This document shows, in pieces, positions 1 through 64,000 of a DNA stretch of 64,000 bases. Both the position numbers and the translations under genes were made by a program. The stretch lies in NCBI RefSeq assembly GCF_000755245.1, contig NZ_BBMP01000023.1:124001-188000 (forward strand). The letters run 5' to 3'. This DNA is from Halococcus sediminicola (lineage in GTDB: Archaea; Halobacteriota; Halobacteria; Halobacteriales; Halococcaceae). Numbering within the stretch: the stretch's first letter is position 1; each line of letters begins with the position of its first letter. The notes under the pieces were generated by a model. That model ran no database searches. It saw nothing but the letters and a program-made list of their open reading frames with translations, and was not told where the DNA came from.

Positions 1-71
1 TCGCCAACACTTATGCGAACGGACAGTTCGACCTCTATCGTATCGAACCAATCAACGAAACCGATGGATGA
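1..71 (+). CDS. C-terminal end of an unidentified protein (partial)
   Basis: An open frame enters from the left edge (first full codon at base 3) and ends at TGA 69-71, leaving 22 residues that finish ANTYANGQFDLYRIEPINE plus a short tail. The ending resembles those of large haloarchaeal envelope glycosyltransferases, and the neighbours on the right are a glycosyltransferase and a DUF2079 protein, but this is too little for a family call. Confidence 0.5.
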   Translation, partial: ANTYANGQFDLYRIEPINETDG

Positions 72-189
72 AGGGTGTGTTCGGCCGTTCGTAGCCCTTA
101 TTTCGCGGAGAGAATCCTGTGTTTAGCAAGTGGATATTGAAAATATCCATCAGATTCTTTACCAAACAATCCAACGATCAGAGAGAAAG

Positions 190-318
190 ATGCCGTACAG
201 CAAGACACCAGACAAGGAGGAATACTGCCCGACGTGTGAGTCCGTGCAGTCGATCACCCAAACTGTTGCGTGGCAACCAAACCAGTGTGAGGAGTGCGGA
301 GCAGAGATCCCATCATAA
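190..318 (+). CDS. Small zinc-ribbon protein (two CxxC)
   Basis: A 42-residue protein starting MPYSKTPDKEEYCPTC. It has CPTC near residue 13 and CEEC near residue 35, the usual spacing for one zinc ion in a haloarchaeal mini zinc-finger protein. An in-frame ATG at 130 would add 20 residues, but the internal ATG is preferred because the extension has no family-like features and a related protein at 36057-36239 begins the same way (MPYEKQ). Such proteins act in the cytoplasm, usually as small regulators or adaptors; its specific role is unknown. Confidence 0.7.
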   Translation: MPYSKTPDKEEYCPTCESVQSITQTVAWQPNQCEECGAEIPS

Positions 319-445
319 TAGAATAAGTCCGGCAGGCTTCGTTGGCGCGGTTTCAGCGAAAGTACGTGCGCGTTTCAAGGAGCGCTTCAAAATATTCTCA
401 ATTATCATATTGCCGGTCAATCAACCACGTTCGAAGTTCGTTCCC

Positions 446-2446
446 TCAACCACCCGCTGCCGATCCGTTCGCCTTCGACTCTACGACGACTGACTCGAGC
501 GCGATCGTCCCGTAGCCGGTCCGGAAGCCACGGAATTCGATTCCATTGCGCGGTTCCGCAAGCGTGAACGGGACGGTCACCGTCTGCGCCCCACTCGCTG
601 CTGGCACCTGTTGACGGGCAATTACACGCGCTCTATCGCCCACCGCCACGTCGACGGTTAAGGCTGAGCCGTTCGCTCCGCTGTCGGCCGCGGAGACACG
701 AAACGTTGCGGTGTAGTTGCCCGCTGGCAGCGCCGTGTAAGGACCGTGCCAGACGTTGCTGCCGTTGGTGCCATGAGTATCGACGAGGCGGCTACCGTTG
801 ACTCGTCTTTCGCTCGCTGTGAACTCGTTGGCATCGAAGACAACGCGCTCGCTCGGTGATGATTGCGTGATGCCGACTGGCGATCCGTTATACCCCCGCT
901 TGAGAATCCAGATACCGTCCTGATAGCGATAGACGCCGTACTCGTCGCCAACCAGGGGGAAATATGCGTCCCGCACGGGTATCGACCAGTCGTACGAGCG
1001 CGTATCGAGTCCTGTATCGAAGAGGACGTACTCCGGCTTCGGCGTGCCGTACTGCTGCTGATAGAGCCCGAACAGCGATGGATTCGGGATGAACGTCGCG
1101 TTCGAGCGCGTCGCGACGTGAGGATAGATCGTATTTTGGGTCACGAGTGAGGCATTTGCCGGCACACTCTCGACAGCCGTCGCAAGCGTCTCTTTGTGGT
1201 CGTTGGTCTCCGGCACCGCACCTTCGTCGGCGATAGTCTGTGCGCCGGCCCCGGCACTCGTCAGAAGCACCACGACGAGAAACGTCGTGAGCGCGCGTCC
1301 CGACGGTAACATCGGCGATAGTCGCCCCAATATGCGACTGGCCCCGATATAGACGAACGGCAGCAGATAGAGCGGGTAGTGGACATCGAACGTGTAGAAC
1401 GCCTCCGTCCCGCTGAGCAGCCATGCGAACCCGAGAAACGGTGCCAGCGCACCGAGCGTGCTCTCATCGACCAGCGCGAGGAACAGTACCGGTGCGAGAA
1501 AGAGCGCGAAATATAGCAGTTTGGTGAAGACGTCGGCTCCGAGCGACTCGACAATGAGTTCGGGCCGCGAAAGAATCAACGAGAGCAACTGACCGGTCGT
1601 TGCTCGGCCACCCTCGACGAATGGCTGCAGCGGGGCCGCGATCGCCGCCTCGCGGATGCCCGAGACACGGCTGAAGCGAGCGATGACCGCCCCCGAGAGG
1701 AGTTTCGCGGCGACGGTCAGTACGGCCGCCCCAGCGAACACCCATCGTTCGCGAGCAAGACGGCCGGCACGGTAGGCACTGATTGCGAGACCGACCAGAA
1801 AGCCGCCGCCGATGAGCACCATGAGTTCGTTGGTAACCAACACGAGTGCGAACGCGAGCAAAAACAGTCGATACCGCTCGTTGTGATACCAATGATAGGC
1901 CAAAAGGACCAGCATCGGCAGGAGAACGTGTTCTTGAAAGTCGTATATCCAGGCCGACCAGAGAAACGGGTTGCACGCATAGGAGACGGTTAGAAATCCA
2001 GCCAAGCGTCGATCCTCGATGTGATCTCTGGCGACGACCCACACGAGCAAGATGCTGGCTGCAAGAAAGAACGATTTCCACAACAGCAGCGTTATCGGCG
2101 ATGTGACGAGCGCGAACAGCGGCAGAAACACCAATAGTGTGAGTGTAAAATGGCCGCCCCAGTACGACCCGCTTGGATGGCCGGCGACGTATTTCCCTTG
2201 CTGGAGGAATCCCTCGCCATCAAGCGTCGTTGCAAGCATATGGACATACGTGCCGAAGTCCGCACCAGTCAGCCAGAAGCTCTCATAGAGGGCGATGGTG
2301 TAGGCTGCAAACCCGACGAACAACACCACCGCGAGCACGACGATATACCACGGCACTACTGCGTAACGTCGAAACGAGCGTGCGAGCAGCGTGGCAATCG
2401 TATCGGGCAGAAGTCGACCCCCGATACGTTCGAGACGGCTATCCAT
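446..2446 (-). CDS. DUF2079 multi-spanning membrane protein
   Basis: A 666-residue protein with a cytoplasmic N-terminus (about 30 residues), then about ten hydrophobic segments to residue 400, and a C-terminal non-membrane domain (about 420-660) rich in Asn-Gly-Ser glycosylation-like sites that reads like a beta-sandwich. DUF2079 features are visible: an acidic first loop (ADFGTYVHM), a GHFTLTLLVFLPLFAL segment and an YDFQEHVLLPMLVLLAY segment, as in GT-C-like membrane enzymes. It overlaps the upstream glycosyltransferase gene by 8 bases, so the two are probably cotranscribed and may act in lipid-linked glycan or surface glycoprotein synthesis. That role is inferred; the family has no settled reaction. 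Confidence 0.82.
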   Translation of the reverse strand: MDSRLERIGGRLLPDTIATLLARSFRRYAVVPWYIVVLAVVLFVGFAAYTIALYESFWLTGADFGTYVHMLATTLDGEGFLQQGKYVAGHPSGSYWGGHFTLTLLVFLPLFALVTSPITLLLWKSFFLAASILLVWVVARDHIEDRRLAGFLTVSYACNPFLWSAWIYDFQEHVLLPMLVLLAYHWYHNERYRLFLLAFALVLVTNELMVLIGGGFLVGLAISAYRAGRLARERWVFAGAAVLTVAAKLLSGAVIARFSRVSGIREAAIAAPLQPFVEGGRATTGQLLSLILSRPELIVESLGADVFTKLLYFALFLAPVLFLALVDESTLGALAPFLGFAWLLSGTEAFYTFDVHYPLYLLPFVYIGASRILGRLSPMLPSGRALTTFLVVVLLTSAGAGAQTIADEGAVPETNDHKETLATAVESVPANASLVTQNTIYPHVATRSNATFIPNPSLFGLYQQQYGTPKPEYVLFDTGLDTRSYDWSIPVRDAYFPLVGDEYGVYRYQDGIWILKRGYNGSPVGITQSSPSERVVFDANEFTASERRVNGSRLVDTHGTNGSNVWHGPYTALPAGNYTATFRVSAADSGANGSALTVDVAVGDRARVIARQQVPAASGAQTVTVPFTLAEPRNGIEFRGFRTGYGTIALESVVVESKANGSAAGG

Positions 2447-3449
2447 CGGCTCGCTCCGGGGTCGTCAGCAGTGCTTTGAGCTGTGGATACACCGTGTCGA
2501 TGCTTGAGCGTTCACCGATCTCACGAGCCCGGCGACAGCGCCGCTCGTAGCCGCTGTCGTGGGTCCACTCCCATCGAAGCGTTCTGAGCCGCGCAACGAG
2601 ATCGCCGACCGTCGACCCATGCAAGACGGCGTCCCCTTCCGGGGGGTGGGTTCGCAATGGTGTCGTCACGACCGGCGTGCCTGACGCCAGCGCCTCTTTG
2701 ATCACTAGACTGTCGACGTCGATGCGGGTCGGATGCAAGACGGTATGAGCGCTCGCATAGGCGTCAGCGAGTTCGTCTTCATCGAGGAAACCAAGCCCTT
2801 CGATCGCTGGATGGTCGCTGTCACCGGTCGTCACCACCTGCAGTTCGTCGGCAAGCGTGGTAGCGACTTTCTGCGTGCGATCCCAGCCCTTTGAAGGGAG
2901 CTGTGCCGCCGTGACGAGTACGGTAAACGGTCCTTCGCGCTCGCCTTCGACGGGCTTGAACAGCGACGTATCGACGAAGTTCGGGATATGATGGGTGTTC
3001 GGATGCGGAGAGGTGTAGCTGTCGGTCACGGTGTGAACCGCATCGAACCGATCGAAAGCGTGCTTGCCGAGTGCGTGATACAGTAGTTTCGCTGCCGTCG
3101 GGACGATCCCATAGTACGGTTCGTACAACTGCTTCGTGAGATACACCCATGAATGGATGCCCGCGATCGCACGCGTCTCGCCGGTGAAAAACGAGCGGGC
3201 GAACGGATGATAGAACAGGTAGGCACTATCGAACGCCGAGAGATCGTGATGCCAGCACTCGCGGTAGGAGACAGCATCGTCAAGGACATCATCAACCGCT
3301 ACACGACGCTCGTCTTGCGGGGTATAGGGCAGCGCACGGACCGCGACATCGAAGCCATCAGCGGCCAAGCGGTTGGCGAGCGTTGCCGTCCACTTCTCGC
3401 CGCCGCGATAATGTTCGAGGGAGAGATGGGGACAGAGTGCGATCTTCAT
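2439..3449 (-). CDS. Glycosyltransferase, GT4-like (GT-B fold)
   Basis: A 336-residue cytoplasmic protein with the GT4 pattern. The N-terminal half has the glycine-rich acceptor loop (HYRGGEKWTATLANRLA, residues 13-29). The C-terminal nucleotide-sugar domain has the PSKGWDRT loop near residue 190 and the EALASGTPVV motif near residue 260. It would transfer a sugar from a nucleotide donor to a lipid or protein-bound acceptor. It overlaps the downstream DUF2079 gene, suggesting one operon. The divergent neighbour at 3581 shares its upstream region. Donor and acceptor cannot be read from the sequence. Confidence 0.85.
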   Translation of the reverse strand: MKIALCPHLSLEHYRGGEKWTATLANRLAADGFDVAVRALPYTPQDERRVAVDDVLDDAVSYRECWHHDLSAFDSAYLFYHPFARSFFTGETRAIAGIHSWVYLTKQLYEPYYGIVPTAAKLLYHALGKHAFDRFDAVHTVTDSYTSPHPNTHHIPNFVDTSLFKPVEGEREGPFTVLVTAAQLPSKGWDRTQKVATTLADELQVVTTGDSDHPAIEGLGFLDEDELADAYASAHTVLHPTRIDVDSLVIKEALASGTPVVTTPLRTHPPEGDAVLHGSTVGDLVARLRTLRWEWTHDSGYERRCRRAREIGERSSIDTVYPQLKALLTTPERADG

Positions 3450-3580
3450 CTCGGCTGTTGTCTGGGCGACGGTGACCTGAATGATGACAGTTGCGGTCGC
3501 TTGTTACGCCGCCGAACGCGACAATCGAGCCGATTGCCGGGAAGGAAAGCAGTTTTATCCGGTCGTGGAGAGATGCCGGT

Positions 3581-5758
3581 GTGGTCTCCGCGCCTCGCTT
3601 CGGCACCGTCATGGTGGTTTGTCTGGCGATGTTGCTCGTGACCGTTGGGCTGGTACCAGCCAGTGCGGCGGTGGCCAGCGCTGACACGGCCGACCAGCCA
3701 TCACAGATCGACCAGCCGGCCAACAACAGCTCCGTCGCCCACGAGGACCCACAATCAGCCGACGACGAGGGCAACGTCTCCGCCCTGCAGGGATCGTTGT
3801 CCGATCGACTCGGCGAGACGCTCGTCGACTGTACGGAGGGAATAGGGGTCGGCAACTACAACGCCTGCAACCAATCAAAGGACTACCCCGACTGGCTCGG
3901 CAAATACGTCAACGTCACCCGCAGTTCCGACTCCGAGACCAACAAAACCGACGAGTTCCAAGAGGCCAGAGAAAATCAGACGTCGTACGCAAACGACGTC
4001 CAACGCTTTCACCGGACCGTCGAGCAGTACCGGACTGCACGGCAAAACGGTCAAACCGAACGTGCCCGTCGACTTGCGCGTCGTGCCCAACGGCTATCCC
4101 AACAGATCAACGAGACTGGGACCCGACTGACCGAGGACTATCGTACGATCGATAACGGCACGACCCAGAACTTCTCGGCGGCAATCGAAACGACCAACGC
4201 GACCACCAACAACGTCTCCGCCGTCGCCGAAACGGTCAGCGTCGAACAGTTCGCAAATACGACGATCACAGCCTCGACGGCCAACCCACGAGCTTCCTTC
4301 GACGATCCGTTTGTCGTGAGCGGCCGCCTCACGACGCCGAATGGGACACCACTCCCAAACCGTACCATCGCATTGGAGGACAACAACCGTCTCCAACGGG
4401 CGACCACCGACGATTCCGGACGGTACACCATCACCTTTCGACCGACACTCCTTCCGCTGGATACACAGCGTCTCACGGTCCGCTATCGACCGTCGACCCA
4501 GTCGATCTATCGGAGTAACCAAACCTCCGTGCCTGTCTCCGTCCAACAGACAACGCCGGCGATCCAGGCACGGACGGCCCCACAGACCGTCGGGTTCGAC
4601 GACCTACTGTCGATCACCGGCCGCGTCGCGGTCAACGACAGTGGCGTCGGCTCGCTACCGGTCGCCGTCTCGATTGACGGCCAGGAGTTCAACCTCTCCG
4701 ATGGCAGTCGCGTCCGGACGGGCGAGAACGGTCGCTTCAGGATGACCGATAGGATGCCGGCCAGCGTCACCCCCGGCCGTCAAAACGTTCGCGTCTCGCT
4801 GCCAGTCGAGAATCGGTCCATCGCCAGTGCGAACACGTCGGTTCCCGTGACGGTCACGCAGACACCGACGGCACTGTCGATCAACGCCACCCAGCAGTCG
4901 GTGAACGGTTCGGCCATCGGCGGACCGACCGTCCACGTCGAAGGCAACCTCACCGCCAACGGGACGCCGGTCGAGAACCGAACGGTGGCAGTCAAACTGA
5001 ATAACTCAACGACGCCCGTGAGAACTGACGAAAACGGCAGCTACGCGGCCAACATCACGGTGCCGCAAAACGTCTTCGCGGATCAGACGGGCACCACGAT
5101 GACGACGATCGGTGCGACGTTCGACGGCGCAAACACGAACCTCGAATCATCGCGTCGCCGAACAACGCTCCAGCTCATGGTTCCGGTCCAGGTGACTAGC
5201 GTCTTCGAGCAGTTCCTCAGCGTGTTCACAGCTCTCCCCGTGACCTATCAATTGCTGCTTGGATTCGCTTGCATCTTCGTACTCGGCGCTTCCGTCGCCG
5301 TCCTTCGTGCGTGGCTCGGTCTCGGCGGTACCGAGACCACAGACTCTCCCACGTCGACGATAGGAAGTGAGGCGACAGGATCCACCGACGAACAGCGCGA
5401 TGGTCTCGTGGCGCTGCTCACGGCGGCACGCGAACGGCTATCGGCGGGTGACTCTGAGCATGCGATCGAGATCGCGTACACGGCCGTCCGACGGACGCTC
5501 GGTCGCGACCCCGAACTCGGTGGCGCACGAACACACTGGGAATTTCTGGAAGCATGCGTCGACCACGGGATCGACCACCATCGGCTCGGGGCACTCAGGC
5601 GACTGACCGAACGCTACGAGCGTGCAACCTTCTCCCAGCGTTCGCTCTCGACTGAGACAGCGTCGTCCGCACTCGATGACGCTCAGACGGTAGCCGAATC
5701 CGATAACCCAGCGACGACCGACGAGCGGGACACGGATTCCAGGGCACAATCGGAATGA
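3581..5758 (+). CDS. Secreted Ig-like repeat protein with C-terminal TM and DUF4129-like domain
   Basis: About 725 residues. A hydrophobic signal segment (MVVCLAMLLVTVGLVPASAA) begins at the ATG at 3611; the GTG at 3581 gives a positively charged lead, and an upstream ATG at 3491 is also open. The extracellular part has a helical, Gln/Arg-rich stretch, then at least three beta-sandwich repeats with SxTGRxxxNGTPLPNRTI-type strands, typical of bacterial-Ig or carboxypeptidase-regulatory-like domains, and many N-glycosylation sites. A single TM segment (about VTYQLLLGFACIFVLGASVA) is followed by a cytoplasmic helical domain with an AYTAVRRTLG segment resembling DUF4129. Such domains normally accompany transglutaminase/DUF58/MoxR loci, and this gene lies beside one. 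No transglutaminase catalytic triad is seen. Confidence 0.75.
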   Translation: MVSAPRFGTVMVVCLAMLLVTVGLVPASAAVASADTADQPSQIDQPANNSSVAHEDPQSADDEGNVSALQGSLSDRLGETLVDCTEGIGVGNYNACNQSKDYPDWLGKYVNVTRSSDSETNKTDEFQEARENQTSYANDVQRFHRTVEQYRTARQNGQTERARRLARRAQRLSQQINETGTRLTEDYRTIDNGTTQNFSAAIETTNATTNNVSAVAETVSVEQFANTTITASTANPRASFDDPFVVSGRLTTPNGTPLPNRTIALEDNNRLQRATTDDSGRYTITFRPTLLPLDTQRLTVRYRPSTQSIYRSNQTSVPVSVQQTTPAIQARTAPQTVGFDDLLSITGRVAVNDSGVGSLPVAVSIDGQEFNLSDGSRVRTGENGRFRMTDRMPASVTPGRQNVRVSLPVENRSIASANTSVPVTVTQTPTALSINATQQSVNGSAIGGPTVHVEGNLTANGTPVENRTVAVKLNNSTTPVRTDENGSYAANITVPQNVFADQTGTTMTTIGATFDGANTNLESSRRRTTLQLMVPVQVTSVFEQFLSVFTALPVTYQLLLGFACIFVLGASVAVLRAWLGLGGTETTDSPTSTIGSEATGSTDEQRDGLVALLTAARERLSAGDSEHAIEIAYTAVRRTLGRDPELGGARTHWEFLEACVDHGIDHHRLGALRRLTERYERATFSQRSLSTETASSALDDAQTVAESDNPATTDERDTDSRAQSE

Positions 5759-5849
5759 TTTCGGTCAAAAGACAAAACATAAATCATCCTGTGACGACTC
5801 CCGTGTACAAACGATTGTTCTTAATCTAGCGCCATTCCAAAGAATACCA

Positions 5850-6332
5850 ATGAGTGTTACCTTTCACGAACCGAACGCTCCACGCCTTTCTCGTATTGCG
5901 AAAGTGGTTGCAGCGCTCGGAACGCTCGTCGCAACGCTCGCGGTCGGCGTGGCAGTCGGTCCGCTCGGTGTTCTCATGGCTGCTGGTCTCGTTAGTGCTC
6001 TCTACTTCATCTCGACGACGGCAGCCTTTGCGCTCGGACAGGTCGTTCTCGTCGCGCTCGTCCCAGCCAGTGGGGCGTTTGCGATCCTCGTACTTGCTGA
6101 GATCGGCCTGCTCGGAGTGCTTTTCAGTACTGCCGTCGATCATCACGACCCAGCACGGTTACTCGTCGTGTCGCTGCTGGCCGGTCTCGTGATCGGATCG
6201 ATCGGCTGGCTTGGCTTTCAGGCGAGCCAGACAGTTTGGATCGTCGCGGGCGCGCTCGCCCTCGCCACCGCATTCTTCGCCTACGGCATTCACCGATACG
6301 AGCGAGTGATGCTGGGGTTAGTCAGGACATGA
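5850..6332 (+). CDS. Small integral membrane protein (about 5 TM)
   Basis: A 160-residue protein with about five hydrophobic helices and almost no soluble domain. Its stop codon overlaps the start of the next gene (ATGA at 6329-6332), so the two are translationally coupled. It lies opposite the MoxR-DUF58 module, where haloarchaea often carry small lineage-specific membrane proteins. No catalytic residues stand out and no function is assigned. Confidence 0.72.
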   Translation: MSVTFHEPNAPRLSRIAKVVAALGTLVATLAVGVAVGPLGVLMAAGLVSALYFISTTAAFALGQVVLVALVPASGAFAILVLAEIGLLGVLFSTAVDHHDPARLLVVSLLAGLVIGSIGWLGFQASQTVWIVAGALALATAFFAYGIHRYERVMLGLVRT

Positions 6333-7225
6333 GCGAGAGCGAAGCTCAGGATCGACCTGTAGGGTCGGACGAGCCGGAAACCGAAGCGGAAGCAACTGCC
6401 GAGGCCTCCGAACTCGCCGCGCAGGTCGACGTCCTTCAAGAGGAAAACCAGCGCCTCCGCGAAGAATATGCACGCGCGCGTCGAACGCAGTACCGTCGGA
6501 CGGCGCTCGCATTGGCCGCTGTCGGCTTGCTCGCGACACTCGGCGGGGTGGCCCTTCCTGAATCTCGCACCGTACTCTTCGCGCTCGGTGGCACCGGCCT
6601 GTTCGCGGCCGCACTGACCCGTTATCTCACTCCGGAGCAGTTCATCTCTGCATCGGTAGGTGAGGGAATCTACGGCTCGCTTGCAGCGACCGAGGCAGCA
6701 CTCGTGAGGGAACTCGGACTCCAAGACGAGCGACTGTATCTCCCTGGACCGGAGACGCCAAACGGCGTCTCGATACGACTGTTCGTCCCTCAGCAGTCCG
6801 AATACACGCATCCAGATCCATCAGCACTCGACGCAGTGTTCGTCCTTACAGACAACGAAGCCGAGCGTGGCGTCGCCCTTCATCCGAGCGGTGGCCCGCT
6901 GTTCGCTGAGTTCCGTCAGACGCTATCGGGCGGGCTCGCCGATGAACCGGTCACGCTCGCTACACAGCTCGCCGATGGACTCGTTGAACAGTTCGAGTTG
7001 GCACAGAGCGTAACCTCAGATCGCACTGACGGGGACGGGCAGGTCACGTTTGCCATCAACGGAAGTACCTATGGTGCGGTCGACCGGATCGATCACCCCG
7101 TAGCGTCGTTTCTCGGCGTCGGGACCGCGGCCGGATTGGATCGGGCAGTCACCGTCGAGACCAAAGCAGCCGACGGTGATCGTGCCGACTACCTCGTAAC
7201 GTGTTCGTGGGAGAATCATACCTAA
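6329..7225 (+). CDS. Haloarchaeal coiled-coil membrane protein
   Basis: A 298-residue protein starting at the ATG overlapping the upstream stop. It has an acidic low-complexity N-terminus (residues 1-30), a coiled coil (about 30-60, ELAAQVDVLQEENQRLREEY), two TM helices (about 65-110) and a soluble C-terminal alpha/beta domain that contains a conserved-looking ERLYLPGPE strand. The layout matches haloarchaeal proteins of unknown function encoded beside MoxR/DUF58 loci. It converges with the moxR gene, with about 75 bases between stops. Role unknown. Confidence 0.75.
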   Translation: MSESEAQDRPVGSDEPETEAEATAEASELAAQVDVLQEENQRLREEYARARRTQYRRTALALAAVGLLATLGGVALPESRTVLFALGGTGLFAAALTRYLTPEQFISASVGEGIYGSLAATEAALVRELGLQDERLYLPGPETPNGVSIRLFVPQQSEYTHPDPSALDAVFVLTDNEAERGVALHPSGGPLFAEFRQTLSGGLADEPVTLATQLADGLVEQFELAQSVTSDRTDGDGQVTFAINGSTYGAVDRIDHPVASFLGVGTAAGLDRAVTVETKAADGDRADYLVTCSWENHT

Positions 7226-7300
7226 CCGAGACAGTAGAGAAGTCTCACCGTTCTATTAGCCGATATCGACCGAATCGAGTTTGGAACTGATTTTGTATGA

Positions 7301-8305
7301 CTACCTCGCCTCACCGTCGAAAAATTCGCCTCCATCGGGGGTCGCCGCAGGGGTCGTAACGTCGCTACCGGGTGGCTCGACGTCGTTTTCGATGTCCGCC
7401 AGCACGTCTGCGACCGAGACATCACCAAGCGACGCGTCGGTGCTCAACACCAGTCGGTGGACGAGGACTGGTTCGAGCAGCGCTTTCACGTCGTCCGGGA
7501 TGACGTACTCGCGGCCATGGATGGCCGCACGAGCTTTTGCTGCATTGAGGAAGGCAAGCGTAGCCCGCGGCGACGCACCGTACTCGACGTTTGGGTTCTC
7601 GCGTGTTGCGGCTACGAGATCGAGCATATACTCTTTGACCGTGTTATCGACGTACACTTTGTTAATGGCCGTCCGCGCCTCAAGCAGTTCGTCGGCGGTG
7701 GTGACCTGCTCGATGTCCCCTGGGCCGAGGTCGGGGTCGTCGTCGAAGCGATCGAGGAGCTGGTGTCCTTCCTCGCGGTCCGGCAGGTCGGCCGTGAGCT
7801 TGAGCTGGAAGCGGTCGCGCTGAGCTTCCGGGAGTTCGAAGGTTCCCTCCATCTCGATCGGGTTCTGGGTCGCGACGAGCAGAAACGGTTCCGGCAGTGG
7901 GAGGGTTTCGCCGCCGATCGTGACTTGTCGTTCCTGCATTGCCTCCAACAGCGCACTCTGGGTCTTCGCTGTCGCGCGGTTGATCTCGTCGGCGATCACG
8001 AGATTCGCGAACACCGGTCCACGCTGGAGTTCGAATTCGCCTGTCTGTTCTCGGTAGACGTGCGTCCCGGTGATGTCAGCCGGCAGTACGTCCGGAGTCA
8101 TCTGTATCCGCGTATGCTCCAATCCACTTGCCTGTGCGAACAGTCGTGCGAGCGTCGTCTTCGCGACGCCCGGGACGCCTTCGAGCAGGACGTGCCCCCG
8201 AGTCAGTGCCGCGATCGTGAGTCCCTCGACCAGATCTTCCTTGCCGATAAGTACTGCACTGACCTCCTCGTTCAGCGTTTCGTAGAGCTCTTCGGGGGTA
8301 GCCAT
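7301..8305 (-). CDS. MoxR-family AAA+ ATPase
   Basis: A 334-residue protein started at ATG 8305 (MATPEELYE); a longer frame to 8368 lies inside the next gene and is unlikely. The Walker A motif is GVPGVAKTT, Walker B is VIADEINRA, sensor 1 is VATQNPIE, and the arginine-finger region is LPEAQRDRF. MoxR ATPases act as chaperones for membrane-bound or vWA/DUF58 client complexes. It is the last gene of a minus-strand set (DUF58, a 3-TM protein, DUF4350, MoxR) with gaps of only a few bases, the standard haloarchaeal arrangement. The client is probably the DUF58 protein. Confidence 0.93.
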   Translation of the reverse strand: MATPEELYETLNEEVSAVLIGKEDLVEGLTIAALTRGHVLLEGVPGVAKTTLARLFAQASGLEHTRIQMTPDVLPADITGTHVYREQTGEFELQRGPVFANLVIADEINRATAKTQSALLEAMQERQVTIGGETLPLPEPFLLVATQNPIEMEGTFELPEAQRDRFQLKLTADLPDREEGHQLLDRFDDDPDLGPGDIEQVTTADELLEARTAINKVYVDNTVKEYMLDLVAATRENPNVEYGASPRATLAFLNAAKARAAIHGREYVIPDDVKALLEPVLVHRLVLSTDASLGDVSVADVLADIENDVEPPGSDVTTPAATPDGGEFFDGEAR

Positions 8306-8312
8306 TGGTGAA

Positions 8313-9374
8313 TTACTCTTCCCGACGGGCCATAATCCCTTGTATGACACGCTCGGTTCGTTCGTCATCCCAGTCGGGATGGCGCTCGCGAACGAACGCG
8401 GCCAGTCCTTCTGGCCGCGACGCTAGCGATGGCTCATCGGCGGGGCCGGCGCGGTCGACAAGTCGCCTAGCGATACCGGGATAGCGTGCAAAGAGACCGA
8501 TGACGCCGATGCCGAGCGCCCCGACAACGATCTGGAGGAGCGGCGCGTCCCTAACGACTAATAGTGCGACCGACAGCGGCGGTAGTCCGCCTGCATGCGA
8601 GTAGTCCAGCAGGACGCGTTCGTGGACGCCGAACACCGAGCGAACGAACGCGAGGTTGTCCGAGCGCTCGAGCATCGCGTTAATGAACAAGCTTGGGTCG
8701 CCAACGACGAGTACGCGACCGTCACCGACCGATTCAGCCGTCGCGACTGGTTTCGTCCCGATCTCCTCTGCGTCGTCGAGTTCGCCGTCGCGGTCACTGT
8801 CGACGTACGCCACCTCGGAGCTGCTCGCGAGCACCGTTGCGCCGTTCGGAGCGACGGGCGAACCGTGATTGAGGGTCAGCTTATCGACGTCAGTCATCAG
8901 CGAGGCGTTCGAGATATTGGGTGCGATCGGCAGCGCCGTCGACTGGTAGCTGTACTGCTCGTCGCGTAGGAGCTGGCCGGTCACGCGCGCTCGTGCGCCG
9001 ACTGCATCCAGGAGCCCGTTCGCATGCTGACCGACATCCTCAGCCACCAGCAGCGTGCCACCGTTGCGTACGAACGAACGGAGCCGGTCGGTCTCGCGCG
9101 GGCCATAGTCGCTTTCGGGCGAGAGGACGACCGCGACCGTTCCGTTCGGTGATACACTCGCGTATCGCGACGTGTTCCGGACGATCTCACCCTCGGCACC
9201 GGTTGCTTGTGCTTGCTCGCGAAGCTCGGAGGCCCCGTCCCACGCGTCATTGTACGAGCCGAACGCCGCGCTCGACGTGCTCGCCGCGAGTACGAGGCCA
9301 ACGACCGTGACGACGGTGAGCGCTACGAGTACGAGCTGTGGATAGCCGACGTCGAAACGCTCTCGCAGCCCCAC
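8313..9374 (-). CDS. DUF4350 membrane-anchored protein
   Basis: A 353-residue protein. The chosen start is GTG 9374, which overlaps the stop of the upstream gene by one base; the frame is open further upstream but lies within that gene. It has an N-terminal TM helix (about 10-30), an extracytoplasmic DUF4350 domain (GGTLLVAEDVGQHANGLLDA near 110, VVGDPSLFINAML near 230) with a GATase-like fold, and a second TM helix near residue 280 followed by a short cytoplasmic tail. DUF4350 proteins are consistently encoded beside MoxR and DUF58. Enzymatic activity is not established for the family. Confidence 0.85.
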   Translation of the reverse strand: MGLRERFDVGYPQLVLVALTVVTVVGLVLAASTSSAAFGSYNDAWDGASELREQAQATGAEGEIVRNTSRYASVSPNGTVAVVLSPESDYGPRETDRLRSFVRNGGTLLVAEDVGQHANGLLDAVGARARVTGQLLRDEQYSYQSTALPIAPNISNASLMTDVDKLTLNHGSPVAPNGATVLASSSEVAYVDSDRDGELDDAEEIGTKPVATAESVGDGRVLVVGDPSLFINAMLERSDNLAFVRSVFGVHERVLLDYSHAGGLPPLSVALLVVRDAPLLQIVVGALGIGVIGLFARYPGIARRLVDRAGPADEPSLASRPEGLAAFVRERHPDWDDERTERVIQGIMARREE

Positions 9375-9649
9375 TAGAACACCCCCTCTGGGAGGATCGC
9401 GAGCACCCGACGAACGACAACGTAGGCGAAGACGGCTAGCCCAGCGAGGATGATCCATCGGAGCCGCGAGCGCCACTCCGGCGTCACCGAAAACGGAGCG
9501 GTGAGTTCAACGATGATCAGAAAGCCGATGAGCGAGACGACGAAAAACAACTCCAGCGAGAGCGCCCCGAGCAACGCCAACCCACCGATGGCTGCGAGCA
9601 TCCAGGCCGTCTGCGCATAGATGAATCGCTGCCGTCGACGGGTCGCCAT
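9374..9649 (-). CDS. Small 3-TM membrane protein of the MoxR/DUF58 operon
   Basis: A 91-residue protein started at ATG 9649 (MATRRRQRF), giving an Arg-rich cytoplasmic start before three hydrophobic helices (about 15-35, 38-55, 68-88). Its TAG stop overlaps the GTG start of the DUF4350 gene by one base (TAGTG), which indicates coupling. Haloarchaeal versions of this operon usually have one such small membrane protein; its job is unknown. About 200 bases separate it from the DUF58 gene; nothing recognisable lies in that gap. Confidence 0.75.
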   Translation of the reverse strand: MATRRRQRFIYAQTAWMLAAIGGLALLGALSLELFFVVSLIGFLIIVELTAPFSVTPEWRSRLRWIILAGLAVFAYVVVRRVLAILPEGVF

Positions 9650-9847
9650 ACGTTCTCGATATACGCCTGCCACTAAAAACGCGCAGGTATCTTCTGCGTT
9701 ATGTCGTATTCCCGCTTGCCATCCAACACTCGGCGCTCGAAGTCACAGATAAGACCTGGAAGACTGTGCTCTCCACTCTCCTCGATACAAGTGGATATAC
9801 AGCACGTCGTCGAAGCGGGAAGCCACGCGGCGCAGGCGTGAACACGT

Positions 9848-11278
9848 CTACTGTGCGTTTGCCGAGCGGCTGCGTTGGTTCCCGCTTGCAAGCACGGCAT
9901 CCAGCCGATCACGTGGGCCGACCTCGAACGCGGAGACACGTCTGAGACGCGCGAGATCGCGCCGAAACGACTCAAATCGTCGGTAACGTTCGTAGGCTTC
10001 CTCAAGATCGGCGAGCCCGCCCGGCTCGAACAATGCCGTCGGCGTGAGAAAAACGAGCACGCGACCGTCGCCGCGCCGGGCGAGCCTGACCGTCTCGTGA
10101 AGCTCAGCCCGATGGCTGTCGTCGGTGAAGATCACCGTCCAGACCGTCCCTGACAGCCGGGCAAGACTGGTGCGTGCGGTCTCGAACAGTGGATCGCCCG
10201 CGATATGCTCGACATATGTCGCCGTGGATTCGAGATACGCCCCGACCGTCCGCTCAAAGGCATTCTGGTCTGTGAGTCCGCGAGCGGTGTGACGTAGCGT
10301 GGCGGGGTCGTCGCGGTCGGTGGCGGTCGTATCTCCGGCGGTTGGTTCCAGAGCGCGCAGCCGGCGTTTGACGTCGCCGTAGCGCCCAGATGTCGGGGGG
10401 CGATAATCGGTGATTCCGCCGTCGCCGACGGCGTAGTAACCGAGCGGATCATCAAACTCGTTGACGCTGTCGATGAACGTCAACGCGACCTCTCTTGCGT
10501 AGTCGAGTTTCGTCTCGCCGGGCGGCCCGTCGCTCATGGTTGTACGATGGTCGACAAGCAGCGCCGTCGTTCGATTCGTTTCGACCTCGTATTCGCGAAT
10601 GTACGGCTCGTTCAACCGTGCGGTCGCGTTCCAGTCGATGCGGTCGGCGGTGTCGCCGGGGATGTACTCGCGAAGCTCACCCGGATCAAGCCCGGCGTCC
10701 CGACGACCGCCTTGACGCCGCCCGTACGCCGTCATAAGTTGTTCGCCACCCTCACCGACGTGGACATTCCGCGGCCCTTGCGGCTCAACAACGATCGATG
10801 GCGTCGGTCCGCGCGACAACTGCTCGACGAACAGTCCATCGGCATCGCCAAGCGTGAGTGTCGGCTGGGGAAATTCGTAGGAGCCAGCGACTGCCCACTG
10901 GATAGTCACAACGGTATCGACTTGTTCGTCGCCAGGCGCGATATCGAGTGTGCGCTCTTCGGCGTCCGTACCAGTTGCACTGATCGGCAGACCGATCTCG
11001 ATTTCGATCGCCAGCGGGGCGGGGCGTGCGAACGATGCCGCGAGTGTGACTGGCGTCTCGTTGCCCGCAACCACTCGGTCTTGGGCGGGGAGCTGCTCGA
11101 TGGTCATCACAGCGGTTGTTTCCGATAGTGCACGAACGAACAGATACTGGCGTCCGAGCAGCCACGCGCCGAGACTCGCCGCACCGACCAACAGCAGTGG
11201 GCGAGCGAACGCGATCGCGAGAACGGCAAGCAGAAGGCCCGTTCCGGCGACCGCCCAGTAGCGGCGCGTGACCTGCAT
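9848..11278 (-). CDS. DUF58 domain protein (vWA-like)
   Basis: A 476-residue protein started at ATG 11278 (MQVTRRYW). It has two TM helices at residues 8-45, a beta-rich periplasm-facing region to about 180, and then the DUF58 core with DPGELREYIPGDTADRIDWN near 200-220 and LLVDHRTTM near 245, a degenerate MIDAS-type segment. DUF58 proteins form complexes with MoxR ATPases and with transglutaminase or surface proteins. It heads the minus-strand MoxR operon. A role in envelope stress or surface-protein maturation is inferred from family context only. Confidence 0.9.
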   Translation of the reverse strand: MQVTRRYWAVAGTGLLLAVLAIAFARPLLLVGAASLGAWLLGRQYLFVRALSETTAVMTIEQLPAQDRVVAGNETPVTLAASFARPAPLAIEIEIGLPISATGTDAEERTLDIAPGDEQVDTVVTIQWAVAGSYEFPQPTLTLGDADGLFVEQLSRGPTPSIVVEPQGPRNVHVGEGGEQLMTAYGRRQGGRRDAGLDPGELREYIPGDTADRIDWNATARLNEPYIREYEVETNRTTALLVDHRTTMSDGPPGETKLDYAREVALTFIDSVNEFDDPLGYYAVGDGGITDYRPPTSGRYGDVKRRLRALEPTAGDTTATDRDDPATLRHTARGLTDQNAFERTVGAYLESTATYVEHIAGDPLFETARTSLARLSGTVWTVIFTDDSHRAELHETVRLARRGDGRVLVFLTPTALFEPGGLADLEEAYERYRRFESFRRDLARLRRVSAFEVGPRDRLDAVLASGNQRSRSANAQ

Positions 11279-11462
11279 GCTACGATGACGAACGCCCACA
11301 TAGTTCAACCTACCTCATCACCGTCGCAATCGTTCTGGTGAGCCGGAAGTGATAGTTTTGACGTGCGCACCCTCAGCCGACGATAACCGCGAACCTGACT
11401 GTAGTACAGCTAAAGGGTGAGCGGCCCATCCGCGGTTCTCCTGATGGGCTGTACCGGTCTGC

Positions 11463-11933
11463 TTATTCTTCACTACACTTCTCTCTGAGTAGCTCCCGTC
11501 CGGCGGTATAGAGGATTACTACGCCCACGATCATTCCCCAGAGCGCCAGACCTGGCGCGGTAAGTGGACGAAGGAGATATCCGTAGAGTGGGACTGAAAA
11601 GACATACTCACCACGGATCTGCGATTCTGATATTCGCCATGAATCGGGTGGCTGCTTTTCACCTTTTGTGATGAACCCCTCTGAAGTTTCGCCGACAATT
11701 CGGTGCGTAACCGTTCTGTCTTGCACGGAAAACGTGATGATGTCGCCTTTTGTGTAATCGTTCGTTTCGTGTGTATAGACAAGACTGCCTGTTTGAATTG
11801 CTGGCTCCATACTCCCACTCAGGACGACATAGCTTCCGTAGCTTGGTAGAGGAACGAACACCAGGTGGATGATGAGTGGAACAAGAGCAATACTCACCAG
11901 TATCTCTGAACGATATTCACGGAGGCACTGCAT
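11463..11933 (-). CDS. Signal peptidase I, archaeal/SipW type (S26B)
   Basis: A 156-residue membrane protease. ATG 11933 (MQCLREYR) is preferred over an in-frame TTG at 11951. It has an N-terminal TM (about 10-30), the catalytic Ser box LSGSMEPAI near residue 38, and the second box (TKGDIITF and TVTHRIVG, near 65-80), where archaeal/SipW-type enzymes carry His instead of the bacterial Lys. A C-terminal TM follows near 130. It would cleave Sec-type signals outside the membrane. It directly follows two TasA/camelysin-like genes on the same strand, so it is probably their dedicated peptidase, as SipW is for TasA in Bacillus. Confidence 0.88.
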   Translation of the reverse strand: MQCLREYRSEILVSIALVPLIIHLVFVPLPSYGSYVVLSGSMEPAIQTGSLVYTHETNDYTKGDIITFSVQDRTVTHRIVGETSEGFITKGEKQPPDSWRISESQIRGEYVFSVPLYGYLLRPLTAPGLALWGMIVGVVILYTAGRELLREKCSEE

Positions 11934-11989
11934 GCATACGTTTCCGACCAAATTACTATCTCAAGGTGAGTTTACTGCAATGGAAGTGT

Positions 11990-12679
11990 CTATCGATACT
12001 GGATCGTGTTCTCAACCGATACGTCCTGGTCTTCGAATGACTGAGCAGAGCCAACGACCGAAACCGTGATCTCGATCCCGTCATCCGGGCGAACTCTCCC
12101 GAAGATACCACGATTTCCGTTGATCTCGATTCGAAGGTCGGTGCTCTCTCCAGCCTCTATCCCTGCAAGCGACGTGAGTCTCTCGCGTGTGCTCCCAAGC
12201 GTGAGGTCTTCGACATCGTACCGACCATTCCCGTTCTCGTCAGCGATGACGGATCCAAGCAAGTTCCTGCCGCCGTAGGTAAACTCACTCACCCGCATCG
12301 AACGTACCGTCAAGTTAGCATTTCCACCTCGTCCAAATCGGCCGTCGTTTTCCACGTATGAGACCGCCACGCCGATCTCATCACAGTCGACTGTCGATGC
12401 AGTATTATCGATGCGAAGCGTGTTTCCAGCTGGTGTTGAACTGAATAGGCGTCCATGATCAGTGTCCCGCCAGGTTCTCGTGACCTCGTCTTCTTGAAGT
12501 TCATCGGTCGTACTGCCGCGCGTGGCAGGGCCGACCTCACTGAGTTTGAGATCGAGTACACCTCCCTCAATCGGTCCCTGTTCAGATGATTCGGTATCGA
12601 TGAACTGCGCCGCCACTGGAGGAACCGCGAGTAGTGCTGCCGTTGAGAGGCCGGAGGCGAGGACCGTACGGCGGTTCAT
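11990..12679 (-). CDS. TasA/camelysin-like secreted protein (second paralogue)
   Basis: A 229-residue protein started at ATG 12679 (MNRRTVLASG). The signal peptide ends near AAQFIDTES, which resembles the SipW-dependent cleavage context (short aromatic followed by D/S). The mature beta-rich domain begins with a GVLDLKLSEVGP strand, as in the TasA/CalY family. Near residue 155 is DENGNGRYDVEDL, an EF-hand or dockerin-like calcium loop also found in the neighbour at 12693. It lies between that paralogue (13-base gap) and the signal peptidase, probably in one transcript. It may form or cap an extracellular fibre. Confidence 0.78.
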   Translation of the reverse strand: MNRRTVLASGLSTAALLAVPPVAAQFIDTESSEQGPIEGGVLDLKLSEVGPATRGSTTDELQEDEVTRTWRDTDHGRLFSSTPAGNTLRIDNTASTVDCDEIGVAVSYVENDGRFGRGGNANLTVRSMRVSEFTYGGRNLLGSVIADENGNGRYDVEDLTLGSTRERLTSLAGIEAGESTDLRIEINGNRGIFGRVRPDDGIEITVSVVGSAQSFEDQDVSVENTIQYR

Positions 12680-12692
12680 CAGGTTGATTGCG

Positions 12693-13346
12693 TTACTGAC
12701 TCGCGTCTTGGTTGAGCGTGAAGTCGAGTGTGATATCGACACCATCAGCCATGATGTCTTCGTCAGTGCCAGTGAACGACCCATCGTTGTCGTTAGCTAT
12801 CTGAACACCAAGCATGAGTTCGGTGGTGTCAGAGCCACCGGCACTGGGTGCAGTGAGATTGTCGGTGCTCCCGGCCTGACTCTGCACGTCTGCGAGGTCA
12901 ACGATGCCGTTGCCGTTCTGATCGGACACGTTGCCGAGCAGATCTGTCCCGTCGTAGGTGAAGTCAGTGACTTCGATCATTGCGGCAGTCTCCTGGGCAT
13001 TCAACTCGGTACTCAAATCTGCATCAGCGGGTTCGTCCTGTATGTCATTTTCGTTGAAGTTGAGATCGACCTCGACGTGGTCTGCTTCGGTTGAGCCGAC
13101 GTTTTGCAGGGCGAACGTAGCGCTGTCAGTGTCACCGGGTTGGGCGTTGGTGAGCGAGATAGTGTCACTAGCGCTCTCGTCAATGCTCAAATCAAGCGTC
13201 CCCGCTTCGACTGTGTTTCCGGGAGCGGATTCCGAATCAGTCCAAAACGAGTACGTTCCCATCGCGAGAAGGATGGCACCAATGACGACGAGCGCAACGA
13301 GCGCGAATTTTCTCTTCCCGCCAAAGAGGGTTTCTTTAATCCTCAT
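12693..13346 (-). CDS. TasA/camelysin-like secreted protein (major paralogue)
   Basis: A 217-residue protein started at ATG 13346. A basic n-region (MRIKETLFGGKRKF) is followed by a hydrophobic core and a GTYSFWTDSES junction that is characteristic of SipW-dependent signals. The mature domain starts GTLDLSIDES and carries the TasA-like AQPGDTDSATFALQNVGS stretch, then DQNGNGIVDLADV, a calcium-loop-like motif. In bacteria such proteins polymerise into biofilm fibres. It is the first gene of the run and has a TATA-like element 21-34 bases upstream of the ATG, suiting a leaderless, strongly expressed surface protein. Confidence 0.82.
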   Translation of the reverse strand: MRIKETLFGGKRKFALVALVVIGAILLAMGTYSFWTDSESAPGNTVEAGTLDLSIDESASDTISLTNAQPGDTDSATFALQNVGSTEADHVEVDLNFNENDIQDEPADADLSTELNAQETAAMIEVTDFTYDGTDLLGNVSDQNGNGIVDLADVQSQAGSTDNLTAPSAGGSDTTELMLGVQIANDNDGSFTGTDEDIMADGVDITLDFTLNQDASQ

Positions 13347-13366
13347 AGACCATACTATATCGCATT

Positions 13367-13380
13367 TACATTTAAATTTT
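13367..13380 (-). promoter_or_regulatory. TATA-like promoter element of the TasA-like gene
   Basis: An AT-rich block (minus strand AAAATTTAAATGTA) lies 21-34 bases upstream of the ATG at 13346, the position expected for a TATA box serving a leaderless archaeal transcript. The flanks are of average composition, so the block stands out. No mapped start is available. Confidence 0.45.
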
Positions 13381-13571
13381 CCTGATAGAGAGTACCATAG
13401 CTTTTCATGAGATAGGTTGGAGGACATACTAGTACGAACAAGTCGATAAGAGGGTGTCAATCTGCATCGTGAACTCTTCACAAGAGCGAATCAGCTATAT
13501 GAATTCATCAATAGTCCTTGCTGAGGATATTCTCTAACTCAGTCACGCAGATACCAATAGAGACCGGCTAC

Positions 13572-15194
13572 TCAGCACTCCTGCTGGAGGGTAGCTGTAA
13601 GTTCCCCGAGTTGATCCGCTACCTCAATTACGCCCTCAATATTCTCTACGCTAGCATGATTCATGAAGAGACCAAAAGCCAGTTTGCGTCCGTCCACAGC
13701 GTCGATATAGCCAGCAAGCGTTTGGGCTGTGAGATAGATACGGTTGTTGAGGAGGTCCGGTCCTGCGACGGTCCCGGTCTTCGCAAATACATGGCCTGCG
13801 GCTGGGCTATCTGGGGCAACTTCAGCTAACGAGCCGTCTACCCCCAGAATTGGCAACGTCTGAGCGAACGCTTCCGCGGAAGGTGTGCCATGCCAATATG
13901 AGAGCAAAGAAACCAACGCTTGGGGCGTGACGTGGTCTTCGCGCGCTCCCCCTCGGCCATCCGACAGTGACACCTCATTGGTGTCGATACCGACATTCGT
14001 GAGGAAGTCATAGATGACTGGGAAACCATCGCGGCAATCATTGCTTCCTGCTTCGACAGCCAAGAGACAGACCATGAGATTAGCACCGAGATTGTGGCTC
14101 GTCTTGAGAATTAATTCCGCATATTCGGAAAACGGGAGCGAAACGTGTTCAGCGACCTTCATAGAAGACTGGTATCCGGAACCCGAAAGGTCAGTGGTCG
14201 GGTTTGGTCCAGTAGGCGGTGCTGCTACTTCGACACCGGCTTCTTCAAGGGCCTCAATCAGCGCAGTACGGGCGAACGCAGCCGGATCGTCGACCTGATA
14301 AACTTGCAAGAGAGGGTCTTCTCCAGCAGCGATTTGACCGCTCACGTAGATCTCACCCTCTTGCGGGCTGGAAACTTCAACAGTGGTTTCCTGATCATTC
14401 CCGACAGTTGCAACGTCAGCCCAGATATGATATGCTGCTGTCTCAGGCCGGTGAGAGACCTCCGCTCGCTGTCCCGGCTCCGTCGGCGTCATGAGTACGT
14501 CAACGAGATTGTCATTGATGAGGATCGGTGAGAGGGGTGTTTCCGGATCCAGAATATCGTTGTCCTCGAACAATCGTGCATCGATAAGAACATCTCCCTC
14601 AACTCGTGTAATGCCCGTTTTTCGCACTTGTGCTGCGAGGTCGTCTACTCCTGCCAACGGATTAGTCTCGGTGAGAGTGGCTCCGGGGATCGCGTTGGCG
14701 TACGTATGATCAATCGATGTATATGCGATTTTCCCATTTGAGAGTGTCCGCCCACCCATCGTAAGGTCTCCTGATGCAACGAGGACGAGATCGCCGTTGA
14801 GCCGGCCATCGGTCACCGCTCCTGTTCGGTAGACCGGCGTCGTGAAACGATGGTCGGCGCCGAACGTGTCCCATGCGGCCGAAATGGGGACGAGTTTGGC
14901 GGTAGAGCCTGGGGCAAAAAATTGGTCCTGGTTGAGTGAGTGGACCACGTCACCGCTTTCAGGATCTATCACCAGTAATCCCCACGTTGCGTGATCGTAC
15001 ATCCCAGAACCCTTAAGAGAATTGAGTTTATGCTCGATTGACGAGCAGCCCGCCGATGAATTAGATGAAGAGTCATTCCAGTTTGTGGAGTTCCCCTCTG
15101 CTTTGGTCGTCCCGCTGTGGCCCATACTGACCCCTAATAATCCAAGCGCTGAACCCTTCAGCATCGTTCGGCGATCGTAGTTCACGAGATTCAT
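13572..15194 (-). CDS. Serine D-Ala-D-Ala carboxypeptidase homologue (peptidase S13, PBP4/DacB-like)
   Basis: A 540-residue protein with a Tat-type signal (DRRTMLKGSALGLLG, residues 8-22). All three penicilloyl-serine transferase motifs are visible: SxxK as GSTAKL near residue 93, SxN as SHN near residue 367, and KTG as AKTGTV near residue 465. The large insert between motifs 1 and 2 contains the S13-type DLVLVASGDLTMGG segment. In bacteria this family trims peptidoglycan cross-links, but haloarchaea have no murein, so the substrate here must differ (a surface peptide, ester or amide) or the gene is a transferred enzyme. It follows the TasA-like genes on the same strand, after a 225-base gap. 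Confidence 0.87.
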   Translation of the reverse strand: MNLVNYDRRTMLKGSALGLLGVSMGHSGTTKAEGNSTNWNDSSSNSSAGCSSIEHKLNSLKGSGMYDHATWGLLVIDPESGDVVHSLNQDQFFAPGSTAKLVPISAAWDTFGADHRFTTPVYRTGAVTDGRLNGDLVLVASGDLTMGGRTLSNGKIAYTSIDHTYANAIPGATLTETNPLAGVDDLAAQVRKTGITRVEGDVLIDARLFEDNDILDPETPLSPILINDNLVDVLMTPTEPGQRAEVSHRPETAAYHIWADVATVGNDQETTVEVSSPQEGEIYVSGQIAAGEDPLLQVYQVDDPAAFARTALIEALEEAGVEVAAPPTGPNPTTDLSGSGYQSSMKVAEHVSLPFSEYAELILKTSHNLGANLMVCLLAVEAGSNDCRDGFPVIYDFLTNVGIDTNEVSLSDGRGGAREDHVTPQALVSLLSYWHGTPSAEAFAQTLPILGVDGSLAEVAPDSPAAGHVFAKTGTVAGPDLLNNRIYLTAQTLAGYIDAVDGRKLAFGLFMNHASVENIEGVIEVADQLGELTATLQQEC

Positions 15195-15208
15195 ATGTTT
15201 CAGAAGTA

Positions 15209-15221
15209 GATAAACTTATTT
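15209..15221 (-). promoter_or_regulatory. Candidate TATA element of the S13 peptidase gene
   Basis: The minus strand reads AAATAAGTTTATC 15-27 bases upstream of the ATG at 15194. It is the most AT-rich block in the space shared with the divergent DUF1616 gene. The position suits a leaderless haloarchaeal promoter; it is not verified. Confidence 0.35.
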
Positions 15222-15337
15222 CTAACTACATTACTGTCAACCGTCCCGTAACGACCGTGCAGCGGTTGGTAGTGAGCGTTCGAACAAGCGAACGATGAAA
15301 GCAAGCCCTTTAGGTGCCGTTAGCGAAATCCGGGAGT

Positions 15338-16438
15338 ATGTCTGACGGGACGCTTCGATTGCTATTGCCGCGATTCCTTCGTCGGTTTCCCGCGGATCTC
15401 GCGGCAATCGTCCTGCTCGTACTCGCGACGGGAGTCGCCACGCTTGCACCCATCGTCAGCGAGACGCCACTACGCGTCGTCCTCGGTCTCGTCTTCGCGC
15501 TGTTCGCGCCCGGCTACGCGTTCATCGCGGCGCTGTTTCCCGAACGCGGTCCAAGTGTCGAGGAAGTCTCAACGACCGACGGCGAGGAGGGCGAGCGCCC
15601 GATGCCGAACCCCGATGAGGCCGAACAGGAGACGGCAGCCGATACCCGCGCCGGACTGACCGAACGTGTCGACCCCCGCCACGAGGGCAGCATCGACGGC
15701 ATCGAGCGGGTGGCACTATCCTTTGGACTCAGCATCGCCATCACGCCGCTGATCGGACTGGTTCTGAACTTTACGCCCTTTGGGATCCGGCTCGTGCCGA
15801 TCGTGCTCTCGATCGGTGGGTTCACGCTGGCCGCCAGCGTGGTTGCTGCGCTGCGTCGTCAGGCGCTGCCCGCCGCCGAACGGTTTCGGGTCCCGTATCG
15901 TGCTTGGATAGAGACCGCGCGGGCGGAACTGTTCGCCCCGGAGACGCGCCTCGATGCCGTCCTGAACGTCATATTAGTCGTGAGCTTGTTGCTCGCGGTC
16001 AGTAGCGTCGGCTACGCCATACTGGTGCCCAAATCCGGCGAGAGCTTCAGCGAGTTCTACCTGCTTACCGAGAACGAGTCCGGTGCGCTCGTCGCCGATG
16101 ATTACCCACAGAACTTCACCGCCGGCCAGAGTCAATCCCTCGTTGTCGGAATTGGCAACCACGAGCATGAACAGGTCGACTACTCAGTCGTTGCCGAACT
16201 CCAGCGTGTCTCGATTCAAAACAATTCGACGACTGTCCGCGAAAGTCGAGAGTTAGATCGGTTCAGTCGGACGATCCCTGCAAACGAATCGGCCAACTGG
16301 ACCCACGACGTAACACCCACGTTGACTGGCAAGCGCCTCCGCCTTACCTACCTGCTTTATCGTGGCTCGCCGCCTGACAATCCGACCGTCGAGAACGCCT
16401 ACCGAGAGACACATCTGTGGGTAAACGTATCATCCTGA
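15338..16438 (+). CDS. DUF1616 membrane protein
   Basis: A 366-residue protein started at ATG 15338 (MSDGTLRLLLPRF). It has two TM helices at about 18-60 with the DUF1616 hallmark LVFALFAPGYAFIAALFP, an acidic cytoplasmic loop (65-115), two more TM helices (about 120-175), a fifth near 215 and an extracytoplasmic C-terminal beta domain with several N-x-S/T sites. Archaeal DUF1616 genes often sit with glycosylation or S-layer functions. It diverges from the S13 peptidase gene. No reaction is known. Confidence 0.85.
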   Translation: MSDGTLRLLLPRFLRRFPADLAAIVLLVLATGVATLAPIVSETPLRVVLGLVFALFAPGYAFIAALFPERGPSVEEVSTTDGEEGERPMPNPDEAEQETAADTRAGLTERVDPRHEGSIDGIERVALSFGLSIAITPLIGLVLNFTPFGIRLVPIVLSIGGFTLAASVVAALRRQALPAAERFRVPYRAWIETARAELFAPETRLDAVLNVILVVSLLLAVSSVGYAILVPKSGESFSEFYLLTENESGALVADDYPQNFTAGQSQSLVVGIGNHEHEQVDYSVVAELQRVSIQNNSTTVRESRELDRFSRTIPANESANWTHDVTPTLTGKRLRLTYLLYRGSPPDNPTVENAYRETHLWVNVSS

Positions 16439-16489
16439 TGTGAGTTGTTCGTGGCACTAATACTGCCGTAATTATATCCCACCGGCTTC

Positions 16490-16504
16490 GTTACTTTTTG
16501 TAAC
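16490..16504. terminator. Small palindrome with T5 loop
   Basis: GTTAC-TTTTT-GTAAC is a perfect 5-bp inverted repeat around five T residues, about 50 bases after the DUF1616 stop. A T-run in this position could act as an archaeal terminator; the stem is short, so confidence is low. Confidence 0.3.
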
Positions 16505-16937
16505 AATATTCATAGAAAAGCTTTTGGTGTCCGTCTGTGACCCTTCTATAGAGTAAAAGGGATGGATCTGCGGGAGTTGTGAGCCTCTTCAGGTCCTGTC
16601 GGCACTAGAGCACTCTCTGGCATTGTTTCTGGTGTGCCCTTTTGCTCTTCATGGGCCCATCCACTCAAGGGACCGTTCAGAGACGAGCCGTCGCTGCCGA
16701 ATCGAGCTGCATTCCATAGGAGCAGCAAACGTGTTGCGCACCCGAGTGGACCGAAGGACTGTCGCCGGGTTCAACCAGCGAGTGATCAGCAAGCGCTTGG
16801 CAACTCCGAGGTCAATGTCTGTATTCGGTTGATTGGCCATTCTGCATCGACAGCTGGCAAATAGCCCCGAAGGAGCCAGTGCTATCGATATTGTGAAACA
16901 GGGGGGGGAGGACGGTCGAACGGGGAAGAAGTCACAA

Positions 16938-16954
16938 GGTGATGCCACGCAACG
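16938..16954 (+). repeat. Copy 1 of a 17-base repeat shared with 35604-35620
   Basis: GGTGATGCCACGCAACG occurs here on the + strand and, as an exact reverse complement, at 35604-35620. A 14-base inverse copy lies at 17138-17151. Three copies of one motif in two gene-poor stretches are unlikely by chance at this length. Confidence 0.6.
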
Positions 16955-17137
16955 TAGCTTCCTCGCTCGACCTGATTGAATGATTAGTTCGGAGAGTCAT
17001 AAGCTTTGTGTAGTGCGGTTCCACTCCAGTTACCATCCATTCTATGGAGGGAGTTTCACCAGGGCAACGGTTGATTTACGACCGAGAGGAGGAGCGGAGT
17101 CCGCGTGAACTCCTACTGCAGGAAGGGGATAGTCCAC

Positions 17138-17151
17138 TGCGTGGCATCACC
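17138..17151 (-). repeat. Copy 2 (14 bases, inverted) of the repeat
   Basis: TGCGTGGCATCACC is the inverse of the first 14 bases of the 16938 copy. Similarity to the 35604 locus continues for about 50 bases on the right (GGCTGGTGTCCCTCCCAGCC against GACTGGTCCGCTGCCCTTTCCAGCC), so this copy and the 35.6-kb copy are homologous beyond the core. Confidence 0.55.
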
Positions 17152-17509
17152 ATGTAACCCATTCAGGGAATTGGCTGGTGTCCCTCCCAGCCATCTACAC
17201 CTAATGCTAGCTATCTAAAAAAGATTCCGAAATAGTAGGGAATTAAACTCATTATGCATAACTTTCGATTGGAAGAATATGTCCCCCTTCAGATATTCCC
17301 AATATATCCGTTGCTAACGAGACGCTTCGAGAGACATCCGGCCATACCCCGACTAGTCGAGAGCGACACCGACTCGTCCGAAAAGTGCCACAGCGACTCG
17401 CTCTGACTTTCGAAGGCCGACATCGAGAGTCCCAATCAGAACACACTCGTCGAATGTCCTGTAGCTCGTTCCGAAACACTATCTCGGAGGGCACGAACGA
17501 TCAGTATAC

Positions 17510-17965
17510 GTGAATCGAAGAGAATTCCTCGCAGCCAGCGGCGGAGGTGGCGCGCTGGTCCTTGCCGGTGTGGGAGCCGCCCTTAGCGATACCGATCTCA
17601 ACGACGGCCCTAGTTATGGCTCGGTCACAACACCGCCCAGTTCCAACTCGAAAACGCTCAAGAACGGAGTGAAGGCCACCCTCTACGGAAACGGCACTAT
17701 CGCCTTTTTCGGGGCATCGCTGGTCACCGATAGCGAAGGCGGGACAGCGGTCGCTGGACGGATACAGAACATCTCCGAGAGCACCATCAGGCAGGTCCGC
17801 ATCAAGGTGCAGTTCCAAACCAGCCTGGAGGAGATACTGGCCCAAGGATGGCTCACTGTGGATAACCTCGAAAGCGAAGAGACCTGGCAGTTCGTCGCTT
17901 CGTATCCCGGCGACGACCCCGACCGTATCGAAGCGGCGACCATTGCCACGATCGAGCGATCCTAG
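17510..17965 (+). CDS. Tat-exported FxLYD-like domain protein
   Basis: A 151-residue protein started at GTG 17510, which directly gives the twin-arginine signal NRREFLAASGGGGALVLAG. The mature part (about 30-151) is a small beta-sandwich with GTAVAGRIQNISESTIRQV and KVQFQTS strands, the pattern of FxLYD domains, which are usually surface-attached binding modules. There is no lipobox cysteine, so the protein may be released or held by its uncleaved signal. No operon partner; the MFS gene follows after about 140 bases. Confidence 0.7.
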   Translation: MNRREFLAASGGGGALVLAGVGAALSDTDLNDGPSYGSVTTPPSSNSKTLKNGVKATLYGNGTIAFFGASLVTDSEGGTAVAGRIQNISESTIRQVRIKVQFQTSLEEILAQGWLTVDNLESEETWQFVASYPGDDPDRIEAATIATIERS

Positions 17966-18101
17966 CCTCGCTATATTCGTTTCTATCGAGGATTGCAGAG
18001 AACGAGTACCACACCAACGAGCGGGGCGAACGCTGAGCTGGGGACTGCGGGCACTTTATGCAAATCGGGGGATGAAGTGAGTGGCTCACGTCGCAGACGG
18101 T

Positions 18102-19334
18102 ATGGACCACAACGACCGGGCGATCACCAGTCTCGTGGTGCTTTCGCACTCGTTGGTGCACACTTACGAGTTCGCCATCCCGATTTTTATCCCGGTCTGG
18201 CTTGCACAGTTCAACGCGACACCAGCGCTTGTCGGCGGCGCTGTGACCGTCGGTCTCGCCCTGTATGGTGTCGGCTCGCTTCCGTCAGGAATCCTTGCCG
18301 ATCGCATTGGTTCACAACCGCTGTTGGTCGGCTGTCTCGTCGGTATGGGAATCGCTTTCGTCGGGGTGAGTGCTGCGCCGAATCTACCCGTGCTGGCGCT
18401 CGTACTCGCGATCTGGGGAGCCGCGGCAAGCGTTCACCATCCATCAGGATTGACGCTGATCACCAAGGGGGCAAACACCCGCGGCGACGTTTTTGCCTAC
18501 CACGGAATGTCGGGGAACATTGGCACCGCCGTCGGTCCGCTGCTGACAACACTCCTCTTAGTCGTGTTCAGTGACGAGTGGCGGCTTGTAGCGCTCGTGC
18601 TCGCACTGCCGGCGCTCGCGGGAGCCGTACTCGCCGCACGTATCGACGTCGATGAAACAGCGGCTGTCAGTGTAGCGACTGACGGCGGGCAAGCCGACAC
18701 GGGCGTGGAGTCGATGAGCGAGTTCATCGACACCTCGAAGCTCCTGTTTGCAAGTGCGTTTATCATCGTCTTTGGAATGGTGATGAGCTACGGACTCTAC
18801 TACCGTGGCTCGCTCACGTTCCTCCCGCAACTATTCGCTGGATTCAGTGCAATTCAGCCGATTCAGGCCTTCGGAGCGACGTTCGAACCGGGAAACTACG
18901 TCTTCGCTGGTTTGCTCGCCATGGGGATATTCGGCCAGTACACTGGCGGGAAACTCACTGATCGGGTTCCCGTGGAAGTCGGTCTCATCACCGGTTTTAT
19001 CGGGTTGGCAGTACTCGCCGTTGGCTATCTCCCCGCGGCGAACGCCGGTCTCGGACCGTTGCTCGTGCTGTCTGCCGTATTCGGGTTCGTCCTGTTCTAT
19101 GTCCAGCCGTTCTATCAGGCGGCCGTCGCCGAATACACCCCGCCCGCAGCTCGTGGACTTTCGTATGGATTCACCTATCTCGGCGACTTCGGTATTGGGG
19201 CACTCGCCGCCTCGCTCGCGGGGGCAGTTCTCACCTACTTCTCTCCGTTGGTTTTGTTCATGTTGCTAGCCGTCTTCGCCGTGATCGGTGGCGGATTTAG
19301 CGCGTATTTGTTCGTTCGGGCCAGCCCAGAATAG
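18102..19334 (+). CDS. MFS transporter
   Basis: A 410-residue protein with 12 hydrophobic segments. ATG 18102 is used; GTG 18081 would add seven residues. The MFS loop 2-3 motif appears as GILADRIGSQP near residue 65, and the second half has GKLTDRVPVE near 280. The first helix carries SHSLVHTYEF, as in fosmidomycin-resistance-like and other efflux MFS proteins. A hydrophilic loop near 180-205 separates the halves. Substrate unknown; the neighbours (a FxLYD protein and MgtE) give no hint. Confidence 0.87.
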   Translation: MDHNDRAITSLVVLSHSLVHTYEFAIPIFIPVWLAQFNATPALVGGAVTVGLALYGVGSLPSGILADRIGSQPLLVGCLVGMGIAFVGVSAAPNLPVLALVLAIWGAAASVHHPSGLTLITKGANTRGDVFAYHGMSGNIGTAVGPLLTTLLLVVFSDEWRLVALVLALPALAGAVLAARIDVDETAAVSVATDGGQADTGVESMSEFIDTSKLLFASAFIIVFGMVMSYGLYYRGSLTFLPQLFAGFSAIQPIQAFGATFEPGNYVFAGLLAMGIFGQYTGGKLTDRVPVEVGLITGFIGLAVLAVGYLPAANAGLGPLLVLSAVFGFVLFYVQPFYQAAVAEYTPPAARGLSYGFTYLGDFGIGALAASLAGAVLTYFSPLVLFMLLAVFAVIGGGFSAYLFVRASPE

Positions 19335-19433
19335 CAGTCAGACGCTCGCGCGACATAACGGGCGGCCAGCAACCCAAGCAGAGCGCCTTAACGGACCAAT
19401 GCAAAATTTAGGTACTCGGTGAGATCGCCCTTT

Positions 19434-20684
19434 ATGACTGACCAGCTCATGGACATCCAGCAGGCAATTGCGGTCTCTCCGACGCCTGCAACACCCTTTG
19501 CAGAGCTTCCCCAGAACCGCAAGCGGGAGGTGTTCTTCCGCCTGTCGGAGGTGATACAGGAGTCACTGGTTGCGGATATGAATCATCAGCAGTTGCGGGT
19601 GTTCATTCGCAGTCTCGATCCTGACGAAGCCACCGACGTACTCGGAATGGCCGATGAACAAACGCGTGAGGCTGTCCTCGAAGAATTTGGCGACACTCGT
19701 CGAGAGAAACTCGGATTCTTGCTGAAGTTCGATCCCGAAACCGCCGCCGGGGTAATGGACCTCAACTACATCACTGTTAGCTTGGACGCGAGCTTCGACC
19801 GTGTGGCTGAGCGCGTCCGTCGCTTCGAGGATCGAGCGGGCCGATTTCCGACCGTGTTCGTCACTGATGGGACGGAGCTACTGGGCGAACTACCGGGACC
19901 AACACTAGCGATGACCGCCCGAGAATCCGAGACGATCACAGAGTACGTCCATGATGTTCCGTACGTCCGCTATGATTGGCCTGAGACAGAGGTTATTGAA
20001 GTGTTTCAGGCGAATCGTGAGCGTACCGTCGCCGTTCTCGACGAGGAGAACACGATTTTCGGGGTCATTCGTGCTGACGACGTGCTTTCGCTTATCGAGG
20101 AGGAAGCGAGTGAGATCCTCTACGAGTTCACTGGCGTCGCCGAGGAGGAGAGTGTGCTCGATGGGCCACTCAGGAAAATCCGGAGTCGGTACAAATGGCT
20201 CATTATCAACCTCGGAACGGCGTTCATGGCCGCGGCCGTCGTCGGGTTGTTCGAGAGCACTATCGCGGCACTCGCAGTGCTGGCGGCGTATATGCCGGTC
20301 GTCGCGGGGATGGGAGGGAACGCAGGTACTCAGACGATGGCCGTGACCGTTCGCGGTATTTCGCTTGAGCAGGTATCACTCGCAACCGGCACGCGGGCTA
20401 TCATCAACGAAGTCATCGCGAGTGCCGCGAACGGAGTCATTACTGGTGCGCTCGTTGCGGTCATTGCGGCGATATTCAATCAAAGTCCGCTGTTGGGGCT
20501 GGTCATCGGTGTATCGATGGTACTGAACCTCATTATCGCTGGGTTCTTCGGTGCCCTCATCCCGCTTATCCTTGACCGGCTGGGACAAGATCCCGCAACG
20601 TCAGCAACCATCTTCATCACCACGGCGACCGATGTGCTCGGCTTTTTTGCCTTTCTCGGGCTGGCACAAGTCGTCCTGTTGTAG
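19434..20684 (+). CDS. mgtE: MgtE-type magnesium transporter
   Basis: A 416-residue protein started at ATG 19434 rather than GTG 19419. Domain order is MgtE N-domain (about 30-125, with LDPDEATDVLGMADEQ and FDPETAAGVMDL), a CBS pair (about 130-245) and a five-TM pore domain (270-416) with the signature GMGGNAGTQT near 300 and the Mg-site helix TATDVLGFF near 395. MgtE is a Mg-gated channel; the N and CBS domains sense cytoplasmic Mg. The gene stands alone. Confidence 0.94.
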   Translation: MTDQLMDIQQAIAVSPTPATPFAELPQNRKREVFFRLSEVIQESLVADMNHQQLRVFIRSLDPDEATDVLGMADEQTREAVLEEFGDTRREKLGFLLKFDPETAAGVMDLNYITVSLDASFDRVAERVRRFEDRAGRFPTVFVTDGTELLGELPGPTLAMTARESETITEYVHDVPYVRYDWPETEVIEVFQANRERTVAVLDEENTIFGVIRADDVLSLIEEEASEILYEFTGVAEEESVLDGPLRKIRSRYKWLIINLGTAFMAAAVVGLFESTIAALAVLAAYMPVVAGMGGNAGTQTMAVTVRGISLEQVSLATGTRAIINEVIASAANGVITGALVAVIAAIFNQSPLLGLVIGVSMVLNLIIAGFFGALIPLILDRLGQDPATSATIFITTATDVLGFFAFLGLAQVVLL

Positions 20685-20751
20685 GGATCAGCCACGAATT
20701 AGCTCTCCGGAAAGCTGGGGTGGACGACGAGTACAAGGAGACGCGCTTACA

Positions 20752-20925
20752 TCAATCGGCTTTCTGGACGGTAATCGAGTCGTCATACACGCGAACGAAC
20801 ACCTCGTCACCGATCTCAAGACCTGCGATCGAGAGTTCGTCTTCGTGAAGGCTCAGATGAGCATTGTGGTAGCTTCCGTTCTGGTCTTTCGAGCCGCTCG
20901 GGCTGAGTTTCTTCTTTCGAGCCAT
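20752..20925 (-). CDS. Small AbrB-like (SpoVT/AbrB swapped-hairpin) protein
   Basis: A 57-residue protein started at ATG 20925 (MARKKKLSPSG). The C-terminal half, with LEIGDEVFVRVYDDSITVQKA, fits the swapped-hairpin beta strands of AbrB-type DNA-binding or antitoxin proteins, with a basic N-terminus. It is antisense to and just after mgtE. No toxin-like partner lies next to it, so a stand-alone regulator is more likely than a toxin-antitoxin pair. Confidence 0.6.
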   Translation of the reverse strand: MARKKKLSPSGSKDQNGSYHNAHLSLHEDELSIAGLEIGDEVFVRVYDDSITVQKAD

Positions 20926-21245
20926 CGTGACGTAGTCAGCATCCTCCGTGAGCCGTGTTGTTAACCTTTCTGGCAGCCCTTGCCGAGCAAAAGCAGTCGT
21001 AGCAGGAGCCACCACTGGCCGACCAGTACGAGCCCGCCCGGTCCCGGAGATTGCCCCACTGGGCCCACTGTCGGTGAGATATTTCGGAACTATAGCCTGC
21101 GTGTGAATGCAATAGATTTACACGAATAGGAAGGGGAGATATCTAATACGTAACTTACAGAGCATGGTGGCGGCTGCCATCTTCGAAGGGGGTCGACATG
21201 ACTTCGGTGAGAGCGTGCCGGGTGGCGAATGGTGACAGTGCATAC

Positions 21246-22451
21246 ATGAAAGATAACCATCGGCAACGATTGGCTGGAGTATCGAGAGGCAGTTCCCGAC
21301 GGCGATTCCTTCGTGGGGCGGCCATCGGGGGGACTGGACTGTTGGCGGGCTGTCTCGGATCGGCCAGTGGCACCAAAACGACGCTGACAATGGGTTATCA
21401 GCCGTTTTCGGCCCATGCGTGGGAGGCGCTCGTGATGAAACACAGCGATATCCCACAGAAATACCTCCCTGATGGCTACTCGCTCGAATGGCAGTCGGCC
21501 TTGCAAGGAGCGGTTATCGGCAATCGCATCAGCGTCGGGAAGAATCAGGCCGGCTGGATGGGTGACATGCCGGCGCTGACGACCATCGCTCAGACCGAGA
21601 CTCCCGCGAGCCTCGTCGGGCTCGCCAACTGGTCGCGCGGCCAGCAATGTAACCTCCTGATCGTCCCGCGGGATTCGGACATTGAACAAACGTCCGATAT
21701 TGTGGGCAAGAGTATCGGCGTCACGCAAGGCTCGTGTACCCACCGCTATCTCCTCCGTCTGCTCCAAGCCGAGGGAATCAGTACGGACGAGGTTGAAATG
21801 GTCGATACGGGCATCTCGACCATTCTCGCCAACCTCCGTGAGGGCCGCATCGCGGCAGGGGTCGGGTGGGAGCCATCGATAGCGAAGTCGGTCTTTCAGG
21901 ATGACCTCACGCGATACGTCTCAACCGGTGCGGAGTACAATGTCATCGATGCCGGTGGACTCCCGATGACCGACAATCTCATCAATAACCACCGGAAGGC
22001 AGCGAAGGCGATTCTGAAGGCCGAACTCGAAGCGACCCGCGTTCTCGCGACTGACCACGAGCGGACTCTGGATCTGGTCGAACAGGAACAAGACCTCCGA
22101 TATTTCGACCGGGCGACGCTTCGGTGGGGTGTCTACAAGGACCCACCAATCGGCGAAACAGTCAAGCGCTTAGAGTTCGCGACCGACTACGAGCAGGCCA
22201 AGGAGCCGGGGCGGTTGATGAAAGAGACTGCACCGGCGTTCCTCACCGAACAGGGTGCGCTCGAAGCACCGCCGCCACCGGATCGGTACAAACCGGAGAT
22301 ACTCAACGAGGCGGCGGCCGAACTCGGCAAGTCAGTTAACTGGTCACCGCGGTCGGCCGGAGGTTCCAACAACACTTCCACGAACGGCTCGGGCGGGAAT
22401 GCATCGGCGCAGAATGCTTCCGAGGGGAACGATTCCGGAGGCACACGATGA
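21246..22451 (+). CDS. ABC importer substrate-binding lipoprotein (NitT/TauT class)
   Basis: A 401-residue protein started at ATG 21246. It has a Tat signal (RRRFLRGAAIGG) followed by a lipobox LLAGCLG, so the mature protein would be lipid-anchored at the Cys. The body is a type II periplasmic-binding fold of the SsuA/TauA/nitrate class (TMGYQPFSAHAWEAL, DIVGKSIGVTQGS, GRIAAGVGWEP). A Ser/Asn/Gly-rich tail ends the protein. The stop overlaps the first permease start (ATGA). Ligands for this class are sulfonates, nitrate, pyrimidine precursors or metal chelates; the specificity is not readable. Confidence 0.9.
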   Translation: MKDNHRQRLAGVSRGSSRRRFLRGAAIGGTGLLAGCLGSASGTKTTLTMGYQPFSAHAWEALVMKHSDIPQKYLPDGYSLEWQSALQGAVIGNRISVGKNQAGWMGDMPALTTIAQTETPASLVGLANWSRGQQCNLLIVPRDSDIEQTSDIVGKSIGVTQGSCTHRYLLRLLQAEGISTDEVEMVDTGISTILANLREGRIAAGVGWEPSIAKSVFQDDLTRYVSTGAEYNVIDAGGLPMTDNLINNHRKAAKAILKAELEATRVLATDHERTLDLVEQEQDLRYFDRATLRWGVYKDPPIGETVKRLEFATDYEQAKEPGRLMKETAPAFLTEQGALEAPPPPDRYKPEILNEAAAELGKSVNWSPRSAGGSNNTSTNGSGGNASAQNASEGNDSGGTR

Positions 22452-23296
22452 GCACCAGTCCGATAAACGAGCGCCTCGTCAAAGGGTTTGCCAAGAGGCT
22501 TCCATCACCGCTCCGTGGTGCTCGCAAACTCGTCTCGCTCGTCGGTTTCATCGCGATCTGGTGGCTGTTCTACCAGTTCGGCGTACTCAACTTCGAGCAC
22601 TTCGTCAGCCCCACGACCACTATCGTCGAATTCGTCGGCGCGCTCACCGGCCAACCGCTAACCGAGGGCGGCGACACCATCTACCTGCATGCGGTCTACT
22701 CGGGCGCGCGGGTCGCGGTCGGCGTCGTGGTCGCGGCGCTGCTCGCCATCCCACTCGGTCTCGTTATCGGGACGAGCGATCGCTGGGAAAACTTGCTCTA
22801 TCCGGCACTCGAAGCGTTTCGTCCGATTCCACCCATCTCGTGGCTGCCCGTCGCCATCATCGTCTTTCCGGCGCTCGCGGTGGGGGCAGTATCGGTGCCG
22901 CTGCCCGCACTGTTCGTGGTGTTCATCGGGGCCTTCTTCCCCATCTTCACGAACACCCTCGAGGGCGCACGCACCATCGAGATCGAGTACACGCAAGCCG
23001 CGCGCTCGCTCGGGGCCTCCTCGGGGGACATCTTCCGACACGTGATCTTGCCGGCAACCTTGCCCTCGATCATCACCGGGCTCTCGCTGGGTGTCGGTCT
23101 CGGCTGGATTACCGTCGTCGCCGCTGAGCTGCTGACCGGTGGACCGGGATTGGGCTACATCATCATCCAGGGTTCGCGACTGCTACAGAATCAAATCGTC
23201 GTCATCGGGATGCTCGCCGTCGGTGCGCTCGGATACGCCTCTTCGGCGTTCGTCGAGGCACTCGGCCGGTGGCTAACGCCATGGTCGGTGGAGTAA
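22448..23296 (+). CDS. ABC importer permease (SsuC/TauC type), first
   Basis: A 282-residue protein with six TM segments and the cytoplasmic EAA loop EIEYTQAARSLGASSGDIF near residue 180, which docks to the ATPase. The start overlaps the stop of the binding-protein gene by four bases. It is related to the second permease at 23415, so the pair may form a heterodimeric channel. Confidence 0.92.
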   Translation: MSTSPINERLVKGFAKRLPSPLRGARKLVSLVGFIAIWWLFYQFGVLNFEHFVSPTTTIVEFVGALTGQPLTEGGDTIYLHAVYSGARVAVGVVVAALLAIPLGLVIGTSDRWENLLYPALEAFRPIPPISWLPVAIIVFPALAVGAVSVPLPALFVVFIGAFFPIFTNTLEGARTIEIEYTQAARSLGASSGDIFRHVILPATLPSIITGLSLGVGLGWITVVAAELLTGGPGLGYIIIQGSRLLQNQIVVIGMLAVGALGYASSAFVEALGRWLTPWSVE

Positions 23297-23298
23297 GC

Positions 23299-23415
23299 AT
23301 GGATGAACACGACGACACCACGACAGATCGGTTCAACGAACTCCAGAGCCGAGCCATCGAGAACATCCACGACGAGGCCGAGAGCGCGATGAAACAGGCG
23401 GAGGGATGGGTCTGA
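23299..23415 (+). CDS. 38-residue acidic ORF inside the ABC operon
   Basis: ATG 23299 follows the first permease stop by two bases, and the TGA at 23413-23415 overlaps the preferred start of the second permease by one base (TGATG). The product (MDEHDDTTTDRFNELQSRAI..., 38 residues) is acidic and predicted helical, without a membrane segment. Coupled spacing at both ends suggests a translated small subunit or coupler. No homologue is recognised, so function is open. Confidence 0.55.
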   Translation: MDEHDDTTTDRFNELQSRAIENIHDEAESAMKQAEGWV

Positions 23416-24173
23416 TGGCGTACGAACAACGCCTCCAACAGGCGGCGTCGCTGCTTTCCATACTAGCCATCTGGGCGCTCGGAACGATGGTCGTGGACAT
23501 CATCCCGAGCCTCCCTTCACCCGTTGAGGTGGCGGTCGCGTTCGCCGGTGCAGCCGCCAGCATTTCCTTCTGGGAGGAAGTCACCCGCAGCACGTTCCGG
23601 GTGTATCTTTCCTTCATCGTCGCGGCGGTCGTCGCGATCCCGCTGGGACTGCTCATCGGGCGCAGCGAGACCATCTCCGACCTGACGTTTCCGGCGCTCG
23701 AAGTGCTTCGGCCGATTCCACCGATTGCGTGGTATCCAGCGCTGACGATCATCCTGTTCACGCCCGCGAACATCGTCCGGTTCATCATCTTTTTAGCGGC
23801 CTTTTTCCCGATCTTGCTCAATACCGTCGAGGGCGTTCGTGGTGTTGAGGAGGAGTACCCGCAGGCGGCGCGCTCGCTCGGGGCCTCGCCGCCCCAGACG
23901 ATGCGTCACGTCATCCTGCCCGGTGCGCTGCCGTCGATATACACGGGACTTGTGAACGCGATGGGGCTGGCATGGGTGAGCCTCGTTGCTGCGGAGTTGC
24001 TGTCGAGCAGCGGTCTCGGCTACTTCATCTGGAACGCCTTCACCGCGGGCGCGTACTCGAACATCATCGTCGGGATGATAGCGGTCGGCGTGCTGGGGTA
24101 TGGCTCCTCAGCGCTACTGCGCCGGCTCGGTACCCGCCGGATAGCGTGGCTTCAAACCGCCGAAGGGCAGTAA
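23415..24173 (+). CDS. ABC importer permease (SsuC/TauC type), second
   Basis: A 252-residue protein; ATG 23415 overlaps the small ORF stop, and ATG 23406 would add three residues. It has six TM helices and the EAA loop EEEYPQAARSLGASPPQTM near residue 150. It closely resembles the first permease. No ATPase gene follows: the stop codon TAA at 24171-24173 lies within a sequence identical to the left end of an IS200/IS605-type element, suggesting loss of the downstream gene. Confidence 0.9.
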   Translation: MAYEQRLQQAASLLSILAIWALGTMVVDIIPSLPSPVEVAVAFAGAAASISFWEEVTRSTFRVYLSFIVAAVVAIPLGLLIGRSETISDLTFPALEVLRPIPPIAWYPALTIILFTPANIVRFIIFLAAFFPILLNTVEGVRGVEEEYPQAARSLGASPPQTMRHVILPGALPSIYTGLVNAMGLAWVSLVAAELLSSSGLGYFIWNAFTAGAYSNIIVGMIAVGVLGYGSSALLRRLGTRRIAWLQTAEGQ

Positions 24174-24201
24174 GCAAGCGGAAACCCACGACAGACGTGG
24201 G
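24168..24201 (+). repeat. Orphan IS200/IS605-type left end
   Basis: CAGTAAGCAAGCGGAA at 24168-24183 is identical to 33526-33541 at the left end of the complete element at 33.5 kb. Like that copy, it is followed by a hairpin (CCCACG, five bases, CGTGGG at 24185-24201). No transposase or right end follows, so this is a relic. It begins inside the last codons of the second permease. Confidence 0.7.
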
Positions 24202-24410
24202 GAGAATATCAGCGTGGCGAACCGACCAAAGAGGAGGCAGAACGAATTTGTGTAACTCAGGTTGCTTTTTTCAAAACGTTATACTATTCCGAATCACGTC
24301 AAAGCATTCGTCCGAAAATAGGTGTTTGAGGTTCCCTACCATATTTATTCTTGTAGAACTTTATTAATATAGCCAAAAGGTAGATATAGCTTCAACGCTA
24401 CTAATACTCT

Positions 24411-25238
24411 ATGACAATCAACTCGAACCAGATGGGAACATCGGTTGGCGAGAACCTTCGGACAATCCTTGTCGAGGAAAGCGGAGAGATCATCGCTGTC
24501 GGTTTCGATAGGGATTCGACACGCGAGTTCGTCGAGATACTCGCCGAGAGCGACGAGCCGCCGAAAGCGCGCCTGCTCGTCGAAGAAGACGTGCTGAAAT
24601 GGGTCCGCGATGATTTCGTATTGGCGAGCACGGCAGCGGATCTGCTTGAAGCGGACACCTTGGAAATACGGGCAGCCACCGATCAGTTAGATGGCGCGTT
24701 GGTGGTGACTGAGGAGACGGTCATCTCGCTGCTCACATCGGACGAGCACAGCGCCGCGCTGGTGACTGACGACGAGGAGTTCGTCGCGGCGGCTCGTAAG
24801 CATTGGAACGACCTCTGGGAGAGTGGAGAAGAGTTCGATCTACGGACGCCGGCGTACACGCGCGTGCTGGAATCGCTCGGTGAGAAATTCGGCTCGGGGA
24901 TGGAGACGGACTTTCGGACAGCTCTGGAACCGGTCGAGAGCATGGAGAACGGCGGACTGGATGAAGTAGGGTTGAGCCTGCTGGTGGCAGCCAAACACGA
25001 ACAGCTGCTGTACGATATCTCGCGATGGGGTGAGGATGCAGGCGTTGCGAGTAAGGCGACGTTCTCACGGACGAAGACCCACCTCGAAGAGCAGGGATTA
25101 CTCGAGACGGAGAAAGTACCTATCGAGGTCGGGCGTCCGCGCTTGCGTCTACTGCTGGGCGATGAGCGCCTGCGCGAGGCGGATGCTGAGGAGTTAGCAA
25201 GCGTCGCTCACGAACTGCTTGCGACGGCTCCGGCGTAG
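24411..25238 (+). CDS. tbsP: TbsP-like transcriptional regulator (DUF5821)
   Basis: A 275-residue protein. The N-terminal half is an alpha/beta domain (about 15-135, with ILVEESGEIIAVGFDRDS) and the C-terminal part (about 180-270) is a winged helix (LLYDISRWGEDAGVASKATF, then SRTKTHLEEQGLLETEKV). This is the layout of the haloarchaeal DUF5821 family, to which the glucose-responsive regulator TbsP of Haloferax belongs. The region before it is AT-rich (TTTATTAATATA at about 24360). The family call is from memory of its pattern, so moderately confident; targets here are unknown. Confidence 0.72.
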   Translation: MTINSNQMGTSVGENLRTILVEESGEIIAVGFDRDSTREFVEILAESDEPPKARLLVEEDVLKWVRDDFVLASTAADLLEADTLEIRAATDQLDGALVVTEETVISLLTSDEHSAALVTDDEEFVAAARKHWNDLWESGEEFDLRTPAYTRVLESLGEKFGSGMETDFRTALEPVESMENGGLDEVGLSLLVAAKHEQLLYDISRWGEDAGVASKATFSRTKTHLEEQGLLETEKVPIEVGRPRLRLLLGDERLREADAEELASVAHELLATAPA

Positions 25239-25343
25239 CTGCCGAGCGATTAATCGAGATGGAGTTGTTGGTAGTGTAACTCGCCTTGGAATCGTATTCG
25301 GCACTTGGTCTGTTTTCGATATCGACAGTGGTGCAGTATCAAC

Positions 25344-26069
25344 TTATTCGTTGGGTCGTTGACTCAGCAATCGCTCGGCCGACCGAGGTGGTCTGTTTGC
25401 GAGGATGTTCGAGATTCCTCGCCGCAGGCGTTCGGAGGCGGCTTGATTCGAAATATTGAATGAATCGGCGAGATTGTCCATCGTCGTGTTACGGGGAACG
25501 TTAAAATAGCCCTCATTGGTAGCCGCCGTGAGTAGCTCGTCTTGTGCAACGGTCAGTCCGGTTGGTTTGCTATCAACACCAGAAGACGTCGGCTGCAGGC
25601 TGTTGAGGGCAAACGAGTAGCCGTGATCTGCACAGTAGTCACGACAGGCCACGAGCGCATCCCGGTTGGGAAAGCGCATGCGTATCCACTTTCCCTCGTA
25701 GTCAAGCGTACAGCCGAGCAACACGCCGCCGAGGTTGATCCACCCCCAGTAGGTTGTCGCCGCACCCGAGAGCCGTACTTGGTACAGTTTCTGGTCAGCG
25801 TCCGTGCCGCTCAGCACTTCGATGGTCTGAATCGATGGTTCGTTTTCGAGGCCCCGTTCGAGCGTTGCGAGATCGGGGCCATTCGCCCAGAACGTGATCA
25901 GGACGGTCTCGCTATCACAGGCAGTCATTCCTTCGACGATCAGCTGTGTGTTGGGTAGCTCATCGAGGATGGCCACATAGCTCGGCCGGTCGATGACGAA
26001 TTCGGCGACGAGGCTCGTTTCGAATTGTGCGCGCTCGTTTTCGTTGTTTCTCGTGTCTGTCTGAGTCAT
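25344..26069 (-). CDS. HTH_10 (Bat-type) transcriptional regulator
   Basis: A 241-residue protein with an N-terminal sensory alpha/beta region (about 20-150) and a C-terminal HTH_10 domain (LTVAQDELLTAATNEGYF near 173, then NISNQAASERLRRG near 210). It is a cytoplasmic DNA-binding regulator of the bacterio-opsin-activator superfamily. Its HTH coding segment 25419-25446 is 27/28 identical to a relic at 30814-30841, showing that a close paralogue was once present there. Confidence 0.85.
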   Translation of the reverse strand: MTQTDTRNNENERAQFETSLVAEFVIDRPSYVAILDELPNTQLIVEGMTACDSETVLITFWANGPDLATLERGLENEPSIQTIEVLSGTDADQKLYQVRLSGAATTYWGWINLGGVLLGCTLDYEGKWIRMRFPNRDALVACRDYCADHGYSFALNSLQPTSSGVDSKPTGLTVAQDELLTAATNEGYFNVPRNTTMDNLADSFNISNQAASERLRRGISNILANRPPRSAERLLSQRPNE

Positions 26070-26296
26070 AGGCTAATGTTGTTATCCAGATGAATTCATT
26101 GATTTCACATTTAGTAGGCTAACGATCCTCCCATTTGGGACGAGCGACAGCGACGATAACATTCAGGGCTCTCAGGTCGCTGAATGCGCGCAACGTCTGT
26201 CGAGGATGAGTGGCTTTTAGCTTGGATATGTGATTGTGGAGGAATTTTAGACCTACTACAATGAAACGTCTTACGGTGGAGCCGCTGTTTGCAAGG

Positions 26297-26500
26297 TCAG
26301 CTGTCGGTATTAGTAGTTGCGGGGAATTGGTTGGCGACTTTTGTGATCAGCACCTCGTAATCTTGGACGTTGGGTTCGGGCGAATGCACGAAATACGCGC
26401 CGGCAAGCGGTGCGTTTCTGTCCCGTGCTTCGGTAATAAGTTGATGAAGACGGGTTTCGAATTCCGTCTCAGTCATCGGCTTCGAACAGTTTGGGGTCAT
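26297..26500 (-). CDS. Small conserved haloarchaeal protein
   Basis: A 67-residue acidic protein started at ATG 26500; ATG 26476 (MTETEFETRLHQL) is an alternative. It reads as helix (TEFETRLHQLITEARDR) followed by a small beta part (AGAYFVHSPEPNVQDYEVLI). The pattern recurs in haloarchaeal hypothetical proteins, but no function is known. No operon partner. Confidence 0.55.
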   Translation of the reverse strand: MTPNCSKPMTETEFETRLHQLITEARDRNAPLAGAYFVHSPEPNVQDYEVLITKVANQFPATTNTDS

Positions 26501-26899
26501 GGAGTTTTCACCTCGGGGGTCGAAGGCGCGTCTACAAGAGAAATCCACGCCAGAGGACGGTGACACCGTCCGTTGGATAATGTGAACGAGCTGTATAGCG
26601 TGCTTCGTGCTCGAATGAAGGTCATACTCTCTCATGACTCTTTGGCATTGGAACTCATGGACAGTCATCTGAGTAGCGGATGCTTCGTTGTTCGTGGCGA
26701 CGAGCTAATGCACTCCTTTGGATGTCTGGGACTGTGGTTTCCGAGAGTGCTTCGTATATAATACTAAGATCGACAGGGAGGGATGCTGAGAGTCACTCAG
26801 CGACTGTCAGTGAGGCCAATGGCGATGATTTCCACGGCGAGTAGTGGCCCCGGTGCTCAGAGAAGAGGACTCACCGAAATAAATACGAATCAGAGGTGT
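26501..26899. other. Gene-poor stretch
   Basis: About 400 bases in which no frame looks coding on either strand. It leads into the relic of a short-chain dehydrogenase on the right, so the whole stretch may be remnant DNA. Confidence 0.4.
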
Positions 26900-27001
26900 G
26901 TTGTGAGGGGTGTATCGCGGGTCTCATCCGCTTCGTCGCGGGTAAAGACGAAGTACATGACGGACCAGATTCTCGCCGTCAACGGCGGCATGGAGTGGTA
27001 G
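26900..27001 (+). pseudogene. Relic of a short-chain dehydrogenase C-terminus
   Basis: One frame encodes CIAGLIRFVAGKDE and, after a one-base shift, another encodes KYMTDQILAVNGGMEW followed by TAG. Together they match the last 30 residues of classical SDR oxidoreductases (the typical ending is TGQxxxVDGGMxW). Nothing resembling the Rossmann nucleotide-binding half is found upstream, so only the 3' tail survives. Confidence 0.7.
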
Positions 27002-27176
27002 TATAGCGAGTGAGTTGCTCGCGGCGGCTCCGGCCTGACTGAGGGCACGATTGAGTACTGAAGTTTTTGCGGAGTTGGAGAACAACTGTGGTCACAGCGA
27101 TGTGTCGCGATCATTGAGGAGAAAAAGGGTGGCGGTGGGGACAACCTTTACAGAGTCTGGCGTGGTGGCTGTCAGT

Positions 27177-27275
27177 ATGATAGGGGGACTCATCCGGGTT
27201 GATGACGATGCGGAGTCGGAACTCGAAGCGCTGGGGTCACTTCCACAACCGGGGAATCGATATGAGTCGGCGTGA
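27177..27275 (+). CDS. Possible 32-residue ORF
   Basis: ATG 27177 opens MIGGLIRVDDDAESELEALG and ends at TGA 27275, overlapping the next gene by 14 bases. The acidic composition is haloarchaeal, but there is no family match, so this is tentative. Confidence 0.25.
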   Translation: MIGGLIRVDDDAESELEALGSLPQPGNRYESA

Positions 27276-27423
27276 CTCGACAGTGTTGCCGTCGCGGTGT
27301 CTGGAGTGTAGATTCGAAGCAGCCCCTGGTAGCGACGAGTGGGACCATGTGGAGGCTCCACCGCTCGGAACGATGACACAGTGTCCGGAGTGTGGGAGTA
27401 CGAATGTCCTGAGTCGCGGATAG
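27262..27423 (+). CDS. Small zinc-finger protein (two CxxC)
   Basis: A 53-residue protein started at ATG 27262 (MSRRDSTVLPSRCLEC). CLEC near residue 13 and CPEC near residue 42 form one zinc site with about 27 residues between pairs. It is of the CPxCG-related haloarchaeal mini-protein class, some of which affect motility or biofilm in Haloferax. The specific role here is unknown. Confidence 0.65.
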   Translation: MSRRDSTVLPSRCLECRFEAAPGSDEWDHVEAPPLGTMTQCPECGSTNVLSRG

Positions 27424-27518
27424 CCGGCGGCATGTTCTCTGTCCGATGTCCGTTCTGTACTGGATTTAACCTCAATCGCACGAGTTGGCACTCCGCAATC
27501 TGTTACTAAAGATTCTGG

Positions 27519-27859
27519 TCAGTACTGTTGCTGCTGGAGGAATTCGAGCAAAGCGTCGATATCCTCTGGCGAGGCCGACGATTGGCCGAATATGCTCTTG
27601 AATCGGTGATCCAGCCCGCGCCTTTGATGAACTCCTGTGCATCCGTAAGCTGTGATTGGAGTGCGTCTTCGTCTCCTCGATGAAGATGCGATGCCACGGT
27701 CAGAAAATCGACGTGAGGGACGGCAGCGAGGACGTCAGCCAGATCGGTTTTGCGGGCGCTGTGGAGCTTGGCAGCGACCAAGACCTCACCGTCGGCGACA
27801 GAAGCGGTGGTTGACCGCGTTCCTCCAGAGATAGTCGTCTCGGAGCTGTGATCACGAAG
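27519..27859 (-). pseudogene. 3' part of AbiEii-like nucleotidyltransferase, split by an IS element
   Basis: The minus-strand frame reads RDHSSETTISGGTRSTTA, then GEVLVAAKLHSARKTDLADV and HLHRGDEDALQSQL, the middle and end of a haloarchaeal nucleotidyltransferase of the AbiEii type. A frameshift after EFIKGAG moves the ending (HRFKSIFGQSSASPEDIDAL) to another frame that stops at 27519-27521. The matching 5' part lies at 29723-30071 on the far side of the IS200/IS605-type element. Confidence 0.75.
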
Positions 27860-27869
27860 TTGACATCCT

Positions 27870-27889
27870 CCCGCCCCTGAAGGGGCGGG
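27870..27889. repeat. Right-end hairpin of element A
   Basis: CCCGCCCCTGAAGGGGCGGG is a near-perfect inverted repeat just after the tnpB stop. It is preceded on the + strand by TTGACATCCTC, the common outer sequence of these ends. Confidence 0.8.
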
Positions 27890-27912
27890 ATTCCTTCGGT
27901 GGGGAGTGCGGT

Positions 27913-29190
27913 TTAAGCCGACTCGGCCACGAAGGCAACTTGCGGGTTCGCACGAACCTCGTTGGAACAAGAGTATGGCGACTCTGACCATTCGTGGTCG
28001 TTCCACTTGAGGCGCACAGGCTGTGCCATCAGCCCGACTTGTGAATCGTCTAGCTGCCGGTGCAGAAACGTCCGTGACGCCGTGAGGTCCGCGTGACCGT
28101 CGAAGCCACACGGACACGTCAGCGTGTCCTTGTGGCGAACCGTTTCGTCGCGTTCGCCACAGTGCGGGCATTCCTGCGAAGTCCATTCTTCGCCGTCGGC
28201 TTCGAGTTCCATCCCGAACTCCTCGCAAACGCACGCGAGACGCTTCACGAACTGCCGGAATGCCCAGAAGTTGTGCGTCTTCTGGTTCGCCGTGATCGAC
28301 CACGACGTTTCGAGTACGTCGGTGAGCGCACCGACGTACACTTTCGAGACGCCTTCGCCGTGCAACCGTTCGATGAGGTCGCGGACGAGTGCGTCCTGTG
28401 CGTGATTCCGACGCTTCGTTCGCTTTCGATACAGCCGACGAATCCGGTTGCTGCTGTACCTGTCTTCGTCCAGCAGCGATTGATACTCGGCGATTCGTTC
28501 GGTCGTTTCTGCGAAACGTCCGAACAGGTCGCGTCCTTCGTACAGATACTGTTTCCCGGTCGTGGTCGTACAGGCAACGAGATTGTTCGCGCCAATATCC
28601 AGAGCGGCCGTCTCGTCGGCCAGTGGTGATCCCTGTGGAGAACAGTCGCGTACAGGCTGAATGGCCCTGAATCTGCCGGAACTCTCGTCGTGGTACAGTT
28701 CTAGCCGGCCTTGTTTGCCGGACCACTTCGGTTTTCCGCGTATCTCTAGTCGAAGGCGCTCTTGAGCGCCGAGACCGTATTCTTCTTTTAGGTTCGAACC
28801 CACGAGGATGTCGAGACGGGACCGTTCGCCCCACTGAATCGAGTACGACGTGTTGCGGATGTACGTCCGAAGTTCGCGTCCTTCGTCGCGGTTGCCCCAA
28901 AATCCGGGCGGGCGAGCGTACTCGCCCTTCTTCTTGAGCGCGAAGTACGATCGCCACGCTTCGGCGTTCTTCCGTTCGATTTGCTGTACGGTCGAAGCGC
29001 CGAGAACGTCTCCGTACCGGCCACGGTACTCGGACGTGTCGAACACGTCCCCGTCGGGGTCTTCGCGGTTCCGGCGGCGCTCGTAATTGACTTCGTTCCA
29101 CAGAGACGCCGAAGCGTCCAACAGCCGACGAAGCAGTTCTTCGTCGGCGTCGGTCTGTGGAACCACGTCGAAGGTATTGACGCGCTGCAT
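27913..29190 (-). CDS. tnpB: TnpB RNA-guided nuclease family protein, atypical RuvC-II (element A)
   Basis: A 425-residue protein directly following tnpA. RuvC-I is ALDIGANN (Asp198), the zinc finger is CPHC near 341 and CPC near 359, and RuvC-III is GHADLTAS (Asp368). At the place where TnpB normally has Glu (VLEDL or VVVEDL) it has VYVGAL, so Gly287 replaces the catalytic Glu. A Glu at 334, two residues before the WTSQECP box, is shared with the paralogue at 34062-35363 and could supply the missing acid. TnpB proteins cleave DNA guided by RNA from the element end and help maintain the element. Confidence 0.88.
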
Positions 29191-29562
29191 CTATTCGCTC
29201 TGCTCCTGAATGTACTGCTCGATGGTTTCTTTCAGGACACTGCCGGAACTGCCGACATAGTACGAGCGCGTCCACTTGATTCGGTCCTCGAAACGCTGGT
29301 TGTACCAGCGCGCCGAGATGCCTTTGAGCCAGTTCACCAACAGTGACGGCGCGTTCTTCGGCGGGCTGCCGACGAACAGGTGAACGTGGTCGGAGCGAAT
29401 CTCGGACTCGATGAGTTCGATGCCTTTCTCGTCGCAAATCTCGGCGAAGATGGAGTCAAGACGCTGTGGCGTCTCTCCCGTCAGACGCGACTCCCGGTAT
29501 TTCGGGATGAACACTATGTGGTAATAGAGTTCGTAAACCACGTGACGAGTGCTCTTTACCAT
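29191..29562 (-). CDS. tnpA: IS200-type Y1 transposase (element A)
   Basis: A 123-residue Y1 HUH transposase. His59-x-His61 is in [12 protein letters not shown] and the catalytic Tyr117 is in IEQYIQEQ. Both are intact, so the enzyme could be active. It cuts and joins single-stranded element ends at the hairpins. Its stop is immediately followed by the tnpB start. Confidence 0.93.
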
Positions 29563-29680
29563 CCATGTATACTGTGGGGTGGGATGGTATTAAGCGTTCC
29601 GTACACGGTGGCACTCCTGCCGGGCGAAACGGCTGTTCCCGGTGGTTGTGGCGTTCCACGTCACAGTTTACGGCGCGTAC

Positions 29681-29700
29681 CCCCGCCCTGAAGGGCGAGG
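29681..29700. repeat. Left-end hairpin of element A
   Basis: CCCCGCCCTGAAGGGCGAGG forms a short stem about 120 bases upstream of tnpA. Element-specific differences from the right-end hairpin are as expected for paired IS200/IS605 ends. Confidence 0.7.
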
Positions 29701-29722
29701 CTCTGCGCCTGCGATTAACGTA

Positions 29723-30071
29723 GTCGAACGACACTCGGCCTCGGTCTGGCGGCATCCCAGACCGTTCACCAACAGATCAACGCCGATCGGGTGAGGAAGC
29801 CCCTTTGTTCGCTCGAAGAGTTCGATTTCGCGGTCGTATGTGGTCTCTTCTGGCGGCACTTCGAGTTCGTTCTTTCATTCGAAGTCGTGTTGTTCCAAGA
29901 ACGTCACCACGGCATCGGTGTCTTCGGGGCGATGACGAGATCCAGATCGGTCGAGAAGCGCGTCTCGAACTGCGAGACAGCGTAGCCTCCGACGAGGACG
30001 AAGTCGATAGTGGAGCGCTCTAGGTCCGCGAGCACATCGATGAGAGCCTCGCTTCGTTCTTCCTGGCTCAT
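29723..30071 (-). pseudogene. 5' part of AbiEii-like nucleotidyltransferase
   Basis: ATG 30071 overlaps the stop of the upstream regulator (ATGA). The frame gives MSQEERSEALIDVLADLER, then the nucleotidyltransferase signature FVLVGGYAVSQFETRFSTDLDLVI, with the GG and DxD residues present. An in-frame TGA at 29875-29877 follows HDFE. The frame then continues (KNELEVPPEETTYDREIELF, IGVDLLVNGLGCRQTEAEC) to the element junction. The gene thus carries both a nonsense codon and an insertion, so the toxin is inactive. Confidence 0.78.
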
Positions 30072-30739
30072 GGCGAGGCTAGCGTCGTATGGTAGTCGGC
30101 GTCGGTTTCGAGGTCGTCGTACATCCGGTCGAGGATATCCAGCGCCGACTCGAAGGTCGCGTAGTGCTCGCGTGCGAACGCCACAGTTTCCTCGCGTGAG
30201 ATGACGGGCCGTCCGTCGATGGTCTCCGCATCAACCTGCGCACGCGGTTCGAGAACGATCTGCAGCGATCCAGGGATCTCATCGGCTGGCTGACGCTGTT
30301 GGGCTGTGGGAATCCCGAACCGTTCGAAGAAGCGCTCCCAGTCGGCGAGATCCGTTTCACGAATGGCAATGAATAACGGATAATCCGTCTCATTACGTGC
30401 GACCTGGTAGCCGCCCCGGGTCCAGACATAAACGGCGTCGATAGCCGTATAGGCGAACTCTAGACCGGCGAACTGAGGGAGGACGTACGCCTCCGAGATG
30501 GTAGGTGGGGATACGGCTGCTGCGGCCGCAAGGAAGTCGAGCCCCGCCTCTCGAACGGTGTCGTTGATAACGAACAATCCACCATCGTATTGCACGTAGC
30601 CCGCCTCTTCGAGACGGTTTACAGCTCGGCGAATCGTCTCATGGTTCTCATTGATTTTGCGAGCCACGCCCGAGATTGGGTCGCCCGGATTGATGGCGAG
30701 GAGTGTCTTGAGTTCTGCTTCACCACACTGTTCGAACAT
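30068..30739 (-). CDS. AbiEi-like antitoxin / winged-helix regulator
   Basis: A 223-residue protein. The N-terminal winged helix (residues 10-55: LKTLLAINPGDPISGVARKI, then HETIRRAVNRLEEAGYVQYD) is followed by an alpha/beta domain (80-210) with AYTAIDAVYVWTRGGYQ. The four-base overlap with an AbiEii-like nucleotidyltransferase makes this the probable antitoxin and repressor of a type IV (AbiE) pair; this is inferred from context. The toxin is now broken, while this gene is intact. A mutated partial copy lies at 37677-38205. Confidence 0.7.
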   Translation of the reverse strand: MFEQCGEAELKTLLAINPGDPISGVARKINENHETIRRAVNRLEEAGYVQYDGGLFVINDTVREAGLDFLAAAAAVSPPTISEAYVLPQFAGLEFAYTAIDAVYVWTRGGYQVARNETDYPLFIAIRETDLADWERFFERFGIPTAQQRQPADEIPGSLQIVLEPRAQVDAETIDGRPVISREETVAFAREHYATFESALDILDRMYDDLETDADYHTTLASP

Positions 30740-30784
30740 CGTATAGTTGCACAGAAGTGTGCAATAGTAAAATGCTTGTCGCTA

Positions 30785-30843
30785 TCAGGGATCTGCTGTG
30801 TCAGTCACTCCTTCTCGCCGCAGGCGTTCGGGGGCGGCTTGAT
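30785..30843 (-). pseudogene. C-terminal relic of an HTH_10 regulator, left of element B
   Basis: The minus strand encodes NQAAPERLRREGVTDTADP then stop. DNA 30814-30841 is 27/28 identical to 25419-25446 of the intact HTH_10 gene. The upstream part of the same gene lies beyond element B (32695 onward). Confidence 0.7.
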
Positions 30844-30996
30844 ACAAACCGTTAGCGCATACCCCCGTCTTCAGGCGGAGGTTGAGCGGTAGGCCTTTTC
30901 TGTGTCTGTGCAACTGGTTCCGTTGGCGTATCGGTGGACTGGATTTCCAGCCTACCGTAACGCTTAGTAATGTTTGGGTGAATAGTGTGCATACGG

Positions 30997-31383
30997 ATGA
31001 AGACCACACGGCACTCGGTTTACAACCTCAACTACCACATAGTGTGGTTGCCGAAGTGCCGTCGTTCGGTACTCACGGGAACGGTCGCGCGCCACGTCGA
31101 AGAGATCATCCAAGAGATAGCAGGTGACAAGGATTTGGAGATTATCGATCTCACCGTTCAGCCCGATCACATCCACCTGTTCGTGAGTAGTCCACCGAAG
31201 CACGCGCCCTCGCTCCTCGCCAACTGGTTCAAAGGTATCTCGTCGCGGAAATACAATCACCGCTACGCAAGTTCTGACGACCAGAAAATCAAGTGGGCAC
31301 GGGGCTACTACGCGGGGACGGCGGGCGAGGTATCCAGCGAAACCGTCCAAGACTACATCCAGCGCCAAGAGGCCGAAGCATGA
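30997..31383 (+). CDS. tnpA: IS200-type Y1 transposase (element B)
   Basis: A 128-residue protein started at ATG 30997 (MKTTRHSVYNLNYHIV). The HUH pair is in PDHIHLFVSSPP and the catalytic Tyr is in VQDYIQRQ. All active residues are present. Its TGA overlaps the tnpB ATG by four bases. Confidence 0.93.
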   Translation: MKTTRHSVYNLNYHIVWLPKCRRSVLTGTVARHVEEIIQEIAGDKDLEIIDLTVQPDHIHLFVSSPPKHAPSLLANWFKGISSRKYNHRYASSDDQKIKWARGYYAGTAGEVSSETVQDYIQRQEAEA

Positions 31384-32618
31384 GCGGGACCACGAAGACG
31401 CTGGAACTAAAACTCGTCTCGCCGAACGCCCACAAGCGGCGAAAACTCCGTGAGACGACCGACGCCTACCGCTCGGCACTCCATGCCGCGTTCGACGCTG
31501 GTTGTACGACTCAATCGGCGGCGAACGATGTGGTAGTCGAGTACGACCTCTCGGGCTACGCGAAGAACGCGCTCAAGAAGTACGTCCCGCAACTCTATGG
31601 CGGGAGCTATCACGCCGACGAGCTTCACGACGAGCATCCCGTTCGGTTCACGAATGAGGGCGTGAAGTTGGACCACAAACCACAGAACGCCGTTGAGTGG
31701 TACGTGAAAGTCCCGCACCACGACGACTATCACCTCTGGATACCCGCGCAACCGAACCCCGAACAGCGGTCGTGGGTCGAAGCGGTGTTCGCGGGAGATG
31801 CCAATATGGGCGAGTGTCGTTTGTTCGAGCGCGACGGCGAGTGGTATCTCCACATGGTAGCTACGAAAGAGGTCGAACAACGGTCAGATTCGGTGTCCGA
31901 CGAGACGCCGATTGGCGTGGACATCGGGGAATCTGCCTTGCTCACGGTGTGTCACCGTGACGAGCGCGGCACCCCGACCGCACCAACACTCTGGAACAAC
32001 GAGGGCAAAGAAGTCCGACGCCTTCGGAAGACGTATTTCACCGCCACGCAGCGGCTTCAGGAACGAGGGAGCGAGCGCATTGCCAACTCCTACGGTGACT
32101 CGCTTTGGCGGCAGATAGACCACACCCTCCATTCGGTGACGGATGCTGTGGTTGAGCACGCCGCGTCAGTTGAGAATCCCGTTCTCGTGCTCGAAGATCT
32201 CACGTACATCCGTGAGAGCATGGACTACGGTTCGCACATGAATCGTCGTCTCCACGGATGGGGCTTTGCGAAGATGCACGCGCAACTGTGCTACAAAGCC
32301 GCCGAACGCGGTATCCCTGTCGAGACGGTGAACCCCGCGTACACATCCAAGACGTGCCATATCTGTGGCGAGACGGGATACCGACCGCGACAGGCGGAGT
32401 TCCGGTGTACGAACGACGAGTGTTGGATTTCGGAGTATCAAGCGGACGTGAACGCCGCGCTGAACATAGCAGACCGCTACTCCAGCGGAGAGAGCCGTTC
32501 AAGAGAACACACGGACGGCGATGACTCGGCTGGAGATGGGGCGCGTTTGACCGCGCCACAAGATAGCCAAGCCGATGGTGAAGCCCACCAACAGACGCTT
32601 GGAACGTATGCGTCTTGA
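31380..32618 (+). CDS. tnpB: TnpB RNA-guided nuclease (element B), canonical
   Basis: A 412-residue protein. RuvC-I is GVDIGESALL, RuvC-II is the canonical VLVLEDLTYIRES, the zinc finger is CHIC...CTNDEC, and RuvC-III is EYQADVNAALNIA. All three acids are present. A hydrophilic tail of about 50 residues (from YSSGESRSREHTDGDD) follows RuvC-III and overlaps the DNA that should encode the guide-RNA scaffold near the right end. It is in a different TnpB subgroup from those of elements A and C. Confidence 0.92.
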   Translation: MSGTTKTLELKLVSPNAHKRRKLRETTDAYRSALHAAFDAGCTTQSAANDVVVEYDLSGYAKNALKKYVPQLYGGSYHADELHDEHPVRFTNEGVKLDHKPQNAVEWYVKVPHHDDYHLWIPAQPNPEQRSWVEAVFAGDANMGECRLFERDGEWYLHMVATKEVEQRSDSVSDETPIGVDIGESALLTVCHRDERGTPTAPTLWNNEGKEVRRLRKTYFTATQRLQERGSERIANSYGDSLWRQIDHTLHSVTDAVVEHAASVENPVLVLEDLTYIRESMDYGSHMNRRLHGWGFAKMHAQLCYKAAERGIPVETVNPAYTSKTCHICGETGYRPRQAEFRCTNDECWISEYQADVNAALNIADRYSSGESRSREHTDGDDSAGDGARLTAPQDSQADGEAHQQTLGTYAS

Positions 32619-32663
32619 AACCGACGGTAGCCCTCGGTAGCTACTGAAATCCGATGGTCGGAT

Positions 32664-32685
32664 TCCACGCCGTTTACGGCGTGGA
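32664..32685. repeat. Right-end hairpin of element B
   Basis: TCCACGCCG-TTTA-CGGCGTGGA is a perfect 9-bp stem with a TTTA loop. It is followed by GGAGGTCAA, the element end. Confidence 0.85.
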
Positions 32686-32694
32686 GGAGGTCAA

Positions 32695-32790
32695 TCGAGA
32701 TGACATCCTCCGGAGTAGTGGTCGCTGAATTGCTTGGCAACGAGATCGGCGGGATCGGCGAGTTCGTTTGAGACGCAGGTAGAAAGCGGT
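32695..32790 (-). pseudogene. Upstream relic of the HTH_10 regulator, right of element B
   Basis: The minus strand reads SNSATTTPEDVIS in the frame that continues across the element into NQAAPERLRREG. The join reproduces the ISNQAAxERLRRG helix of HTH_10 proteins. Further upstream the frame is not clearly coding, so the gene was already decayed or truncated by the neighbouring Cmi4-like gene. Confidence 0.5.
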
Positions 32791-32807
32791 TGAATCGGAT
32801 ATTGTCG

Positions 32808-33425
32808 CTACTGTAGTTGGGGGTTGTCTGCGCCAGCACCCGCGACCGCGTCGGAGAGTCCATCGTTCATATTGGAGAGGGGTTCGAGATCGTCGTCACC
32901 AGCTTCCTCTTGATAGTACTGGTGGAAGCGCTCGGAGTATTCGTGGTCTACCTGTTCGGCTTCTGCTTTCGCGTTGAAGATGCGTCGATACCGATTGGCA
33001 GTCGACTTCCCGATATCGAGACGCCGTGCACATTCTGCCCCGGAGTTTCCTGCTTCGAGACACTCCTTGAGACCTTCAACATCGAAGTCGGCTGCAGTAT
33101 CACGTTCGCGAAAGAGGTGAAGGCTGAGTCGAGCACGGGTCACGGTTTTATCGAGACCGACATCGCCAAGCCGGCGGGCAATTGTCGTGTCTCCATCGCC
33201 CTCGAAATACGCTTTGACGAGCGTGACCAGTTGGTCGTCCGAGAGCTGGGTTTGGAGGCCGTAGCGCTCTCGCATCTCCACGATCGTCTCGCGGATGTTC
33301 GTATCGGTGTCGCCACTCGTGTTTGGCCGCCAGCTTCCGCGCTGTTCGTCCTGTTGTTCGGTAGTCGATTCAGCGCCCTGAGAAACGTCCATGAAAATGT
33401 CCGTTAGATGGTCTACATCGCTCAT
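32808..33425 (-). CDS. Conditioned medium-induced protein 4 (Cmi4)-like HTH protein
   Basis: A 205-residue acidic protein with a short leader (DHLTDIFMDVSQ), a helical domain (LSDDQLVTLVKAYFEGDGDT near 60-80) and a helix-turn-helix (SGAECARRLDIGKSTANRYR near 128-147). This is the arrangement of the haloarchaeal Cmi4 family, first seen as induced by conditioned medium. It is presumably a DNA-binding regulator; targets unknown. The family call rests on the pattern of domains as I recall it. Confidence 0.7.
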   Translation of the reverse strand: MSDVDHLTDIFMDVSQGAESTTEQQDEQRGSWRPNTSGDTDTNIRETIVEMRERYGLQTQLSDDQLVTLVKAYFEGDGDTTIARRLGDVGLDKTVTRARLSLHLFRERDTAADFDVEGLKECLEAGNSGAECARRLDIGKSTANRYRRIFNAKAEAEQVDHEYSERFHQYYQEEAGDDDLEPLSNMNDGLSDAVAGAGADNPQLQ

Positions 33426-33542
33426 TTCGGAAGCGTTTGTATGACTTTCAGCAGCAAAAGCTTAACGCTTGCCAGAAATTGGCATTTACGACGAGAATAC
33501 GCACCACCAGATATTACGAAATTGACAGTAAGCAAGCGGAAG

Positions 33543-33562
33543 CCCACGGCTTTAGTCGTGGG
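33543..33562. repeat. Left-end hairpin of element C
   Basis: CCCACGGCTTTAGTCGTGGG, a stem of about eight pairs with one mismatch, 20 bases inside the left boundary. Confidence 0.8.
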
Positions 33563-33672
33563 TCCGAGCGCCAGAGCGGAGGTGGCTGAATTGCCGAACG
33601 CACAGTGTATCGGCTGGTCGGGGTCTCAATGGAAGTGGTACACTATGCTTGTGTAGCTTCTATCTACTGCCA

Positions 33673-34065
33673 ATGCCTCGCGGGTACAGCAGGGAACGGA
33701 CCTCAATCCACAACCTGCACTACCACTTCATCTGGTGTCCGAAGTACCGCAAGGCAGTGCTCACCGATGACGTTCACGACCGTCTCGAAGCCCTCATTCA
33801 CGACAAGGCGGACGAACTCGGCGTGGACATCATCAGTTTGTCCATCCAGCCCGACCACGTTCACCTGTTCATCGAGGGCGACCCGACGCTCGCGCCGAAC
33901 AAAATCATCCAGCAGGTCAAGGGCTACTCGTCACGGGTTCTCCGCGACGAGTTCGGCAGCATGGGCCTGCCGTCGATGTGGACACGGAGCTATTTCGTGT
34001 CCTCTGCCGGTGCAGTGTCGGATGAAATCATCGAGGAGTACATCGAGGCGCAAACAGGCCAATGA
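33673..34065 (+). CDS. tnpA: IS200-type Y1 transposase (element C)
   Basis: A 130-residue protein started at ATG 33673 ([19 protein letters not shown]). The HUH pair is in [12 protein letters not shown] and the catalytic Tyr in IEEYIEAQ. It is more distant from the TnpA of elements A and B ([14 protein letters not shown] in place of APSLLxNWxKGIS), although its TnpB partner is close to that of element A. This suggests that tnpA and tnpB have been reassorted. Confidence 0.93.
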
Positions 34066-35363
34066 AGCGGGTCAACACCTTCCGAGTCGTTCCCCGTTCC
34101 GACGCGGACGCGGAGTGCCTTCGGCGGGTGTTGGACGCTTCGGCGAGTCTGTGGAACCAGTTGAACTACGAACGTCGCCAGAACTTCACCGACCCGGATA
34201 TCGACAAGTCGGTGTGGGATACCGAGGACTACCGCAAGCAGTACGTCGGCGTTCTCGGTTCGGCGACGGCTCAACAGGTGATTCGGAAGAACGACCAAGC
34301 GTGGCGCTCGTTCTTCAAGCTCAAAGAGAGCGGCGAAGCGAACGGTCTGCCGGGCTACTGGGGCAACGAGGACGAAGGCCGCGACCTCCGGTCGTACATC
34401 CGCAACGACATGTACCGGCTTCGATGGGCGACCGGCAACAGCGAACAGTCGATACTCGAAATCTCGATCGGCAAAGACCTGAAAGACGAGTTCAACATCG
34501 GACACCGCGAGCGGCTTCGCCTCGAAGTGCAGGGCGAACCGAAGTGGACGGGCGAACAGTGCCAGCTCGAACTGTTCTACGACGAGCGTTCCGACCAATT
34601 CAGGGCCATTCAACCTGTCAGCGATTGTTCTCGGCAGGACACACCATTAGCCGACGAGACGGCTGCTCTGGATGTGGGCGCGAACAACATCGTCGCGTGC
34701 AGTACGAGCACCGGCCAACAGTTCCTGTACGAAGGCAGGGACTTGTTCGCCCGCTTCCGCGAGACGACGGAACGAATCGCCGAGTATCAGGCACTCGCCA
34801 AAGCCGACGAAGGCCGATACAGCACCCAACGGATACGACAACTGTACCGGAAGCGAACGGCGAGACGCGACCACGCGATGGACGCGCTCGCCAGAGACCT
34901 CATGGAACGCCTTCACGACGAAGGTGTTTCGACGGTGGTCGTCGGCGACCTAACCGGCGTGCTCGAAACGCACTGGTCGGTCGAAGCGAACGCGAAGACG
35001 CACAACTTCTGGGCGTTCCGCGCGTTCCTGAACCGGCTGGCGTACACTGCCGAGGAATACGGCATGGAGGTCGAAGCGCGGTCGGAAGCGTGGACTTCCC
35101 AAGAGTGCCCCGACTGTGGCGAATACGACGAGACCGTTCGCCACAGCGATACGCTCACTTGTCCGTGTGGGTTCGACGGCCACGCGGACCTCACGGCGTC
35201 GGCGACGTTCCTGAATCGGCACACGGACAGGGAAGTAGGGTCGATGGCACGGCCCGTGCGCTTCAAGTGGGACGCCCATACATGGGCAGAGTCACCACAC
35301 TCTCGTCCCAACGAAGTTCGCACGCACCAGCAAAAGACCTTCGTCGGCGTGTCTGCCGAATAG
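34062..35363 (+). CDS. tnpB: TnpB family protein, atypical RuvC-II (element C)
   Basis: A 433-residue protein clearly homologous to the TnpB at 27913. RuvC-I is ALDVGANN (Asp204), the zinc finger is CPDC...CPC, and RuvC-III is GHADLTAS (Asp376). The RuvC-II position reads VVVGDLTG, with Gly295 where Glu is expected. Glu342, two residues before WTSQECP, matches Glu334 of the element A protein. Either these are nuclease-dead or the active site has been rearranged. Confidence 0.9.
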
Positions 35364-35380
35364 ACCCCGACCGAAGGAAT

Positions 35381-35400
35381 CCCACGTCTTCAGACGTGGG
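35381..35400. repeat. Right-end hairpin of element C
   Basis: CCCACGTCT-TC-AGACGTGGG is a perfect 9-bp stem. It is followed by AGGATGTCAA, the element end. Confidence 0.85.
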
Positions 35401-35410
35401 AGGATGTCAA

Positions 35411-35470
35411 GAGTTTGTTGCTCGCATAGAAACTGAGTTGCAGCGAGTCTTTGGGTTCGAAGCTGATTAA
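35411..35470 (+). pseudogene. C-terminal relic of a gene interrupted by element C
   Basis: Immediately after the element, one frame reads EFVARIETELQRVFGFEAD and stops. Joining it to the left flank ending TTGAC gives a continuous frame (...TTRYYEID then EFVARIETE...). The original protein is not recognised. Confidence 0.4.
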
Positions 35471-36056
35471 GACCGCTCCAGAAGGCATATCTTTCGGCAA
35501 AGGGAGCTAACACCGGCAAATGCAGCCGTGGACCTCAAAAGGGTGGGAGAACGTAGCTGCTACTGGGACGAAAGTCCCTCCGAAGAGGGAGAGAATACAG
35601 AATCGTTGCGTGGCATCACCCTTTCTCCCCTTCGGATAGTTGACTGGTCCGCTGCCCTTTCCAGCCGATTCGGGATAAGTGCGCGCACCGTAAAGTCCTT
35701 TCTAACCATTGACCAGACTACTACCCACTGAGGTAGGTCAATCAGTCTTCAAACTGGTCAGTTCTACTATGTTGGAGCATAGCATCCTGCTCAAAACGTG
35801 GGAAACTGGCAGACATGACGCTCGTCCTCCCACGTTCTCCCCGGTAGAGTGACACTGTATACCGGGGATTCAACCAGTGATGTCGAAGCACGAAAAGATT
35901 ATGGATGGATTCTGAGATATTTAGAGACATTAATAAAGAACTATCTTCCGAATGGAATGAGTTCGACGACTGAGTACCGTCTCAAGCGTCGACTACTGAG
36001 TGACAATTGATCGCCTCGAAGCTTCTGAGTTCGTTAGTCGAGATTTGGCGACGTAG
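35471..36056. other. Gene-poor stretch with repeat copy 3 and a possible short ORF
   Basis: Contains 35604-35620, the exact inverse of 16938-16954. On the + strand 35528-35731 is open, giving ERSCYWDESPSEEGENTES, then LRGITLSPLRIVDWSAALSS and RFGISARTVKSF. The latter reads like the helical start of a protein, but no family is recognised. Similarity to 17043-17200 covers the LRGIT region and about 50 bases beyond. The remainder (35740-36056) shows nothing coding. Confidence 0.4.
35604..35620 (-). repeat. Copy 3 of the 17-base repeat
   Basis: CGTTGCGTGGCATCACC, the exact inverse of 16938-16954, within an open frame as SLRGIT. Confidence 0.6.
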
Positions 36057-36239
36057 TTAGTTGTTGGTTGCTCTTGAGGAATCTTCCGACTCGTCCAGTT
36101 CGAGTATCTCGAAGTCCTCGCACCCACAGTCCGGGCATTCGTTTATCCCCATCAAGAACTGATCCTCATCGCTATCCACTTTCGCCGTCGTAACACTCCC
36201 ACACTCGGCACATCTGGCCGCTTGCTTTTCGTATGGCAT
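36057..36239 (-). CDS. Small zinc-ribbon protein (two CxxC)
   Basis: A 60-residue protein started at ATG 36239 (MPYEKQAARCAECGS). CAEC near residue 10 and CPDC near residue 36 form one zinc site, followed by an acidic tail (EDFEILELDESED). It resembles the 42-residue protein at 190-318 in its start and Cys spacing, so the two may be paralogues. Confidence 0.7.
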   Translation of the reverse strand: MPYEKQAARCAECGSVTTAKVDSDEDQFLMGINECPDCGCEDFEILELDESEDSSRATNN

Positions 36240-36316
36240 GGGCGCTTTCCCTGCCACACAAACACACGTATTCAGTAGTAGTTTTTGCGATTTTTCTGAA
36301 TCACAGGGCGCTAAGA

Positions 36317-36366
36317 CCCCACCTTCAAGCGCGAGCCGCGTTACGGAGGCGAGCGGTAGGGTGGGG
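36317..36366. repeat. Orphan IS200/IS605 (IS1341-type) end
   Basis: CCCCACC at 36317-36323 pairs with GGGTGGGG at 36359-36366, around an internal GCGAGCC...GGCGAGCGG segment. Such CCCCACCxTCAAG...GCGGTAGGGTGGGG structures mark the ends of haloarchaeal IS1341-type elements. No tnpB is attached. It lies about 50 bases beyond the 3' end of the GlpA-like gene. Confidence 0.5.
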
Positions 36367-36413
36367 ATACAGCGCCCGTCATCATCCGACCTACCGTGGT
36401 CGGAATCCTTACC

Positions 36414-37634
36414 TCAGGCCCGAAGGTCGCTGTCAGCGGGCGAATCCGTCACGAACTCACCGACGAGATCGTCGAGTTTGGCGGAATCGTCATAACCGGG
36501 GAGCGGTTCGTCGGCAGTTCGACACGTCCCGTCTACGCCGAGCGTCTCACACACATGGTCGGCGACGGCCTCGGCCATCCGACGGTGGGTGGTGAGCTTC
36601 CCGCCGACGATGCTCGAAATGCCCGCAACGCCGTCGTCCGCGTGGTCGAGCAGGAAAAAGCCCCGCGAGATCGAGCGCGCGCCGTCACGGTCGGTCTCGT
36701 CAGGTGCGTAGAGCGGTCTGACGCCCCAGTAGCTCCGGTTGGGCTCCCGGTCGGCGAGGTCCGGCACCATCGCGGCACACTCGGCAACCATTCGGTCGAC
36801 CGCCTCGGTCTCCGTGGGGTATTCGTCAGGGTCGTCGACCGCGACGCTCGTGGTGCCAAGGACCACCTCGTCCTCGTGGGGGACCACGAGATCACCGTCG
36901 GCAGGGGACCGGCATCGATTCAGGACGGGTTTCACAGCGATATCCTCGACTGCGACCATCACGCCTTTCGTGGGCTGCATCGAGAGCTCGATGCCGGCCT
37001 TTTCGGCAAGCCGGCCCGCCCACGCACCCGCCGCGTTGACAACGTGTTCAGCACGGATCATTTCACCACCGTTGTGGTCGATCGCCGCACTGACGACCCG
37101 CCCGTTCTCGGTATGGAGGTCGGTGACGGGCGCGTTCGGCAGGACCCGTGCGCCGTGCTGTCGGGCGCTCTCGGCCGTGGCCGCGACGAGCCGTGATGGG
37201 TAGACCACGGCATCGGGCACTCGGATGACCCGTTCGACATCCTCGGCGAGTGCTGGGACCGCCTCACGCGCCGCCGTTCCCGACATCGTCTCGGCAGGGA
37301 TGCCCAGCTCGCGACAGCCATTGAGCTTCGCCTCGAAGTAGTCGGGGTTGTCGGCTTCGAGTGCGATGAAATAGCCGCCCGAATCCCGAACGCACGCGCC
37401 GGCGATCCTCTTCACGATCCGGTTCTCCGCGATGCATTCGCGTGCGCCCTCAGCGTCGGATTCGGCGTAGCGCGCGCCACTATGGAGCACGCCGTGCGAG
37501 CGCCCCGTCGTTCCCGATCCCAGCCCGCCGCGTTCGCAGAGCGTGACGTCAATGCCTCGCATTGCGAGGTCGCGCGCGACGCCGACTCCAGTCGCGCCGC
37601 CGCCAACGACGAGCACGTCGGTCCCCCGATCCAT
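36414..37634 (-). CDS. FAD-dependent glycerol-3-phosphate dehydrogenase-like protein (GlpA N-terminal type)
   Basis: A 406-residue protein started at ATG 37634. It has an FAD-binding Rossmann motif VLVVGGGATGVGVARDLA at the start, the GSGTTGRSHGVLHSGARY motif near 40 typical of GlpA/GlpD, and GKLTTHRRMAE near 350. It would oxidise glycerol 3-phosphate to dihydroxyacetone phosphate at the membrane. Haloarchaeal GlpA proteins are usually about 550-590 residues with an extra C-terminal domain; this one ends after the FAD core (EFVTDSPADSDLRA). No glpB, glpC or glpK is nearby. It may be a truncated GlpA or a related FAD oxidoreductase. Confidence 0.78.
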   Translation of the reverse strand: MDRGTDVLVVGGGATGVGVARDLAMRGIDVTLCERGGLGSGTTGRSHGVLHSGARYAESDAEGARECIAENRIVKRIAGACVRDSGGYFIALEADNPDYFEAKLNGCRELGIPAETMSGTAAREAVPALAEDVERVIRVPDAVVYPSRLVAATAESARQHGARVLPNAPVTDLHTENGRVVSAAIDHNGGEMIRAEHVVNAAGAWAGRLAEKAGIELSMQPTKGVMVAVEDIAVKPVLNRCRSPADGDLVVPHEDEVVLGTTSVAVDDPDEYPTETEAVDRMVAECAAMVPDLADREPNRSYWGVRPLYAPDETDRDGARSISRGFFLLDHADDGVAGISSIVGGKLTTHRRMAEAVADHVCETLGVDGTCRTADEPLPGYDDSAKLDDLVGEFVTDSPADSDLRA

Positions 37635-37676
37635 ACCAAACCGTGCCGCCACGCGGCCATTAAGCTGTGGACTCGT

Positions 37677-38205
37677 AAACCGTCTCGAAGAGGCGGGCTA
37701 CGTGCAATACGATGGTGGATTGTTCGTTATCAACGACACCGTTCGAGAGGCGGGGCTCGACTTCCTTGCGGCCGCAGCAGCCGTATCCCCACCTACCATC
37801 TCGGAGGCGTACGTCCTCCCTTAGTTCGCCGGCTAGAGTTCGCCTATACGGCTATCGACGCCGTTTATGTCTGGACCCGGGGCGGCTACCAGGTCGCACG
37901 CAATGAAACGGACTACCCGCTGTTCATTGCTACCCGCGAATCGAATCTCGCCGGCTGGGAGCGATTCTTCGAACGGTTCGGGATTCCCACAGCTCAACAG
38001 CGCCAGCCACCCGATGAAGTCGATGGGTCGCTACAGATCGTCCTTGAACCGTGTGCACAGATCGATGCGGAGACCATCGACGGGCGGCCGGTCATCTCTT
38101 GCTCGGAAACCGTTGCGTTCGCGCGCGAGCATTACGCGACCTTCGAGTCGGCACTGGATATCCTTGACCGAATGTGCGACGATCTCGAAACCGAGGCCGA
38201 TTACC
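37677..38205 (+). pseudogene. Truncated, mutated copy of the AbiEi-like gene at 30068
   Basis: The sequence matches 30068-30739 from VNRLEEAGYVQYDGGLFVIN onward. It lacks the first 40 or so codons (the winged-helix core). A CAG-to-TAG change follows AYVLP at about 37822, and a one-base deletion follows shortly after (FAG then shift). The frame then runs on (AYTAIDAVYVWTRGGYQVAR ... LDILDRMCDDLETEADY). It is wedged between the GlpA-like start and the 38215 gene. Confidence 0.85.
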
Positions 38206-38214
38206 GACCAGACT

Positions 38215-38763
38215 TTACGGAAGTTCCTCGGTGACGTCGACGAGGGTTTCTTCAGTTCGCCATTGATAGAGCCGACCTTCGTTCTCGAACAGGCCGAAGA
38301 CGCCATCCTGCATCCAGCCAAACGGGTGCTCTTCGTCTTCGTAGACTCGTTTGAGGACGTGACTCTTCGAAAAGTACTCGACCGTCCCGACGAGCAGGCC
38401 CTGTTCGATGAGGAAGTCGCTGGGGCCCTTCTCGGCGACGCCGACGAGATACGTGACGAGGTCGGCGACCAGGCAGAACTTCTGGATACTGTTGTCCCAC
38501 TCCCCGCGGATGTCCACCATTCGAAATGCGTAGGCGTCCTGACGACGGTTGAGCCGGTCAACGACCAGATTTAGTCGCCGAATCGGCTCCCGGTCGTAGT
38601 TCCCGAGAACGAAATACGAGCGTTCGTTCTCGTAGATCGGCGTGAGTTCGCTCAGCGCGTGCAGAATTTCCTCGTTGTCCGCCAGCGAGAGCTCCTCTTG
38701 GTCGATCTGTTCTTTAGCACTCGTGAGAATTTCGTCGGGAACCGGCGACCCCTCGTCGGTCAT
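38215..38763 (-). CDS. Haloarchaeal protein of unknown function, divergent from a regulator
   Basis: A 182-residue acidic protein. It begins with a helical segment (ILTSAKEQIDQEELSLADNE) and continues as mixed alpha/beta (ERSYFVLGNYDREPIRRLNL, FGWMQDGVFGLFENEGRLY). There are no TM segments, signal or catalytic signature. It diverges from a winged-helix regulator, with AT-rich direct repeats between. Such pairs occur on haloarchaeal plasmids and islands; a regulated toxin-like or accessory function is possible but not shown. Confidence 0.65.
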   Translation of the reverse strand: MTDEGSPVPDEILTSAKEQIDQEELSLADNEEILHALSELTPIYENERSYFVLGNYDREPIRRLNLVVDRLNRRQDAYAFRMVDIRGEWDNSIQKFCLVADLVTYLVGVAEKGPSDFLIEQGLLVGTVEYFSKSHVLKRVYEDEEHPFGWMQDGVFGLFENEGRLYQWRTEETLVDVTEELP

Positions 38764-38791
38764 ACCGCATCTATCGCTCGACGACGAGATA

Positions 38792-38865
38792 TGATTTACT
38801 ACATAAACTACTGGGTTAGTTATACTACGATTTACCCCAAAGTGATTTACTCAAGGATAAACTAC
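38792..38865. promoter_or_regulatory. Two TGATTTACT...AAACTAC repeats between divergent genes (candidate operators)
   Basis: TGATTTACTACATAAACTAC lies at 38792-38811 and TGATTTACTCAAGGATAAACTAC at 38843-38865. They share both ends and differ by three bases in spacing, with a further half-like CGATTTACC at 38829. Each sits where a promoter is expected, about 29-50 bases from one of the two starts (38763 and 38893). They are good candidates for binding sites of the 38893 regulator. Confidence 0.55.
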
Positions 38866-38892
38866 TTGCCGCGCCGGTGTGTAGATGCTCGC

Positions 38893-39306
38893 ATGAGTAC
38901 CGACGTGGGAACCGCTGAGGGGACAGAGGCGCGTGAACTCGTCCACTTCGTGACTCAGCAGACGCGATTCACGCTGCTCAGCAACATTCTCCAGCACCCC
39001 GAACAGCTCCCCTCAATGTACGAACTCGAGGAGTTGAATCCGAGCATCAGCGACGCCACCGTCTACAAGCACATCCAGAAACTCATCGACGCCGGCATCG
39101 TCGAGGAGGCGGCGCTTCCAGACGACGAACGTCGGCAGGGCTATCCCTGGAAGTTCTACGGCGTGAGCGATGCGGGCCGGGAGTTCCTCGACGAACACAA
39201 CCTACTGGAGGCCGAGGAAACCCTCCAACGCATCTACGAGACGATCTCCGACAAGCCCGAGAAGATGATCAAATACGAGAACGCGCCGCGCCCCCACCGA
39301 CGGTAG
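38893..39306 (+). CDS. Winged-helix transcriptional regulator
   Basis: A 137-residue protein started at ATG 38893 (MSTDVGTAEGTEARELV). A wHTH covers about 20-105: LVHFVTQQTRFTLLSNILQH, then NPSISDATVYKHIQKLIDAG and the wing VEEAALPDDERRQGYPWKFY. The C-terminal helix may serve dimerisation. It is probably a local autoregulator of the divergent pair through the repeats at 38792-38865. Confidence 0.82.
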   Translation: MSTDVGTAEGTEARELVHFVTQQTRFTLLSNILQHPEQLPSMYELEELNPSISDATVYKHIQKLIDAGIVEEAALPDDERRQGYPWKFYGVSDAGREFLDEHNLLEAEETLQRIYETISDKPEKMIKYENAPRPHRR

Positions 39307-39764
39307 CTGTCACAGGCCTGCTGTGACGGCATTTGCATTCGGCGTTCGTCTCTTCAGCCACGCGGAGATATTGAGATTTGAGACTCTCACGAGAGATGCT
39401 GCCAGATTTCGGTGGATGACCTGTTAGAAGAGTTCTCGGGTACCTTCTCTTCATCTTGAATATTATAGTTGCGATATTCAGTAACATCACCAACGGCCTC
39501 TGTTCTGGAGGTGTCAGCGCTTATCAGCGTGCAAGATACAGAGGATGTAAGCAGTAGGTGCAGTTCAAAAATTTCACCCTCCGCCGCCATAGTGTCGTGA
39601 TTATATAATAATTATTGGTAGTAAATTATTTGCTCTCTCGTCGCGTCTCTAGGATCATCCTGCTATGAGAGTACATGCAAACCCGGTAGATGGTAGTACA
39701 GTTGGAGGCTTTCGGGGGCGACTTCGCGGTCCCGTACTCCAGTCTGACACAGCGGGAAACACCC
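39307..39764. other. Spacer with AT-rich block and a possible minus-strand ORF
   Basis: A minus-strand frame 39387-39590 (67 residues, MAAEGEIFELHLLLTSSV...) starts about 10-20 bases after an ATTATATAATAA block (about 39602-39613), which could be a promoter. The protein has no recognisable features, and I do not call it a gene with confidence. The rest shows nothing. Confidence 0.35.
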
Positions 39765-40595
39765 ATGACCGCTAAGGAACTCAGTGAAACACAAGCCGCC
39801 TGGGACGAGATCGCGGACGGCTTCGACGAGTACGCCACACCCTTGACAATCTCCTTTGCAGAGGCTGTCCTTCAGCGCGTAGATCTCGAGCCAGAAATGC
39901 GATTTTTGGACGTGGCTGCCGGCAGCGGAGCTCTCAGTATCCCGGCCGCACACCTCGGAGCGGAGGTAGTGGCGACAGATATCTCTCCGGCTATGGTTGA
40001 GCTGCTCACGGCGCGTGCACGGAACGAGGATCTGACCGATATTGAGGTCCGCGTCATGGACGGCCACGCCCTTGAGCTTGAGGACAACACCTTCGACATC
40101 TCCGCATCCCAGAACGGTATCTCGACGTTTCCCGACATGCAGCGCGGACTACGCGAGATGGTGCGCGTCACAAAGCCAGGTGGTCGGGTGTTGATCTTAG
40201 CGTTTGGTCCGCCCACCGAGGCAGAGTTTCTCACCTTCTTCATGGGGGCTCTGCAAGCGGCCATTCCCGGTTTCGATAGCCTTCCGATGGACCCCCCGCC
40301 CTTGCCGTTTCAAGTGGCAAATCCCGAGAATCTGCGTGCACAGCTTGCCGACGCTGGATTGGACAACATCCGCATTGACACCGACACGTGGGACACGGAG
40401 TTCCAGTCTGCCACGCACCTCTGGAACATGGTAGTCAACAGCAACCCAATCGCCGGAGCACTGGTTACCGACCTCTCCCAGGAGCAAATAGCTGAAGTCC
40501 AAAAGGTCCTGGACACCAAACTCCGTGAACGCTCCGGAGGGAGCGACGCCGCAGTGCTGACCACCCGGATGAATATTGGCAGTGGAACGAAGTGA
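39765..40595 (+). CDS. Class I SAM-dependent methyltransferase
   Basis: A 276-residue protein started at ATG 39765 (MTAKELSETQAAWDEIADGF). The SAM motif I is FLDVAAGSGALSIPAA near residue 47, post-I is EVVATDISPAMVELL, and motif IV is in NTFDISASQNGISTFPDM, of the UbiE/Methyltransf_11 type. The C-terminal region (190-270) would bind the acceptor. It is most like small-molecule methyltransferases; the acceptor is unknown. The nearest neighbours do not form an operon with it. Confidence 0.87.
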   Translation: MTAKELSETQAAWDEIADGFDEYATPLTISFAEAVLQRVDLEPEMRFLDVAAGSGALSIPAAHLGAEVVATDISPAMVELLTARARNEDLTDIEVRVMDGHALELEDNTFDISASQNGISTFPDMQRGLREMVRVTKPGGRVLILAFGPPTEAEFLTFFMGALQAAIPGFDSLPMDPPPLPFQVANPENLRAQLADAGLDNIRIDTDTWDTEFQSATHLWNMVVNSNPIAGALVTDLSQEQIAEVQKVLDTKLRERSGGSDAAVLTTRMNIGSGTK

Positions 40596-40902
40596 AAACC
40601 TCGGTCTAACTGTAGTGAGTTCATCAACTCAGTTCAAGTGGTCTAGGTCAATCTTCTCCACGGTTGAAAGATACGCGCTCTGAGTCGGTCAGGGTCGTTC
40701 TGACGGCAATCAAGTAGTTCTGTTCGTCAGTGCAGAACACAGAGTGCATATCGGCAATTCAGCCACTCTCGGATACGTTGATTGCGCGAGGGGAAATCGC
40801 ATCATGGTTCGATTATTCTTTATTTGTCAGTATTGTGGAGATAGTCGCTGCCTCAACCGCGGTCTATCTGGGTCTCGAACGAACTCGCCAGCAGGAATTC
40901 GG
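40596..40902. other. Spacer without recognisable features
   Basis: About 300 bases between the methyltransferase and the convergent MFS gene. I see no coding frame, hairpin or repeat of note. Confidence 0.4.
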
Positions 40903-42081
40903 TTAGAAGCCGAGATCGAGCAAACGATTACCGGCGAGCGCGAGACAGATCACCGAGAGAAACGCGACGAAAATCCCGAACGCGATGCTCCATCCAGCAG
41001 TATCCGCAACGGATCCCACGACGACGCTTCCGGTCGCGCTCAGCATCATATACGTCGTCCGAACGAGACCGAATCCCGCACCACGTTCCGTAGCCGAGAG
41101 GTTGTCGACGAATCGAGGCAACAGTGCCGCTCCCCAGCCCATGGCAACACCGATCAGAAAGATGCCAACGAGAAGGACGCCCAATCGAGAGCCGACGAGA
41201 AGCAGTGTGTACCCCACGATGCCGGCAACTGCACAGAAAGCAGCAATCTCTTCGCGACCGTACCGATCCGAGAGCGACCCGATGCCAGGCTGTGTGAGTC
41301 CTTGGATGATGAAATACGCCGAAAACAGCGTACTGGCGAACGTCACCGAATAGCCGTGATACGCGATCAGAAAGGTCGGGAGGAACGATGCCGTCGCCTG
41401 CCAGATGAACTCGAATAGAAACGCGAGCATAGCGGTGAACGCGATTTTCCGCCGGGAGAGCAACTCGATGACCGGCTTGAGGGCGAGCCGATCGCCCATC
41501 GGCTGCTCGGGCCGTGCCGGCTCGGTCGGACGGATCTTCCAGCGAAAGAGAACGAAAATCGGGAATGCGGCTGCGGCTCCGAGTGCGATCGCGGCCCGCC
41601 AGCCGAACCACTGACTGACTGCAGCCGCTGCGATCGGCGCTACCAATCCCGCCAGTGGTGCTCCAGAGTTATGAAGGCCGATCGCGGTACCGATATTGTT
41701 CAGTTCGCGAGTCAGAAACGTCGTCGCAACGCTATAATGCAGGCCAGCAACTCCACCCAAAACCAACGTCAAAACGAGGAATACAGGCATCGACGGTGAA
41801 AGCGCGAGCAGAGCGCTGGCGATGGTCGTTAACCCAATCGCTGCAAGGATAATGATCCGCTCGCCATACCGGTCGGCGAGCACCCCGCTAGGAAACTGTG
41901 CGAACGCATACGCCATCCAGAGACCAGTCAAGGCCAGCCCCAGAACACCGGTTGAGGAATCGAACGTGTCGACGATCTCCGGAACGACCGGGCTGATAAC
42001 CAACCGAGCGACCATCGTTGCGAAAAACGCGAGCGTACACAGAGCGATGATTGTCACTCGATAATCCCACAGTCGCCTCAC
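40903..42081 (-). CDS. MFS transporter
   Basis: A 392-residue protein with 12 TM segments. The A-motif is SGVLADRYGERI near residue 65, and the second half has GSLSDRYGREEI near 268. It resembles haloarchaeal drug/metabolite efflux MFS proteins of about 390-400 residues. It is unrelated in detail to the MFS protein at 18102. Substrate unknown. Confidence 0.88.
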   Translation of the reverse strand: MRRLWDYRVTIIALCTLAFFATMVARLVISPVVPEIVDTFDSSTGVLGLALTGLWMAYAFAQFPSGVLADRYGERIIILAAIGLTTIASALLALSPSMPVFLVLTLVLGGVAGLHYSVATTFLTRELNNIGTAIGLHNSGAPLAGLVAPIAAAAVSQWFGWRAAIALGAAAAFPIFVLFRWKIRPTEPARPEQPMGDRLALKPVIELLSRRKIAFTAMLAFLFEFIWQATASFLPTFLIAYHGYSVTFASTLFSAYFIIQGLTQPGIGSLSDRYGREEIAAFCAVAGIVGYTLLLVGSRLGVLLVGIFLIGVAMGWGAALLPRFVDNLSATERGAGFGLVRTTYMMLSATGSVVVGSVADTAGWSIAFGIFVAFLSVICLALAGNRLLDLGF

Positions 42082-42190
42082 TGCTCACAGCTACTCACTT
42101 GATGTGTTTCAACGCACTGGCTTGGCATCGAACACGTTGTAGCAGCTATCGAGTCGATGCCCCATTGAGATGATACAGCGCGGAAAACGT

Positions 42191-43030
42191 GACATCCTCG
42201 CCCGCCGTTCACGGCGGGGCTTCCACACGGTGGGAGTCTAGTCGTTCTGAAGAGGTTTCAGCCCCACTCCGCGAGCGTCATCTGCGCGGGTTTCGCGCTC
42301 GGCTCGCGGCGGGCTGTGGCACTGTCACGAGTGCTCCCGTCCTGTGGCGAGTCATCGCCCGCCAGTTTCAGCGGCAGGCTCTCTCCCCACGGGTCAACGC
42401 GACTGGCGATGTTGCTGGCCGCGTTCAAATCCGCTTGGTACTCCGATACCCAACACTCCGAGTTCGTACATCGGAACTCCGCTTGTCCCGAACGCTTCCC
42501 GATGTGGCCGCAGTCGTGGCACGTCTGGCTCGTGTACGCCGGGGCGACGAACTCGACGGCGATACCGGCTTCGCGGGCTTTGTCCTCGATCCGGTCCTGA
42601 AGCCGGGCGAATGTCCACGAGTGCAACCGTTGGTTCATGTACGCGCCATAATCCCGTCGTTCGCGGATGTACGAGAGGTCTTTGAGGGCGATAACCGGGT
42701 GCTCGAAGCTCCGGGCGTATTCGACGGCCTTGCGAGACGCTTTCTCAACGATGTCGGTGAGGGAGTTCTGGTAGTGCCCGAAGCGTTCGTCGGTACGCCA
42801 CTCGGCGGCGTCACGCTCTTGAATCGCTTGAGCGTGGTGTGCATCTCTTTGCGGAGGTGTCGCGCCCGGCCACCGTCAACGAACATCAGGCGAGCTTGCA
42901 AAACAAGCGGCTCCACGACCGTATCCAGAATCGACTCGGCGGTGCGTTCGAGGACGTTCGTCGACGACGGGCTGAACCGCGCGAGGCTGGCCCGTACGGG
43001 GTCGTCGCCAACGTGAACTCACGGCACAGT
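42191..43030 (-). mobile_element. Decayed IS1341-type element (element E)
   Basis: The right-end hairpin CCCGCCGTTCACGGCGGG is at 42201-42218, preceded by GACATCCTC as in the other elements. The attached tnpB is broken and no tnpA or left end is found. The right limit is set where similarity ends and is approximate. Confidence 0.7.
42258..43000 (-). pseudogene. Broken tnpB (element E)
   Basis: The C-terminal frame (42258 upward) includes MNQRLHSWTFARLQDRIEDK, the zinc finger CHDC...CTNSEC and RuvC-III SEYQADLNAASNIA. Upstream it reads ERFGHYQNSLTDIVEKASRK, then HPVIALKDLSYIRE, where Lys replaces the RuvC-II Glu. Near 42810 the frame shifts to GGRARHLRKEMHTTLKRF. The RuvC-I segment and N-terminus are missing or unreadable. 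It is closest to the canonical TnpB of element B. Confidence 0.8.
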
Positions 43031-43096
43031 TCCTTCAAGATGACGAATACCCGGTGGCTGATGTGCGATGTCGATACTCAAATCAGTGGGAGCAGT

Positions 43097-43882
43097 TTAC
43101 TCCTCCCGTATTTCGGTGAGCTTCACCTCGATCGTTACTTCGTCGTTCTCGTCGTAAATGACGACGTAGGGCGGGTAGTTGCTCACGATGGCTTCATCAG
43201 TGTACGGCACGATGCAGGTTTTAATCGTTGGATGGTTGTCGACAGTCATCTCATAAGCGTAGCATTCGACGCCGGCATACGACTCCACGCCCGTGATTTT
43301 CTCTGTGACTGTCGAACCATCAGACGTGGTCGAGTTTTCGTATCCTACTGCAAGGTTGTCGCCCTCAATGCCAGATCCGAAGAGACTACCGAGGGCGAGG
43401 GGTTGAAGTACGGCTCCCGTTGGGTCACCCAGTGAATCCTCTGTCCCCGAATAGGTTTGCTCAAAGCTCTCGTCACCCTCGTAGGTCACGGTCGGATACA
43501 GCGTCTCAGTAGGATCTGCCGGCGGCTCGAAGCTGGCCGTCCCGGAGCCGTTCTCGGCATCGACAATCTCGAACTCGTATCCGTTTTCGGTGGCGTTGTA
43601 CCAATCTTTCGCTTGAGGCTGAATGTTGGTCTTCGCCAGTTCGTTGCCCTTGCTGTCGGCGTTTTCGTTGGCTCCGTCACTCGAATTGGCCCCGCCATCC
43701 GTGCCATTAGCACCGCCGCCCGGCGTCTCGGCTTCCGCGACGCCGGACTCGCTATCGCTGCTCCCGAAACCGCCAACACAGCCCGCGAGGACAACTGCGA
43801 GTGCCACTGTTAGCGTTACGACGACGCGTGCGTTCAGAAGTTGAGCCCGTCCGTCCTGTACCCGTGTAAGTTCATATTTCAT
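43097..43882 (-). CDS. Secreted lipoprotein of unknown function
   Basis: A 261-residue protein with a hydrophobic segment (VVVTLTVALAVVLAGCVGG) ending in a lipobox Cys near residue 35, so probably lipid-anchored outside the cell. A Gly/Asn/Ser/Asp-rich linker follows (about 40-80), then a beta-rich domain with EFEIVDAENGSGTASF and ECYAYEMTV. It contains two extra Cys (VECYAY and KTCIVP) that could form a disulfide. It is in line with the lipoprotein at 43960 on the same strand. No family recognised. Confidence 0.72.
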   Translation of the reverse strand: MKYELTRVQDGRAQLLNARVVVTLTVALAVVLAGCVGGFGSSDSESGVAEAETPGGGANGTDGGANSSDGANENADSKGNELAKTNIQPQAKDWYNATENGYEFEIVDAENGSGTASFEPPADPTETLYPTVTYEGDESFEQTYSGTEDSLGDPTGAVLQPLALGSLFGSGIEGDNLAVGYENSTTSDGSTVTEKITGVESYAGVECYAYEMTVDNHPTIKTCIVPYTDEAIVSNYPPYVVIYDENDEVTIEVKLTEIREE

Positions 43883-43959
43883 TGGTTTTATGGTTTCTGG
43901 CCGTTGTTTTCGACCACGCCGACGGATTATATGGCCTCATCCCGCTACTTTCCATGGGA

Positions 43960-44766
43960 TCACATTTCTTCGATAATCGAGTCGGGATTCGGTCGGAACG
44001 ACCGCATCATTCCATTTGACAGTTCCCTCACGGTGTTCGTGCAGGGGTTCTCACTATCTCTCAGGAAGAAGGTGCTAAAGCTGACCGGGTAGTATTCCGA
44101 TCCACTACCTGACCCCTCGTGTGGTGGGTACAGCGCATAGTGGCTGTAATCGCTTTCAAATGTAGCCATCACGCGAACTGTCTCGCCAGCGAAATCGAGT
44201 TCCTCGATTTCTTCCCACGTTCGATCAAAGGAGTCGGACTCCGTTGTCAGCTCGTTGAGGTCCTTGGAAACCTTTGCGGGAGTAACCGCATCGTACTCCT
44301 GTACGAGTTTGAGCTGTACCTCGTTTGTCCCGGTCGTGGACTCATCCTTGTCCTTGAATGACTTGCTCTGCCACCACTCAACATCACCGCCACTCTCATC
44401 TCCGCCCACTATTTCTGGTTGCTCCCACTCACTCGGATAGTCGAACGCGAAGACGAATGCCGTACCCGCTGTATCGTACGCCGTAAGGTTCGATTTCAAG
44501 ACGTCACACTTAGCAGGCTCTGATACGGGCCCGCCTGAACCGCCATCATTACTCGTCTCCGTCGGTGCATCGGGTTTTTCCCCACCCTCCTGTGCGTTGT
44601 TCGTGTCGGCGGAACTTCCACTGTCGCCGCCTGATCCGTTCCGTTTCTCGGCTTCCGCACCGAGACAGCCCGCGACACTCGCTATACCGGTGGCGAGCGC
44701 GCCAGCGCCGATTGCTTTCAAGTACGTCCGTCGGTTCGTTCGTCGATCTGCTGTGTCGTATCGCAT
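43960..44766 (-). CDS. Tat lipoprotein with PsbP-like-type domain
   Basis: A 268-residue protein. It has a Tat signal (NRRTYLKAIGAGALATG), a lipobox VAGCLG near residue 34, and a low-complexity Gly/Ser/Asp/Glu linker to about 85. The domain that follows has FAFDYPSEWEQPEIVGG and YVLKLVQ-like strands, then ETVRVMATFESDYSHYALY. The F-x-YP-x-x-W start and strand order suggest a PsbP-like or DUF1795-type fold. The cytoplasmic protein at 48840 shows the same start (FVFTFDRPTTW). Role unknown. Confidence 0.7.
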   Translation of the reverse strand: MRYDTADRRTNRRTYLKAIGAGALATGIASVAGCLGAEAEKRNGSGGDSGSSADTNNAQEGGEKPDAPTETSNDGGSGGPVSEPAKCDVLKSNLTAYDTAGTAFVFAFDYPSEWEQPEIVGGDESGGDVEWWQSKSFKDKDESTTGTNEVQLKLVQEYDAVTPAKVSKDLNELTTESDSFDRTWEEIEELDFAGETVRVMATFESDYSHYALYPPHEGSGSGSEYYPVSFSTFFLRDSENPCTNTVRELSNGMMRSFRPNPDSIIEEM

Positions 44767-44793
44767 TGGATTATCTTCTTTTTCCGGTGATGT

Positions 44794-45231
44794 TCACGCT
44801 AGTTTGTCGGCGATGCCGGCAGCAACAGGTATCCGGACTGCCTCGCCCTGGTAGGCCTTGATCATCAGGTAAACCCACGCGCCGAAGCCGCCGACAGCGA
44901 GGATAAGCCAGACTACTCCGAGGATCAGCGAGACGAGACTTCCGACGAGGAATCCACTGTCGCTCCCGCTGAACATCACCGTCGTGAAAACGAGTTGAAC
45001 GACGGTCAACACGACCGACGCCACGATGAGCAGAACGTTGAATGCCATGCTCTGGGCGGCGTGCCATCGCACGAACCGGTTGTCTCTCTTGATCAGATAG
45101 AAGATCAGTCCCGAGATGAATCCGAACAGGTACGACAGTGCCCCCGCGACGTTGCCGTCCAGTTCCGATTCGTTCGCCGCGGCCGGTGCCGCAGGATCTC
45201 GCTCAACGTCGATATCTTGTGTGCTTGCCAT
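44794..45231 (-). CDS. DUF4870 (Tic20-like) membrane protein
   Basis: A 145-residue protein. An acidic cytoplasmic start is followed by four helices. The first bears GALSYLFGFISGLIFYLI, then KRDNRFVRWHAAQSMAFNVL, the DUF4870 hallmark loop (F-x-R-x-H-x-x-Q). The last helix is followed by GEAVRIPVAAGIADKLA. Members resemble the plastid import protein Tic20, but the archaeal function is undefined. It is upstream of the two lipoprotein genes on the same strand, with a 28-base gap to the first. Confidence 0.87.
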   Translation of the reverse strand: MASTQDIDVERDPAAPAAANESELDGNVAGALSYLFGFISGLIFYLIKRDNRFVRWHAAQSMAFNVLLIVASVVLTVVQLVFTTVMFSGSDSGFLVGSLVSLILGVVWLILAVGGFGAWVYLMIKAYQGEAVRIPVAAGIADKLA

Positions 45232-45611
45232 GGTGTTCTCCAGTTGAGTACGTTCGTCGTTCGAACGGCGGCGGAGTTATCCGCGCACAGCTATCGGAAA
45301 GGACGAGGAATGATTATAATCATCGAGCGAAACTCTCTCATCTACTGAAAATAATCCATGACCCGAGACAATTCCCACTCGATGACGTCATTGCGCGTTC
45401 ACCCGTGACTGTTTCAGGGCCATCTATCTAGCAACAACGAAAGGAACCAATCCATCCGATCTGCTCTGCAATTCGGCGACAAACAAATTTCCGGCCGTTG
45501 TCTGAGTGTTTTTAGAATTGGTAAATAGTTATATGTATGAACGGTATAGGTGAATTTGATATGACGAAAGCTAACTCACGACGAGGAAGATAACGGACGA
45601 GGCCATTCACA
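45232..45611. other. Divergent promoter region
   Basis: 380 bases between the DUF4870 gene (left) and the sensor regulator (right). It contains an AT-rich block (GGTAAATAGTTATATG at about 45519-45534) suited to a promoter for the right gene. No coding frame is credible. Confidence 0.4.
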
Positions 45612-47795
45612 ATGGTACTTTTCGTCACAGCGTATCTCACACTACTCGGCTTCTCAGCGGTGATCACTGGCGGGATAGCGGTCTACGCGTGGCACCGGCG
45701 GGATGAACCCGGTGCAGGCCCGTTCGCTGGGTTGATGGCGGCGACGGCCCTCTGGGCGATCTGTGCGGCCGCAACGCTACTGGCGCATGACCCAGAGATA
45801 CATCTCCTCATCGAGCAGGGACAGTGGGCTGCGACCGTGTTCGTTCCGGTTTTCTGGGTGCTATTTGCTCTGACATACACCGGTCACGACGAACTCGTCT
45901 CGGGATGGACTGTGCTCTTGCTATCGATAGTTCCGCTGGTGTCGCTCGCATTGGGGTTAACGAACCCGCTACACGGTCTCGTCTGGGCGGATACCCAGGT
46001 CTACGTTGCGAACGGTATGGCAATCGCAACCAGACAGCCTGGTGATTGGTATTGGCTATTTGTGGTCTATGCCTACACGCTCATCGGTGTCGGAACATTC
46101 CTGATCTTCCGACTGGTGTTCGTCTCGGACTATCTGTTCCTCGATCAGGCTGTCCTGCTGGTCGTCGGTACCATCGTTCCACTAGTCGGCAACATGGTCT
46201 CCGTAACCGAAGTGACGCCGTTGCCTGGAATCGACGTTACACCGTTTGCGTTCACCGTAACTGGTCTCACGTTTGGGTATGCGCTGTTCCGTCGGCGACT
46301 GTTTGAGTTGGTGCCCGCGACCCGCCGGCTCGGGCGTGATACCGCCATCGCCACCCTCGACGATGCCATTCTCATCCTCGACAACAACTATTACGTTATC
46401 TATCTCAATCCCGAAGCCGCCGATGTCCTCAACTGCGATCCACGAAAAGCACTCGGCACATCAGCAGCGGATCTCGTCGATACCTCCGCTATCGAATTCG
46501 ACGTGCCGGATGCACTCGCCGAGCTCCACATAGAGGGGCAATTCTACGAAGCCCGGACCTCCACGATTACGGATCGGCGCGGCTTCGAAATCGGGCACAC
46601 CCTCCTCCTCCATGATATCACCGCACGCAAGCATCGCGAACGCCGCCTCCGCAGACAGCGTGACGAGCTTGCACAGCTCGACCAGCTCAACGAAGCCATC
46701 CGTGACATCACTCAAGCATTCGTGAACGCCACCAGTCGGACCGCCATTGAGGAAGTCGTCTGTGATCGGCTGACTGCCTCAGACCTGTATACCGAGTCGA
46801 GTATTATTATCGACCCATCTGACGAAATCGTTGCCGGTGATGGCGGTGAGGATATCGAGGGAGGTGCCAGACCGATAGCGATTCCCACAGCGGGACCTGC
46901 GAAAGAGGCTGTTTCGTCGATTCCCGAGATACGTCCCGATGTTCTCGATACCAAACACGGCTCGTGGTCGGTCATTCCATTGGGGTATGGTCAGTCGATC
47001 TATGGCGCACTTGTCCTCTACACGACGCGACTCGACGCGTTCGAGTCACGAGAACTCGCGATTCTCGGCCAGCTCGGAGAGATAGTCAGTCAAGCCATCG
47101 ACGCCGTCGAAAATCAGCGACTACTGCTCGCCGATACCGTTACCGAAATCACGTTTCAGTGTCCCGATGCTGCACTTGCGGAGGTTACGAAAAAAGCCGC
47201 TTGCCGACTTTCTCTTCAGGGACTCGTGCCTGCGAGAGACGGTGAAGTCCTGGCCTACTACCACGCCATGGATGACTCCGCACAGCACGTTGTGGATACC
47301 ACATCAGGAATTGAAGGTATTGCCAGTATCAGAATGGTTGATGACGCAGACGACATAGTTGAGTTTACATTGACGGATCGGTCGGCATTACTGGCGCTCT
47401 CGAAAGGCGGGACGAACGTCCGCACGGTGGAGGCTAATGAGGGAGAGTATCGGGTCGTCGTCGAAATCGCCTCGGAGACAGATGTTCGGACACTTATAGA
47501 GCGTGTCCGCGAGTACTGTCCGGAAGCGACGCTAACCGCGAAGCGTGATCTCGACCGCCCAGTAGAGACAGGACAAGATTCGCTCCCCGAAGATACTCTC
47601 GACGAACTCACCGACCGTCAGCGCGAAGTGTTGGAGGCATCCTATCGGGCCGGGTACTTTCGATGGCCGCGCGATCGGACGGCCGAAGAAGTCGCCGAAT
47701 CGATCAATATTAGCTCGCCGACCCTCCACAAGCATCTCCGCCGTGCAGAAGAAAAGCTTCTAGGACGAATGTTCGATCCGGACGATCCAGACTGA
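45612..47795 (+). CDS. Membrane sensor regulator: 7TM-PAS-GAF/BAT-HTH_10
   Basis: A 727-residue protein. The histidine-kinase-type 7TM domain is at 1-225. A PAS domain follows (about 245-345: ATLDDAILILDNNYYVIYLN, LLLHDITARKHRERRL), then a coiled linker, a GAF domain (about 365-510), a BAT-type domain (515-655) and a C-terminal HTH_10 (LTDRQREVLEASYRAGYF, AEEVAESINISSPTLHKHLR). There is no HisKA/HATPase, so it is a one-component membrane regulator that would bind DNA directly. The signal is unknown. Tethering a DNA-binding domain to a 7TM sensor is known in haloarchaea. Confidence 0.88.
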   Translation: MVLFVTAYLTLLGFSAVITGGIAVYAWHRRDEPGAGPFAGLMAATALWAICAAATLLAHDPEIHLLIEQGQWAATVFVPVFWVLFALTYTGHDELVSGWTVLLLSIVPLVSLALGLTNPLHGLVWADTQVYVANGMAIATRQPGDWYWLFVVYAYTLIGVGTFLIFRLVFVSDYLFLDQAVLLVVGTIVPLVGNMVSVTEVTPLPGIDVTPFAFTVTGLTFGYALFRRRLFELVPATRRLGRDTAIATLDDAILILDNNYYVIYLNPEAADVLNCDPRKALGTSAADLVDTSAIEFDVPDALAELHIEGQFYEARTSTITDRRGFEIGHTLLLHDITARKHRERRLRRQRDELAQLDQLNEAIRDITQAFVNATSRTAIEEVVCDRLTASDLYTESSIIIDPSDEIVAGDGGEDIEGGARPIAIPTAGPAKEAVSSIPEIRPDVLDTKHGSWSVIPLGYGQSIYGALVLYTTRLDAFESRELAILGQLGEIVSQAIDAVENQRLLLADTVTEITFQCPDAALAEVTKKAACRLSLQGLVPARDGEVLAYYHAMDDSAQHVVDTTSGIEGIASIRMVDDADDIVEFTLTDRSALLALSKGGTNVRTVEANEGEYRVVVEIASETDVRTLIERVREYCPEATLTAKRDLDRPVETGQDSLPEDTLDELTDRQREVLEASYRAGYFRWPRDRTAEEVAESINISSPTLHKHLRRAEEKLLGRMFDPDDPD

Positions 47796-47898
47796 TCGAA
47801 GCCCTGGTAGAAACCATCCCACTGGACGTCGATTTATGCTATCTAGCCCCCGATTATACTCTCTCAAATGTCTTCTGATAGTAGTGTGAGTCAATAAC

Positions 47899-48801
47899 AT
47901 GGCAACAACCGAAGCAACGTCACTAACGGGTGGAGTATCAACAAACGAAAGAACACGGAATACTCCCGAAGACACCACACGAGCGATTCATCGGCTTAGT
48001 GAGGAGAATTCGCCGCTCGACACGCCTGCGCTCATCACACTCGTCAGGCGTGCACCGGCACTCGCTGCACTACGCGAACAGCCGCTCGACCGTCGGGATT
48101 TAGAGGACTGTCTTGACGTCTCGAAACCCACAGTCCACCGGCTCACACGGACACTTGGCGAGATGGGTCTCGTCGAGAGAACAAACGGGATATTTGTTCT
48201 CACGAAACTGGGCGAAGCCGTCGCCGACGTGGTCGCCGAATTCACGCGAAGCGTCGAGACGGCCTACCGGCTTACTCCCCTCATAGAAACCATCCAAGAC
48301 CGATATTCCGACTTCGATATCGCGGTATTCGAAGACGCGATTGTGACGACTGCCGAGCCAAGCAACCCCTATCGTCCAGTACAGCGGTACTGCTCGCTCA
48401 TTGAGGAAACGAGAACTCTGCGTGGATTCGACACAACAATGCTCTCGCCACAGCACGTCGATGCGGTACACAGACGGGTTTGTGACGGGATGGAAGCGGA
48501 ATTCGTCTACCCACCGGCCATCGCCGCTCACCTCTCATCAACATATTCAGAACGGATGGCGGAGATGATCGAGAGCGGCCGTCTCGATTTCCGCGTCCAT
48601 ACTGACATCTCACATGGAATTGTCATCTTCGATGAACGAGTCGGGATCAGGAGCTACTGTGAGACCACCGGTGCGCTACGGGCATTTATCGACACTGACT
48701 CGCCAGACGTACGCGAATGGGCCGAAACGATACATGACACCCATTGGATGGAGGCTGAACGATTCGAAACGCACTCGGATCTTCCTGAGAGGCCGGGCTA
48801 A
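47899..48801 (+). CDS. FilR1/DUF1724-like winged-helix regulator
   Basis: A 300-residue protein. The N-terminal wHTH (residues 55-115) includes RRDLEDCLDVSKPTVHRLTR and LGEMGLVERTNGIFVLT. The C-terminal ligand-like domain (140-290) has the FilR1 (DUF1724) pattern, ending HGIVIFDERVGIRSYCETTG. These proteins are cytoplasmic transcription regulators. It follows the sensor regulator on the same strand after about 100 bases, and precedes the PsbP-like protein. Confidence 0.85.
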   Translation: MATTEATSLTGGVSTNERTRNTPEDTTRAIHRLSEENSPLDTPALITLVRRAPALAALREQPLDRRDLEDCLDVSKPTVHRLTRTLGEMGLVERTNGIFVLTKLGEAVADVVAEFTRSVETAYRLTPLIETIQDRYSDFDIAVFEDAIVTTAEPSNPYRPVQRYCSLIEETRTLRGFDTTMLSPQHVDAVHRRVCDGMEAEFVYPPAIAAHLSSTYSERMAEMIESGRLDFRVHTDISHGIVIFDERVGIRSYCETTGALRAFIDTDSPDVREWAETIHDTHWMEAERFETHSDLPERPG

Positions 48802-48839
48802 ATCACTCGATTGCATGGAAGGCGCTCTGGAGTCAACAT

Positions 48840-49568
48840 ATGACAAACAAGACCGAACGGATGGAAACGGCCAAGGGTGGTGCGAAAGCAACGGCGAAGG
48901 CGGGTTCGAGGATTGACGGCGGCAGGCAATCAGTCCCCGAGAGAGGAGACGTTTCCGATGACAGTGTGGGATCCGAGAGCCAAACCGCCACGCTAGTGCC
49001 AAGCACGGAACAGTCGTCGATCGAGGGACCTGCTCACGAGAGGAATACTGAACGGACAGCAGCGAGTGCCACCAACCACCAACTCTGGCCGGATACGACG
49101 CCCTACGGGAACGTGGATGGGAAATTCGTTTTCACGTTTGACCGACCCACGACCTGGCACGTCACGACCATCATCAACGATACGAGTCTCGTGACAGTCG
49201 AACTAGCCCCATCAACAGAGGGAGAAGACGCACGCCCACTCGTTCTGCGGATCAGACAAACTCTCCAGCCAATAGAGACCGAGAGGCTCGAACGATACCA
49301 ACCGAATGGAAAGACAACCGACCCACTCCAGTTCGGCGGACAAGCGGTGGCCGTTAGCATCACCACTCAGAGGCACTCTCACCAGTGGACGGTCGTCCTT
49401 CCAGACGCTAGTGGCTCCTATCTGGTTCAACTTACCACGGTCCACACTGACAACACTGCTACAAACCAAATTGACGGCGAATCATCCGACCGTATCGAGG
49501 AGTTACGGCAACTCGGAATACAAGTTCTGTACAGTTTCCGGCCGATGAGTGTCGAAACAGTGACCTAA
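48840..49568 (+). CDS. Haloarchaeal protein with PsbP-like-type domain, no signal
   Basis: A 242-residue protein. Residues 1-85 are hydrophilic and disordered-looking (KGGAKATAKAGSRIDGG), and 90-242 form a beta-rich domain beginning GKFVFTFDRPTTWHVTTII. The domain start resembles that of the lipoprotein at 43960 (FVFAFDYPSEW). There is no signal peptide or TM segment, so it would be cytoplasmic. It follows the FilR1-like gene after 38 bases. Function unknown. Confidence 0.65.
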   Translation: MTNKTERMETAKGGAKATAKAGSRIDGGRQSVPERGDVSDDSVGSESQTATLVPSTEQSSIEGPAHERNTERTAASATNHQLWPDTTPYGNVDGKFVFTFDRPTTWHVTTIINDTSLVTVELAPSTEGEDARPLVLRIRQTLQPIETERLERYQPNGKTTDPLQFGGQAVAVSITTQRHSHQWTVVLPDASGSYLVQLTTVHTDNTATNQIDGESSDRIEELRQLGIQVLYSFRPMSVETVT

Positions 49569-49654
49569 TAGACGAACAGCACATCGGGAGATACATATAT
49601 CAATTAGGCAGAGTGCAACGACGAGTGGAAACATGATTCGACAGGAGTGTCGAG

Positions 49655-50017
49655 TCAATCGTATTCAATCTCGTGACGATCAAGGAGTTCCAGCAACGTT
49701 TCCATGCCGCGGTCGATATCGAGACCGAAGAGGGTGATGTGCGCGCGTGGGTGTCTCCTCGGTTCGGGTTCGAAGTGTGCCGTCAACTCGATACCATCGA
49801 CATGGGCATAGCCGCGAATATGGACCTGCCACCACTCGAATCCGGACGGATGAGCGAAGCGTTCAATTCGCCGGACGTTGAGGATTTCGTCGCAGTAGTT
49901 GTAGGACATCATCCACCCCGAAACGAAATCGTTCTGACTGAGCAGATCCGCTACCGCTTCTCTCGACTGTGGAACAACAACTGACTGTTCGGGTGGGCGC
50001 GGTCGGGTGAAACACAA
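49655..50017 (-). CDS. Haloarchaeal protein of unknown function, 5' end probably disturbed
   Basis: The convincing part is the C-terminal about 105 residues (VVVPQSREAVADLLSQNDFV, EWWQVHIRGYAHVDGIELTA, ITLFGLDIDRGMETLLELLD). The frame stays open to 50416 through the miniature element, where it begins MKIEEAVKKIIQVVAVLVC, which looks like a genuine start. The nearest usable start in the downstream part is TTG 50017. The original start may have been cut off when the miniature element inserted. Confidence 0.5.
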   Translation of the reverse strand: MCFTRPRPPEQSVVVPQSREAVADLLSQNDFVSGWMMSYNYCDEILNVRRIERFAHPSGFEWWQVHIRGYAHVDGIELTAHFEPEPRRHPRAHITLFGLDIDRGMETLLELLDRHEIEYD

Positions 50018-50159
50018 CTTCCGGAACCACCAGAAACCTCCACGAAGGCTTCTACGTGGTAGATATCGAGCCTGCCGCGTAGTTGCAGTGAATATTATAG
50101 CCGAACTGCTGAAAAGCGGTCGCTGCGTGAGAATTTTTACAGCTAAATGTTCAGCAGCC

Positions 50160-50355
50160 GCGAAAGCCCACGAGTTCACTCGTGGGATACGGTGGCGTAA
50201 GGTACTTGTCCGATCCGCGCCGTTCCTTCGACACGGTAGGAACGGGGGAGCCGAACCGACACAACGCCTCTTGAGACCGGGACCGCTTTGCCCTCGATTG
50301 GGTCTAAGTCCTGTCGTGGACGGAGGAAGCCCCACGAGTTTACTCGTGGGAGCCA
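50160..50355. mobile_element. Miniature IS200/IS605-derived element (PATE-like)
   Basis: Two nearly identical hairpins, CCCACGAGTTCACTCGTGGG (50167-50186) and CCCACGAGTTTACTCGTGGG (50331-50350), enclose about 145 bases without a gene. The right hairpin is identical to the left-end hairpin of element F (59393-59412). This fits the palindrome-associated transposable elements described in Haloquadratum: non-autonomous ends moved by a TnpA elsewhere. Confidence 0.75.
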
Positions 50356-50635
50356 TCACACAGACAAGCACCGCAACGACTTGAATAATTTTCTTCACGG
50401 CTTCTTCGATTTTCATGAGTTCACTCTGTTCTGTTTGTCGCTTGTTCGTCCAACTGACAGGAAGCTGTTGCCAACGAGTATGACGGGTGATACCAGATTA
50501 TAGGTATCGAGCAGAACCGTCTCAGTAGACGAAACCGTAGCAGGGCCTGAAACGGTCTCACGCGGTGAATACATTTCTACACCGGTGTTTTCTATCAATA
50601 GAGCCGCCTCGGGTGGCTCAGGAGAAGATACACCA

Positions 50636-51361
50636 ATGAATCTCGACGAATTCGTGGACTCGCACGAACCAGGGGAGACAGGAGAGACGTTCGAACTCGA
50701 AAGCTCGAAGATGCTCGACATCGCGCTGGACGGAAACATCATGGGCAAAGCAGGCTCAATGATCGGCTACACCGGCGACATTGCTTTCGAGCGCAAATCC
50801 GCCGGTGGTGGCCTGAAAGGCATGCTCAAAAAGCGCGTTACCGGCGAGGGAGGCGTGATGATGCAAGCGTCAGGCAACGGCCACCTCTACCTCGCCGATG
50901 CGGGCAAAGAAGTCCAGATCCTCGAACTCGATGCCAGCGACGAGATCAGCGTCAATGGCAATGACGTCCTCGCGTTCGAGGATTCGGTGGGCTGGGACAT
51001 CAAAATGATGAGCTCAATCGCGGGCACGTCCTCGGGAGGACTATTCAACGTCCATCTCAGCGGACCGGGTCATATCGCCATCACCACCCACGGTAAACCG
51101 CTCGTGGTCCCAACACCGGTCCGAACCGATCCCAATGCAACCGTGGCCTGGAGCGCGAACGTCTCGCCCAACGCGAAACACGATCTCAATATCAAGAGCT
51201 TTATCGGACGCTCGTCGGGCGAGACCTTCCAGCTCGAATTCGCCGGTCAGGACGGATTCGTCATTATCCAGCCGTATGAGGAAATCACCCCTACTGAGAG
51301 CGGCGAGAGCAGCGGAGACGGAAGTACCGGCCAAGGAGTCAGCGTCAGCGACTTCCTCTAA
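50636..51361 (+). CDS. AIM24 family protein
   Basis: A 241-residue protein started at ATG 50636 (MNLDEFVDSHEPG). The AIM24 beta-barrel features are LDGNIMGKAGSMIGYTGDIA, GHLYLADAGKEVQIL, then DVLAFEDSVGWDIKMM and FNVHLSGPGHIAITTHGKP. The C-terminus is Gly/Ser/Glu-rich. AIM24 proteins (TraT/TerD-like barrel) occur widely and lack a settled function in archaea. It stands alone between the miniature element and gvpA. Confidence 0.88.
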   Translation: MNLDEFVDSHEPGETGETFELESSKMLDIALDGNIMGKAGSMIGYTGDIAFERKSAGGGLKGMLKKRVTGEGGVMMQASGNGHLYLADAGKEVQILELDASDEISVNGNDVLAFEDSVGWDIKMMSSIAGTSSGGLFNVHLSGPGHIAITTHGKPLVVPTPVRTDPNATVAWSANVSPNAKHDLNIKSFIGRSSGETFQLEFAGQDGFVIIQPYEEITPTESGESSGDGSTGQGVSVSDFL

Positions 51362-51600
51362 TTTGCTACAGCGATTGGCGCTGATTACCAGGTTTTATCT
51401 CTTGAGTTGTCCACCCACAGAGCGATAGAGTCTCTCGAAATCGCCAACGGTAGCCGATACGACGAGAATCTACGAACCTCTCCCCTCCCCCTTCCTTCAG
51501 CTAATGCCGATAGTAGGCGTGTCGCCAGCGGACGCAAAACCACGGTACCTGCCCGTGCCAGCCCAAAGGATATTGTAGTGGGCAGAGTTAGGGAGTTGCG

Positions 51601-51909
51601 ATGAGCGCACGACCATCGAGCGACAGTCTGGCAGAAGTGCTCGACCGCATCCTCGACAAGGGAATCGTCATCGATATCTGGGCAAGAGTGTCGATCGTCG
51701 GCATCGAGATCTTAACTGTGGAGGCCCGCATCGTCGTCGCTTCAGTTGATACGTTCCTCCACTACGGCAAGGAAATATCCAAATTGGAGATGGCATCCGA
51801 ATCGGGTGACCTCCAAGAACTGAAAGACCTCGACCTCGGTACGTCACCAATGACTCAGCCCGAACCCGACGAGCCGGAAGTCCGCATCGAAGAGGAAGCC
51901 GAACAGTAG
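51601..51909 (+). CDS. gvpA: Orphan gas vesicle structural protein GvpA-like
   Basis: A 102-residue protein. Residues 8-57 match GvpA closely: SLAEVLDRILDKGIVIDIWA, then RVSIVGIEILTVEARIVVAS and VDTFLHYGKEI. The C-terminal 40 residues are acidic. GvpA is the rib protein of the gas vesicle wall and normally ends shortly after the core. No gvpC, F-M, N or O gene is nearby, so this copy cannot build vesicles locally. It may assist a cluster elsewhere, be a relic, or form a different assembly. Confidence 0.85.
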   Translation: MSARPSSDSLAEVLDRILDKGIVIDIWARVSIVGIEILTVEARIVVASVDTFLHYGKEISKLEMASESGDLQELKDLDLGTSPMTQPEPDEPEVRIEEEAEQ

Positions 51910-52341
51910 AATACTGCGAGATATCGAGCAGCAATTCATGTATTCAGCTTGGAAACAAATAGCACATAAATTCGACTGTACGAGCATGCGATAGACGAAC
52001 TACGTGACGAGTTCGAAGGAATGGACGAACCCCGGGCAGCTGAAGTGCTGCGCGAGACCGAAGCCGACGGCGAGAAAAAGGCAGGAGCCAAGACCATTCA
52101 CGAGTGCCTCAACTCAAACTCGCTTTAGCAAACCTCTGATTCGGCAGTTGTGGTGAAGCTGATTGCCAGTCTAGACAACACTCAAGTCAAAACACTAACC
52201 ACGACTGTTCAGTATTATCACAACCGTAACGAGCGAATCAAGCGCTTGGTAACGGTTGGTAACGATAGTGAGAGCCACAGGGGGGGACCTCCAGAAAGAG
52301 CTTCGACAACTGTTTTGCGTGCTCATCACCTATCGAGTAGT
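51910..52341. other. Spacer with a possible relic ORF
   Basis: One + frame from about 51966 to 52128 reads LYEHAIDELRDEFEGMDEP, then RAAEVLRETEADGEKKAGAK and IHECLNSNSL before TAG. It looks like a real acidic, helical C-terminus but has no start other than ATG 52021 (35 residues). It may be the tail of a lost gene. The rest of the space is upstream DNA of the protease gene. Confidence 0.4.
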
Positions 52342-53328
52342 ATGTCGGTGTCGTCGCGTCGCCCGCGCGGGCTTGCCGTTCTGCTGGGAACATGGTTGCT
52401 TGCTATTGCTGGAATCGGGGTTCTCGTTGGCTCGCAACTGCTCGGTGCGCTTCTCGCCGAGGGAACGCTCCCGTCAGTATTCGTTTTCACAGGCGGACTC
52501 GCACTGGTATTCGGCTACCTGAGCTATCGGGCGAACACCAACCGTTTCCTCTCACGGCTCGACGTAGCCCCACTCACGACCGCACATGCACCGAACATTC
52601 ACGCGAGTGTCGACCGCCTGACGCGGCGGATGGATGTCAACCGGCCCGAAGTCTACGTTGCGCGTCTCGGCCAGCCCAACGCGTTCGCGCTCGGCAATGG
52701 AACGCTTGTAATTGATCAGTCGCTTATCCGCTTGCTGACGCCAGCGGAACTCGAAGGAGTGCTCGCGCACGAACTCGCCCATCTCGAAGGCTACGATAGC
52801 CTCCTGCGGGCGCTCGCAACGAGCCTGCTACGGACCGTAACGGCGCTCGTGCTGGTCGTGGTTGTACCGTTCGTAGTGACTGTCTCGATAGCCTGTTGGG
52901 GACTCTCACTGGTCGTGGGCCGTCCAGTGCGAGGCCCCGACAGCGTTGGCAGTGGCCTCCGCAGCGGGTTGCACCGGCTGGTGATGAGTTTGGTCGTCAT
53001 GCCGACGCTGGCACTCCAGGCCTACGCTCGCCGTCGGGAGTATGCGGCTGACGACCGGGCCGTGGCGGTCCTCGATGATCCACTCGCACTGGCTCGGGCA
53101 CTCAAAAAGATCCAGCGCGCGAACGAACCAGGCCGGGGGCTGCTCTCGTGGCTACTCCCGAATCGCCAGCACACTGAACGCACACGAATGGAGCGAGCGT
53201 TTGCAAGTCACCCACCAACTGACGAGCGCGTCGAGCGCGTTCGAGAGGCCGCAACCGCCGCTAGAGCGAGCGCGGGTCGGGCCGGTAGCAACACGTCGAC
53301 AGCAACTGAGGCTCACCAAGGTTGGTGA
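52342..53328 (+). CDS. htpX: M48-family membrane metalloprotease (HtpX-like)
   Basis: A 328-residue protein started at ATG 52342 (MSVSSRRPRG); a longer frame from 52150 begins in spacer sequence. TM helices are at about 10-30 and 38-58. The zinc motif HELAH near residue 143 lies in LEGVLAHELAHLEGYDSL, and the third ligand Glu is probably in RRREYAADDRAV near 230. Two further TM helices lie between. HtpX-type proteases degrade misfolded membrane proteins with the active site in the cytoplasm. It stands alone. Confidence 0.9.
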   Translation: MSVSSRRPRGLAVLLGTWLLAIAGIGVLVGSQLLGALLAEGTLPSVFVFTGGLALVFGYLSYRANTNRFLSRLDVAPLTTAHAPNIHASVDRLTRRMDVNRPEVYVARLGQPNAFALGNGTLVIDQSLIRLLTPAELEGVLAHELAHLEGYDSLLRALATSLLRTVTALVLVVVVPFVVTVSIACWGLSLVVGRPVRGPDSVGSGLRSGLHRLVMSLVVMPTLALQAYARRREYAADDRAVAVLDDPLALARALKKIQRANEPGRGLLSWLLPNRQHTERTRMERAFASHPPTDERVERVREAATAARASAGRAGSNTSTATEAHQGW

Positions 53329-53415
53329 AGTCCATCACCTGCCAGCTGGCTGATTTTTCGGCGCTATTGCGGTGAGTGGTTCACCTATTTGGAGGCTCGC
53401 GGTCGAACGGCGAGT

Positions 53416-55173
53416 ATGCGCCTCCAAGACTACTGGGGAATCGGCCCGAAGACAGCCACCCGGCTTGAAAACGAACTCGGTACTGAGCGGGCAATTCAGG
53501 CGATTGAATCGATGGAGATCGGAACCCTCGTCGATGCTGAACTCGCTCGCGGGCGAGCCACCCGGATCCTCCGGCACGCTCATGGCGAACAGGGGATGGG
53601 CATTCTCACGACACCGGATGCACGCACCGTCTACAAGGATCTCCTTGCACGAGCACAAGAGTACGCTGTCACCGCCCACGCTGGCGACCGAATCCGCGTG
53701 CTGACGCCACTGACGTCGATCGAAGCCATGGAAGAGCGCCTCGACGAGGTGACCCTCGCAACAGAGACCTGGAACGATCTCGACGATTCCACCCGTGAAG
53801 AGGTTCTCGATGTCTTCACCCACTTCGATGAGATAGGTGGTGGCGACCGAGCCGCGGTCGAGACCGTGCTCGCACTCCACGACATCGGCGTGAAAACCGG
53901 TGTGTTCGCCTCGATCGACGCGATCGATCCAGACGCGCTCGAAGATGCCCGCGAGGCACTCGGCTCTCTCGACACTGAGGGACGTGAACCCACCGTCCGC
54001 GAGGATGTCGACGACGAACTCGATACGGCCCGCGAGCAGCTCGCAGCGGTCGAACAGCTCGAAGCGCAGGGTATCGATGTCATCGAAGCCATCCAATCCG
54101 ACGGCGTTCGGTCATCCGAAGAGTTCCGTGAGACGTTCATTAGCTACGTGGCGAACGAGACGCCACTCCCAGCACCGCGCGTCCGAGAAGCAACCCCAAC
54201 CGAAGCCGCCGACGCCACCGACTTCGTGACGCAGGGCCTCCGCGATATACTCGAGGCACTCCGTGAAGCAGTCGAGACTCGCGAGCAGGCGGTCGCAAAC
54301 GAACTGGAGGCTACACTCGACGACAGCCGCGATGAGATCGAAGCTGCTGTGACCACGGTGAGCGGGACGGCCTTCCAGCTCTCGCTTGCTCGGTTCGTAC
54401 ACGCCTACGATCTGGCTCGCCCTACGTTTGTCGAATCAGGCTGTGTGGCGGCTGTGAACGCACGCAACCTGTCGCTCGTAGCCGCGGCTGACAGTGGTGT
54501 TCAGCCAGTCACATACGCTGTCGGCGACCACGAGTGTGCAGCCGAGGTGCCAACCGGGGATCAGGTTACGGTGCTCACAGGGGCGAACAGTGGTGGGAAG
54601 ACCACTCTCCTGGAGACGCTCTGTCAGGTGGTCGTGCTTGCTCACATGGGCCTGCCCGTACCCGCTGATGAGGCCGAGGTGAGTCGCGTCGATGCCATCG
54701 TGTTCCATCGTCGGCACGCGAGTTTCAACGCGGGCGTGCTCGAATCGACACTCCAGACGATCGTTCCGCCACTGACCGAAAGCAACCGAACGCTGATGCT
54801 TGTCGACGAGTTCGAAGCCATCACCGAGCCGGGGAGTGCCGCCGATCTTCTGTATGGATTAGTGCGACTCGCCGTCGACGCGGGAGCCATCGGTGTCTAC
54901 GTAACCCACCTCGCAGACGACCTCGAACCATTACCCGAACGGGCGCGCACTGACGGTATTTTCGCTAGAGGCCTGCGCGATGATCTGACGCTCGATGTGG
55001 ATTATCAACCGCAATTCGAGACCGTTGGTCGATCCACGCCGGAATTCATCGTCTCGCGATTAGTAGCGAACGCGAGTGATCGCAGCGAGCGCGCCGGCTT
55101 CGAAGCACTCGCTGACGCCGTCGGTGAGGAAGTCGTCCAGCAGACTCTGCTCGATGCAGAATGGTCGTCATAG
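53416..55173 (+). CDS. Archaeal MutS-related ATPase with N-terminal helix-hairpin-helix
   Basis: A 585-residue protein started at ATG 53416 (MRLQDYWGIGPKTATRLENE), which places a HhH-like DNA-binding motif at the N-terminus. A long helical middle (about 180-330) corresponds to the MutS lever/clamp. The ATPase domain is at 340-580 with Walker A TGANSGGKTTLLE near 400 and Walker B LMLVDEFEAITEPG near 465. The mismatch-recognition domain I is absent, as in MutS-domain-V (MutS4/5- or MutS2-like) archaeal proteins. The role is probably DNA repair or recombination, not classical mismatch repair. Confidence 0.87.
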   Translation: MRLQDYWGIGPKTATRLENELGTERAIQAIESMEIGTLVDAELARGRATRILRHAHGEQGMGILTTPDARTVYKDLLARAQEYAVTAHAGDRIRVLTPLTSIEAMEERLDEVTLATETWNDLDDSTREEVLDVFTHFDEIGGGDRAAVETVLALHDIGVKTGVFASIDAIDPDALEDAREALGSLDTEGREPTVREDVDDELDTAREQLAAVEQLEAQGIDVIEAIQSDGVRSSEEFRETFISYVANETPLPAPRVREATPTEAADATDFVTQGLRDILEALREAVETREQAVANELEATLDDSRDEIEAAVTTVSGTAFQLSLARFVHAYDLARPTFVESGCVAAVNARNLSLVAAADSGVQPVTYAVGDHECAAEVPTGDQVTVLTGANSGGKTTLLETLCQVVVLAHMGLPVPADEAEVSRVDAIVFHRRHASFNAGVLESTLQTIVPPLTESNRTLMLVDEFEAITEPGSAADLLYGLVRLAVDAGAIGVYVTHLADDLEPLPERARTDGIFARGLRDDLTLDVDYQPQFETVGRSTPEFIVSRLVANASDRSERAGFEALADAVGEEVVQQTLLDAEWSS

Positions 55174-55635
55174 ACTTTGCTCCCGACGACACCGATCCCG
55201 CACAAATCAGAGTGCGATCTTCATCTGCGACAGCAATTCCGGTGACGTAGGACTGACAAAGGTAGGTTGTAAGGATGTGGAGACATTGCTGCACCGAACG
55301 CGAAAGTCGATTGGAAAATGTTCGTGTATCGATGGCGATACATGATAAATCCATCTAGCGGCCCCTGAGAGGGTAAGCTGATAGGCACCCTGATCTCTCT
55401 GATAAGCGTCGTCTCACAATTTGTAACAGACATCGGTGAGGCGAAAGCTACGTCGCGATGGAAGATTTCGCCGTTGCACTCATTGACGAATTGGAAATGG
55501 AAGACACGGTCCGTACCTACCACGGAATCCAATGTCAACAATTGATAATATGTCTCTGTGGGTTGTGCGGTTGACCCGGGCACCCCTCACGATTACCGCA
55601 ATTTAGACGAGACGATAAACGCAGAGAGGTCGGGA
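55174..55635. other. Spacer without recognisable features
   Basis: About 460 bases between the converging MutS-like and MOSC genes. Minus-strand 55221-55583 is open but shows no protein-like pattern. No repeat or hairpin noticed. Confidence 0.4.
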
Positions 55636-56529
55636 CTAATGTGTCTGCAAGAGGGGAACTTCCCCCTCAATAGAGATCTCGTCACCGACGGCGATCTCCT
55701 TGCCGGACTCACGCGACGGAATTCGCGTTACGACCGTCAGATAGTAGTAATCTTCCGCCCCGTCACGGTCCATGTTTGTCCCCAGCGTCTCCGCATCGGC
55801 CCATTCAGGAAATCGCTCCTTCCGCTTTTCCGTGAATTTCTTCGTGAAATTCGCTTTTCGCTCACCAGTCTCCGGATTACGAGATGGAACGACACACCGC
55901 GGCTTGCACATGATTCCGTAATGAGTGACGTTTCCCACCGTGAACTCTACTCCAGTACCGGGGTTTCGACGTGTGGCTGGCGTGTTCGAGTAGAGTTTGT
56001 CTTCCCAGAACGGTTCTACATCACCGATTACAACGTTGGTCCGCAATCGCCTGAAAATCGCGTCGGCATCAAGGTCGTCGTACCACGATGCGACTTCGGC
56101 CAACGTTTTCTCGCCGACGAAAGTAGGGCCCGTGGCGGTGACTCGAATCGGGGCGATACCTCCTGCACTGTCGGTGAAGTTCGATTGCTTGGCCTGTTCG
56201 ACCGTGATCGGTTCGCCGAAGAAGTTCGTCAACCACTCCTCTAGTTCCGGACTGTTGTCAATTCGATCGAGTTCGCAGGAGAAGGTACGTTCCGTATCGT
56301 GGATTTCGAATTCGATCGAGTTAGCCGAGAGGTCGACTGTGGTGTTGATCTTGTGAACCAGTTTGTTTTGCCGTCCGTTCACGTATGCTCCATCCTCGCT
56401 GAATAGGGCATACTCTCGGTCGTATCGCATCCGCCCTGAATCAGAGATGGGCACGCTATCGACATCGACACCAGACAACGATTTGACCGGATACAGCCTA
56501 ATCCGGGAGACTGCTGCCATGACGGGCAT
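55636..56529 (-). CDS. MOSC-domain protein with N-terminal beta barrel
   Basis: A 297-residue protein; ATG 56529 or 56520 (MAAVSRIRLYPVKSLSG). The MOSC N-terminal barrel is at 5-105 (RIRLYPVKSLSGVDVDS, RMRYDREYALF). The C-terminal MOSC domain is at 130-290, with FRRLRTNVVIGDVEPFWED and GIMCKPRCVVPSRNPETG, where the Cys pair includes the probable sulfur/Mo-handling Cys. Such proteins are relatives of the mitochondrial amidoxime reductase and the C-terminus of molybdenum cofactor sulfurase. It follows TusA and rhodanese genes, so it may use sulfane sulfur or Mo cofactor in the same pathway. Confidence 0.88.
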   Translation of the reverse strand: MPVMAAVSRIRLYPVKSLSGVDVDSVPISDSGRMRYDREYALFSEDGAYVNGRQNKLVHKINTTVDLSANSIEFEIHDTERTFSCELDRIDNSPELEEWLTNFFGEPITVEQAKQSNFTDSAGGIAPIRVTATGPTFVGEKTLAEVASWYDDLDADAIFRRLRTNVVIGDVEPFWEDKLYSNTPATRRNPGTGVEFTVGNVTHYGIMCKPRCVVPSRNPETGERKANFTKKFTEKRKERFPEWADAETLGTNMDRDGAEDYYYLTVVTRIPSRESGKEIAVGDEISIEGEVPLLQTH

Positions 56530-56603
56530 ACTGATCCGAAGTCGCTTAGATGTTGCCTCAGTGTGACGTGCTCTGAGCTGCCAACCAGATGGCATCCAGT
56601 ACT

Positions 56604-56936
56604 CTACTTTTCGGTTTTCAGATCTCCCGACCAGTCTTCGTACCCACCAACCATCGTCGAGACAGTCGCGTTACCGGTCCCCTCGTAGGCTTCGAGCATT
56701 CTGGCGGCTTGGACTGATGTTTCGCCAATGTAGCAGGCGACTACTATTTCATCGCCCTCATTCCGTACCCACTCTTTTTCTTCAGCTCGGTCACCGAGTT
56801 CTTCGAGTGGGATATTATCCGCTTCCGGGATATGACCTTCTTCGTAGGCCTCTGTGTCCCGAATATCGATGAGCTGTACGTTCTTTCCGTTCTGTCGCCG
56901 CTGTCTGTATTCTTGCGGTGTGATTTCCGTAGGCAT
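56604..56936 (-). CDS. Rhodanese-domain sulfurtransferase
   Basis: A 110-residue single-domain rhodanese: TPQEYRQRRQNGKNVQLIDI, HIPEADNIPLEEL, and the active-site loop VVACYIGETS with catalytic Cys near residue 68. It ends with GGYEDWSGDL. It transfers sulfane sulfur between donors such as thiosulfate and acceptor thiols. It starts two bases after the TusA stop, so it is cotranscribed with TusA and probably the YeeE transporter. Confidence 0.9.
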   Translation of the reverse strand: MPTEITPQEYRQRRQNGKNVQLIDIRDTEAYEEGHIPEADNIPLEELGDRAEEKEWVRNEGDEIVVACYIGETSVQAARMLEAYEGTGNATVSTMVGGYEDWSGDLKTEK

Positions 56937-56938
56937 GA

Positions 56939-57232
56939 TTAGCGTTTCCGAAGGAAGATCTTGTAGGTACCATCGCCACTCCGCCAGACTTTCCCATCAG
57001 CCATCTCATCGACAGCTTTCGGGACGTTTTCGGTCGAAGGGACGTGGTCCGTCTCCTGAACGAGCAGATCACCCGATTCAAGATCCTGAAGTGATTTCTT
57101 TGCCTCAATCTGGGGATAGGGACAGACTTCCCCTACCATGTCCTGAGTGCGTGTCGCTTCATCCGTGAGCTGTGCTGCGCTGTCGTTGTCGACTTCATCC
57201 GGCATGTCGACGAATTCGTCTAGGTTTGGCAT
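56939..57232 (-). CDS. TusA-family sulfurtransferase
   Basis: A 97-residue protein started at ATG 57232 (MPNLDEFVDMPDEVDND). The N-terminal 30 residues are an acidic extension. The TusA core has GEVCPYPQIEAKKSLQDLES with the catalytic Cys in CPxP near residue 36, then GDLLVQETDHVPSTENVP. TusA relays sulfur as a persulfide. It lies between YeeE and rhodanese genes, a common pairing in which TusA accepts sulfur imported by YeeE. Confidence 0.9.
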   Translation of the reverse strand: MPNLDEFVDMPDEVDNDSAAQLTDEATRTQDMVGEVCPYPQIEAKKSLQDLESGDLLVQETDHVPSTENVPKAVDEMADGKVWRSGDGTYKIFLRKR

Positions 57233-57290
57233 CGTTGTGTTGTGGTGGTTTGAGCGTCTTGGGTGATGTTTGCGGGTGATACTACACCGA

Positions 57291-58472
57291 TCAGAGCGCA
57301 CAGCCGACTTCACGATACAGCCAGTGTGTCATGACATACACACCGGCGATGATACCGGCTGAAGCAATGAACGAGTGCACCGATAGTTCAGCAATACCGG
57401 TGTAGATATTACCGATGTTGCAACCTGGGGCAAGCCGCGAGCCTGCACCCATGAGAAAGCCACCGACGATAGCGTTCGGCAATCGACGTCGTTTCGGAAT
57501 ACGGATCGAAAAATCACCGCTCCAAACAGCGGCTAGGAACGCACCGACGATGACCATACCGATCATGACCATATCGGTAGTAAGACCGATTCCTTGTCCC
57601 TGGAAGAGAATCGACCCCCAGTACTGGAACTCGCCTGCATTGACACCGACTTGATTCAGAAGATATCCCGTCCAACGGGACTCAGGGCCAGTAATGCCAA
57701 CGACCGAGACCTGGGAAAACCAGACGAGAGCAACGGCTGTGATACCGAGGGCTGCAGTACGTGGGTCCCACGGCTGTTTTGAGGCTGCAATCGGGTCATC
57801 ACAGATCTTGGCCCACATACCCTCGAAATATTCTCTGGTACCGTGGGCAAAGGCTCGCAGACTACCCGAGGAGGCTGGAAGGGGTAGTAGAGACGCGTAG
57901 ACTGCCGTTGTTTCAGATGCCCCAGGTTCGCCACCTTCTCCTCCACTATAATTGAGTCGAGCATAGACAACGACGACGACGACAGCAGCAATACCGAGTG
58001 CAAGAACAGGTGCTGGTACGGGGGACGTTCTGAACAGTGTCATCCCCTCGCCGATCGTCAGCGGTTCGAAGTACGCTGCTTCGAGCGTTGGATACGCGAT
58101 GGTAAATGCAGCATACCCTACTCCCATGAACGCGAGTGTGAGCCAGAAGTGGAGGTATCCCTGCCCTGCACGATACAGCGTTCCAGAGGCACAGCCCCCG
58201 GCGTAGGTCATCCCAACCCCGAATATGAAGCCGCCGACTAAGCCGGTAAAGCCCCATCCGGGTACCCAGAAGCTCTGATAGAATCCTAATTCGTAAGCGA
58301 TACTCCAGAACACCATCGTGAGTATTGTTGCGGCGAGAACGCCCTTGGTAACTCTGGTGTCTTTGAACGCAAACAGGTCACGGAAGGCGTGGACGAAACA
58401 GAATCGGCCTTTCTGGAGGAATATTCCCAAACCGATTCCGACGACGCCTGCGATTAGTAGTGCTGATACCAT
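57291..58472 (-). CDS. YeeE/YedE (TsuA-like) thiosulfate/sulfur transporter
   Basis: A 393-residue membrane protein started at ATG 58472. It has about nine to ten helices in two related halves. Conserved cysteines are visible: QKGRFCFVHAFRD near 20, YAGGCASGTLYRAGQGYLHF near 92, and SRLAPGCNIGNIYTG near 355. In TsuA of the same family such Cys residues line the thiosulfate path. It is the first gene of the sulfur cluster with TusA and rhodanese. Confidence 0.9.
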   Translation of the reverse strand: MVSALLIAGVVGIGLGIFLQKGRFCFVHAFRDLFAFKDTRVTKGVLAATILTMVFWSIAYELGFYQSFWVPGWGFTGLVGGFIFGVGMTYAGGCASGTLYRAGQGYLHFWLTLAFMGVGYAAFTIAYPTLEAAYFEPLTIGEGMTLFRTSPVPAPVLALGIAAVVVVVVYARLNYSGGEGGEPGASETTAVYASLLPLPASSGSLRAFAHGTREYFEGMWAKICDDPIAASKQPWDPRTAALGITAVALVWFSQVSVVGITGPESRWTGYLLNQVGVNAGEFQYWGSILFQGQGIGLTTDMVMIGMVIVGAFLAAVWSGDFSIRIPKRRRLPNAIVGGFLMGAGSRLAPGCNIGNIYTGIAELSVHSFIASAGIIAGVYVMTHWLYREVGCAL

Positions 58473-58825
58473 CCACAACCTGTTTGGAACCAGATCCCGA
58501 TAAGAGAGTCTCTCCCGGCCAATACTCGATGTACCACGGACAACTGTTGTTCTCTTTCCATGCCTGGTTTCTCGGTGCAGAAGGCATGCAAACGTGAATT
58601 TGGGGAGTCAACACCGACATACTTTCAGGAAACATTATCCTCTATCCGATGCGTCGAAGGTCTCGACACCGCGTCCATGCATAGAGATCGGGCACAATCG
58701 CGGTACGGCAAAAGCCCCGTCCTCAAGGAATGAGCGACCGACGCAAGTCGGGAGCGAGTAGAGTAGGTACATTACAGGCAGATGCAAGCGTACCGCTAAC
58801 AAGTATGTGGCTCTACTAAACCGAC
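58473..58825. other. Spacer containing an orphan IS end
   Basis: Upstream DNA of the YeeE gene (58473-58700), then the orphan IS1341-type end at 58711-58767. No coding frame is credible. Confidence 0.4.
58711..58767. repeat. Orphan IS1341-type element end
   Basis: Begins AAAGCCCCGTCCTCAAGGAA and ends GAGCGAGTAGAGTAGG, with an internal GACCGACGCAAGTCGG hairpin. The outer pattern (CCCCGTCxTCAxG ... GAGCGxGTAG) is shared with the left end of element B (30863-30893). No tnpB is attached. Confidence 0.45.
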
Positions 58826-58948
58826 ATGTCATCAGGAGAGTGGAGTGGTGAAGACGAGTATGAATGTACAATCTGTGAGCGGATATTTGATACCGAAGAT
58901 AAACTACAGGAGCATCAACAGCAAGAACATTCCGAAGACCTTCAGTGA
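58826..58948 (+). CDS. 40-residue C2H2 zinc-finger protein
   Basis: Starts MSSGEWSGEDEYECTICERI. The finger is C-x2-C-x12-H-x5-H-like: CTIC, then EHQQQEH near residues 30-36. Single C2H2 micro-proteins of this kind are common in haloarchaea and probably bind nucleic acid or protein. The acidic lead and complete metal-ligand set argue for a real gene despite its length. Confidence 0.6.
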   Translation: MSSGEWSGEDEYECTICERIFDTEDKLQEHQQQEHSEDLQ

Positions 58949-59142
58949 CCTCCTCATCATGAACGACGATCTTCCCCGTCCGTGCTCGGGGTTGCACAGG
59001 CGGACCACCGCGACACGGTAGTGGGCATTCCATGCGTCCGACAGGGCAAGGCTCATCTTATGCCTTCAGTGTCTGAGTGTTTCCATTTATAGATCGTGCG
59101 GTCGGGCGAGATCACCTTCGTTAGGGACTCTGTGCGTAGGTA

Positions 59143-59286
59143 TCAGAGATATTCGTTAGGATTTTCTTTGAACTTCTCCTTACAGATGGCTGATTCAAAG
59201 TAGTAGGTCTCTCCGTCGTGCTCTACGTCAGCAGGTGGGACGGTGTCGTCCACCCGCTCGCCACAAACTGGACATTCTGCTGTCAT
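59143..59286 (-). CDS. Small YHS-domain protein
   Basis: A 47-residue protein: MTAECPVCGERVDDTVPPAD, then GETYYFESAICKEKFKENPN. This is the YHS/TRASH pattern (CPxC, then YYFxSxxCxxxFxxNP), which binds a metal through the cysteines. Stand-alone copies act in metal sensing or delivery. It is a complete domain with start and stop in place. Confidence 0.75.
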   Translation of the reverse strand: MTAECPVCGERVDDTVPPADVEHDGETYYFESAICKEKFKENPNEYL

Positions 59287-59392
59287 TGTCTTCTCCAAGA
59301 GAGTAGAGCGTGCTGCAAAATATATTCGTTCTGCTTGCGCTATACGAGGGTATCAAGATGAAGTAAGCATTCACACAAGAACAGCGAGGATG

Positions 59393-59412
59393 CCCACGAG
59401 TTTACTCGTGGG
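59393..59412. repeat. Left-end hairpin of element F
   Basis: CCCACGAGT-TT-ACTCGTGGG, a perfect 9-bp stem, identical to the right hairpin of the miniature element at 50331-50350. Confidence 0.8.
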
Positions 59413-59526
59413 AGGAATCGCGTAAGCTGTGTCGTGGAAGGCCACAAACGCCGGTTTCGATGTTCCTGCCGCCCGACTCCCCAACCGATAACGCAATAAA
59501 GGACCGCCTCGTATGTGAATACGCGA

Positions 59527-60781
<1,255 letters not shown>

Positions 60782-60783
<2 letters not shown>

Positions 60784-60883
60784 CATCGATAGCGGGGTCC
60801 TCAGATTTGAGTCGCTGGATGACTTCCGAGAAAGAGGGATCGCCCGTTCCGTAGTCGGCTATCAGGTGAATGAATGGGGACAT
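60782..60883 (-). pseudogene. N-terminal relic of a SAM hydrolase / DUF62 gene
   Basis: ATG 60883 opens MSPFIHLIADYGTGDPSFSE, then VIQRLKSEDPAIDV, before meeting element F. This matches the start of haloarchaeal DUF62 (SAM hydroxide adenosyltransferase) proteins, which begin xxFIHLIADYGxGDPAF. The remaining 200 or so codons are not found beyond the element, so they were deleted. Confidence 0.65.
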
Positions 60884-60936
60884 GGAAATGAGTGGGTTTC
60901 GGCTGTCAGTCGTCAATGGATTCTCAAAGCGAGGTT

Positions 60937-61422
60937 CTATTCAATCTGGCCGTAGTCGAACTCCTCACCGATCTCCGAGAGTTCGTCGAGCGCGTCCTGT
61001 TCCTCGCGGAGGTTCGCTTCGAGGGTATCGGCGACATCGATGTCGAGCTGGTCGGCCAGCGGAATCAGGTTGCCGTAGGCGGCGATTTCGTAGTGTTCTG
61101 ACATCTGTCCTGCGGTGATGTTGTATCGGTCGAGAACGTGGTCGTCGGGGTCCTGACTCACGAAGTGCTCGTGGTTTTCGATCATGCCATCGACGGCCTT
61201 GTCCGTCTCACCCTCCGGCGAGACCCCGATCTCCTCGAAGACCTCTTCGAGGCGTTCGACGTGTTCTTGGGTCTCGTCGTGGTGTTCGGCGAACGCCTCG
61301 GCGATCTGGTCATTGGTGGTCGTTTCAGCTAGTTCTTCGGTCGCGTCCACGAGTTGCTGTTCGGCGTAGTAGACGTATTTCAGGCTCTCCTCGAACAGCT
61401 CGTTGAGGTCATTGGCGCACAT
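60937..61422 (-). CDS. DUF892 ferritin-like protein (YciE/YciF type)
   Basis: A 161-residue acidic four-helix protein started at ATG 61422 (MCANDLNELFEESLKYVYYA). DUF892 features include the E/H ligands in KYVYYAEQQLVDATEELAE, HHDETQEHVERLEEVFEEIG, then EHYEIAAYGNLIPLADQLD. These proteins are ferritin-like di-iron proteins linked to stress. It follows the DUF2243 group on the same strand after about 100 bases. Confidence 0.9.
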   Translation of the reverse strand: MCANDLNELFEESLKYVYYAEQQLVDATEELAETTTNDQIAEAFAEHHDETQEHVERLEEVFEEIGVSPEGETDKAVDGMIENHEHFVSQDPDDHVLDRYNITAGQMSEHYEIAAYGNLIPLADQLDIDVADTLEANLREEQDALDELSEIGEEFDYGQIE

Positions 61423-61524
61423 TGCACTCGTACCGAGACGAGGGACTTCGATAAGCAAGCAGCCTGCGAGTGACGGCTACCGCGGGGACTAATACCGAGA
61501 CAGCGGAGAGGGAAAACAATCGAA

Positions 61525-61704
61525 TCACCGCTTCGGAAGCCACGCGAGGAGCTTCTCGATCATGACGACGCCACTTCCAATGACGACCCAGAGACCGACG
61601 ACGCCGACGAGCAACACTGCCCAGTGGGGAACGGGCGTGGCCGCCGCTCCGGCGTGTGCCAGCGTCGCGGAGAGCGCGGTCCACCCCGAGTAGATGGGAT
61701 GCAC
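61525..61704 (-). CDS. Small two-helix membrane protein
   Basis: A 59-residue protein started at GTG 61704, two codons after the DUF2243 stop and in the same frame: VHPIYSGWTALSATLAHAGA, then VPHWAVLLVGVVGLWVVIGS and IEKLLAWLPKR. One strong and one weaker hydrophobic segment with a basic tail. Its tight position suggests it belongs to the sulfite oxidase-DUF2243 operon, perhaps as a small subunit. Confidence 0.6.
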   Translation of the reverse strand: MHPIYSGWTALSATLAHAGAAATPVPHWAVLLVGVVGLWVVIGSGVVMIEKLLAWLPKR

Positions 61705-61707
61705 GAG

Positions 61708-62211
61708 TTAGGCGGACTCGTCGGTCCCAGTCGCTGTACGGTAGATATACGCACCCACCCCGATGATGAGGAGGCTGACGACTGCCCAGTGGGGGTTGTA
61801 CTGCCCGCCCATCGACAGCGGCTGATGAAGACCGAGGAGGGCGTGGTCGACGATGGCGTCGTAGAGATCGAAGATGCCGAGACCCATTACTGCCGACCCT
61901 GCTATCGGACGAAAGGCCAGTGGCTCGTGAGTGCGTCGTTCGGCCCGCCAGACGACCCCTGCGCCGATGCCCGCAATGACGACCATCCCGACCGAGAACC
62001 AGCCGTCGGCGAAAATGTTGGTTCGGAGTCCGACAAGGGTGTTCATCGGATAAATGCCTGACAGTAGGTGATGCCACTGGAGAATGTGGTGGATGAGGAG
62101 CACGTCGATCAGACCGCTGAACCCGAACCCGAACACGCCGGCACCCACGAGTGCCCGGCGGGAGACGCCCTCGGCCAGCGTCCGCGACCGGTCGGTCGCG
62201 GCGTCGCTCAT
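61708..62211 (-). CDS. DUF2243 membrane protein
   Basis: A 167-residue protein started at ATG 62211, overlapping the sulfite oxidase stop (ATGA). Four TM helices with DUF2243 signatures: SGLIDVLLIHHILQWHHLLS near 32, ADGWFSVGMVV, and GIFDLYDAIVDHALLGLHQ near 115. The many His residues in membrane helices suggest metal or haem binding. Pairing with a molybdopterin sulfite oxidase suggests a membrane electron acceptor; this is inferred. Confidence 0.88.
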   Translation of the reverse strand: MSDAATDRSRTLAEGVSRRALVGAGVFGFGFSGLIDVLLIHHILQWHHLLSGIYPMNTLVGLRTNIFADGWFSVGMVVIAGIGAGVVWRAERRTHEPLAFRPIAGSAVMGLGIFDLYDAIVDHALLGLHQPLSMGGQYNPHWAVVSLLIIGVGAYIYRTATGTDESA

Positions 62212-63446
62212 TCGGTCACCTCGACGGTTATCGCGTGCGGGAGATACGCGTTGTTGCCGTAGCCCTTCTGATTCCAGGGGTACTGGTCGTTTTCGATGCC
62301 GCGAAGTTCCTGTTCGGGCTTCGAGAGTGTCGCTGGCTGGGTCCGTCCCGCTTCGTCGGTCGCGCGCGAACAGAGGGTGTGTTCGCCGGGTTCGGGTTCC
62401 CAGACGTACCGGAACTTCGTGGGCGCGTAGGGACCGAGGTCGGGACCGACGAACTCGGCGTCGTCCCACGACCCGCCGCCGTCGGTCGATATTTCGATGC
62501 GCTCGACGCGTTCCTCGCCCGACCATGCGATACCCGCGAGTTCGACCGCCGAAACGGGAAGTGTAGAGTCGTCCGCGGGGGCGATGATGAGCGATTTTAC
62601 CAACTGGTCGAAGAGGTAGGCGTTTTCGACCTCCTCGACGGCCTCAGTCAGTTGGTCGTAGGTGCTGAAGACATCCACCGATTCGTGGCGCGTCGGTTCG
62701 TTGTCCTGTGCAGGCGTGATTCGGTAGGATGACTGCTGGTACTGGGTATAGTCCCGCCCGTTTCGGTCAGTCCACTCCTCGCCGTTGACCATCGTCTCCA
62801 TCACACGGATTTCCTCGACCCATTTGACGCTGTTATTGCCGAACCAGCCGGGGACGATCAGCCTCACAGGAAAGCCGTGTTCGGCACTCATCGGCGTGCC
62901 GTTCATCTCGTAGGCCAGTAGACAGTCGTCGACGACTTTGGCCATCGGTATCGACCGACAGAACACGTCCTTGTCGGGGGGTGCCTCGCCGCCCATCGCC
63001 GACAGCCAGAGACCGCCGTCGGTTGCGGCTCCATATTCGTCGAGCACGGCGCTGACGGACGTGCCGGTCCAGACGGCGTTGCCGACAGCCCCATCGCCCC
63101 ACTGGTCGCCCTCGGCGTCGGGGTCGAAGTAGCGCCGGCTGTTACCAGAACACTCCATCATGTGGACGACCGACTCGGTGGGGAACTCACAGCGGAGTTC
63201 GCTCATCGAGAGGTCGGTCTCGTGCTCGACCAGCCCCGTGAGCGAGATGGTCCAGCCGTCGGCATCAATGTCGGGCGTGCGGTGATGAGTACGGATGTAA
63301 TGTTCTTCGCGCGGCGTGAGGTGGCTTGCGAGGTTCGTCCGCGAGGCAGTCTGGGCGTTAGCCGGGTCCGAAACCAGTACGTCTAACCCCGGATACCGCT
63401 CGGTGAGCGCCTCACGCTCTCGGATACCGTAATCGTCTGAAGTCAT
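62208..63446 (-). CDS. Molybdopterin-dependent sulfite oxidase family protein
   Basis: A 412-residue protein started at ATG 63446 (MTSDDYGIREREALTERYPG). The Mo-pterin domain (about 60-270) has the Mo-ligand Cys in VVHMMECSGNSRRYF near 118, and the substrate/pterin segments GFPVRLIVPGWFGNNSVKWV near 215. The C-terminal dimerisation domain is Ig-like (300-400: AWSGEERVERIEISTDGGGS). There is no signal peptide, so it would work in the cytoplasm or ride on another protein. It would oxidise sulfite to sulfate. It heads the operon with DUF2243 and the 59-residue protein. Confidence 0.92.
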   Translation of the reverse strand: MTSDDYGIREREALTERYPGLDVLVSDPANAQTASRTNLASHLTPREEHYIRTHHRTPDIDADGWTISLTGLVEHETDLSMSELRCEFPTESVVHMMECSGNSRRYFDPDAEGDQWGDGAVGNAVWTGTSVSAVLDEYGAATDGGLWLSAMGGEAPPDKDVFCRSIPMAKVVDDCLLAYEMNGTPMSAEHGFPVRLIVPGWFGNNSVKWVEEIRVMETMVNGEEWTDRNGRDYTQYQQSSYRITPAQDNEPTRHESVDVFSTYDQLTEAVEEVENAYLFDQLVKSLIIAPADDSTLPVSAVELAGIAWSGEERVERIEISTDGGGSWDDAEFVGPDLGPYAPTKFRYVWEPEPGEHTLCSRATDEAGRTQPATLSKPEQELRGIENDQYPWNQKGYGNNAYLPHAITVEVTE

Positions 63447-63601
63447 GCATACAGTTTGCCGATTGGTTACTCGTCTGTTCTGCTTGCACGTGTCTGCCAC
63501 CGTATCGTTCGATGAGAGATGTGCCCTCGTCAGGCTGTTGGAGCGTACTGTGGGAAAAGCCGGCGAAGCACGCTTTTAGTTCTTCCAGTGGTACAACCGA
63601 T

Positions 63602-63790
63602 ATGGCCGATCAACAGTACGAATACCGAGTTGAACCAGCCTTCCTCTCGCCGACCGAACTCCGAAACGAGCAGTACAAGCTTCAGGATCTCCTCAACGAA
63701 CTGGCCGAAGACGGCTGGGTCTATGATGACATCGCCATCGTCGACCCATCTTCGCTGCTCGTTTTCTTCAAACGACCAGTCGAGTCGTAG
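63602..63790 (+). CDS. Small DUF4177-like protein
   Basis: A 62-residue protein started at ATG 63602 (MADQQYEYRVEPAFLSPTEL). The pattern, a tyrosine-rich first strand, helix LQDLLNELAEDGWVYDDIAI and final strand LLVFFKRP, matches DUF4177-type proteins. It lies on the + strand between the minus-strand sulfite oxidase and the last partial gene. Function unknown. Confidence 0.7.
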   Translation: MADQQYEYRVEPAFLSPTELRNEQYKLQDLLNELAEDGWVYDDIAIVDPSSLLVFFKRPVES

Positions 63791-63874
63791 CCGCGAAGCG
63801 CCGGTCGCCGTTTCCCGCGAATCGAACGCGGAGCGGTCCTGCTTTCTCGGACGGGAACGAACTACTGATCATAG

Positions 63875-64000
63875 TCATCGCCATTCGATGTCCTCCGAGC
63901 GCTCCGATCCTCGGAGGATAAACGGACCAATCGCCAGTGTGCGCTTCGCAATCGTCGCGAGCCGCAAAATGAACGCCATCAAGAACAGGAACGGCAGAGA
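63875..64000 (-). CDS. C-terminal end of a membrane protein (partial)
   Basis: The minus frame from the window edge reads SLPFLFLMAFILRLATIAKR, then TLAIGPFILRGSERSEDIEW and stops at 63875. One hydrophobic helix is followed by a basic loop, suggesting the last helix of a membrane protein that continues outside the window. Confidence 0.55.
   Translation of the reverse strand, partial: SLPFLFLMAFILRLATIAKRTLAIGPFILRGSERSEDIEWR

Follow-up and report, generated by a model that had tools for sequence, protein, structure and literature searches.

The analyzed window, a stretch of 64,000 nucleotides of the genome of Halococcus sediminicola, contains on the minus strand (13346–11463) two genes of secreted proteins, P0001 and P0002, followed by the gene P0003, encoding a signal peptidase of the ER/archaeal (Ser-His) type. 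Gene P0001 (12693..13346) encodes the TasA-family secreted subunit A of 217 aa, the likely major fibre subunit; P0002 (11990..12679) encodes the divergent TasA-like secreted subunit B of 229 aa, proposed as an initiating or terminal subunit; P0003 (11463..11933) encodes a SipW-like signal peptidase I of 156 aa, counted from the ATG. The SipW-type signal peptide of P0001 (13248..13346, minus strand) is predicted from the alignment with TasA to be cleaved at GTYS/FWTD, with tryptophan at P2', and that of P0002 (12608..12679, minus strand), from its sequence and alignment, at PVAA/QFID, with phenylalanine at P2'. Both proteins contain an EF-hand-like loop, namely, DQNGNGIVDLAD in P0001 (residues 142–153; 12888..12923, minus strand) and DENGNGRYDVED in P0002 (residues 147–158; 12206..12241, minus strand). 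The initial annotation had listed this three-gene set, the signals GTYSFWTD and AAQFIDTE, the loops and the peptidase, and all of them were found at this place on the minus strand.

Genes P0001 and P0002 are separated by 13 nt, and P0002 and P0003 by 56 nt if P0003 starts from the ATG at 11933, which is favoured over the TTG at 11951 by alignment with the orthologue from genome G155. A candidate archaeal TATA box (13370..13379, minus strand), which reads AAATTTAAAT in the sense of the genes, is centred about 28 nt upstream of the ATG of P0001. In archaea, a TATA box at about this distance before the start codon is expected for leaderless transcripts, and the position of the box is consistent with a leaderless transcript of P0001.

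Protein P0001 passes the models PF12389 (52.2 bits, cut-off 22.5) and TIGR04088 for the SipW-type signal (33.3 bits, cut-off 19; residues 17–51 matched), while its score with the TasA equivalog model NF046066, 31.7 bits, is far under the cut-off of 450 bits. In the PDB search, a profile of 15 haloarchaeal relatives matched solved TasA structures (5of1, E 5.5e-10; 8aur, E 6.8e-10), and the matched region includes the columns of Pro62 and Gln232; a profile of the P0001 group only matched TasA at E 2.5e-7, and archaeal ABPx (AbpX) was reached weakly by P0001-family profiles (E 0.07–0.18). The match to TasA argues for a TasA fold of P0001 independently of structure models (AlphaFold2 models of P0001 and P0002 from six-row alignments had pLDDT of 39.8 and 42.0). 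Matches of P0001 to tau in the PDB were rejected as spurious, being caused by a short VDLADVQSQAGSTDN-like stretch.

Protein P0002 passed no curated family model in Pfam and NCBIfam, including PF12389 and TIGR04088, and matched none of the TapA models there; the profile of its clade gave no match in the PDB. P0001 and P0002 are homologous, with 28% identity and E 1e-12, so the description of the two proteins as paralogous holds, but they belong to separate old clades in the tree, and a recent tandem duplication as the source of the pair was rejected for this reason. Of the two SipW-dependent signals originally proposed, that of P0001 is backed by TIGR04088, whereas that of P0002 matches no model and is predicted by sequence and alignment.

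The signal peptidase P0003 contains the motifs SGSMEP and VTHRIV and scores 75.5 bits with TIGR02228 for archaeal signal peptidase I, above the cut-off of 51.85; the score with NF046067, the model for SipW of Bacillus, is 62.4 bits, below the cut-off of 190. P0003 is SipW-like by linkage and type and not a SipW equivalog. Residues Ser47, His83 and Asp103 (numbered from the TTG at 11951) are invariant across ten peptidases of such clusters. The host genome contains one other signal-peptidase match, weak and far off on contig C22, and no TIGR04088 protein besides P0001, so P0003 fits a dedicated role. An aromatic residue at P2' distinguishes SipW substrates from ordinary signal-peptidase substrates (PMC10269814).

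Family assignments and operon structure thus support the SipW-TasA system proposed in the initial annotation, with a TasA-family subunit, its paralogue and a dedicated SipW-like peptidase lying in one operon, and we assign the locus with high confidence to the TasA/SipW-type cassettes.

The loops of P0001 and P0002, one DxNGNGxxDxx[DE] per protein, occupy the same alignment position and are located before a short 'LxDL' segment. According to the rules for EF-hand loops, position 1 is Asp, positions 3 and 5 are Asp or Asn, position 9 is one of D/E/S/T/N and position 12 is acidic (PMC3123361); both loops satisfy this rule at positions 1, 3, 5, 9 and 12, with Asn at 3 and 5 and Gly at 6. Of 57 distinct relatives of full length, 14 contain the strict pattern, compared with 0.1 on average and 2 at most over 200 shuffles; each of the 14 aligned loops maps to one and the same profile position, so that chance does not account for the loop. 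Its distribution on the tree requires four changes, versus 12.6 with shuffled labels. In the P0001 group, the loop is invariant at D142, N144, N146, G147 and D150 and variable at most of its remaining positions; in four P0002-type sequences, all six ligand positions are invariant, and near relatives of P0002 carry the loops DTDGDGTKTLYD and DRDGDGTKTLYD. At the level of sequence, these data support an EF-hand-like loop at a homologous position under conservation. Loop fragments gave no EF-hand or dockerin match in Pfam, so the loop is treated as a motif and not as a known domain; EF-hand chains appeared in the PDB search with the 15-relative profile at E 0.3–0.75, which is not significant. Binding of Ca2+ by the loops is probable, as judged from the ligand residues. 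Haloarchaeal clusters usually contain the loop in one subunit or in none, the present cassette and that of G155 being the only ones with a loop in each of the two subunits; the novelty claimed for the paired loop was therefore overstated, since the loop is a feature of the clade and is paired in G155 as well.

The most conserved part of the interface in TasA fibres is the proline box, to which neighbouring subunits contribute Phe29, Gln232, Phe200 and Pro62 (PMC10151520). In HMMER alignments (offset 29 in chain 5of1), Pro62 corresponds to P70 and Gln232 to Q213 of P0001, which thus retains W35, P70 and Q213 as equivalents of Phe29, Pro62 and Gln232. Among the same 57 family members, three of which are P0002-type, the Pro62 column is occupied by Pro in 50 proteins, the Gln232 column by Gln in 38 of the 43 rows without a gap, and the Phe29 column by an aromatic residue in most rows. 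In all three P0002-type rows, the equivalents of Pro and Gln are absent and the aromatic residue is kept (F26 in P0002); these proteins also have an extra conserved segment, LSEVGPATxGSTTDE..., between the first strands. Since the interface residues are kept in P0001, this subunit would be the one repeated along the fibre, while P0002, having the donor aromatic residue and missing Pro and Gln, is likelier to be a starter or end than a repeat subunit.

We consider it moderately likely that the locus as a whole is an acquired haloarchaeal cassette of the TasA/camelysin type for an extracellular fibre. The SipW-type signals would direct the export of both P0001 and P0002, and the linked Ser-His peptidase P0003 would cut them off, leaving each protein with an aromatic P2' residue at its new N-terminus. 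P0001 would then polymerise by donor-strand exchange, like TasA, and P0002, able to donate a strand and fitting poorly in the middle of a fibre, would start or end it, as TapA does. One Ca2+ ion would probably be bound per loop, stiffening either a loop at the surface or a lateral contact. Formation of a fibre is probable in view of the family and interface residues; the role of P0002 as a TapA-like starter or end subunit is more tentative, with somewhat less than an even chance, and the comparison with TapA is proposed as one of analogous role, implying no homology. Control of assembly by calcium is doubtful. The fullest form of this reading, a two-component archaeal fibre and calcium-controlled relative of TapA-TasA, in which Ca2+ at the loops of both subunits would gate or lock donor-strand polymerisation and P0002 would be a dedicated starter or end, is less likely still.

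The tapA-sipW-tasA operon of Bacillus subtilis (TasA 5OF1/8AUR) shares with the cassette a TasA-family subunit, a SipW-type signal with an aromatic residue at P2', a Ser-His signal peptidase in the operon and the equivalents of Pro62 and Gln232 in P0001. It differs in that no TapA homologue was detected in the cassette, the second subunit of which is a TasA paralogue, in the archaeal host, and in the EF-hand-like loop that takes the place of the TasA loop in P0001 and P0002. The sipW-tasA/calY cluster of B. cereus likewise combines two paralogous camelysins with one SipW, but the cassette has EF-hand-like loops and no CapP, and P0002 is without the interface residues. TasA and CalY of B. cereus form heterofilaments (PMC13082335, PMC10151520), and P0002 might by analogy be a second ordinary subunit co-assembling along a TasA-type fibre, with loops of structural importance only. 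The donor aromatic residue of P0002 and its possession of the same loop agree with co-assembly; however, the equivalents of Pro62 and Gln232, kept by most family members, are missing from all three P0002-type rows, and the extra segment between the first strands also speaks against it, so that we regard co-assembly as unlikely, though it is the alternative that survives best.

Less probable is that the proteins do not polymerise and are secreted surface proteins, such as monomeric adhesins or S-layer-associated proteins, in which a calcium-stabilized loop would serve folding in brine. The divergence of P0002 would be compatible with this, as would the bias of Dx[DN]xDG motifs to secreted and surface proteins (PMC3123361), but the residues of the TasA subunit interface are kept in P0001. 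Archaeal donor-strand fibres related to TasA are represented by AbpA of Pyrobaculum and ABPx of Pyrodictium (9sj2, 9rhp), which differ from the cassette proteins in their distant sequence and in that the DxNGNG loop is not visible in the aligned part. Cannulae of Pyrodictium are reported (doi 10.1038/s41467-025-64120-8) as an extracellular polymer formed by donor-strand complementation with calcium; their ion dependence is described along with a CanA protein lacking any DxDxDG motif (PMC12326000). CanA has no sequence match in the cassette, and cannulae serve as an archaeal precedent for the combination of calcium and donor-strand assembly.

The cassette is located in an insert of about 3.94 kb (11336..15276) between divergent genes of DUF58 and DUF1616 proteins. 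In the same-genus relative G069, the flanks are collinear, with 86% and 85% identity, and a gap of 163 bp separates the two genes. The G+C content of the insert is 49–57%, versus about 62% on the side of the DUF58 gene. The tree unites P0001, with full support (100/100), with four proteins of g28 (Haladaptatus) genomes and separates it from homologues in the host's own family. Because the insert is absent from G069, is low in G+C and carries a P0001 that groups with Haladaptatus proteins, horizontal acquisition of the cassette is the best reading. Family scans identified two loci in genome contigs and none in three viral-contig scans, and a viral origin has no support.

Comparison of the junction loci (L101, L102 and L104) showed that the region corresponding to 11308–15314 is empty in G069, contains a PIN-like toxin-antitoxin pair (recognized by eye) in G053 and an aldehyde-dehydrogenase-like gene (also by eye) in G061. 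Since two other relatives carry different genes there, the DUF58–DUF1616 junction is an insertion hot spot. The insert also contains, at 13572–15194 on the minus strand, a gene for a protein similar to D-Ala-D-Ala carboxypeptidases of the S13 family (PF02113, 209 bits), in an archaeon; the protein has SxxK, SxN and KTG motifs and a Tat-like signal, and its sole match among 17 other genomes of the family was weak (25%).

Several observations would suit a cassette that arrived recently and is silent in its host or undergoing decay there: the close relative G069 has no insert, G053 and G061 contain other genes at this site, the G+C content is low, and the P0002-type copy of G189 has an in-frame stop. 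We consider this quite improbable: all three reading frames are intact, and a TATA-like box is present at the expected distance. The same order of three genes is moreover retained in G155, with identities of about 59, 44 and 58% and an overlap of 4 nt between the last two genes, and this conservation of order at 44–59% identity indicates that both copies of the cassette are held under constraint. The name of PF12389, 'Camelysin metallo-endopeptidase', would suggest that the proteins are camelysin-like metallo-endopeptidases, which can practically be dismissed, as P0001 and P0002 contain a single His each and no HExxH motif, and the solved structures that were matched belong to fibre subunits.

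Under the preferred reading of an acquired fibre cassette, the set consists of only two subunits and one peptidase, and the repeating subunit and the one that starts the fibre can be tentatively told apart by sequence. Calcium binding by the loops, if real, would tie an EF-hand-type switch to donor-strand fibres; since the calcium-type loop is absent from TasA of Bacillus, calcium may help to build or stiffen the archaeal fibre.

The TasA-family profile matched 157 of 392 genomes of Halobacteriales, and a peptidase gene is present in the cluster at 17 of 20 inspected family loci, so TasA-SipW systems are ordinary in haloarchaea. The annotation 'TasA family protein' already exists in public records (Haladaptatus caseinilyticus), while no study of haloarchaeal TasA-type clusters was found among the open papers that were searched. 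SipW-TasA is thus not new for haloarchaea, and it is this particular cassette that is rare: close relatives of P0003 were found in 4 of 392 genomes, including the host, and orthologues of P0002 only in three genomes of g28 (Haladaptatus). P0002-type genes also stand alone on Haladaptatus plasmids (L068 and L069), in H. caseinilyticus (not annotated) and in H. halobius (with an in-frame stop), which shows that P0002 does not always occur together with P0001.

Other haloarchaeal clusters, for example those of Haloarcula mannanilytica (L058) and Haladaptatus caseinilyticus, share with the cassette the family and a signal peptidase in the cluster. They differ in that they mostly have one or no loop-bearing subunit, often have Tat-motif signals and often contain an extra protein in which a membrane segment is combined with a Thr/Pro-rich linker; the cassette, unlike many of them, is without an anchor-type protein. 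Many haloarchaeal TasA-like proteins (L042, L046, L044, L038 and others) carry a Tat-type RRRLLGG motif directly before the SipW-type cleavage region, which suggests Tat export of donor-strand subunits in those haloarchaea; the motif was not found in P0001. Proteins with an N-terminal membrane segment, a Thr/Pro-rich linker and a C-terminal TasA-like domain are encoded at L046:4165-5010, L058:7096-8037 and L043:4143-5129, and could possibly be membrane anchors or fibre bases. A large TasA-like cluster includes a gene (L051:198-2039) for a protein of 613 aa with a SipW-type signal and, by eye, a von Willebrand A-like stretch. At L059:85-3148, on a contig labelled 'bacterium isolate AM_0466', two TasA-like genes and two genes of SipW-like peptidases stand in a row, and one of the TasA-like proteins contains DTNNDGDYDDAG at a different position.
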